Assembly (NCBI GenBank): GCA_027067975.1
Contig: JAMOUS010000178.1
Coordinates: forward strand, 1 to 36,853
Direction of reading: 5' to 3'
DNA: 36,853 nt
From: Bacteroidales bacterium
Lineage (GTDB): Bacteria > Bacteroidota > Bacteroidia > Bacteroidales > VadinHA17
Position numbers and translations under genes: made by a program. Shown piece by piece: positions 1 through 36,853 of this stretch. Position 1 is the first letter of the stretch, and each line of letters begins with the position of its first letter. The notes beneath the pieces are model-generated. The model had not been told where the DNA came from and did no database searches. It was given only the letters and a program-made list of their open reading frames with translations.

Positions 1-1162
1 CCGGGCTTTTCTCCGTGGAGAGGTAATAAAAATACCGATGGGCAGGATCGAACCCCAAAACCTCCGTAGCATCATATTTTCCCGGCGTGAGGTCGCCGTG
101 CAGCTTGCCGGTAAGATCGTACAGATAGACATGGTCGTAGCCGCTGCGGCGACTGCGCCAAAGGAAGAGCGATCCGCCCACAAAATGCGGCGGATGCAGG
201 GGTTCCACATACCGTTCGTCCTCCTCCTCAAAGAGGGTCAGGATCTTTTTCCCTGTCTCGACGAAATACATGTTCAGCCACATGTGGTTCTGCTCGCGGT
301 TGACCACGGCGATCAAGACATAATGGCCGTCGGGTGTCCACGCCACATTGGTGAGGTATTGGTCGTAAGGACCGGGTGTCTCGATCAACCTTTTCCGCCC
401 GGTGTTGAGGTCATACACCCACAGGTGCACCTCCTCGCTCTCCATACCTGCCATGGGGTATTTGATGTTCTTCAGCTTCGCCACGCGAGCGCGGATATCC
501 ACCAGCGGATAGTCGGTCACACGGGTCTCGTCCTTGCGGTACCAGGCGAGGCGGCTGCCGTCGGGGGACCAAAAGGTGCCTTTTTCGATGCCAAACTCGT
601 TGCGGGACACCGACTGGCCGTTGACAAAACCCGCTATGCTGTCGTAGGTGATCTGTGTGATCTTGCCTTCCGGTTCGGCGATGAAGAGGTTCTGCCCACG
701 GGTGAAGGCCACCGCCGGCCGTTGCGGGGAGAAGTCGGCATGGGCGGCCGGCGCAGGGACCCGTATGTAGCGGTCAAGATGCAGGCCCTTCTCCCCTGCC
801 GTCATGATCACCCAGGTGGTATCATGACGGAACCAGAAACGCTGCGAGGTGATCCAGTGTATCCCGGGCAGGGACGGCAACGTATCGCTGAAAAGCTTTT
901 CCGTGGCGTTGCACAACCCTTGCCGGGTAAAAAGGAGCTTCTCCCTACCGGAGGTAGGATCCTTCTCCATGAGAGAGTCTCCTTGGGCATAGGAGAGCGT
1001 ATGTCCCCCCGGACGCCATTGCAACTGGGGGATATCCTCGATGCGATGGTCAAGGTAAGGCCCTGCGACGGCATCCCTGAGCGTCAGGACGGTCCGCTGA
1101 CCCTGCAAGGGCAGCGACAACAACAAAAAACCCCAAAAGATATTCCGGAACAGTGTTTTCAT
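1..1162 (-). CDS. Dipeptidyl peptidase IV family (S9B) protein, N-terminal part; 3' end runs off the window
   Basis: Minus-strand frame from ATG at 1162 (MKTLFRNIFWGFLLLSLPLQGQRTVLTLRDAVAGPYLDHRIEDIPQLQWRPGG...) stays open to position 1; contains DPP-IV N-terminal propeller text such as SVSRNEFGIEKGTFWSPDGSRLAWYRKDE. Missing from the ORF track because it is truncated. Confidence 0.88.
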   Translation of the reverse strand, partial: MKTLFRNIFWGFLLLSLPLQGQRTVLTLRDAVAGPYLDHRIEDIPQLQWRPGGHTLSYAQGDSLMEKDPTSGREKLLFTRQGLCNATEKLFSDTLPSLPGIHWITSQRFWFRHDTTWVIMTAGEKGLHLDRYIRVPAPAAHADFSPQRPAVAFTRGQNLFIAEPEGKITQITYDSIAGFVNGQSVSRNEFGIEKGTFWSPDGSRLAWYRKDETRVTDYPLVDIRARVAKLKNIKYPMAGMESEEVHLWVYDLNTGRKRLIETPGPYDQYLTNVAWTPDGHYVLIAVVNREQNHMWLNMYFVETGKKILTLFEEEDERYVEPLHPPHFVGGSLFLWRSRRSGYDHVYLYDLTGKLHGDLTPGKYDATEVLGFDPAHRYFYYLSTEKSP

Positions 1163-1268
1163 GATCAATGTTTTTTTTTCGTACCGGCCCTGCTATGGGC
1201 AACAGACAAAGTTGCCAAATATGCCGAAGAAGAGCAAGCCTGACAGGGGAAAATCCGGCGGGTCCTGT

Positions 1269-1276
1269 TATCTTTG
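1269..1276 (+). promoter_or_regulatory. Bacteroidota -7 box TATCTTTG upstream of aminopeptidase P
   Basis: Exact match to TAnnTTTG 33 bp before the ATG at 1309. Confidence 0.45.
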
Positions 1277-1308
1277 TTCCCGGAGGAAGGGGGACAACCA
1301 AAACACGA

Positions 1309-3114
1309 ATGGCGATGAACGAAACACATAGGAAACGATTGGAAGCTTTGCGGGCGGCAATGGAGAGGGAAGGACTGGAGGCGTACGTGATCCCCTCTGC
1401 CGACCCGCACATGAGCGAATACCTCCCCGACCGTTGGCGTATCATGGCCTGGCTTACCGGATTCACCGGCTCTGCAGGCACGGTGGTGGTAACGCGCGAC
1501 TTCGCCGGGGTATGGACCGACTCACGCTATTTCCTTCAGGCGGAGGAACAGCTGCGCGACACAGGCTTCGAGCTGGTCAGACTGAAGATCCCCCATACAC
1601 CCGAATATATCGATTGGCTGGCCACCCGCCTGCCACACAACGCCAAGGTGGGCTATGACAGCACTCTTTTCTCCGTGGCGCTGGCACGGCGTCTGGAACA
1701 TCTTCTCGAAGAAAAGGGCATCCAGGTGTCACGGGGTCATGATCTCATCACCCCCTTATGGGACGACCGTCCCCCTTTTCCGGCAGCTCCCGCCTTTGAA
1801 CATCCCGCGACCTTTGCAGGGCGCAGCCTGAAAGAAAAACTCGACGCCCTGCGTGACGCCCTTTTCGAACGCGACTGTGATGCTTTGCTCCTGACCGCGC
1901 TCGACGAGGTGGCCTGGACCTTCAATATCCGTGGCAATGATATTCCCTATAATCCTGTGGTGTTGTCGTGGGGCCTGATCACCAAGGAGGAGGCACGTCT
2001 TTACATCCGGCCGGAGAAGATGCCGCGCGAGCTGTTCGTACGTCTCGAGGCGCAGGGGGTGATCTTGCGGGATTACGATGAGATCACGAACGATCTGGCC
2101 ATCCTGCCGGCAGGAAGCCGTCTGTGGTTCTCCCCCTCTTTTACCAATATGCAGTTGTACGACTCCCTGCCGCCGGCGGTGAATACGATCGAGGAGATCA
2201 CCCCGGCAGCACGCCTGAAGGCGGTGAAGCACAAGGAAGAGCTTGAGCATCTGCGGGAGGTGATGGTCCGTGACGGGGTGGCGATGGTACGGTTCCTGCG
2301 CTGGCTGGAAGAGGCGGTACCGCAGGGCAGTGTGGACGAGCTGTCGGCAGCCGGGAAGCTCGAATCGTTCCGGGCCGGGCAGTTGCATTTCCGCGGTCCC
2401 AGCTTCGCCACCATCTCCTCCTTTGGTCCGCACGGGGCGGTGATCCACTATACCCCTGACGAGAAGAGCAGCCTGCCTCTATCGGTGCCGGGGATCTATC
2501 TGGTCGACTCGGGCGGGCAATACCTCGACGGCACCACCGACATCACCCGCACGGTGGTCTTTGGCGAGCCCACCCGGCAGCAGCAGCAGGATTTCACGCT
2601 CGTGCTCAAGGGGATGATCGACCTGGCGCTGGCCCGTTTCCCGTCCGGGACGGTGGGTCATCAACTCGATCTCCTGGCGCGCCAGCCCCTATGGACAGAA
2701 GGCCTCGACTACGGCCACGGCACCGGCCACGGGGTGAGCTATTTCCTCAACGTCCATGAAGGACCCCAGTCGATCAACCCCGGCAAGGCGGGAGGCAAGG
2801 CCGTCCCCCTCGAGACCGGCATGGTACTCACCGACGAGCCGGGTCTCTATCGCGAGGGGGAATACGGCATCCGCACCGAGAATATGATGGTGGTCACCGG
2901 AGCCGGTGAAACCCCCTTTGGCACTTTTCTGCAATTCGAGACCCTCACTCTCTGTCCCATAGAAAAAAAGCTGATCCTCCCGGAACTCCTTGACGAGCGG
3001 GAACGGGCGTGGCTGGATGCTTACCACGAAGAGGTATACCGACGCCTCTCTCCCCTACTCGACGAAGAAGAACGTGCGTGGCTGCGGGAAAAGACCCTGC
3101 CGCTGGAAAGATAA
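1309..3114 (+). CDS. Aminopeptidase P family (M24B) Xaa-Pro aminopeptidase
   Basis: MAMNETHRKRLEALRAAMEREGLEAYVIPSADPHMSEYLPDRW; metal-site motifs VDSGGQYLDGTTDITRTV, GHGTGHGVSYFLNVHEGP, TDEPGLYREGEYGIRTEN. Confidence 0.93.
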   Translation: MAMNETHRKRLEALRAAMEREGLEAYVIPSADPHMSEYLPDRWRIMAWLTGFTGSAGTVVVTRDFAGVWTDSRYFLQAEEQLRDTGFELVRLKIPHTPEYIDWLATRLPHNAKVGYDSTLFSVALARRLEHLLEEKGIQVSRGHDLITPLWDDRPPFPAAPAFEHPATFAGRSLKEKLDALRDALFERDCDALLLTALDEVAWTFNIRGNDIPYNPVVLSWGLITKEEARLYIRPEKMPRELFVRLEAQGVILRDYDEITNDLAILPAGSRLWFSPSFTNMQLYDSLPPAVNTIEEITPAARLKAVKHKEELEHLREVMVRDGVAMVRFLRWLEEAVPQGSVDELSAAGKLESFRAGQLHFRGPSFATISSFGPHGAVIHYTPDEKSSLPLSVPGIYLVDSGGQYLDGTTDITRTVVFGEPTRQQQQDFTLVLKGMIDLALARFPSGTVGHQLDLLARQPLWTEGLDYGHGTGHGVSYFLNVHEGPQSINPGKAGGKAVPLETGMVLTDEPGLYREGEYGIRTENMMVVTGAGETPFGTFLQFETLTLCPIEKKLILPELLDERERAWLDAYHEEVYRRLSPLLDEEERAWLREKTLPLER

Positions 3115-3117
3115 CGG

Positions 3118-4644
3118 TCAGCCTTTCAGAAAATCTTGAACACTCCGGGCATCCAGCCGGTCGTACTGTCCGAGGAAGCCGGCGAGGGCACGGGCCATGA
3201 CCTTTACGCCGCCGGGGTGGTTGCTCTCCAGGTTCAGGGGCAGCACGGGATCGTGCAGCGAGAGGCGCAACAGGAACCAGCCGTCGCCGTGGCGGGCATC
3301 ACAGCTCACCCGCACCCCCTCGTAGTTGGGCTCGACAAGCGTCCAGCCCTCCTTGCGAGCTGCATAAGCTTTCAGCTCTTCCAGGACACGGTTCCCATAT
3401 CCGGCAAAATCCTCGGCGAGGATCCGGATGCGCAACTCTTTCTCCTCGGCGGGGTGTTGCAGCGTGGCAATCAGGTCTTCAAGATGGCGTCCCTCGCGCC
3501 GCAGCCGTGCCATGCGTGTAAGGAGGAAGGAGACGAGATAAGCGCCGTCGTCGAGCCAGTGGTTCTCTTTCATCGCCGCATGACCGGAAGTCTCGATGGC
3601 CAGATGGCACTCTTTCCCCTCCTGGTTGAGGCGGATGGCCTCGTTGATGACGTTGCGGTAACCTCGCCGGTAACGGTGGTGATGCCCACCGAGTTGCCGT
3701 TCGATGAAATCGGTCAATCCTTCGGAAGTGATCGAGTCGGTGACGATCCAGGTAGCGGGATATTTTTCCAGGACGACAGCAGCCACGAGGGCGATGAGGG
3801 CATTGCGGTTGATGGGGGAGCCGTCGCGGCCGATGAGGGCAGCCCGGTCGACATCGGTATCGAAGATGATGCCCAGATCGGCATGATGTTCCTTCACGGC
3901 AGCAGAAAGAGCCTCGAGGGCCTGCGGGTCTTCGGGGTTGGGTGCGTGATTGGGGAAATGGCCGTCAGGGTCGAGGAAAAGGCTGCCCGTAGTCTCTGCG
4001 CCGAGCGGTTCAAGCACCTGCGAGGCGAAGAACCCTCCCGAACCGTTGCCGGCATCGACAAGGATCCGGGTACCGCGCAAAGGATGATCCGGGTCCGTGG
4101 GATCGGCGGCGGCAGTACGGATGTATTGCACCAGCCAGGCGGCATACTCTTTCAGAAAATCCTTGTGGTGGAGTTGTCCCGGCCGCGAAGCAGGGGCCGT
4201 TGTTTCGCCGTTACCGGCCTCTTCGAGGATCTCACGGATGTCACTCTTTTCCAGACCCCCACTCCGGCTGAAAAATTTCATGCCGTTGCGGTTCCAGGGC
4301 AGGTGGCTGGCGGTGATCATGATGGCACCGTCCATCTCCTCGAGCAGGGTCGACATGAACATGGCGGGGGTAGAGGCCAGCCCGTAATCCCACACCTCCA
4401 CGCCGAGAGGCAGCAATGCCCGGCTCACGCCGTCGGCGAGGGCTTTTCCGCTGAGACGGGGATCGCGTCCCAGGGAGATGCGGAGCCCCTCCACGGGGCG
4501 GTCGTCACGGCGTGCCAGCCACGCTGCAAAAGCCCGGGCGATCCTTCCGGCCACCTCCGGGGTCAGGTTGACCGACTCGCCGGCAACCCCTTCCAGGGCC
4601 ACACCCCGGACATCCGAACCGTTTTGTAATTTAAGCAGATCCAT
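3118..4644 (-). CDS. Phosphomannomutase/phosphoglucomutase family (phosphohexomutase)
   Basis: 508 aa; active-site loop ITASHLPWNRNGMKFF, metal loop FDTDVDRAALI, phosphate-binding region YEGVRVSCD. Confidence 0.9.
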   Translation of the reverse strand: MDLLKLQNGSDVRGVALEGVAGESVNLTPEVAGRIARAFAAWLARRDDRPVEGLRISLGRDPRLSGKALADGVSRALLPLGVEVWDYGLASTPAMFMSTLLEEMDGAIMITASHLPWNRNGMKFFSRSGGLEKSDIREILEEAGNGETTAPASRPGQLHHKDFLKEYAAWLVQYIRTAAADPTDPDHPLRGTRILVDAGNGSGGFFASQVLEPLGAETTGSLFLDPDGHFPNHAPNPEDPQALEALSAAVKEHHADLGIIFDTDVDRAALIGRDGSPINRNALIALVAAVVLEKYPATWIVTDSITSEGLTDFIERQLGGHHHRYRRGYRNVINEAIRLNQEGKECHLAIETSGHAAMKENHWLDDGAYLVSFLLTRMARLRREGRHLEDLIATLQHPAEEKELRIRILAEDFAGYGNRVLEELKAYAARKEGWTLVEPNYEGVRVSCDARHGDGWFLLRLSLHDPVLPLNLESNHPGGVKVMARALAGFLGQYDRLDARSVQDFLKG

Positions 4645-4777
4645 GACTACGACATATTTTCTAATTATTACCCGTTATTTCTCGGCTAAATTATGTTGAA
4701 AACTTGAAAATCCCAACATTTTCATTTTTGTACATTTTTAGCTATTTTTAGAACGATAACTCAAACTTATTTTCACA

Positions 4778-5596
4778 ATGGAAAAGATTAATGTCTACCT
4801 CGAAAAAGCGAATGAACTGATCACCACTTATGGAATCAAGGTGATAGGTGCTATTGTAGTCCTCGTACTTGGTCTTTGGATCATCAAACTGATTGTAAGA
4901 TCGATCCGAAAAGCTTTGGACCGTGGAAAAATGGACGACTCCTTAAAACCTTTTATCTCTTCGTTGATTTCCTGGACACTGAAAATATTGTTGTTCATCA
5001 GTGTACTGGGAATGCTTGGCATTCAAATGACTTCCTTCATTGCCATCATCGGTGCTGCCGGCCTGGCGATCGGCATGGCCCTTTCGGGAACGCTGCAGAA
5101 CTTTGCCGGCGGGGTGATGATCCTGCTGTTCAAACCTTTCAAGGTGGGCGACTTCATCAGCGCCCAGGGGTATTCGGGAACAGTAAAGGCCATTCAGATT
5201 TTCAATACCATCCTGAACACACCCGATAAGAAAACCATCATCATCCCCAATGGCGGTCTGGCCACCGGTTCACTCACCAATTTTTCCACAGAACCTGAGC
5301 GTCGTGTCGATTGGACCTTTGGAATCGCTTATGGTGACGATTATGATAAGGCAAAAGAAGTGGTCACACGACTACTTAACGAAGACGACAGAATTCTAAA
5401 AGAACCGGAACCTTTCATCGCCCTCGCCGAACTGGCCGACAGCTCGGTCAACCTAACCGTCAGAGCATGGGTGAAAGGTGCCGACTATTGGAATGTATAC
5501 TTCGACATGAACGAAAAGGTATACAAGACCTTCCCGAAAGAAGGCCTCAACATTCCCTTTCCGCAGATGGACGTTCATGTCATACAGGAAAAGTGA
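4778..5596 (+). CDS. MscS-family mechanosensitive ion channel
   Basis: 272 aa; N-terminal TM helices, GAAGLAIGMALSGTLQNFAGGVMILLFKPFKVGDFI pore/beta-domain signature, IPNGGLATGSLTNFS. Confidence 0.92.
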   Translation: MEKINVYLEKANELITTYGIKVIGAIVVLVLGLWIIKLIVRSIRKALDRGKMDDSLKPFISSLISWTLKILLFISVLGMLGIQMTSFIAIIGAAGLAIGMALSGTLQNFAGGVMILLFKPFKVGDFISAQGYSGTVKAIQIFNTILNTPDKKTIIIPNGGLATGSLTNFSTEPERRVDWTFGIAYGDDYDKAKEVVTRLLNEDDRILKEPEPFIALAELADSSVNLTVRAWVKGADYWNVYFDMNEKVYKTFPKEGLNIPFPQMDVHVIQEK

Positions 5597-5599
5597 GTG

Positions 5600-5957
5600 G
5601 CGATCCGCCTTTGCCAAGACAAAAGACAATAAGGAAAAAGAAAGAGAAAAGGGTTCAGGCATTGTCATGAGGCAACTCGATACCCTGACGCTCTGCCTTC
5701 GGCTCCGGTCAGGGTCAATTCCCCCGGCGGATTCCGCTGCGGCTACGTCTCGCACGAGGCGGGTGTCACTGACTTTAGGCACTTGTAACTTATCACTTTA
5801 GTCACTCACTACAGTACCCTGACGCTCCACTTCGTTCCGGTCAGGGTCAATTCCACCAACGGATTCCGCTGCGGCTTCGCCTTGCAGAATGCGGGTGTCA
5901 TTGACTCGAAGTACTCCAGGCCTTTGCAGTACTCCAGGCACTAAAAAACTTTCATTT
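5600..5957 (-). repeat. Composite dispersed intergenic element, copy 1 (inverted orientation; two H1-H2 hairpin units in tandem, truncated H3)
   Basis: Reverse complement matches copies 2 and 3: AGTTACAAGTGCCTAAAGTCAGTGACACC, TGACAATGCCTGAACCCTTTT, GGCAAAGGCGGATCG; hairpins at 5715-5772, 5682-5715, 5847-5904, 5816-5847. Confidence 0.85.
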
Positions 5958-6863
5958 ATGCCACGCATCTACACGTTTGGAGAAGCATTGCTGGACATCA
6001 TCTTTGAGGGGGGGCAGCCGGTCTCGGCCTGGCCGGGGGGAGCGATGCTCAACACCTCTGTCTCGCTGGGACGGCTGAAGCTACCGGTGTCGTTGATCAC
6101 GGAATACGGTCGCGACCAAGTGGGAGATCTCATCGACACCTTCTTGCGTGACAATGGGGTCGACACTTCGTGGGTGTGCCGTTTTGAAGGTCATCTCACG
6201 ACCCTGGCGCTGGCGTTCCTGAACGAGCGGCGCGAGGCCTCCTATTCTTTTTACAAGGACTATCCCGCAGAGCGGCTGTGTGGGCCGCTGCCGGCGCCGG
6301 CGGAGGGCGACCTGCTGCTGTTCGGATCGTTCTTTGCGCTGGACCCTGCCATACGGCCGGCCCTCCGACGTCTTCTGGATGAAGCCCGCAGGGGGGGAGC
6401 ACTCATCTATTACGACCCCAACTTCCGCAGTTCCCACCTCGATGACCTGCCCCTCCTTCGTGAAGAGATCCTCGCCAACCTCTCCGGCGCCACATTGGTG
6501 CGCGGTTCGGATGAGGACTTTCGCAACATCTTCGGCGCCCGCAATGTCGAGGAAGCTTATCAACACGTCTCCTCCCATTGCCTCTATCTCATTTACACCG
6601 CCAGCAGCGAGGCGGTCTACCTGCGCACCCCCCGCCTTTCGCTCACCCTGCCGGTCCCGCCGGTGAAGGTGGTCAGCACCGTCGGCGCCGGCGACACCTT
6701 CAATGCCGGCATCGCCGCAGAGCTCTTCCGCCGCAGGATCAACCCCGGCACGCTCGAAGCCCTCACCGAAAATGAGTGGCACGGGATCCTCTCCACCGCC
6801 ATCCGTCTCGCCGGACAGGTGTGCGGAACATACGAAAACTATATTGACAAAGATTTTTCTTAG
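5958..6863 (+). CDS. PfkB-family carbohydrate kinase (fructokinase-like)
   Basis: MPRIYTFGEALLDIIFEGGQPVSAWPGGAMLNTSVSLGRL; C-terminal STVGAGDTFNAGIAAEL motif. The ATG at 5958 is preferred over the ORF start at 5889, which lies in the repeat. Confidence 0.92.
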   Translation: MPRIYTFGEALLDIIFEGGQPVSAWPGGAMLNTSVSLGRLKLPVSLITEYGRDQVGDLIDTFLRDNGVDTSWVCRFEGHLTTLALAFLNERREASYSFYKDYPAERLCGPLPAPAEGDLLLFGSFFALDPAIRPALRRLLDEARRGGALIYYDPNFRSSHLDDLPLLREEILANLSGATLVRGSDEDFRNIFGARNVEEAYQHVSSHCLYLIYTASSEAVYLRTPRLSLTLPVPPVKVVSTVGAGDTFNAGIAAELFRRRINPGTLEALTENEWHGILSTAIRLAGQVCGTYENYIDKDFS

Positions 6864-6919
6864 TCCAATATTATTTTATTACGTACATCATTGTCAGTCA
6901 TCTGCTTGCAGACCAACTT

Positions 6920-6955
6920 CTACGTAGTTTACCACGTAGACTCCTACGTAGTCCG
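6920..6955 (+). repeat. Three 12-bp spaced CTACGTAG/CCACGTAG boxes
   Basis: CTACGTAGTTTA-CCACGTAGACTC-CTACGTAGTCCG starting at 6920, 6932 and 6944. Confidence 0.75.
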
Positions 6956-6962
6956 GTAGCCC

Positions 6963-7853
6963 ATGGAAGAGAAAGTCATTCGTAACATACTGGATAATTG
7001 GCATTTGGGAAAGGTTCTGTCGGTCCTGCGGATCCGGCAGGGTTTTGCCAACCACAATTTCAAGGTGGTGACAGGGCTGGGGCAGTATGTTCTGCGTTTG
7101 TGCCGGCAGCGGGAGGCGGAGGATCTGCTTCCGGAGGTTGAGTTGGCCCGTGTGTTGGTGCGTCACGGCATCCCCACCCCCCTTCCGCTACCGGATCGTC
7201 ATGGGAAGGCGATCGTGGTCACGCCGGCGGGACCGGCCGTGTTGTTCCCCTGGGTCGAAGGCGTTCATCCCCCTCCGGGGCCGGGGATGCTCCGCGAGGC
7301 GGGAAGGCTGCTGGGCCGTTTGCATTCCGTGCCTGGGCGGGAGGTTCCCCGCCGTCCCAACACGCTGCAGCCGGAGAGTTGTCGACAGCTTGTCGCCGGC
7401 ACCGGCAGCGGCCCCTGTCTGGACGAAGATCTCCGGCATGCATGGCTCACCATCTTCCGGGAGGTGTCGCCCCACCTCGACCCCAAGCTGCCTCACGGTC
7501 CGGTACACGGCGACCTGTTCCCGGACAACCTCCTGGTGCGGGAGGGTGAGATCGTTGCCCTCCTCGACCTGGAAGAGTTCGCCTGGGATGTCCTCCTTTT
7601 TGACGTGGGGATGACCCTCAATGGTTTCTGTTTTCGCGGGAACCGTTACGACCGCCGTGCGGCGGGACTGTTATTGGCCGCTTACGAAGAGGTACGTCCG
7701 TTCACCGCCGCCGAGCGCCGCTGCCTGGATGCCTGGGTCCGCTGGAGTGCCCTGGCCATGGCCTGCTGGCATATTCGCGACTGTCAACGGCATGGCCCCC
7801 AGCCCGGACAACCCCAACGCATCCGCGAGTTGATCCTCAGAAGCCTCTCCTGA
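6963..7853 (+). CDS. Phosphotransferase of the APH / homoserine kinase type II family
   Basis: GFANHNFKV nucleotide loop; [15 protein letters not shown] catalytic loop; [18 protein letters not shown]. Confidence 0.85.
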
Positions 7854-7880
7854 AGCGACACGATCTTGGAAAAGATTCCG

Positions 7881-7888
7881 TATCTTTG
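7881..7888 (+). promoter_or_regulatory. Candidate -7 box TATCTTTG upstream of phosphofructokinase
   Basis: Exact TAnnTTTG, 23 bp before the ATG at 7912; no clear -33 element seen. Confidence 0.4.
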
Positions 7889-7911
7889 ATTCACCTAACC
7901 AACCTGTGATC

Positions 7912-9057
7912 ATGGGCAAACTGATCGGTATCCTGACGGCCGGCGGCGACACGCCCGGCCTGAATGCGGCCATACGCGCCATCGGCAAGGCGGCTATCAG
8001 TGTTTACGGCATGGAGGTCATCGGCTTCAAGGACGGCTTCCGCGGATTGATGGAGAACCGTTTCATCGAGTTGGACAGCAAAGCGCTCTCGGGCATCCTC
8101 ACCACCGGCGGGACGATCCTGGGCACCAGCCGCGACAAACCCCACAAGATGCTTGTCGGCGGCAAGGTCATGGACATGACCGACGTGATCGTCGACAATT
8201 ATCACAAGCATCATCTGGATGCGCTGGTATGTCTGGGCGGAGGCGGCACCCAGAAAAACGCCTATCATCTTTACAAGCACGGTCTCAACATCATCACTCT
8301 GCCCAAGACCATCGACAACGATGTGGCCATGACGGATGTGACCTTCGGTTTCGACACGGCACTGGGCATTGCCACCGAGGCCATCGACCGTCTGCACAGC
8401 ACGGCCCATTCGCACCACCGCATCATTGTGGTGGAGATCATGGGGCACCGTGCCGGCTGGCTGGCGCTGGGGGCGGGGGTCTCGGGCGGTGCCGACGTCA
8501 TCCTCATCCCGGAGATCCCCTATGATGTGAAGGTGGTGGCCGAGTCGATCCTCCAGCGGAGCCGCGCGGGGAAGAACTTCAGCATCGTCGCCATCGCCGA
8601 AGGGTCGATTTCGAAGGAGATGGCCGCCCTACGGCAGGAGTTGGAACAGAAGCTAAAGGCCTTGCCTCCCGGCGCTCCCGACGAAGAGCGCACACGTATC
8701 AAACAAGAGTTGAAAGATCTCGACACCCTCCACTCGAACAACACCATGCGGCTGGCCAAAGAGCTGGAAGAGCTCACCGGCCTGGAGTCGCGGGTCACCA
8801 TCCTGGGCCACCTGCAACGGGGCGGCTCCCCCTCGGCGGCCGACCGGTTGCTGGCAACACGTCTGGGTACCGCCGCCGCCAAGCTCATCCATGAGGAGGT
8901 GTTCGGCGTCATGGTCGCCGCCAAAGGGAAAAAGGCGGTTCCCGTACCCCTGAAAAAAGTGGTGGAAAAGAAAAAGACCGTCCCGCCCGACCATCCCTGG
9001 ATCGAGAGCGCCCGTTTCGTGGGCACCTGCATGGGCGACCGCCCCGCCAACAGTTGA
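7912..9057 (+). CDS. 6-phosphofructokinase (ATP- or PPi-dependent not resolved)
   Basis: [71 protein letters not shown]. Confidence 0.93.
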
Positions 9058-11220
9058 TCAAGCGCCCCTCTCCGCCCCCTGCACAGGCTTGGGATAACGG
9101 ATGCGGGCATGGTAGATGTTGATCAACTTCTTCCGGAAGATCTCCTTGACCGTCGTGATATCCCGGAAAGTGATGGGCGCCTCGTTGAACTGTCCCTCAC
9201 GGAACTGATAGTCGATAATATCCTCCACAAGCTTGCCCAGTTCTTCCTCGGAATAGTTTTTCAGGCTGCGGGATGCCGCCTCCACCGAGTCGGCCATCAT
9301 CAATACCGCCGTTTCCCGGGTAAAGGGTTTGGGTCCGGGATAAGTAAAGTCGATCTCCTCATCGGTCTTGTCGGGATATTTCCGGATATAGTTGCGGTAG
9401 AAATACTGTACCTTGGTCGTACCGTGATGCGTGCGGATGAAGTCGATGATCTGTTTCGGCAGGTTGTGTTTTTTGGCCAGTTCCACACCTTTGGTCACAT
9501 GGCTGATAATGATGGCCGCACTCTCTTTGTAGGGCAAGGATTCATGGGGATTGATCCCGTTGGTCTGGTTCTCGGTATAATAGATCGGTTTGTCCATCTT
9601 ACCGATATCATGGTAGAGGGCGCCGGCACGGATCAGAAGCATGTTCCCACCGATGGAGTGGATCGCCTCTTCGGCGAGGTTGGCCACCTGGAGGCTGTGC
9701 TGAAAGGTTCCGGGCGCCTTTTCGGCCAGCTGCCGCAACAATGGCTGGTTGGTATCTGCCAGCTCCACCAACGTGGCATCCGAAAGAAAGCCGAACGTTT
9801 TCTCGAAGATGTAGATCAAAGGATAAGAAAGCAAAACCAGGAAAGCATTGCCGGCAAACCAAGCATAATTGATCCAGTGGATGTTGCGCAGGTTCCCCTC
9901 CTGGATCATGGTATACCCCAAATAGACCAGCCCCAGGCTGAGGAAGACCATCACCGAAGCCATGATGAACTTGTTGCGACGGTAGATATTGGTGAGAGAG
10001 ATGATGGCCATGACACCTGCAATAAAGTTCATGTAGAGGAACTCAAAAGGGTTGGGCGCCAGGAAGCCCACCAAAAGGAGGAGGATCATATGGATGAACA
10101 AAGCCAGCCGGGCATCGAAAAACGTACGGACCACGATGGGCACGATGACCAGGGGCACCAGGAAATAGCTGATCGACCGGCTGGAGATGATCCAGCGGGA
10201 AAGAGCCACAAAAAGAACGATGATGAAAAACAGGAACAGGAGATCTTTGGTGTGGGCAAAGACATATGTACGATAGTACATCAGGAACAGGAAGAGGATC
10301 AGGAAGGTGACGGAGACAAGCACCACCTGGCCGCCCAGAACCAGAAAGAAATTGGCAGATGCTCCGAGACGTTTTTCATATTCGATCTTAAGCGACTCAA
10401 GGATCTGGTAGGTACGTGCGGTCACGATCTCGCCCCGAGAGACGATCCGCTCTCCCTTTTGCACCATCCCGCGGGTGAGGGAGATGCCGGCGATCATGCT
10501 CTCTTTCACCTTGCGGGAGGTTTCGGGGTCGTAAGAAAGATTGGCTTCGATATAATCATTGATATTGAGCCGCTGCAGGAATTCCCTTAGCAGAAGGCTG
10601 TCGGGCATGCCCGAGGGAAGCTGCGGCAGTTTTTCCTTGATATACTGGTAAGCTTTTTTCAGGGTAAAGATATGGGCGGTGTCGGTCTCTTCGGCGATCT
10701 TTCCGCGCAACACCACGATGGTGGCCGAAGGGTTGCTGTCGCGCGTTAGCACATCGCTCACCTCTACGATACCATCCCGGTAAACTTCCCGCAACAAAGC
10801 GGCCAAACGGCTGTACAATGTTTCTTTCTCCTGTTCGAGGCGTTGTGCAGGAGGGCGAAAGGAGGACTCCCCTTCCCCCTGGAGCCGTTCCGACCAGAAA
10901 CGCTCCCACTCTTTGGCATATTCACTTCGCAGAAGTTGCAGATGCTCCTCTTCGATCGTCGTGTCAAGGCGGAAATAAGGTTTAAAATCCTTCAGGATGC
11001 TGTCCCTGTCGGCCTGCAGCTCGGCCTGGGTCTTGTAAACGGGAAAATCGTAAGGAGCATACAGATCCTCATGCAACCAAGGTTTCCCTTTCTGAAACTC
11101 ATACCGGAATTTTCCTTCCCGCGGAAAGATCAGTACGACCAGGGCGATCGTAAGCAGGAGCAGAAGGACCCGTACGATCGCCGTACGGTTCTCCTCGATG
11201 TAACGGATCAAACGCTTCAT
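9058..11220 (-). CDS. 7TM-HD family membrane protein (PgpH-like cyclic-di-AMP phosphodiesterase candidate)
   Basis: Start MKRLIRYIEENRTAIV at 11220; extracellular 7TMR-HD domain, TM cluster, HD domain with RAGALYHDIGKMDKP...INPHESLPYKESAAIIISHVTKGVELA. Confidence 0.9.
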   Translation of the reverse strand: MKRLIRYIEENRTAIVRVLLLLLTIALVVLIFPREGKFRYEFQKGKPWLHEDLYAPYDFPVYKTQAELQADRDSILKDFKPYFRLDTTIEEEHLQLLRSEYAKEWERFWSERLQGEGESSFRPPAQRLEQEKETLYSRLAALLREVYRDGIVEVSDVLTRDSNPSATIVVLRGKIAEETDTAHIFTLKKAYQYIKEKLPQLPSGMPDSLLLREFLQRLNINDYIEANLSYDPETSRKVKESMIAGISLTRGMVQKGERIVSRGEIVTARTYQILESLKIEYEKRLGASANFFLVLGGQVVLVSVTFLILFLFLMYYRTYVFAHTKDLLFLFFIIVLFVALSRWIISSRSISYFLVPLVIVPIVVRTFFDARLALFIHMILLLLVGFLAPNPFEFLYMNFIAGVMAIISLTNIYRRNKFIMASVMVFLSLGLVYLGYTMIQEGNLRNIHWINYAWFAGNAFLVLLSYPLIYIFEKTFGFLSDATLVELADTNQPLLRQLAEKAPGTFQHSLQVANLAEEAIHSIGGNMLLIRAGALYHDIGKMDKPIYYTENQTNGINPHESLPYKESAAIIISHVTKGVELAKKHNLPKQIIDFIRTHHGTTKVQYFYRNYIRKYPDKTDEEIDFTYPGPKPFTRETAVLMMADSVEAASRSLKNYSEEELGKLVEDIIDYQFREGQFNEAPITFRDITTVKEIFRKKLINIYHARIRYPKPVQGAERGA

Positions 11221-11314
11221 GGTTCGTGAATGAAGTATGGGCAAAGTTAGGGAAATTATCGGTTCGTGGAGGAAGATTATGGCTCTTCCTCCTGTGGGTG
11301 TCAGGAAAGTTTCC

Positions 11315-11322
11315 TAAATTTG
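11315..11322 (+). promoter_or_regulatory. Candidate -7 box TAAATTTG upstream of the NlpC/P60 gene
   Basis: Exact TAnnTTTG, 25 bp before the ATG at 11348. Confidence 0.4.
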
Positions 11323-11347
11323 AGAAGAAGATCAAGAATGCATGATC

Positions 11348-12154
11348 ATGGAAAAAGGATACGGGATCATCAGTATGAGTGTGGTACCGGTAAGGGCAGA
11401 ACCCTCGCACCGTTCGGAGATGGTAACAGAGCTGATGTTCGGCGACACCTTTGTGATCCTGGAGAAGGTGCTGCACTGGTACCGTGTGAAGGGCTGGTGG
11501 GACGGTTATGAGGGATGGCTCGACGAGCCTTATGTTACCTTCATTGACGAGGAGCGTTACCGTCGTCTGGAGAATGAGCCCTTCCATATTCTTCGCGACC
11601 GTGTTTTGGCCGTGAGGACGGGCAGCGACCAGGAAACCCTGTGGCTACCGGAAGGAGCACGGTTGCCGGCGTGGGATGAGCGTCAGCACACCTGTCATAC
11701 CGGCGGGCAGGTGTTCACCCTCCCCGGCACGGAGGTCCCCCCTTGGAAACCCCTGGACCGTCAGGCGGTGGTCCGGTATGCCAGGCGTTTTCTCGGTGTC
11801 CCATATCTCTGGGGGGGCACCACCTCGTGCGGTTTTGACTGTTCGGGCTTTGTCCAGACCGTCTTCCGCATATGCGGCTACCGTCTGCCCCGGGATGCTT
11901 CGCAGCAAGCCTCCCTCGGCAGCGACGTAGCCTTCCCCGAAGAAGCCCGGCCCGGCGACCTGGCCTTCTTCGGCGATGAAGAGAACAAGATCACCCACGT
12001 AGGCATCGTTCTGGCCAACGGATATATCCTCCACGAGTCGGGCGATGTCCACATCGACAAGCTCGACCAGGAGGGAATTTTCCACCTCGAAAAAAGCATC
12101 TATACCCACAAACTGCGACTCATCAAGGACCCGTTCCATGGAAACAGCCACTGA
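11348..12154 (+). CDS. NlpC/P60 (C40) cysteine peptidase with N-terminal SH3-like region
   Basis: YLWGGTTSCGFDCSGFVQTVFR; ARPGDLAFFGDEENKITHVGIVL; HESGDVHID. Confidence 0.92.
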   Translation: MEKGYGIISMSVVPVRAEPSHRSEMVTELMFGDTFVILEKVLHWYRVKGWWDGYEGWLDEPYVTFIDEERYRRLENEPFHILRDRVLAVRTGSDQETLWLPEGARLPAWDERQHTCHTGGQVFTLPGTEVPPWKPLDRQAVVRYARRFLGVPYLWGGTTSCGFDCSGFVQTVFRICGYRLPRDASQQASLGSDVAFPEEARPGDLAFFGDEENKITHVGIVLANGYILHESGDVHIDKLDQEGIFHLEKSIYTHKLRLIKDPFHGNSH

Positions 12155-12317
12155 CACCCTGACCTTAAGCGATCTGAAGGGGATCTTCGACTCGTTCGCC
12201 TATGTTTTTCTTTTCATCGGCCTTCTGGTGGTGGTATACATCTTCATGCGTGTACAGCAGCGACGTCGTACCGACAGGCTGCATCACCGGCGGCGGCAAC
12301 GGAGGCTGTTACGATGA
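12138..12317 (+). CDS. Small single-TM protein with Arg-rich C-terminus (59 aa), unknown function
   Basis: METATDTLTLSDLKGIFDSFAYVFLFIGLLVVVYIFMRVQQRRRTDRLHHRRRQRRLLR*; overlaps the NlpC/P60 3' end by 17 nt, and its TGA overlaps the ATG of the NUDIX gene (ATGA). Confidence 0.65.
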   Translation: METATDTLTLSDLKGIFDSFAYVFLFIGLLVVVYIFMRVQQRRRTDRLHHRRRQRRLLR

Positions 12318-12748
12318 GTTACACATACAAATATCCCCGGCCTGCGGTGACGGCGGATGCCTTGGTTTTATGCAGTCGGGACGGCAGGTGGTATGTGTTG
12401 CTGGTACAGCGGGCCCATCCGCCTTTTGAGGGAATGTGGGCCTTGCCGGGCGGCTTTATGGAGATGGAGGAAAGGCTGGAAGAGACGGCCCGGCGCGAGC
12501 TGGAGGAGGAGACGGGCATCCGGGCCGGGAAGATGGAGTTTGGAGGGATATTCGACCGTCCCGACCGCGATCCCCGCGGCCGTACGATCTCGGCGGTTTA
12601 CATCACTTTCCTGAAGGAATGCCAGGAACCCGCTGCCGGCGACGATGCTTCGCGCGCCCGTTGGTTCCCGTTGAGCGACCTTCCGCCCCTGGCCTTCGAC
12701 CACCGGGAGATCATCGACACCCTCCTCACCGAAAGCAAAGAAGATTAA
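12314..12748 (+). CDS. NUDIX hydrolase
   Basis: Nudix box GGFMEMEERLEETARRELEEETGI; MWALPGGF. Confidence 0.95.
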   Translation: MSYTYKYPRPAVTADALVLCSRDGRWYVLLVQRAHPPFEGMWALPGGFMEMEERLEETARRELEEETGIRAGKMEFGGIFDRPDRDPRGRTISAVYITFLKECQEPAAGDDASRARWFPLSDLPPLAFDHREIIDTLLTESKED

Positions 12749-12759
12749 CCGGCCTTTCT

Positions 12760-14031
12760 TCAGACGATCATTCCCGCCCCTACCGTGTTGTTAGTCGCTT
12801 CGTCGATCAGGATGAGACTGCCCGTCACACGATTGGTACGGTAAGAGTCGTAATAGAGCGGCTTGGTGGTGCGCAGTTTCACCTTAGCGATCTCGTTCAG
12901 CCCCACCGACTTGTCCCCGTGGATCTTGTCGAGGGTATTGATATCCACCTTATACTCAACATCCTGAACAAGACAACGCAGATCGTTGGTGGTGTGTTTC
13001 AGGTAGTATTTTCCGCCCAGCCGCATGGGGGTTTCATTGAGCCAGCACAGCATGATCTCGATCTCGTCGCCCACCTGGGGGGCTTTGTTCTCGCCCACGA
13101 TCATATCCCCGCGGCTGATGTCGATATCATCCTCAAGCGTCATCAGGACCGACATGGGGGCAAAGGCTTTGTCGAGCTGTTTCTCCATCATCTCGATGGT
13201 CTTGATGCGGGTGGTAAGGCCGGAAGGAAGCACCGTGACCTTGTCGCCCGGTTTGAACACGCCGCTGGCGATACGCCCGGCATAACCGCGGAAGTCGTGG
13301 TATTTGTCACTTTGGGGACGGATCACGTATTGCACCGGGAAGCGCATGATCGTATGGTTCCAGTCGCTGGAGATGTGAATGGTCTCAAGCAGGTACATGA
13401 GGGTCGGACCCTCGTACCAGGGCATGTTCTCCGAGCGTTTCACCACATTGTCTCCATACTTGGCACTGATCGGCACGAAGCGCACATCCTTGATCTCCAG
13501 TTTTCCCGCCAGCTTGCGGAATTGGTCCTTGATATCCTCGAACACCTTCTCGTCGAAATTGACCAGGTCCATTTTGTTGACGGTCACGATCAGGTGCGGG
13601 ATCTGGAGCAGGGAGGCGATATAGGAATGCCGTATGGTCTGCTCGAGCACGCCGTGCCGGGCATCGACGAGGATCACGGCGACGTTGGCCGTGGAGGCGC
13701 CGGTGACCATGTTGCGGGTATATTGCACATGGCCGGGCGTATCGGCAATGATGAACTTTCTTTTGGGAGTGGCAAAATAGCGATAAGCCACGTCGATGGT
13801 GATGCCCTGTTCCCGTTCGGCCCGGAGGCCGTCGGTGAGGAGGGCCAGGTTCACCTCGTCGCTGCCCGCCCGCTCGCTGGCCCGTTCGATCGCCTCCAGC
13901 TGATCCTCAAAGATCGCCTTACTGTCGTACAACAGCCGGCCGATGAGGGTGCTCTTGCCATCGTCCACACTGCCCGCCGTCGTGAAGCGGAGCAGTTCCA
14001 TGTTCAAATATCCTTCGATCAGGTCTGACAT
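12760..14031 (-). CDS. cysN: Sulfate adenylyltransferase subunit 1 (GTPase subunit), no fused APS kinase
   Basis: LRFTTAGSVDDGKSTLIGRLLYD, GITIDVAYRYF, DTPGHVQYTRNMVTGAS, NKMDLV; ends at 423 aa. Confidence 0.95.
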   Translation of the reverse strand: MSDLIEGYLNMELLRFTTAGSVDDGKSTLIGRLLYDSKAIFEDQLEAIERASERAGSDEVNLALLTDGLRAEREQGITIDVAYRYFATPKRKFIIADTPGHVQYTRNMVTGASTANVAVILVDARHGVLEQTIRHSYIASLLQIPHLIVTVNKMDLVNFDEKVFEDIKDQFRKLAGKLEIKDVRFVPISAKYGDNVVKRSENMPWYEGPTLMYLLETIHISSDWNHTIMRFPVQYVIRPQSDKYHDFRGYAGRIASGVFKPGDKVTVLPSGLTTRIKTIEMMEKQLDKAFAPMSVLMTLEDDIDISRGDMIVGENKAPQVGDEIEIMLCWLNETPMRLGGKYYLKHTTNDLRCLVQDVEYKVDINTLDKIHGDKSVGLNEIAKVKLRTTKPLYYDSYRTNRVTGSLILIDEATNNTVGAGMIV

Positions 14032-14034
14032 ATT

Positions 14035-14193
14035 TCAGTTGTTAGTTCTTAGTATCGAGTATCGAGTTCTGAGTATCGAGTATTGAGTATTGAGTATTGA
14101 GTATTGAGTATTGAGTATCGAGTATCGAGTTTTGGCATTTATCTTTTTTGTAGAACCTGGAACCTGGAACCTGAAACCTGGAACCTGGAACCC
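14035..14193. repeat. Heptamer tandem arrays between cysD and cysN: (GAGTAT[T/C])n followed by (AACCTGG)n
   Basis: GTATCGAGTATCGAGTTCTGAGTATCGAGTATTGAGTATTGAG... then AACCTGGAACCTGGAACCTGAAACCTGGAACCTGGAACC. Confidence 0.93.
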
Positions 14194-15099
14194 CTAAAAA
14201 TATCCTTCTTTTTTCCGGTCTTCCATTGAGGTTTCCGAGCGTTTATCGTCGGCGCGCGCCCCCCGCTCGGTGGTACGGGTGGCAGCAACTTCCTTGATGA
14301 TATCCAGTACGCTATTGGCTTCGGAGAGGGTCAGGCCGGTATTGGTAATATCCCCGATGGTGCGGCAGCGCACGCGTTTTTTCACAGGCACTTCCCCTTC
14401 TTTCAGTTCCATGAAGGGGGCGGTGGCCAACCAGACGCCATCCCGCAGAAAGACCTCCCTTTCGTGGGTAAAGTAGAGGCTGGGGATCTCGATATTCTCC
14501 ATGTAGATATATTGCCAGACATCCATCTCGGTCCAGTTACTGAGGGGGAAGACGCGGAAATGTTCGCCCAGTTTTTTCCGGCCGTTGAAGAGGTTCCACA
14601 GTTCGGGGCGTTGGTTTTTGGGGTCCCACTGGCCGAAGACGTCGCGATGGGAGAAGAAGCGTTCTTTGGCGCGGGCTTTTTCCTCGTCGCGGCGGCCGCC
14701 GCCCATGGCTGCGTCGAACTTGAACTCTTCGATGGCATCGAGGAGGGTGACGGTCTGAAGCACGTTGCGGCTGGCGCCGGGGCCGGTTTCTTCGACCACC
14801 TTGCCCGCATCGATGGTATCCTGTACATACCGGACGATGCACTTGGCTCCGGTCTTTTCCATGAGGCGGTCGCGGAATTCCAATGTCTCAGGGAAGTTGT
14901 GACCGGTATCGATATGCAACAGGGGGAAAGGCACCTTGGCCGGCCAGAAGGCCTTACGGGCAAGATGGAACATCACGATCGAGTCCTTGCCCCCGGAAAA
15001 GAGCAATACCGGCCGCTCGAACTGTGCCGCCACTTCACGGATGACATAAATGGATTCCGCTTCCAGTTCCTGAAGATGGTTCAAATGGTATCCGTCCAT
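14194..15099 (-). CDS. cysD: Sulfate adenylyltransferase subunit 2
   Basis: LNHLQELEAESIYVIREVAAQFERPVLLFSGGKDSIVMFHLARKAF; GGRRDEEKARAKERFFSHRDVFGQWDPKNQRPELWNLFNG. Confidence 0.95.
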   Translation of the reverse strand: MDGYHLNHLQELEAESIYVIREVAAQFERPVLLFSGGKDSIVMFHLARKAFWPAKVPFPLLHIDTGHNFPETLEFRDRLMEKTGAKCIVRYVQDTIDAGKVVEETGPGASRNVLQTVTLLDAIEEFKFDAAMGGGRRDEEKARAKERFFSHRDVFGQWDPKNQRPELWNLFNGRKKLGEHFRVFPLSNWTEMDVWQYIYMENIEIPSLYFTHEREVFLRDGVWLATAPFMELKEGEVPVKKRVRCRTIGDITNTGLTLSEANSVLDIIKEVAATRTTERGARADDKRSETSMEDRKKEGYF

Positions 15100-15121
15100 A
15101 TACGATGGTTTCTTTAAGGTG

Positions 15122-15129
15122 CAAAATTA
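15122..15129 (-). promoter_or_regulatory. Candidate -7 box TAATTTTG upstream of cysD
   Basis: Plus strand CAAAATTA at 15122-15129 is TAATTTTG on minus (TAnnTTTG), 22 bp before the cysD ATG. Confidence 0.45.
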
Positions 15130-15210
15130 ACCCAAAATCCGCAATAGAAAAATATTGGCGGCAGAAGGTCCGTCACATGCAGGAACCGGTGCTTACAGCG
15201 GAGTGGAGGC

Positions 15211-16053
15211 TTACTCTACCTCTTTTTTCAGGAGGACAGTACATGTCTTATTGGGCTTGGAAAAATCGGTCGACCAGTAGAGCTCGTAACAGATCCTTAG
15301 CGAATCGGTACAGCCGCACCATGTTCCCTCTCCTCCCGTCCAGTAATGGTTCCGTCCCGGGAGGGTCATCCCCTGGTAATCATTCTCGATAATGATCTTC
15401 CCCCGCAGCAGGTTGACATAAAGGAGCACATCCCCTTCGTTGCCTTGTCCTTCCACGAACCTTTCCCCCCAGGCGTCGAAGACCTTTTTGAGGAAAGGCG
15501 GCTCGTAGATGCCGCCGGAGTCATTCGGGTGGCGGGCTGCTTTCACGCGCAGGACGTTCCCGCTGTGGAGGGTGTCCACTTCGATGACCAGCGAAAGGGT
15601 CGTATCGCTGTCGCCAAACTCTTCTCCTTTCCAGATACCGGCGAAATCCTGCAGGCTCCAGGGGCAGAACTTCCGCAAGATGACCCGCAGCGAATCGGGT
15701 TGCGACTCATGACCCGTGGAAGAGGTCTCTATACAGACGAGCCAAGCGGCGGTATCGACGGAGGCCTGGTGCCAGCGAACCATCACGCGGTTGGGGTAGT
15801 TGGTATCGGGCACGGTGATGTCGGCAGGCCAGCCTACGGCCCAGAACTTGTACTTGGACCCGGCACGGTAGGCCACTTTATATTCCAGGAACTCCAGTCC
15901 AGAGGCAGCCACATCCTGCGGCCCCCGAAAATCCAGCACCACCGGGATGATATCTTTCGGTTTATCATCCTTTTTATCTTTCTTACAGGCTACGAAACCC
16001 ACCCCCATCAGGAGCACCAGCACCGCTATCTTCATTATTCCATGCTTCATCAT
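15211..16053 (-). CDS. Putative lipoprotein B, paralogue of the protein at 19988-20830
   Basis: Lipobox GVGFVAC-KKDKKDDKP; shares PDSLRVILRKFCPWSLQDFAGIWKG, GNEGDVLLY and YWTGGEGTWCGCT with lipoprotein A. Confidence 0.85.
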   Translation of the reverse strand: MMKHGIMKIAVLVLLMGVGFVACKKDKKDDKPKDIIPVVLDFRGPQDVAASGLEFLEYKVAYRAGSKYKFWAVGWPADITVPDTNYPNRVMVRWHQASVDTAAWLVCIETSSTGHESQPDSLRVILRKFCPWSLQDFAGIWKGEEFGDSDTTLSLVIEVDTLHSGNVLRVKAARHPNDSGGIYEPPFLKKVFDAWGERFVEGQGNEGDVLLYVNLLRGKIIIENDYQGMTLPGRNHYWTGGEGTWCGCTDSLRICYELYWSTDFSKPNKTCTVLLKKEVE

Positions 16054-16150
16054 TTCCTCCGTTCGTTATCAAGAGACTTTCCTGCGATCTTTGCAAAATA
16101 CATACCAGGCTGCAAATATCGCAAAATTATCGGTTCCGCCTCCCCGGTCC

Positions 16151-18190
16151 TTATCTCCTGATGACCGCTTTCAGCACCCGGCGTTCTTTTGTGGCCGTTT
16201 CTTCGATCACGATCAGATAGAGTCCTTGGGGGAAAGCAGAAAGATCCAGGGTGCACGCCGGGCTTCTGACCTTTTCTTTGCGCAACAGCAAGGTTCCGCG
16301 CAGGTCATATACGCTGATCCTCTTCGGGGTGACTTCCCCGAACGAGAGATGGAGGATCCCTGAAGCGGGGTTGGGCCAAAGGGTATAGTTCCCCTCATCC
16401 CGGGTTCTCACGCCGAGGATCTCACTGCCCGTGGAGAAAGAGACAGAGGTATCCGGGAGGGCATTCCCTGCATAATCCACCAACCCTTCCGGCACGATCA
16501 CCCGGAAAGTCGTCTCGGCAGCCAGGGAGTCATCCGGCACCAGGACCACGGTCATCTTGTCCGTGGTGACCGTGGCGTTGAAAGGGACCTCTTCCTCTGT
16601 CCCGCCCACCATGGCAACTAGCCTGAAAAGGGTATCGACATTGAGGTAATCCAGCTCCCTTCCCGAGGTGAGTCGTACGGGTTCGGAGAAGGCAAGGATC
16701 ACCACTGCATCAGGTGGGACATTGGCCGTATCGGGGGTAATTGTAACGCGGGGAGGCTCAAGATCTTCCTTGCGACCTTCGAGGAAGACCTGTTTGGCCA
16801 GATAGAGGTGAGGATAGTCTGCCTGTACTGTCAAGACGTCGCTCACATAACCGCCAGGAGCCGTCGCCGGATCGTATACCACGGTAATGTCCTTGTCGCC
16901 ATGGGGAGGCAACTCCACCGGAAAATCAGCTTCGACAGAGAAGTAATCCGTACGGGTCGCATATCCTGTGATCTTAAAGATACTGTCGGTATTGTTATGC
17001 AGAGCCAGCAGATAACGGCTTTCCGTATACCCGTCCCACTTTCCGAAATCGATCGTATCGCGGGAAGGGACAAAAACCTTATGGGTCCATTCGGTCTTGA
17101 TGATCCGCAGGCTCAGGTTCGGTTTCGGATAGCTCATTTCCAGCGCCACCTCTCCGTTCGGGAAGTATTCGGTAAGTTTGGGATATTTATCACCCCAATA
17201 GGCCAAGATGTTTCCGTTCTCCAACTCTTCCACCCCTCCCAGGAAAGGTACGAAAAGATGGGGCGAATGATAGATGCGCCGGACCAGGGTGGCGGTCATG
17301 TTCTTTTCATCCAGTTTGTATTCCACAATGCTGGTCACAGGGGGATCATGAAGATTCCCGTTGTCCAGGAACACAATGTCCCCGTTCCGGAGGCGACGGA
17401 CGGAGTGTTGATGATTGAAACCGACGGTGTCGTTGACAAAGGTGAACTGGTTCCTTTTCCCTCCGAACCGCCACACGAACTCTCCCGTTCTCCTGTCGAC
17501 CCGGCAGATCTCATTCAGATGCCGCAAAGAGACCAGAAAGGTCGTATCGGAATCCACAAACAATGCATTGGCATGTAAGTAATCCACATAAGAAGAGGTA
17601 ATGTCGATGGTGGAAGTATCACAGTCGAGAATATTGAAATGGTCCTTCGACCACCAAGAACTGACCAAGTTCTTGTTCTGATCGAACTCCTGAACAACAA
17701 AATCTTTCACCACCGCATCGGGCTTACCTCCATAGGCAGTCAGATCTTCTTTGTGAAAATCTAAGGCAAGTAGCAGGTAGTGACCTTTACTGTCGGGCTG
17801 ATAGAAGGTAAGCCGCATCATGGGATGGTCCCCGGCGACATGGAAAGTATCCACGATGTTCAACATGGTGTCCACTTTGTAGATAGCGGAATCTCCGAAA
17901 CGGGGCCCCATGCTGTAATACAAATAGTCCCCCACCACTTGGATGCCGGCCATCTGGGTATCCGCTGCATGAAAATAAACCGGTTCCCCATAATTGTCAA
18001 CGAACATCATAAAATCAGGAGTTTGCACCGTATCCCACGGCAATTTGATCGGTGTGAGCATGTAATATCCGGGGGCTGGACCGTTGGACTGAGAAATTGT
18101 GATCTCAGGGAAATAACGGTCGTAATCGGTTTGCGCATTGGCATGGAGCAAAACAATGAGCGATAACAATACGAACAGTGCTTTTTTCAT
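16151..18190 (-). CDS. Arylsulfotransferase (ASST)-like secreted protein with Ig-like domain and T9SS type A sorting domain
   Basis: Signal peptide MKKALFVLLSLIVLLHANAQ; DYLHANALFVDSDTTFLVSLRHLNEICRVDRRTGEFVWRFGGKRNQF, FNHQHSVRRLRNGDIVFLDNG; C-term TLWPNPASGILHLSFGEVTPKRISVYDLRGTLL...FPQGLYLIVIEE. Confidence 0.85.
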   Translation of the reverse strand: MKKALFVLLSLIVLLHANAQTDYDRYFPEITISQSNGPAPGYYMLTPIKLPWDTVQTPDFMMFVDNYGEPVYFHAADTQMAGIQVVGDYLYYSMGPRFGDSAIYKVDTMLNIVDTFHVAGDHPMMRLTFYQPDSKGHYLLLALDFHKEDLTAYGGKPDAVVKDFVVQEFDQNKNLVSSWWSKDHFNILDCDTSTIDITSSYVDYLHANALFVDSDTTFLVSLRHLNEICRVDRRTGEFVWRFGGKRNQFTFVNDTVGFNHQHSVRRLRNGDIVFLDNGNLHDPPVTSIVEYKLDEKNMTATLVRRIYHSPHLFVPFLGGVEELENGNILAYWGDKYPKLTEYFPNGEVALEMSYPKPNLSLRIIKTEWTHKVFVPSRDTIDFGKWDGYTESRYLLALHNNTDSIFKITGYATRTDYFSVEADFPVELPPHGDKDITVVYDPATAPGGYVSDVLTVQADYPHLYLAKQVFLEGRKEDLEPPRVTITPDTANVPPDAVVILAFSEPVRLTSGRELDYLNVDTLFRLVAMVGGTEEEVPFNATVTTDKMTVVLVPDDSLAAETTFRVIVPEGLVDYAGNALPDTSVSFSTGSEILGVRTRDEGNYTLWPNPASGILHLSFGEVTPKRISVYDLRGTLLLRKEKVRSPACTLDLSAFPQGLYLIVIEETATKERRVLKAVIRR

Positions 18191-18233
18191 GACCACTGGG
18201 TATAAAGGTTCAACATGGATGAAAACGGAAAGT

Positions 18234-19913
18234 TCACTTCTGCAAGACTACCTTTAACGTTTTTCGTTTATGATGTCTTTTGTCTTCAACAAAGATAAAA
18301 TAGATCCCCGGATTCAAAAAAGAAAGGTCCAGACGGGCAAGAGAGCCCCCCGGGTGATGCCGAAGCATCACCATTCTTCCCTCGAGGGTGGTGACGCGTA
18401 ACTCTGCCGGCCGTTCATCCGGCAAGAGGATACTGCACCTTCCGTGACAGGGATTGGGATAGAGGCGGCCGTACAGAGCGGTCTCCACGGCAGGGGACCG
18501 CGTTACCACTTCCGCTTGCAGGAGCACTTTTCTGAGAATATAGATCTGGTCCTCACGCCGCGGTTGAAAAGTCAGCCGAAGGACTGCCATGAAGGTTCCG
18601 GTAGTTGGAGGGATGAACGACACCTGCAAAAAAAGTGTATCGCCGGGAAAGAGTGTGGCTTCCGTTGCATTCACCCGAAAACCTTTCCCTTCGACCTTTG
18701 CGGAAGTCATCAGGAGGGTATCCTCCGAAAGATTCCAAAGAGAAACCACCTGGAAAAGGGTATCACTGTCCGTTGAAGAGACGAAAACCAGCGTATCCGG
18801 ATCTACGATTACGAGCGAGTCCTGCTCTGTGGTACACGAAACCTGATAGGTCCACAAAGCTTCGCCCGGAACGCTTCCTACATCGAGATACAAAGAGCCC
18901 GTCGTATCCATAACGGAAAAGAGGATCCCCTCACTGTTCTTTCCCCATCCGGCAAGCAGCCGTCCCTTTTGCATCCTAGCCACACTTCCCATCACCGGAG
19001 TAAAAAGCCCTTGGGGGTGGGGCAGGGAGTGCAGGAGGCGGACACGGTGTTCCGTCTGGTTTACCCGGTAAATCTTTATGCTGGAAGGATCTGTCCCCGG
19101 CAAACCGTTATCAAACAGGATCAGGGTGTCTTTTCCGATAAAATGCGCATCGTGGATTGCCCGGAAGTCGATCGTATCTCCCGTGAACTGGTTGTGTTTC
19201 CCTCCCATTCTCCAGATGATCTCCCCGGTTGAAGCATCGATCTTTGTGATCTCGCTCATATTGCGTGAGGTCAGAAGGTAGTTCCCGTCAGGGGTAATGA
19301 CAAAGCGGTTGGCATGGACATAGTCGATCACCGCGGCGGTGAGGTCAACCAAGGCCGTATCGGCATCCGTAACGGAAAAGTGGTCCCAACTGCTCCAGGA
19401 GAACACCGGATTCCCCGATGCATCCTGTACCCTGAGAAGGAGCCCTTGCACGGTGGCCTGAGGATCACCACCTTCGACCACAGCGCTCATATCGACCCTT
19501 CTTGTATCTTCGGCCATCATCAACACCCTTCCGTCGGGAAGGATCTGAAGACTATGGAAATCGGGGTTTCCGCCCGGCCACCGAAGGGTATCATGGATCC
19601 TGTATTCAGGGTCCATGACGAGAAACGCTCCCACCCCCACATCATAGCAGGTAAGATCGCCCGAAGGATGTCGCATAAAGGTTCTGACCCCTTTCGGGAA
19701 GAAACGGAAATAGCATGGGTCACCGTCAGGACCGGTGACCGTAAGCCATCCTTCCGTAGCAAGCAGATAGTTCACCTCAGGCAGGGGACCCGATATCGTA
19801 ACCCGGAGGTGCGGATAGGGTTGGGCTGATCCCGTGAAGGAAGTCCAATACAGGATCCCTGTCAACACCAGGCTCAAGATCCCGGAAGAACGAATGTCAT
19901 GGGGAAAGAACAT
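18234..19913 (-). CDS. Second arylsulfotransferase (ASST)-like secreted protein with T9SS type A sorting domain
   Basis: DYVHANRFVITPDGNYLLTSRNMSEITKIDASTGEIIWRMGGKHNQF, IHDAHFIGKDTLILFDNG; C-term LYPNPCHGRCSILLPDERPAELRVTTLEGRMV...LNPGIYFIFVED. Confidence 0.84.
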   Translation of the reverse strand: MFFPHDIRSSGILSLVLTGILYWTSFTGSAQPYPHLRVTISGPLPEVNYLLATEGWLTVTGPDGDPCYFRFFPKGVRTFMRHPSGDLTCYDVGVGAFLVMDPEYRIHDTLRWPGGNPDFHSLQILPDGRVLMMAEDTRRVDMSAVVEGGDPQATVQGLLLRVQDASGNPVFSWSSWDHFSVTDADTALVDLTAAVIDYVHANRFVITPDGNYLLTSRNMSEITKIDASTGEIIWRMGGKHNQFTGDTIDFRAIHDAHFIGKDTLILFDNGLPGTDPSSIKIYRVNQTEHRVRLLHSLPHPQGLFTPVMGSVARMQKGRLLAGWGKNSEGILFSVMDTTGSLYLDVGSVPGEALWTYQVSCTTEQDSLVIVDPDTLVFVSSTDSDTLFQVVSLWNLSEDTLLMTSAKVEGKGFRVNATEATLFPGDTLFLQVSFIPPTTGTFMAVLRLTFQPRREDQIYILRKVLLQAEVVTRSPAVETALYGRLYPNPCHGRCSILLPDERPAELRVTTLEGRMVMLRHHPGGSLARLDLSFLNPGIYFIFVEDKRHHKRKTLKVVLQK

Positions 19914-19929
19914 CAATCAAAAATAGGAA

Positions 19930-19961
19930 AAATAAAAAGGAGCAGCAATCGCTGCTCCTTT
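19930..19961 (-). terminator. Rho-independent terminator (minus strand) downstream of lipoprotein A
   Basis: Minus strand AAAGGAGCAGC-GATT-GCTGCTCCTTTTTATTTTT: perfect 11-bp stem, 4-nt loop, T tract. Confidence 0.85.
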
Positions 19962-19987
19962 CTATCGTATACAATGGATGTTTTCTG

Positions 19988-20830
19988 TCACTGTTTGGTG
20001 ATCTCCACGTGGCTCTTACGGTTGGGCTTCGAGAAGTTCTGCGACCAGTACATGTAGAAATCGATGCTCATGCTTGCGGTACAACCCGACCATGTACCTT
20101 TGCCTCCCGTCCAGTAGTCATAGGGACCCGGGAGGGTCTGGCCCCAGTAATCATGAGCAATACTGATCGAGCCGTCGAGCAGGCCGATGTGAAGCAGCAC
20201 GTCGCCTTCGTTCCCGTGACCTTTCTGGAAGGTTTCGCCCCATCCGGCATATACCTTGGAGAGGAAAGGCGGATTGAAGGCATCGCCCACCGGCACAGCC
20301 TTGACACGCAAGACATTGTCGCCGTCATCAGCATTGTGAACGATGGTAACGCTCAGGTCGTCCACCTTGCTGTCGCCCGTTTCCGTTCCTTTCCAAGTTC
20401 CGACGAAATCGTCGATGCTCCAGGGGCAGAAACGTTTCAGGATGACCTTCAGGGAATCGGGATCGGAGGTGATCCCACCATGAGTCGTCTCGGTCACGAT
20501 GAGATAAGCAAAGGTATCGACACTACTCTGTGCCCAGGTCACATAAACGACGTTGGGATAGATCGAATCCTGCTTGATGGTAGCCTCATAGCCGTACGTT
20601 GACCAGTGGTAGGTCGAGCCGCCACGGTAAGCGACACTGTACTTGACAGCGGCCAGGCCGGAAGCGGAAACCTCGGTCGGCCCCGTGAAGTTGAGGATCT
20701 TGGGAATGACCTTGTTCCAGTCATAGTTTTCCCTTGCCTTCTCTACGTCGGACTTGGTACAACCGACGAAAAGGAAGGAGACCATGACCATCAGGGCAAA
20801 TAAAGAGGTGATAATTGTTCTATTCTTCAT
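19988..20830 (-). CDS. Putative lipoprotein A, SusCD-associated
   Basis: MKNRTIITSLFALMVMVSFLFVGC-TKSD lipobox; PDSLKVILKRFCPWSIDDFVGTWKG; immediately follows susD. Confidence 0.85.
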   Translation of the reverse strand: MKNRTIITSLFALMVMVSFLFVGCTKSDVEKARENYDWNKVIPKILNFTGPTEVSASGLAAVKYSVAYRGGSTYHWSTYGYEATIKQDSIYPNVVYVTWAQSSVDTFAYLIVTETTHGGITSDPDSLKVILKRFCPWSIDDFVGTWKGTETGDSKVDDLSVTIVHNADDGDNVLRVKAVPVGDAFNPPFLSKVYAGWGETFQKGHGNEGDVLLHIGLLDGSISIAHDYWGQTLPGPYDYWTGGKGTWSGCTASMSIDFYMYWSQNFSKPNRKSHVEITKQ

Positions 20831-20862
20831 GGTATTGGATTTTTTTAACGACTTCACAACAA

Positions 20863-22413
20863 TTACTTATCACAGGTAGCACCCACGGGTGAGACCAGAC
20901 CATCATAGCCTTTCCAGCAGCCTTTCGAGAGATCGTCGGGACCGTCGGTGGTATAGTTCGGAGCACCGATGATCTCGAGCTCTGCGGCGGGCACCGGATA
21001 GTGGAGGATGGTTCCGGCCTGCAGCATATCACGACGCCGCATATCGAAGAAGCCCGTTCCACCCTGCGTGAGGATCAATTCGACATCTCTTTCATAAAAG
21101 ATGATCTCGAGCGCCTCGTCGGCCGTGATACCGGTCGCCACATCAGCCAGTCCGCCCCGGGCTTTCCGTGCGCCGGCGGGGTCGTTGAGGATGGCCACAG
21201 CCTGATCGACGGAGCCGGTACGGACGAGTGCTTCTGCGATGAGCATGTCGTTCTCCCATTTACGGAAGGTGGGAGCCGGACCCTGCCAGGTCTTCAGCCA
21301 GTCGTCATACCTCTTGTACCGGTAGTGCGAGAAGTGATAGAAACCACGTTCGGGACGGAAGTTGTTGTCCGGCAGGAACTGGAAGTCGGAGGCCAGACGG
21401 GCGTCATCCGAGGAGGCTTCACCCGGGTCGTTGCCGTCGGGGGTGTTCCACGACTTGTTGTCATCGGGCCAGCGGGAAGGATAGTCGTGATCCATCAGGT
21501 TGATGATCCGGTGGTCGATCCTCACCCAACCGGGATAGACTCCGTAACCTTTGAGGTTATCCCACCAGGTATTGTCATCCATATCGGGAGCCAGGTCGAA
21601 ATCGATCCCGTTCTTGGCATAGGTCAGCACCTTATTCCAGTCAACAGCTGCATTCTCGGCAGCCGTACGCGGAGTATAAGCCATAATCCTAGCCATAAAG
21701 CTACTGACCAGCTTGCGGAAGTCGGCTTTCGAGAAGTTGTAGCCCCGGATGAAACCATCGGGGAGGTTGTAATCGTAAGAAGTGGCATCGATGGTCTGGA
21801 GCGCCTTGTCCAGGAAGGCAAGACCTGCATTCGATACATCCTGATAAGGGCTGAACGAAAGGTTGGTCAGGTCGGTGTCCCAGTCGATGATGTTGGCCTG
21901 GTCGTAGATCAGACCGAGATAGCCGTGAACGACACCCTGCATGAAATAGCACCATGCGCGAATCATATCGGTCACATCCTTACCGCCATCTTCGATGACG
22001 ACCCCGTCGCCTTCGATCTTCTTCAGCACGTCATTGACCTGCGAGAGAGCGGAGTAAGAACTGTTCCAGAAGTTCCGGTTCACATAGGCATAGGAGTAAG
22101 TGATGTCGTTGTTGAAAGGCTTCCTCGGTTCCGAGGAGAGGTCTTTCATCCCGGCATTCCCCCACGAACAGGTATTCTGGTCGGCCATGGTACACATCGA
22201 GAGTGCCGGGCCGCTGTACTCCTGGATGGCGTTGTTCCACACCCTGTACGCACCGCCGGCCAGCTTGATCAGGTCGGAAGGAGTTGCCAGCACGTCGTTG
22301 GTATCAGGGTCGTTGTAGTTCTCGACATTCATATCGACGCAGCTGTAGCTGATCAATCCGATACCGAGGACTACCAAATAAACGATCTTGGAAAGTTTGC
22401 TTTTCATAATCAT
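20863..22413 (-). CDS. SusD/RagB family nutrient-binding outer-membrane lipoprotein
   Basis: Lipobox GLISYSC; NYNDPDTNDVLATPSDLIKLAGGAYR; C-terminal ALEIIFYERDVELILTQGGTGFFDMRRRDML; follows susC. Confidence 0.93.
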   Translation of the reverse strand: MIMKSKLSKIVYLVVLGIGLISYSCVDMNVENYNDPDTNDVLATPSDLIKLAGGAYRVWNNAIQEYSGPALSMCTMADQNTCSWGNAGMKDLSSEPRKPFNNDITYSYAYVNRNFWNSSYSALSQVNDVLKKIEGDGVVIEDGGKDVTDMIRAWCYFMQGVVHGYLGLIYDQANIIDWDTDLTNLSFSPYQDVSNAGLAFLDKALQTIDATSYDYNLPDGFIRGYNFSKADFRKLVSSFMARIMAYTPRTAAENAAVDWNKVLTYAKNGIDFDLAPDMDDNTWWDNLKGYGVYPGWVRIDHRIINLMDHDYPSRWPDDNKSWNTPDGNDPGEASSDDARLASDFQFLPDNNFRPERGFYHFSHYRYKRYDDWLKTWQGPAPTFRKWENDMLIAEALVRTGSVDQAVAILNDPAGARKARGGLADVATGITADEALEIIFYERDVELILTQGGTGFFDMRRRDMLQAGTILHYPVPAAELEIIGAPNYTTDGPDDLSKGCWKGYDGLVSPVGATCDK

Positions 22414-22435
22414 CTCGTTTTAATTCCTAAGTTTT

Positions 22436-25400
22436 TTAAAATTTCAGCTCAATGGAACCCGTAAATGTCCGGTAGTTCGGATAAGAGAACTCATCCCATG
22501 CCTGGATGGTGGCATCACCGGCCCCTTCATATGTACCGATCTCGGGATCGAAACCGGGATAGTTGGTGAAGGTGTAAAGGTTCCTTCCCTGTACCCCAAT
22601 ACGCATGTGCTTGAAGAACTTGAGGAACGATTTATTGATCTCGTAGTACACGGAGAGCTCACGGATCTTCACATAAGTGCCGTCATAGACGAAGTGTGAA
22701 GAGGGAGCCGCCACGTTGTACAGCGACTGGAAGTAGTCGAATGCCTTCTTCTGGTAGTCGGGCAGACCATACACATCCTGGTCGGCCGAACGCATGTCGC
22801 GGTACATCCACTGGTTGGTCAGGTTGTAAATGTCGCCGCCCTGTTTCCAGTCGAGCAGGAAGTAAACGGTAAAGCCATAGAAACTGACCGTGTTGGCGAA
22901 GGTCATGTTGAAGTCGGGGTTGGCATCGCCGATCTTCTGGTTGATGGCATTCCCGGCAGCATCCTGGTCGATGATGACATGCTCGAAACGAGTACCTTCG
23001 GTACCGATGGGAATCACATAACCATCGCTGTTGATGGTGAAGTCGTTCCGATCCCATCCGGCTGGCAGGTCATCGAGCGAGCGGATGAATTTCTGACCGA
23101 AGAGTTCGCCGAACACTGCACCTTCTTCGACGCGGTAGGTACCGGGGGAGGTGGAGTTACCGCGGGCACCCATGGTGAAGGGAGGCACATCCAGTTTGGA
23201 GATCCACTGCTTCACATGGGTGAAAGTGAGGTTGGCATTCCAGTTCAATTTACTGGTCGAGATGATCCGGGCGCCCAAAGTGGCTTCGAAAGCTTTCGAG
23301 CTCAGGGTACCCATGTTCTGCCACTGGTACTTGTAACCGACACTGGCCGGGAGGGGTACGGGCCAAAACTGATCTTCGGCATCGGTCTTCGAATAGACCA
23401 GCTCAAGATCCAGACGCTTGACGACCTCAGCATTCAGACCCACCTCGAATTCTTTGATAAGAGAGGGCTTGATCTTGCTGTTACCCAAGGTGTTTTTCGT
23501 CACGTTACCACCCGACAGGTTGTAAGTCTCATACTGGGCGTTCCACGGCGGACGGTTCCCCGAGGTACCGTAAGCTGCGCGGATCTTCAACTCGTCGACA
23601 CCGGGGATGGTGACGTCTTCGGTGATACGATACGCACCCGACACCCTATAATAAGAATGCCATCTTTCGTCCGCACCGAACTGCGAAGCACCATCGTAAC
23701 GGTACAGTACCGAACCGATGTATTTGGCTTTGTAGTCGAAGTCGGCAATGGCGAAGATGTTCTGGGCGATGGTTTCACCCATTTTGGAATCGTTCCAGAT
23801 CTTGTCCTGATCGATGGCCGAGAAATCGGGGATATTTCTCACGGCAAAATCTCTACCACCGGTTTTGAAACCTTTCCAATGCTTGTTCTCAAAGAGGTAG
23901 CTGGCCTTGAACTTGGTCGTCCAGTCGCCGAACTGCTTGTTGAAGTTCAAGGTAGCCTGGAAAGTCTGATAGAAGGTATTGCCCCACGACTTTTTCATGG
24001 CACCCTTGGTACCACCCGTGTTGTAAGAACCGAGGGTAAGGTAGCCCACCGGACGATACCAACTGGAGTTGTCATCCTTCTTTTCGAACGAATACTGCAC
24101 GTCGGCTTTTAACCAGGAAGTGAAGTTGTAAGCGAACTTATAGCTCGACAGGATCCTGAAGGAGTTGGTATAGCTGTCGGTATTGGCCAAAGGATAGAGG
24201 GGGTTGGTGGTGGTACCGAACTGGTCGACCTTCAGCCTGTAGGGAGAACCGTCGGGGTTCTTGGCATACAGGTTCATGTCGGGCTGCAGCTGCATCAGGG
24301 AGAAGAAGTGCATCGACCCATTGTCCTTGTGCGTGGAGATGATCAGGTTACTGGTATTGAAAGAGAACTTATCGGAGAACCTGTGGTCGAGGTTCATACG
24401 GAAGTTCTGACGCGTGTAACCGTTCACATTGAACACGATCCCACCCTGGTGGGTGTTCTCGTACGAGATCATGAAGTTGGTCTTGTCGAGATTGGATTCC
24501 ACCGAGACGTAGTTGGTGTAATAATCACCGCCGGTATAGAATTCGGAAAGATGATCGTGAACCACGCCGAAGGGGTTGTCCATGTAATGGTCGTCATCGA
24601 TCACCCGGCTTCCGGAAATGAGGATCCCGATACTGTCGGGGTTGGTCTGGCCGGGCAATTCCCCATAAATAAGGGTGTTGGCATACTTGGTGAAACGATG
24701 CTCGCTGGCCCAGTCGGGCTTCAGTTTGTAGAAGTGATGGGTGGAGACATCCATCTTGTGGGCCAGGTTGGATTTCCCATACTCACCGCGGTAGGTCACG
24801 AGGGTCTGGTTTTTGGCGAGGCCTTTCCCTCGCTTGGTGGTGATGACGATCACGCCGTTACCGGCCCTTGACCCGTAGAGAGCGGAGGCGGCAGCCCCTT
24901 TGACCACCTCCATGGAGGCGATGTCGTCGACGTTGATGTCAGCAAGGGTACCTGAGAGCTGTACACCGTCGACGATGATCAGCGGAGCGGAACTTCCGCG
25001 CAGGTTGGTAGCACCACGAAGACGGATGGCGGGAGCCGAACCCGGTCTTCCTCCCGGCTGCACGATGGTCACACCGGCCACCTTGCCCTGCAAGGCACTG
25101 GCGGGGTTGGCAGCAGGAGCCTCTTTCAGCTCTTTCTCACCTACCGTTGACACCGACACCGAGAGTTTCTTCTTCGGCGTTCCCGATGCCACACCGGAGA
25201 CCACCACTTCGTCGAGACCAAAGACGTCAGGCTTCATCTGCACATCAATCTGCGTCCTGCCGTCAATGCTAACCTCCTGGGTCTTCATACCCACAAAACT
25301 GAACTCAAGCACTTTGGCGTCGGCAGGAACAGTGAGGGTATACTTCCCGTCGAAATCGGTGACCGTTCCGTACTGGGTGTTACCCTTCACCACGACTGTC

Positions 25401-25525
25401 ACGCCAGGTAACGGCGAACCATCATCGGCACTGGTGACAGTACCGGTAATAGTCAGCGTCTGTGCCTGGGCCAGTTGCAAGCCTACGAACACCAGGAACA
25501 CGAAAAAAGCCGTAAGTTTTTTCAT
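22436..25525 (-). CDS. SusC/RagA family TonB-linked outer-membrane protein
   Basis: MKKLTAFFVFLVFVGLQLAQAQTLTITGTVTSADDGSPLPGVTVVVKG; plug GAAASALYGSRAGNGVIVITTKRGK; C-terminal NYRTFTGSIELKF. Confidence 0.96.
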   Translation of the reverse strand: MKKLTAFFVFLVFVGLQLAQAQTLTITGTVTSADDGSPLPGVTVVVKGNTQYGTVTDFDGKYTLTVPADAKVLEFSFVGMKTQEVSIDGRTQIDVQMKPDVFGLDEVVVSGVASGTPKKKLSVSVSTVGEKELKEAPAANPASALQGKVAGVTIVQPGGRPGSAPAIRLRGATNLRGSSAPLIIVDGVQLSGTLADINVDDIASMEVVKGAAASALYGSRAGNGVIVITTKRGKGLAKNQTLVTYRGEYGKSNLAHKMDVSTHHFYKLKPDWASEHRFTKYANTLIYGELPGQTNPDSIGILISGSRVIDDDHYMDNPFGVVHDHLSEFYTGGDYYTNYVSVESNLDKTNFMISYENTHQGGIVFNVNGYTRQNFRMNLDHRFSDKFSFNTSNLIISTHKDNGSMHFFSLMQLQPDMNLYAKNPDGSPYRLKVDQFGTTTNPLYPLANTDSYTNSFRILSSYKFAYNFTSWLKADVQYSFEKKDDNSSWYRPVGYLTLGSYNTGGTKGAMKKSWGNTFYQTFQATLNFNKQFGDWTTKFKASYLFENKHWKGFKTGGRDFAVRNIPDFSAIDQDKIWNDSKMGETIAQNIFAIADFDYKAKYIGSVLYRYDGASQFGADERWHSYYRVSGAYRITEDVTIPGVDELKIRAAYGTSGNRPPWNAQYETYNLSGGNVTKNTLGNSKIKPSLIKEFEVGLNAEVVKRLDLELVYSKTDAEDQFWPVPLPASVGYKYQWQNMGTLSSKAFEATLGARIISTSKLNWNANLTFTHVKQWISKLDVPPFTMGARGNSTSPGTYRVEEGAVFGELFGQKFIRSLDDLPAGWDRNDFTINSDGYVIPIGTEGTRFEHVIIDQDAAGNAINQKIGDANPDFNMTFANTVSFYGFTVYFLLDWKQGGDIYNLTNQWMYRDMRSADQDVYGLPDYQKKAFDYFQSLYNVAAPSSHFVYDGTYVKIRELSVYYEINKSFLKFFKHMRIGVQGRNLYTFTNYPGFDPEIGTYEGAGDATIQAWDEFSYPNYRTFTGSIELKF

Positions 25526-25758
25526 AGACAAAAGTTTTAGGTTTATGAAATAAGTTAACATAAGGTTACTACAAAGTAAAACAAATTTTTTTTATTTATC
25601 AAAACCCAATAGGGCCAAGGATTCCGGGATTTTCACCCACTCTCCCCGGCACACCAGAGAAGAAAAACACATATACCGCTAAGTATCAAGTTATTGCAAT
25701 ATTCATGACAAAAATCAATTTTTATCCAGAAAATTAATATATGCAACAATAGCGGCGG

Positions 25759-27438
25759 TTATAGACGGTCCAGGACATACCGGTGGATATGTTCGGCTTC
25801 TTCGACCGCCCTGTGCCGGAGGGTTTCGGCCTTACGGATCCATTCTTCCTTTTCCCGTTCTTCGAGGCCGGCGGCATTGATCCGTACGTTGAGGCAGGCT
25901 CCTTCGACGGCGGCACGTATGGCAAGGGCTCCCACCCCTGTATCGGAGATCGAATTGGGATTGCCGGTACGGGCCATGGCATCGAGCACTTCCAGTGCTT
26001 TTTCGGCAGTTTCCATCACTTTGTACGGCACTTTTATGGCCCGGAGGGTGGCCTCGTGGATGGCCTGGCCCCTGGCCTCTTTTTCCGCTTCGCTCTTTTT
26101 GGGTAGACCGTAAGCTTCCATAATGGCATTGAACGCCTTGGTATCCTCATCCACCAGGCGCAGCAGTTCGTTCTGGATCTCTTTGCCTTTGACGGCCCAA
26201 TCGGAGAACTCTTCCCAGCGGTCGTCCCAGCCGCGTTTATGCGACGAGAGGTTGGCCACCATCGTTCCGAGGGCGGTGCCGAGGGCACCGATATAAGCCG
26301 ATACCGAGCCGCCGCCGGGGGCGGGCGACTCCGAGGCGGTCTCGTTCATGAACCCTTCCAGGGACTTGTCGACGAGCCGTTTTTCCGGCTTACCCGCCAG
26401 AACATATTCGATGATCTTCTCCTCGGGCTTAAACTCATACAGGTCGTTGAGCCCGAGGGAGAGGACTGCGATACGGATGAGTTCGCTGTCGGGAACCCCC
26501 AGTGAGCGTTTTTGTTTTTTCAGGAAATACTTTCCCGCATCGAGCATGGTCTGCAATGGCACCAGTCCCACCAGCTCGGAGCCTGTGACGCGGAGGCCAC
26601 GGGCCTCCGCCCGGCGGCACACCTCATCGAAAGCCACATGCAGGGGGGTCACCGAAAGGTTGGTCAGGTTCATCGAGATCTGGGCAATGCCGTATTCTTC
26701 GATGTACCAACCGATGGCTTTGACCGCTTTGAGGCTGCCGGGGATCATCACGGGGTTGCCGTCCTTGTCGCGGACGATCTTGCCGGTGAGGGGGTCGCCC
26801 TCCCTTTTCACACGCCCCCGCTCCCGCACATCAAAGGCCACGGCATTGGCTCGCCGGGTGGAGGTCGTGTTGAGGTTCACATTGTATGCCACCAGGAAGT
26901 CGCGCGCCCCCACGACGGTGGCACCGCTCTTCGGGTTGAACTCGGCAGGACCGAAGTCGGGTTTCCATTTCGGATCGGCAAGTTTCTCTTTCAGTCCTTC
27001 ATACTCTCCCGCCCGTATGTTGGCCAGGTTGCGGCGTTCTTCCGTGAAAGCCGCATATTCATAGCAATACACGGGGATCCGCAGCTCCTCTCCTATCCTT
27101 TTGGCAAGCTGCCGGGCATATTCAACCGTCTCTTCCATGGAGATGTTGGCCACCGGCACCAGCGGACATACGTCGGTGGCTCCCATGCGGGGATGTTCGC
27201 CATGGTGGGTGCGCATGTCGATCACCTCGGCGGCTTTCTTCACCGCCCGGAAAGCTGCCTCCACCACAGCCTCCGGCTCCCCGGCAAAGGTAACCACCGT
27301 ACGGTTGGTGGCCTTCCCGGGATCCACGTCCAAAAGCTTCACCCCCGGCACCGCCTCGATCTCTGCGGTGATCTGCCGGATCTTGTCCATATCCCTTCCC
27401 TCACTGAAATTCGGGACGCATTCGATGATCTTGTTCAT
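25759..27438 (-). CDS. ftcD: Bifunctional glutamate formimidoyltransferase / formimidoyltetrahydrofolate cyclodeaminase
   Basis: MNKIIECVPNFSEGRDMDKIRQI; RTHHGEHPRMGATDVCPLVPV; cyclodeaminase ESPAPGGGSVSAYIGALGTALGTMVANL. Confidence 0.95.
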   Translation of the reverse strand: MNKIIECVPNFSEGRDMDKIRQITAEIEAVPGVKLLDVDPGKATNRTVVTFAGEPEAVVEAAFRAVKKAAEVIDMRTHHGEHPRMGATDVCPLVPVANISMEETVEYARQLAKRIGEELRIPVYCYEYAAFTEERRNLANIRAGEYEGLKEKLADPKWKPDFGPAEFNPKSGATVVGARDFLVAYNVNLNTTSTRRANAVAFDVRERGRVKREGDPLTGKIVRDKDGNPVMIPGSLKAVKAIGWYIEEYGIAQISMNLTNLSVTPLHVAFDEVCRRAEARGLRVTGSELVGLVPLQTMLDAGKYFLKKQKRSLGVPDSELIRIAVLSLGLNDLYEFKPEEKIIEYVLAGKPEKRLVDKSLEGFMNETASESPAPGGGSVSAYIGALGTALGTMVANLSSHKRGWDDRWEEFSDWAVKGKEIQNELLRLVDEDTKAFNAIMEAYGLPKKSEAEKEARGQAIHEATLRAIKVPYKVMETAEKALEVLDAMARTGNPNSISDTGVGALAIRAAVEGACLNVRINAAGLEEREKEEWIRKAETLRHRAVEEAEHIHRYVLDRL

Positions 27439-27584
27439 TTGAGTTGTGAGTTAGTGAGTATTGAGTATCGAGTATTGAGTATTGAGTATCGAGTATTGAG
27501 TATTGAGTATCGAGTATTGAGTATCGAGTATTGAGTATCGAGTATTGAGTATCGAGTATTGAGTATTGAGTTTTGAATATCGAG
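27439..27584. repeat. Heptamer tandem array GAGTAT[T/C] (about 20 units) abutting the ftcD start codon
   Basis: GAGTATTGAGTATCGAGTATTGAGTATTGAGTATCGAG... read directly. Confidence 0.95.
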
Positions 27585-27864
27585 TCAGTGACACCCGGCT
27601 TTCGCGAGCCGGAGGCGATGCGAAAGACGCTGGTGGAACTGACCCTGACCGGAGCCGAAGGCGGAGCGTCAGGGTATCGAGTATTGAGTATCGAGTTGAC
27701 AATGCCTGAACCCTTTTATCTTTTTCCTTTTATCTTTTGTCTTGTTTTAGCCTTCCTCGTCCGCCGTAGCTTTAGCGAAGGCAGATCGCATTATCGCTTT
27801 ATCGCCTTATCGCCTTATCGCCTTATCGCGTCCGCCGTAACCCGGTTGACCGGGCGAAGGCGGA
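27585..27864 (+). repeat. Composite dispersed intergenic element, copy 2 (H1, H2, T-rich core, H3, octamer array, H3')
   Basis: H1 27585-27642, H2 27642-27675, TTGACAATGCCTGAACCCTTTTATC at 27696, H3 27760-27785, (NTTATCG-type octamers) 27786-27829, H3' 27831-27864. Confidence 0.88.
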
Positions 27865-27881
27865 TTTTTGGTTTCAAGACA

Positions 27882-29123
27882 TTAGCATTTGTCTTTTATG
27901 ATCTTCCCGTTGATGATCACCTTCCCGGCATGATCGCTACCGTAGGCATACGGCAGGTATTCATACCCCGGCACGGGACGGGTGATGATCAGATTGGCCT
28001 TTTTCCCCGGGGTGATGCTTCCCATCTCCTCTTCCACGCCCATGGCATAAGCGGCATTGAGGGTGGCGGCGTTGATCGCCTCCTCGGGCAGCATGCGGAG
28101 GCGGATCATCCCCAGCGACATCATCAGTTGCATGTCACCTGCAGGGGAAGAGCCCGGATTGAAGTCGGTAGCCAGGGCGACAGGCAGGCCGGCATCGATC
28201 ATCTTCCGGGCCGGCGGGTCATCGAGGCCCAGGAAAAAAGAGGCGCCCGGCAGGAGGGTCGGCATGGTATCACTCTCTTTCAACAGGGCGATCTCCTCGT
28301 CGCCGGTAAACTCCAAATGATCGACCGAGAGGGCGTCATACTTCACCCCCACCTGCACGCCTCCGGAATAATCCAGCTCATTGGCATGGATCTTGGGCCG
28401 CAGGCCATGCTTCACGCCGGCCATGAGGATGCGGTCGGTCTGTTCCGGTGTGAAGAAGCCGCGGTCGCAAAAGACATCGATAAAGTCGGCCAGTCCTTCG
28501 CCGGCAACGAGGGGGATCATCTCCTGGATGATCAGGTCGACATAGGCATCAGGATCATTGCGGTATTCTGCCGGGAAGGCATGTGCGCCAAGGAAGGTGG
28601 CCCGTATGGTCAGGGGGGTGGACTCCCGCAGGCGGCGGATGACACGCAGCATCTTCAGCTCATCTTCCGTCGAAAGACCGTAGCCGCTCTTGATCTCGAC
28701 AGCCCCGGTTCCGAAGGAGAGGATCTCCTCGATACGGGGGAGGGATTGTTCATAGAGTTCCTCTTCTGAGGTCTCATGGAGGCGCCGCGCCGAATTGAGG
28801 ATCCCGCCGCCGCGGCGGGCGATCTCTTCGTAAGAGAGGCCCATCACCTTATCGCGGTACTCTTTCTCGCGGCTGCCGGCATAAACCAAATGGGTATGCG
28901 GGTCGCAAAAAGCGGGCATCACGACACACCCCGTGGCATCGACCACCTCGTCGCCGCCTGTTCCCGGCAGATCTTGCATGCGGCCGAGATCCACGATCCG
29001 CTCCCCCTCGATGCGCAGGTAGGCATTTTCCAGCAGAGGAAGTTCTTTCATGGCGGCGGCGGCCACCTTGTGCACCTCCGCACCATGGAGCCCCACCAGC
29101 TGTGCAATGTTCACTATCAACAT
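27882..29123 (-). CDS. hutI: Imidazolonepropionase
   Basis: Start MLIVNIAQLVGLHG at 29123; VVMPAFCDPHTHLVYAGSREKEY, EIKSGYGLSTEDELKMLRVIRRL, LATDFNPGSSPAGDMQLMMSLG. Confidence 0.94.
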   Translation of the reverse strand: MLIVNIAQLVGLHGAEVHKVAAAAMKELPLLENAYLRIEGERIVDLGRMQDLPGTGGDEVVDATGCVVMPAFCDPHTHLVYAGSREKEYRDKVMGLSYEEIARRGGGILNSARRLHETSEEELYEQSLPRIEEILSFGTGAVEIKSGYGLSTEDELKMLRVIRRLRESTPLTIRATFLGAHAFPAEYRNDPDAYVDLIIQEMIPLVAGEGLADFIDVFCDRGFFTPEQTDRILMAGVKHGLRPKIHANELDYSGGVQVGVKYDALSVDHLEFTGDEEIALLKESDTMPTLLPGASFFLGLDDPPARKMIDAGLPVALATDFNPGSSPAGDMQLMMSLGMIRLRMLPEEAINAATLNAAYAMGVEEEMGSITPGKKANLIITRPVPGYEYLPYAYGSDHAGKVIINGKIIKDKC

Positions 29124-29253
29124 CCCTGATCTCTCTTCTCCGGGTGCTAAAATAAAAAATATACCCCATTTCCAACCTTTCCGCAAGGGTTTTGAAAAAA
29201 TCACATTTTTTCGAACATTTGTACCCTTGACCCGCTAACCTAACTTTACCACC

Positions 29254-30600
29254 ATGAAAAAGAAGCTGCTCATCCTCCTTCTCTCCCTCCCGTTGATGGG
29301 ATTATATGCCCAGGAAGGGACCCAAAAGGGAAAGACGACCGAGGCCATCAAGAAAGGCTGGAACTTCGGGGCCCTGCCGACGATCACTTACGATTCCGAC
29401 CTGGGCTTTCAGTACGGAGGTCTGGTGAACCTTTTCAACTACGGAGATGGCAGTCGTTATCCCAAATATGATCATTCCCTCTATTTTGAGATCTCCCGTT
29501 TCACCAAAGGCAGCGGCATCAACCGTTTCTTTTACGATTCGGACCGTTTGCTTCCGGGGATCCGCACTTCGTTCGATCTGAGTTACATCACCGACCAGAC
29601 GAACCGCTTTTTCGGTTTCAACGGATATGAGACGGTATACAACGAATCGTGGATTGATGATGAGGCGCCCGACTATCATTCGCGGGTCTTTTATGCTTTC
29701 GACCGGCGGATGCTGCGGATTAAACTCGACCTGCAACGCAAGTTCGGAGAGAGCAACCTGGGCTGGGATGCCGGCTTTGCCATCTATCATTTCAAGACGG
29801 GCCCTGTGGACATCGACCGTTTGAACAAGGGCAAATCCCCCGACAAGCAGTTACCCGATACGGCAGGGCTGTACGACCGTTATGTGGAATGGGGGATCAT
29901 CGGGGAGAACGAGGCCGAGGGAGGCTGGGTCAACTACCTGAAAGCCGGGCTGGTGTACGATTCCCGCGACAACGAACCCAACCCCATGAAGGGGATCTGG
30001 ACCGAAGCGACCCTCCAGGTGGCTCCCTCGTTCCTGGGGAACGGCGACTACGCACATGCCAAGATCGCCATCATCCACCGGCAGTACTTCACGCTGGTCA
30101 AAGAGCGCCTGTCCTTTGCGTACCGGGCTGCATACCAGGGGGTGATCGGCGAAGCGCCTTTTTATTCCTATCCCCTGCTGGCCACCACCTTCATGAAAGG
30201 TGCCTATTCCGAAGGACTGGGCGGAGCCAAGACCCTCAGAGGAGTGTTACGCAACCGGGTGGTGGGGAAAGGGATCATTTACGGAAACGCCGAGTTTCGG
30301 TGGAAGTTCACCCGTTTCCGGATGCTCAACCAGAACTGGTACATCGCGCTGAGCGCCTTCTGGGACGCCGGAATGGTCGTACAACGCGTGAAAGTGGACA
30401 CCAGCAAGGTCGTCGTCCCGCCCGGAGAAAATTTCAGCGACTACTTCTCGGGAAAGAAGGACAGCCTGCATAACAGCCTCGGCGCAGGACTGCACTTTGC
30501 CATGAACGAAAACTTCATTATCGCCATCGACTATGGCCGCGCCCTCAACAAACAGGATGGGAAGTCGGGACTGTATATCGGATTGAATTTTCTTTTCTGA
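29254..30600 (+). CDS. Omp85/BamA-TamA-like outer-membrane beta-barrel protein
   Basis: Signal peptide MKKKLLILLLSLPLMGLYAQ; YDSRDNEPNPMKGIWTEATLQVAP, GGAKTLRGVLRNRVVGKGIIYGNAEFRWKF; terminal aromatic YIGLNFLF. Confidence 0.83.
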   Translation: MKKKLLILLLSLPLMGLYAQEGTQKGKTTEAIKKGWNFGALPTITYDSDLGFQYGGLVNLFNYGDGSRYPKYDHSLYFEISRFTKGSGINRFFYDSDRLLPGIRTSFDLSYITDQTNRFFGFNGYETVYNESWIDDEAPDYHSRVFYAFDRRMLRIKLDLQRKFGESNLGWDAGFAIYHFKTGPVDIDRLNKGKSPDKQLPDTAGLYDRYVEWGIIGENEAEGGWVNYLKAGLVYDSRDNEPNPMKGIWTEATLQVAPSFLGNGDYAHAKIAIIHRQYFTLVKERLSFAYRAAYQGVIGEAPFYSYPLLATTFMKGAYSEGLGGAKTLRGVLRNRVVGKGIIYGNAEFRWKFTRFRMLNQNWYIALSAFWDAGMVVQRVKVDTSKVVVPPGENFSDYFSGKKDSLHNSLGAGLHFAMNENFIIAIDYGRALNKQDGKSGLYIGLNFLF

Positions 30601-30634
30601 GAAAAAAGAAAAGGGGTTCTGTGAAAGTGTCTTA

Positions 30635-31051
30635 AGTGCCTAGAGTACTTGGAGTACTTGGAGTGCCTAGAGTTGGAAGTTACAAGTGCCTAAAATCAGT
30701 GACACCCGGATTCTGCAAGGCGAAGCCGCAGCGGAATCCGCTGGTGGAACTGACTCGATACTCCATACTCCGAACTCGATACTAAAAACAGTTGCCTTTT
30801 GCCTTCCTGGCATAGTTCCGAGTTCGGAGTTCCGAGTATCGAGTTGGGAGTTGACAATGCCTGAACCCTTTTATCTTTTCCCTTTTATCTTTTGTCTTGT
30901 TTTGGCCTTCCTCGTCCGCCGTAGCTTTAGCGAAGGCGGATCGCATCATCGCATCATCGCATCATCGCATCATCGCATCATCACTTCATCACTTCATCGC
31001 TTTATCGCTTTATCGCTTTATCGTGTCCGCCGGAGCCTTGGCGGAGGCGGA
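30635..31051 (+). repeat. Composite dispersed intergenic element, copy 3 (9-mers, H1, inverted heptamer arrays, T-rich core, H3, octamer array, H3')
   Basis: 9-mers 30635-30676; H1 30696-30753; ACTCGAT-type then AGTTCCG/AGTATCG-type heptamers 30752-30855; H3 30915-30940; CATCATCG/CTTTATCG octamers 30941-31022; H3' 31026-31051. Confidence 0.9.
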
Positions 31052-31100
31052 TTATCTTTTGTCCTTGTCCTTTTGTCTTTTATCTTGATCGCATCTTTCC

Positions 31101-32369
31101 TTAATGTGCTCCGAGGACAAAGCCGGTGAAGATGCCGAGGTAGTTCCCGATCACATATCCGATGATGCCCGTGGTGAGGCCGGAGATGATCACGTCGCGG
31201 TTGCGGAGGGCCGAAGCCACCACCGGCACAAAAGGCGGGGAATAGATCATGGCCGTGGAGGTGATGATCACCGTATCGGCATCGATGCGGAAGATCATGG
31301 AAAGAAGGATATGGACGAAGAGGGAACCGAAATAGACGAGGCCCACGTACATCAGCAGGTCGAGATATTCCACGTTGATCATCCCCCGCAGGTCGGCCAT
31401 GGAGGAGACCACCAGACAGAAGACGATGATCAGATACATGCCGGCTTGGTAGGTCTTCCGGATGTTGTTCACCCAGGGCACCAAAGAGAGGAGGATGGCC
31501 AGGGTGGTGATGGTCAGGATGACGACGGCCATCATGGCGTTAGGGGGCACGAGCATGCCGAGCGCGCCGCCCACGGCGAAGATGAGCACCGACAGCCCCA
31601 GAGCAATCAGGAGGCGGGGGAAGGTATCCCGGGCGAACATACCCGAATAGTCTTCCATCTCCAGCGCCTCGCGGGTGAGCCGCTCTATTTCGGCCGGGTC
31701 GGTAGAATGATTGAAAGGGGGCAGGAAAAGGAGGAAAACACGCTGGGCGATGGTGAGCAGGAAGAGCAGCGTAATGGCCCCTACGACCAAGTCGGCCGTA
31801 TGGGTCATAATGAAGACCTCTGGATCGACATTAAGGGCTTCCTTGATCGATGCCAGGTTGGGCGTGCCGCCGGAATAGATGCCGATGAGCATGCCGGCGA
31901 TCTTGCCCAGTTCGGGGATCTTGTCGCGAAAGAGGTAGTAACCGGCAAAGACGACCACCACCACGGAGACGAGTGCCAGGATCAGGGAGAGGAAGGTCGT
32001 GCCGGCGAGGCGCAGCCACTTTTTTATGTTCATACTGAACAGCAGGAGGGGGATCGCCAGGGGGATGGTGAGGGTGGTGATCAGATCTTGCACGTGTGCG
32101 ATGCGGTTGCGCAGCAGGTCGTCGGCAGTGATCAATCCCTGTTCGAAGAGGCGTTGTGCCTCGTCGGCAGGCATGGCAACACGCCCCTGCAACAAGTCAT
32201 GAAAAGCTTCGGACGACGCCGGAAGGATACCGGCATTGCCCAGGAACAGGCCCACGGCATAGGCGATGACCACCGCACCGATCTTGCCCATCAAACTGTA
32301 ACGCCGCGTACCATAGATGATCAGGGCCGGAAAAAGGAGGTAGAAGGCCACCAGCAGAGCAATGTACAT
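31101..32369 (-). CDS. DUF819 family multi-pass membrane protein
   Basis: Start MYIALLVAFYLLFPALIIYGTRR; GMLIGIYSGGTPNLASIKEALNVDP; multiple hydrophobic helices. Confidence 0.87.
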   Translation of the reverse strand: MYIALLVAFYLLFPALIIYGTRRYSLMGKIGAVVIAYAVGLFLGNAGILPASSEAFHDLLQGRVAMPADEAQRLFEQGLITADDLLRNRIAHVQDLITTLTIPLAIPLLLFSMNIKKWLRLAGTTFLSLILALVSVVVVVFAGYYLFRDKIPELGKIAGMLIGIYSGGTPNLASIKEALNVDPEVFIMTHTADLVVGAITLLFLLTIAQRVFLLFLPPFNHSTDPAEIERLTREALEMEDYSGMFARDTFPRLLIALGLSVLIFAVGGALGMLVPPNAMMAVVILTITTLAILLSLVPWVNNIRKTYQAGMYLIIVFCLVVSSMADLRGMINVEYLDLLMYVGLVYFGSLFVHILLSMIFRIDADTVIITSTAMIYSPPFVPVVASALRNRDVIISGLTTGIIGYVIGNYLGIFTGFVLGAH

Positions 32370-32415
32370 GAGAAAAGGGTTGTATGGTTTCCGGGACGAA
32401 AATAAAAAAATTCTG

Positions 32416-34164
32416 CTACCGGAGAATCTTCCGCACAAAAGCCACAGTAAAGTACGACATCATGAAGAGACCGACAAAGCCCTCGACGCCGGAGATCCAC
32501 CGGATTATGCCGGAAGGATAGTAATCCCCGTAACCGATGGTGAGAAAAGTGATGGCGCTGTGGTAGAAAGCGACAGCGAGCGTGGAAAGCTGATCGGGGT
32601 CGCCCAGAGATGAGACGATCCGGGTATCGAAGAAGAGCGGAAGCAGAAGATAAATAAAAGTAAAGAAAAGATAGGCAAAGATCATGGAGATGAGCACCCG
32701 CACCGGGTCGGTGGCATACAGGCCGATTTTGTCAAAGACCAGCCATTTGAAGGCATATTCGATCCATCCGCCGAGACGGGAGAGCCATCCTCTGCGGGAG
32801 CGTTTCTCGAGGTCGGCCAGCGCCTCGTAGCGTTTGAAACAGACATATGCTTTGTCCTCATCGGCATATTGCCCGGTGATACTGAAGTTCTCTTTCAGGA
32901 TGCGGAACTGTTCGGCCTTCATGCGGTGACTTCCCTGCTGGCGGACGATCATGCGGCTGACATGGTTCTCTTCCCAGTTGAGGTAGAGACGTCCGAGCAA
33001 TCGCATCCCGAAGAGATTGAGCACTCCGATCTCCACATTCTGATCGTAAGGTTGCAGGTCGATGATATCCCGTACCACGGTGTCGGAGAGGTCGAGATAA
33101 TCGCAACGGGATACCCGCAGGTCGATATAGTGATCCAAATGGCACGATTGCAAGGAAAGATGTTTGAAGACACTTCCCATAAATGAGACATCGCGCTGTC
33201 CGAAGTCGGTCTTCTCAAAGAAAAGTTCCGTCTCCGGGAACACGGCCAGCTCGAAGTTGAGAGAACCCCGTCCCATCACGACACGTTTGAAATAGAAGCG
33301 TCCCCTGGGCAGTTCACACCCTTCGAAGGTAAGTTCGCCGTCGCCGAAGACGGCGCGGTTGAAGTTGACCCTCCCCTCGCCGAACTCCACGGCCCGGAAA
33401 TCGACCCGGGAATTCCCGAAGTCGACCCGCTCGAAGCTGATGTTCCCTTTCCCGAAACGGGCATAATGAAAGGCCACCTTGCCGCCCGTAATCCGGCAGA
33501 TCTTGAAGCTCACGTTCCCGTCCCCGAAGACGGCATTGATGAAAGAGAGTTCGCCGTCGTGGAACTCGGTATTATTGAAGCTCACCTCACCGTTACCGAA
33601 GTTGCAATACTGGAAATCCTTTTTCCCGTCGCGGAAGACCGTGTTCTTAAAGCCCTTGATTCCGGCACCGAAGTTCACGTTGCCGAAATCGACGTTCCCG
33701 TCGCGAAAGAGCATATTGTTGAAGACAGGGTTTCCGTCTCCGAAACGGGAGGAGTTGAAGGAGACCGGTCCCTTGGCAAAATGGGTGTGTTCGAAATCGA
33801 CGTTTCCGTCGACAAAATGGGCAAAGGAGAAGTCGTTGAGGACGCGGGCCTCGAAAAATGCGTTGCGAGCCGTGAATGAGGGAACGGTGACATAGGCTTT
33901 TTTCTCAAGCCCCTGGGCATCGCGGTAGGAAGAAAGGGAAAAATCCCGCACCAGGCACTGGTCCATCACCAATGCCTCGCCGCGGGCGATCATCTCATAC
34001 CATTCACGGGTCTCGCGGTAACCGAACAGCTCCACGCCGATGTTGTTGTCATCCTCATCAAAAAATGTGACGATGGCGGTCTTCGGCAGAAGATTGCCGT
34101 CATCGGTGGTGGTAAACTTGAGGTTCTTGATCTCGACCTTGTAATGGTGGTAATCGGAGCGCAT
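32416..34164 (-). CDS. Pentapeptide-like beta-helix fused to C-terminal 2-TM potassium channel pore domain
   Basis: About 18 consecutive 12-residue units (e.g. EFHDGELSFINA VFGDGNVSFKIC), then VLISMIFAYLFFTFIYLLLPLFF...AFYHSAITFLTIGYGDYYPSGIIRWISGVEGFVGLFMMSYFTVAFV. ATG at 34164; the ORF start at 34182 is TTG. Confidence 0.88.
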   Translation of the reverse strand: MRSDYHHYKVEIKNLKFTTTDDGNLLPKTAIVTFFDEDDNNIGVELFGYRETREWYEMIARGEALVMDQCLVRDFSLSSYRDAQGLEKKAYVTVPSFTARNAFFEARVLNDFSFAHFVDGNVDFEHTHFAKGPVSFNSSRFGDGNPVFNNMLFRDGNVDFGNVNFGAGIKGFKNTVFRDGKKDFQYCNFGNGEVSFNNTEFHDGELSFINAVFGDGNVSFKICRITGGKVAFHYARFGKGNISFERVDFGNSRVDFRAVEFGEGRVNFNRAVFGDGELTFEGCELPRGRFYFKRVVMGRGSLNFELAVFPETELFFEKTDFGQRDVSFMGSVFKHLSLQSCHLDHYIDLRVSRCDYLDLSDTVVRDIIDLQPYDQNVEIGVLNLFGMRLLGRLYLNWEENHVSRMIVRQQGSHRMKAEQFRILKENFSITGQYADEDKAYVCFKRYEALADLEKRSRRGWLSRLGGWIEYAFKWLVFDKIGLYATDPVRVLISMIFAYLFFTFIYLLLPLFFDTRIVSSLGDPDQLSTLAVAFYHSAITFLTIGYGDYYPSGIIRWISGVEGFVGLFMMSYFTVAFVRKILR

Positions 34165-34206
34165 GGGCAAGGATTTACGCAATAAAAATAAGAAAATCCT
34201 GCGAGG

Positions 34207-36853
34207 TCACATGGTTTCTTTCTCGCACAGTTGCCGGTAAGGGCATTGCCGGCACAACTCTTCCCTGTCGGTCTGGTCAAAGGGGACGCCGGGATCGAAC
34301 ATCTCCTCCAACACCCCGGTAAGTTTTTGCCGAAAAGCCTTCCGGACCTCCTCATCGAGGGTGAAGGGGTATTTCTTCTTGTCTTCGCCTGGGGTCATCA
34401 CCTCCATCTTCTCCCCCTTTCCGAACATGTCGCGGATATGGTAGATGGCCCCCCGCACCGGCGCCGCAGGATGGTACATCAACCCATACATGAGGATCTG
34501 GAGGATCTCTTTCGGCCTGTTCTTACCCCGTTGCCGATCGAAAAGATCTTCCAAAGCACCGAGGGTCCGCTCTTTTTCGCTCCCTTTACCGGTCTTATAG
34601 TCGATGATCCGCAGGCTCCCTTCTTTTTCGTCGATCCTGTCGATATTTCCGCCGATCCGCAGGGAAACCCTACCTTCCGGGTGGGGGATCTCCAGCCGGT
34701 CTTCCACCTTCTGTTCCACCCCGATGATCCTGAAAGGTGTTTCCCGGCGATCGTGGTCGAGCACTTTTTCGACAAAGTTGCGGACCATCGTCATAATGAT
34801 CTTCGGAAGGGCTCCCCACCCCCTGTCATCGACATGCTTTTTCCCGTCATAGAGCACATCTTCCATTGCCTTCTCCAGGAATGAGGGGAGGAGGTTTTTG
34901 CGGGTCTCATCCAGCCATTCTTTCGTCACCCTCCCGCCCGCAGGATGGTGGGGGGCATGAGGGTCGTAAAAGAGCTCGAGGGTTCTGTGGATCAGTCTTC
35001 CGAAGAGTGCATGATCGATCTCTTCGGCCATCTCTTCCGGTTCCCGTATCCCACTGACATAGCGGTAATAGAACTTCAGGCGGCAGTCGAGATAGGTATT
35101 GACAGCCGTAGGGGAAAGATATTGTTTGCCTCCTTCGCGGAAAAGTTCTTTCATTGTGGTGAGGACTCTTTCATCTTTCCGGACGACGATCTTTTCCGGG
35201 CTCCGGATGCCCGGCTGGTAGGAAAGATCTGTCAGGGGGATCGTGCCGGGCATCAGGTATCTCAGTTGTTCGATATACCGGCTGCGTTCGCCTTTCATTC
35301 CGTTCTCGCTTTCGCTGTGATAGATCAGTACCACCTCGCCGGCACGCTGGATCAGGCGGAAGAAATAATAGGCATAGAGGGCATCGTCATGTTCCCATGA
35401 GGGCAGTCCGAAACCTTTCCGCAGGTTATAGGGAATAAATGAGGAGGCGGTGGCGGCACGGGGGAGGGTGTCTTCATTGACCGAGACGATGATCACCCTT
35501 TCAAAGTCGAGCAGGCGTGTTTCCAGCACCCCCATGATCTGGAGTCCGGTGAGCGGTTCTCCGTAGAATGCCACCTTCTCCCGTTCGATCAGGCGGAGCA
35601 GCAGACGCAGGTATCCCTCGGGCGCCGGAGGGGTCTCCATCGACCCGATCAGATCGTTGAAACGGTTGACCAGGAGGGAGAGGCGATAAAGCACCTCAAT
35701 GTTCAGGTCGGTCACCGTCGAGCTTTCTTCTCGAGCCTCCCGGAGGAGGAGGTCCTGAAGATGATCGATGATGCGGCTCCCCAGTTGCGTGATCTCTCCG
35801 GGGACCTCAAAGAGCCATGCCGTCCGCTCCGGGAAGGGGATCTCTTCACGTAGGAGGTACAGGCGGTTCTGCCGGTTGATCTGCTCTTCCCAGGCGCTGA
35901 TCCAGTCCAGGGGAAGGTCGAGCACCGGAGACTGGAGGAGGGCCAGCACGTCGCGATAGAAAAAAAGGTGTTGGCTGCCGCTCTTTTTACTGTTCTGGAC
36001 CATTTGCAAGGCATCCCGGAAAAAAGCGAAGACGGGGGAAGCTTTCAGCGGGAAGCCCATGGTGACATTGACCTCACCGGCATTGTCGGGGAGGGCATGC
36101 AGCACGGGCAGCAGGAGGCTCTCGTCGGCCAGCACGACCGCAGCACGCCTTCTCTCCTCTTCATCCCGGCCGGCCCATTGCTCCAACACATGCCGCACCA
36201 CCCACGCCTGGGTGGCCCGGTCGGGAGACGACCAGATCGAGATCTTTTTGTCCGGGGAGGCGAGGTTGTCAAAGATCCCCAGGTCGACCGGCGGGGGGAA
36301 CATCTCCAGGTAGCGGCTGATGAAACGTCCGGCGTCATGGCCGGCAAAGGGAGAACCTGTCCCGCCGGTATAGAGACGGTCATAATCCCAGAAGAAGAGG
36401 GCCTTTTGCCCGTCCCTCAGGCTTTTGAAAAGGGTCTCTTCCGCCCGCGTAAGCGCATTGAACCCGGCGAAACACACCTTTCCCGGCAAGGCGGAAGCCA
36501 CTCCCTCCTGCAAGGAGCGTTCCGCCACCTCGCGGTAGAGCATCCCCTCCGTGGTCATGTCTTTTGCTTTCAGCCGCTCATGGAAAAGGTCGTATATCGC
36601 CGGCAATTTCTCCCAGAGATCGAGGAAGGAGCGGGCATGTTTGCCTTGTGAAGCGGGGAAATGCTCCCAGAAGCGCCGGATCAGCTCGATCTGCTCGTCG
36701 CTTAAATAGTCCAGGTCGCCGGACAGCTCTTTCAGTGCGGAAAGATTTCGAAAGAGGTCGTGCGCATCGAGAAGGTACTTGTCCACATCGTCAAAGTCGT
36801 TCAACAGGAGCTCTCCCCAGGGGAAGAACCTGTCGAACGTCTCCTCGGTCGCC
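34207..36853 (-). CDS. PD-(D/E)XK nuclease family protein, AddB-like (5' end beyond window)
   Basis: GNIDRIDEKEGSLRIIDYKTGKGSEKE...KEILQILMYGLMYHP nuclease motif; C-terminal Cys cluster CRQCPYRQLCEKE; frame is open upstream of the tool's TTG start at 36804 to the window edge (ATEETFDRFFPWGELLLNDFD). Confidence 0.87.
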   Translation of the reverse strand, partial: ATEETFDRFFPWGELLLNDFDDVDKYLLDAHDLFRNLSALKELSGDLDYLSDEQIELIRRFWEHFPASQGKHARSFLDLWEKLPAIYDLFHERLKAKDMTTEGMLYREVAERSLQEGVASALPGKVCFAGFNALTRAEETLFKSLRDGQKALFFWDYDRLYTGGTGSPFAGHDAGRFISRYLEMFPPPVDLGIFDNLASPDKKISIWSSPDRATQAWVVRHVLEQWAGRDEEERRRAAVVLADESLLLPVLHALPDNAGEVNVTMGFPLKASPVFAFFRDALQMVQNSKKSGSQHLFFYRDVLALLQSPVLDLPLDWISAWEEQINRQNRLYLLREEIPFPERTAWLFEVPGEITQLGSRIIDHLQDLLLREAREESSTVTDLNIEVLYRLSLLVNRFNDLIGSMETPPAPEGYLRLLLRLIEREKVAFYGEPLTGLQIMGVLETRLLDFERVIIVSVNEDTLPRAATASSFIPYNLRKGFGLPSWEHDDALYAYYFFRLIQRAGEVVLIYHSESENGMKGERSRYIEQLRYLMPGTIPLTDLSYQPGIRSPEKIVVRKDERVLTTMKELFREGGKQYLSPTAVNTYLDCRLKFYYRYVSGIREPEEMAEEIDHALFGRLIHRTLELFYDPHAPHHPAGGRVTKEWLDETRKNLLPSFLEKAMEDVLYDGKKHVDDRGWGALPKIIMTMVRNFVEKVLDHDRRETPFRIIGVEQKVEDRLEIPHPEGRVSLRIGGNIDRIDEKEGSLRIIDYKTGKGSEKERTLGALEDLFDRQRGKNRPKEILQILMYGLMYHPAAPVRGAIYHIRDMFGKGEKMEVMTPGEDKKKYPFTLDEEVRKAFRQKLTGVLEEMFDPGVPFDQTDREELCRQCPYRQLCEKETM

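Follow-up and report, generated by a model that had tools for sequence, protein, structure and literature searches.

Several described systems resemble the hairpin analysed here. REP sequences of the GTAG superfamily, with their RAYT (TnpA-REP) proteins, are short, palindromic, intergenic, multi-copy repeats that often lie after genes or in arrays, and their mobility is presumed to proceed through single strands (PMC3733652, PMC6006769). CGTC-tagged REPs occur in Bacteroidetes and Chlorobi, among others, without a dedicated transposase; their hairpin has an 8–9 bp stem, a 4–5 nt loop and the CGTC tag (PMC3733652). The ends of IS200/IS605 elements and of their non-autonomous derivatives retain the left target, produce no duplication and carry a hairpin near the end, with an A/T-rich target. 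A kept left target, a left-end hairpin and exact joining are traits of both the IS200/IS605 and the REP systems (PMC6006769). Integron attC sites have a folded-strand layout with a spacer and extrahelical bases.

The hairpin, H1, lies in a 36,853-nt stretch of DNA from a Bacteroidales bacterium (the window), which is contig C178 of a 2.79-Mb draft genome (93% complete, 311 contigs). H1 shares the features listed above for the REP/RAYT, IS200/IS605 and attC systems, single-strand mobility being presumed in its case as well. The H1 family apparently consists of undescribed small mobile DNA elements in several bacterial phyla.

Results

Structure of H1 and H2 in the window

An earlier note had described four copies of H1, each 58 nt long with a 38-nt core, and all four are present: copies 3 (30696–30753) and 2 (27585–27642) on the forward strand, and copies 1a (5847–5904) and 1b (5715–5772) on the reverse strand. 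In forward-strand order the 5' half consists of T-x-A-R-T, GA, a 4-bp stem and an upper stem of ~10 bp with a small tip; the 3' half continues with the upper stem, a 2-nt bulge, the 4-bp stem, GA and A-Y-T-x'-A. The lower stem, TxART/AYTx'A, is followed by a GA/GA internal loop. The bulge, which the earlier note missed, is constant and separates the 3' arm of the upper stem from GGTG. The 4-bp stem is GACT/AGTC, with CACC/GGTG and GTCC/GGAC also found in the window's own genome. The foot pair x-x' occurs in all four Watson-Crick forms (C-G, T-A, A-T and G-C) and is complementary in 101 of the 116 loci listed from the search described below.

The base changes on which the earlier note had based its proposal of selection on folding could all be read in these copies. 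Within the core, pair 4-31 changes from A-T to C-G, 7-28 from C-G to T-A, 14-20 from G-C to C-G and 8-27 from T.G to C-G, while in the arms TCAGT/ACTGA becomes TCAAT/ATTGA; copies 2 and 1a lack pairing at 3-32, as had been reported. Copy 3 has the form TCAGT-GA-CACC, a 10-bp stem and a 3-bp tip with the 2-nt 3' bulge (left junction AAAAT^CAGTGA), and copy 2 has an alternative core with a CTTTC/GAAAG stem (left junction CGAGT^CAGTGA). The left junctions of copies 1a and 1b are CGAGT^CAATGA and AAAGT^CAGTGA, respectively. RNA folding yielded z-scores of -6.4 (copy 3), -4.8 (copy 2), -3.3 (copy 1a) and +0.1 (copy 1b). As single-stranded DNA, folding was strong for copies 3 (-5.0) and 2 (-5.4) and weak for copy 1a (-1.6). 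Copy 1b had been called more degraded, and its canonical fold is indeed poor, but it is a chimera of two subfamilies, with the 5' arm CGCCTCGTGC from one and the 3' arm GCGGAATCCG from another. Several other copies in the genome have a chimeric form like that of copy 1b, which is a recurrent chimera rather than a product of simple degradation.

A second hairpin, H2, is situated immediately 3' of H1, with the sequence TCCCGA..TCGGGA in most taxa and CCCTGAC..GTCAGGG in the window's genome. H2 directly follows copy 2 (27643–27674, forward strand; CCCTGACCGG..GCGTCAGGG, in the same place as TCCCGA..TCGGGA of other taxa), copy 1a (5817–5846, reverse strand) and copy 1b (5683–5714, reverse strand). 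A perfect 5-bp H2 arm was found in 59 of 97 loci compared to 5 control windows. Units 1a and 1b form a head-to-tail pair (5683–5904, reverse strand), and arrays of 2–4 units recur in the genome.

The pair formed by copies 1a and 1b is flanked by genes for an MscS-type channel and a PfkB kinase, both of which run in the opposite direction to the hairpins. Copy 2 is upstream of, and antisense to, a formiminotransferase-cyclodeaminase gene, and copy 3 is 96 nt past an Omp85-domain gene on the same strand. This mixed orientation relative to genes weakens a pure 3'-UTR RNA role in the window's own genome.

Other repeats were noted in the window. Tandem arrays of a 7-nt unit (GAGTATC/TTGAGTA) occupy 14044–14131 and 27439–27585; the latter, on the forward strand, ends in GAGT and abuts the left end of copy 2, and the GAGT of such arrays often precedes H1 in other copies of the genome. 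An 8-nt unit (ATCGCATC/ATCGCCTT) is repeated in tandem at 27785–27829 and 30940–31016, beside a third hairpin, GTCCGCCGTAGC..GCGAAGGCGGA, and 28 of 60 related genomes have matches to pieces of this region. Downstream of copies 2 and 3 is a 164-nt composite repeat (27669–27832 and 30824–30987, 87% identical) that includes the T-rich stretch ATGCCTGAACCCTTTTATCTTTTTCC. A 93-bp stretch at 15607–15699 and 20369–20461 (73% identity) lies inside two neighbouring genes, which are probably paralogues.

Covariation within the genome and across phyla

BLAST identified 47 H1 places in the draft genome and a covariance model at least 47; the two lists, merged by hand, gave roughly 65. Subfamilies exchange whole stems (GATTC/GAATC, CTTTC/GAAAG and CCTC/GAGG). 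Among 30 distinct copies 94.8% of cells pair, compared to only 28–50% in slid-register controls, and double changes occur at 15 of 22 pairs (shuffled mean 9.2; as high in none of 500 shuffles).

As the copies within this genome are mutually related, independent copies were sought elsewhere. Of 118 genomes searched with covariance model R1, which was built from own-genome copies only, 18 related genomes other than the window's own contained the H1 structure (lowest E-value 1e-10), with stems that were quite different and a layout that was unchanged. A search pattern (TGAGACT ... AGTCGAAYTNATCCC) derived from these matches was run on GTDB representative contigs and identified at least 116 loci. 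The matches listed include Bacteroidales, Flavobacteriaceae, Maribellus, Ignavibacteria, Marinimicrobia, Omnitrophota and Deltaproteobacteria (Syntrophaceae among them), with single matches labelled Anaerovibrio and Patescibacteria. No match was found on plasmids, phages or viral contigs. A scan for phylum prevalence (3/393) scored only 14 candidates per genome and provides no estimate of prevalence.

Positions that the pattern prescribes cannot vary among its matches and carry no weight here; the pattern left the upper stem, bulge and foot pair unconstrained. In 109 distinct cores 92.5% of cells pair, with 443 double-change cells compared to a shuffled mean of 143 (maximum 189). Pairing of the upper stem is 87% with the 2-nt bulge and 37–53% in any other register. 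We also carried out a tree-aware test on 101 cross-phylum copies, in which the substitutions of each column were replayed randomly on the branches of a FastTree tree to generate 150 null alignments; this is a home-made null in the manner of R-scape and not R-scape itself. The top 12 of all column pairs were exactly the 12 variable H1 pairs. E was below 0.05 for nine of these pairs and for no column pair outside the structure. The outcome that would have refuted the earlier note, an absence of covariation above phylogenetic expectation, did not occur with these 101 copies, and from these data we conclude that selection on folding is supported.

The complete element and its empty sites

In Maribellus the whole unit is ~170 bp long and contains four hairpins, of which H1 forms the left end. 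Two more hairpins follow H1-H2 in Maribellus, GWF2_38_335 and Marinimicrobia, giving a unit of ~166–215 bp, and the right end of the complete unit reads AGTTCATT or GTCATT. Identical units occur with different flanks, with 4–43 matches per genome. Five Maribellus insertions are matched by an empty site in a sister genome from which exactly the element, 166–177 bp, is absent, with only a 1-nt ambiguity. The insertion point follows TTAAAT^ (or TTAAA with one shared T), and none of these five insertions has a target duplication when compared with its empty site. Comparison of the sister sequences thus establishes that the H1 family, in its Maribellus form, consists of precise mobile elements.

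The empty sites come from the Maribellus form only, and the window form differs from it in the 4-bp stem and in the sequence after H2. That the window's own copies moved as the Maribellus form did is inferred, and these copies are perhaps relics that no longer move. In L248 a right end is fused directly to a left end, and this tandem junction, AGTTCATT-CAGTGAGACT, is only suggestive of a single-stranded circular intermediate. An origin of H1 as a group II intron relic was rejected, as the empty sites place the boundary before TCAGTGAG and not at a GTGYG start. Downstream repeat copies in L052, L061, L071 and L118 often lack the 5' half of H1 and retain the 3' half and H2.

Target sequence and gene ends

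Position -2 of the left flank is T at 116 of 118 places, with A/T-rich sequence ahead of it, TAAAT and AAAGT being commonest. The left junction was no more than 8 nt from a same-strand stop codon in 28 of 97 loci, compared to none of 97 at an opposite-strand gene start (p=7e-9). We infer that AAR-T, in which the last codon of a gene, for lysine, is followed by the initial base of its stop codon, is a good target, and that the first bases of the element complete the TAA or TGA of the host gene. Nine copies are at the FCIGK* end of mnmE (L051, L057, L061, L074, L128, L152, L210, L218 and L221). Only one of about 22 readable mnmE 3' ends in relatives is occupied (G010), so an ancestral mnmE element was rejected, and the single occupied end points to recurrent targeting or patchy loss.

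Two other loci were noted. In three Deltaproteobacteria (L118, L174 and L178) H1 lies between xerC-like and hslV genes, and the stems at this fixed locus differ by compensatory changes; this H1 is possibly domesticated. L189 contains two near-identical large tandem genes; ahead of each lie H1 copies and a pair of small toxin-antitoxin-like genes.

Discussion

The most likely explanation for these results, which we consider probable without regarding it as settled, is that the H1 hairpin forms the left end of a small REP/MITE-like element that is non-autonomous and undergoes single-stranded DNA transposition by an enzyme acting in trans. The folded strand would present the lower stem, the GA/GA loop, the 4-bp stem, the 2-nt bulge, the upper stem and the tip. 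An enzyme that binds this shape would cut after the T forming the hairpin foot, and the element would insert downstream of an A/T-rich target that ends in T (for example TTAAAT, AAAGT or a stop codon) without duplicating it. The kept left target, the left-end hairpin and the exact joining, as in IS200/IS605 and REP systems, make single-strand transposition in trans the best supported reading; the single-strand chemistry itself is inferred and has not been demonstrated. The absence of a target duplication is an argument against DDE transposases, and the five insertions therefore speak against an enzyme of this type. The empty sites also favour single-stranded DNA over RNA, and single-stranded DNA of a mobile element is the folded form that we favour as the object of selection, without excluding a role as RNA. 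Four observations stand against transposition in trans as the main reading: no Y1 gene was found in the draft genome, the 50 Y1 loci of relatives and H1-rich genomes described below are without a genuine flanking H1, the empty sites are confined to the Maribellus form, and the xerC-hslV locus is conserved with compensatory changes, a hint of some role at that site, possibly that of an RNA.

Selection for pairing could instead have acted on RNA, with H1-H2 being a structured element of 3' untranslated regions (a stabiliser, or an RNase or protein site) that was spread by unrelated duplication. Strong same-strand placement at stop codons, the RNA z-scores of -6.4 and -4.8, the changes at the fixed xerC-hslV locus and a number of G.T cells somewhat above that of A.C cells (50 versus 31) are all consistent with such a role. 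We nevertheless regard it as unlikely, given that window copies 1a, 1b and 2 are antisense to neighbouring genes, that no Rfam family is matched, that mobility is precise and without target duplication, and that some copies lie beyond intrinsic terminators and hence outside the transcript (6 of 111 by a strict rule versus 10 of 666 control windows, p=0.018). An attC-like folded site for a tyrosine recombinase, in integron-like cassettes without genes, would account for the R-like stem, unpaired spacer, L-like stem, extrahelical bases and terminal stem-loop, for the head-to-tail arrays and for the lack of target duplication. Copies at the 3' end of mnmE also fit, this being a known tyrosine-integrase target (SGI1 at trmE; PMC8409611). 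The attC core-site consensus is absent, with GTTRRRY/RYYYAAC in none of 109 cores, no integron integrase exceeded the curated cut-off (TIGR02249) in any of nine H1-bearing genomes, and no recombinase recurs beside the 116 copies listed, which leaves this explanation with little to recommend it.

Movement of H1 as a classical REP by TnpA-REP appears equally improbable. H1 meets the REP definition of multi-copy extragenic palindromes, its intergenic hairpins occur in many copies and arrays with none on plasmids, phages or viral contigs, and Y1 genes are present in all six H1-rich genomes tested. However, a GT[AG]G tag 0–2 nt 5' of the foot was found in none of 109 distinct copies, no RAYT gene adjoins H1, and the 58-nt hairpin with its GA/GA loop, second hairpin and preferred orientation to gene ends differs from REP sequences. 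H1 is also longer than the hairpins of CGTC REPs, from which it differs in its internal loop and bulge, and tag-like letters (CGTC, TGTC or CCTC) are found in only 4 of 109. No Y1 gene (PF01797) was detected in the window's draft genome, and REPtron-like flanking by genuine H1 copies was absent from all 50 Y1 loci examined in relatives and H1-rich genomes; one motif match near a Y1 locus in L230 looks like chance. With respect to IS200/IS605 elements, insertion 3' of a short target without duplication is satisfied by the five empty sites, whereas a Y1 HUH transposase encoded by or related to the element is not; no transposase-bearing copy was found, and the foot of H1 includes the target T itself. 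Across the 116 loci listed, no transposase, integrase or recombinase recurs beside H1.

No Rfam family passed its gathering threshold for the window, a check that the earlier note had proposed, or for seven cross-phylum loci. A description of the H1 family was not found in the open-access literature; subscription papers were outside this search, and an earlier description is not excluded. We conclude that H1 elements are REP-like, single-strand-style mobile repeats outside any named family. More tentatively, and with rather low confidence, they could represent an undescribed cross-phylum superfamily of single-strand elements with its own fold (GA/GA loop and bulge), a targeting of gene 3' ends that often completes the stop codon, and an enzyme other than those of the RAYT, IS200 and integron systems.

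For few of the common short palindromic repeats have recognition structure, target rule and mobility all been demonstrated; for the H1 family, sequence data alone provide all three. The family offers a way to test which enzyme mobilises orphan REP-like repeats, and in what form (DNA, RNA or both) the hairpins of such repeats function. It is also relevant to annotation, as the left end of H1 gives host genes their stop codons.
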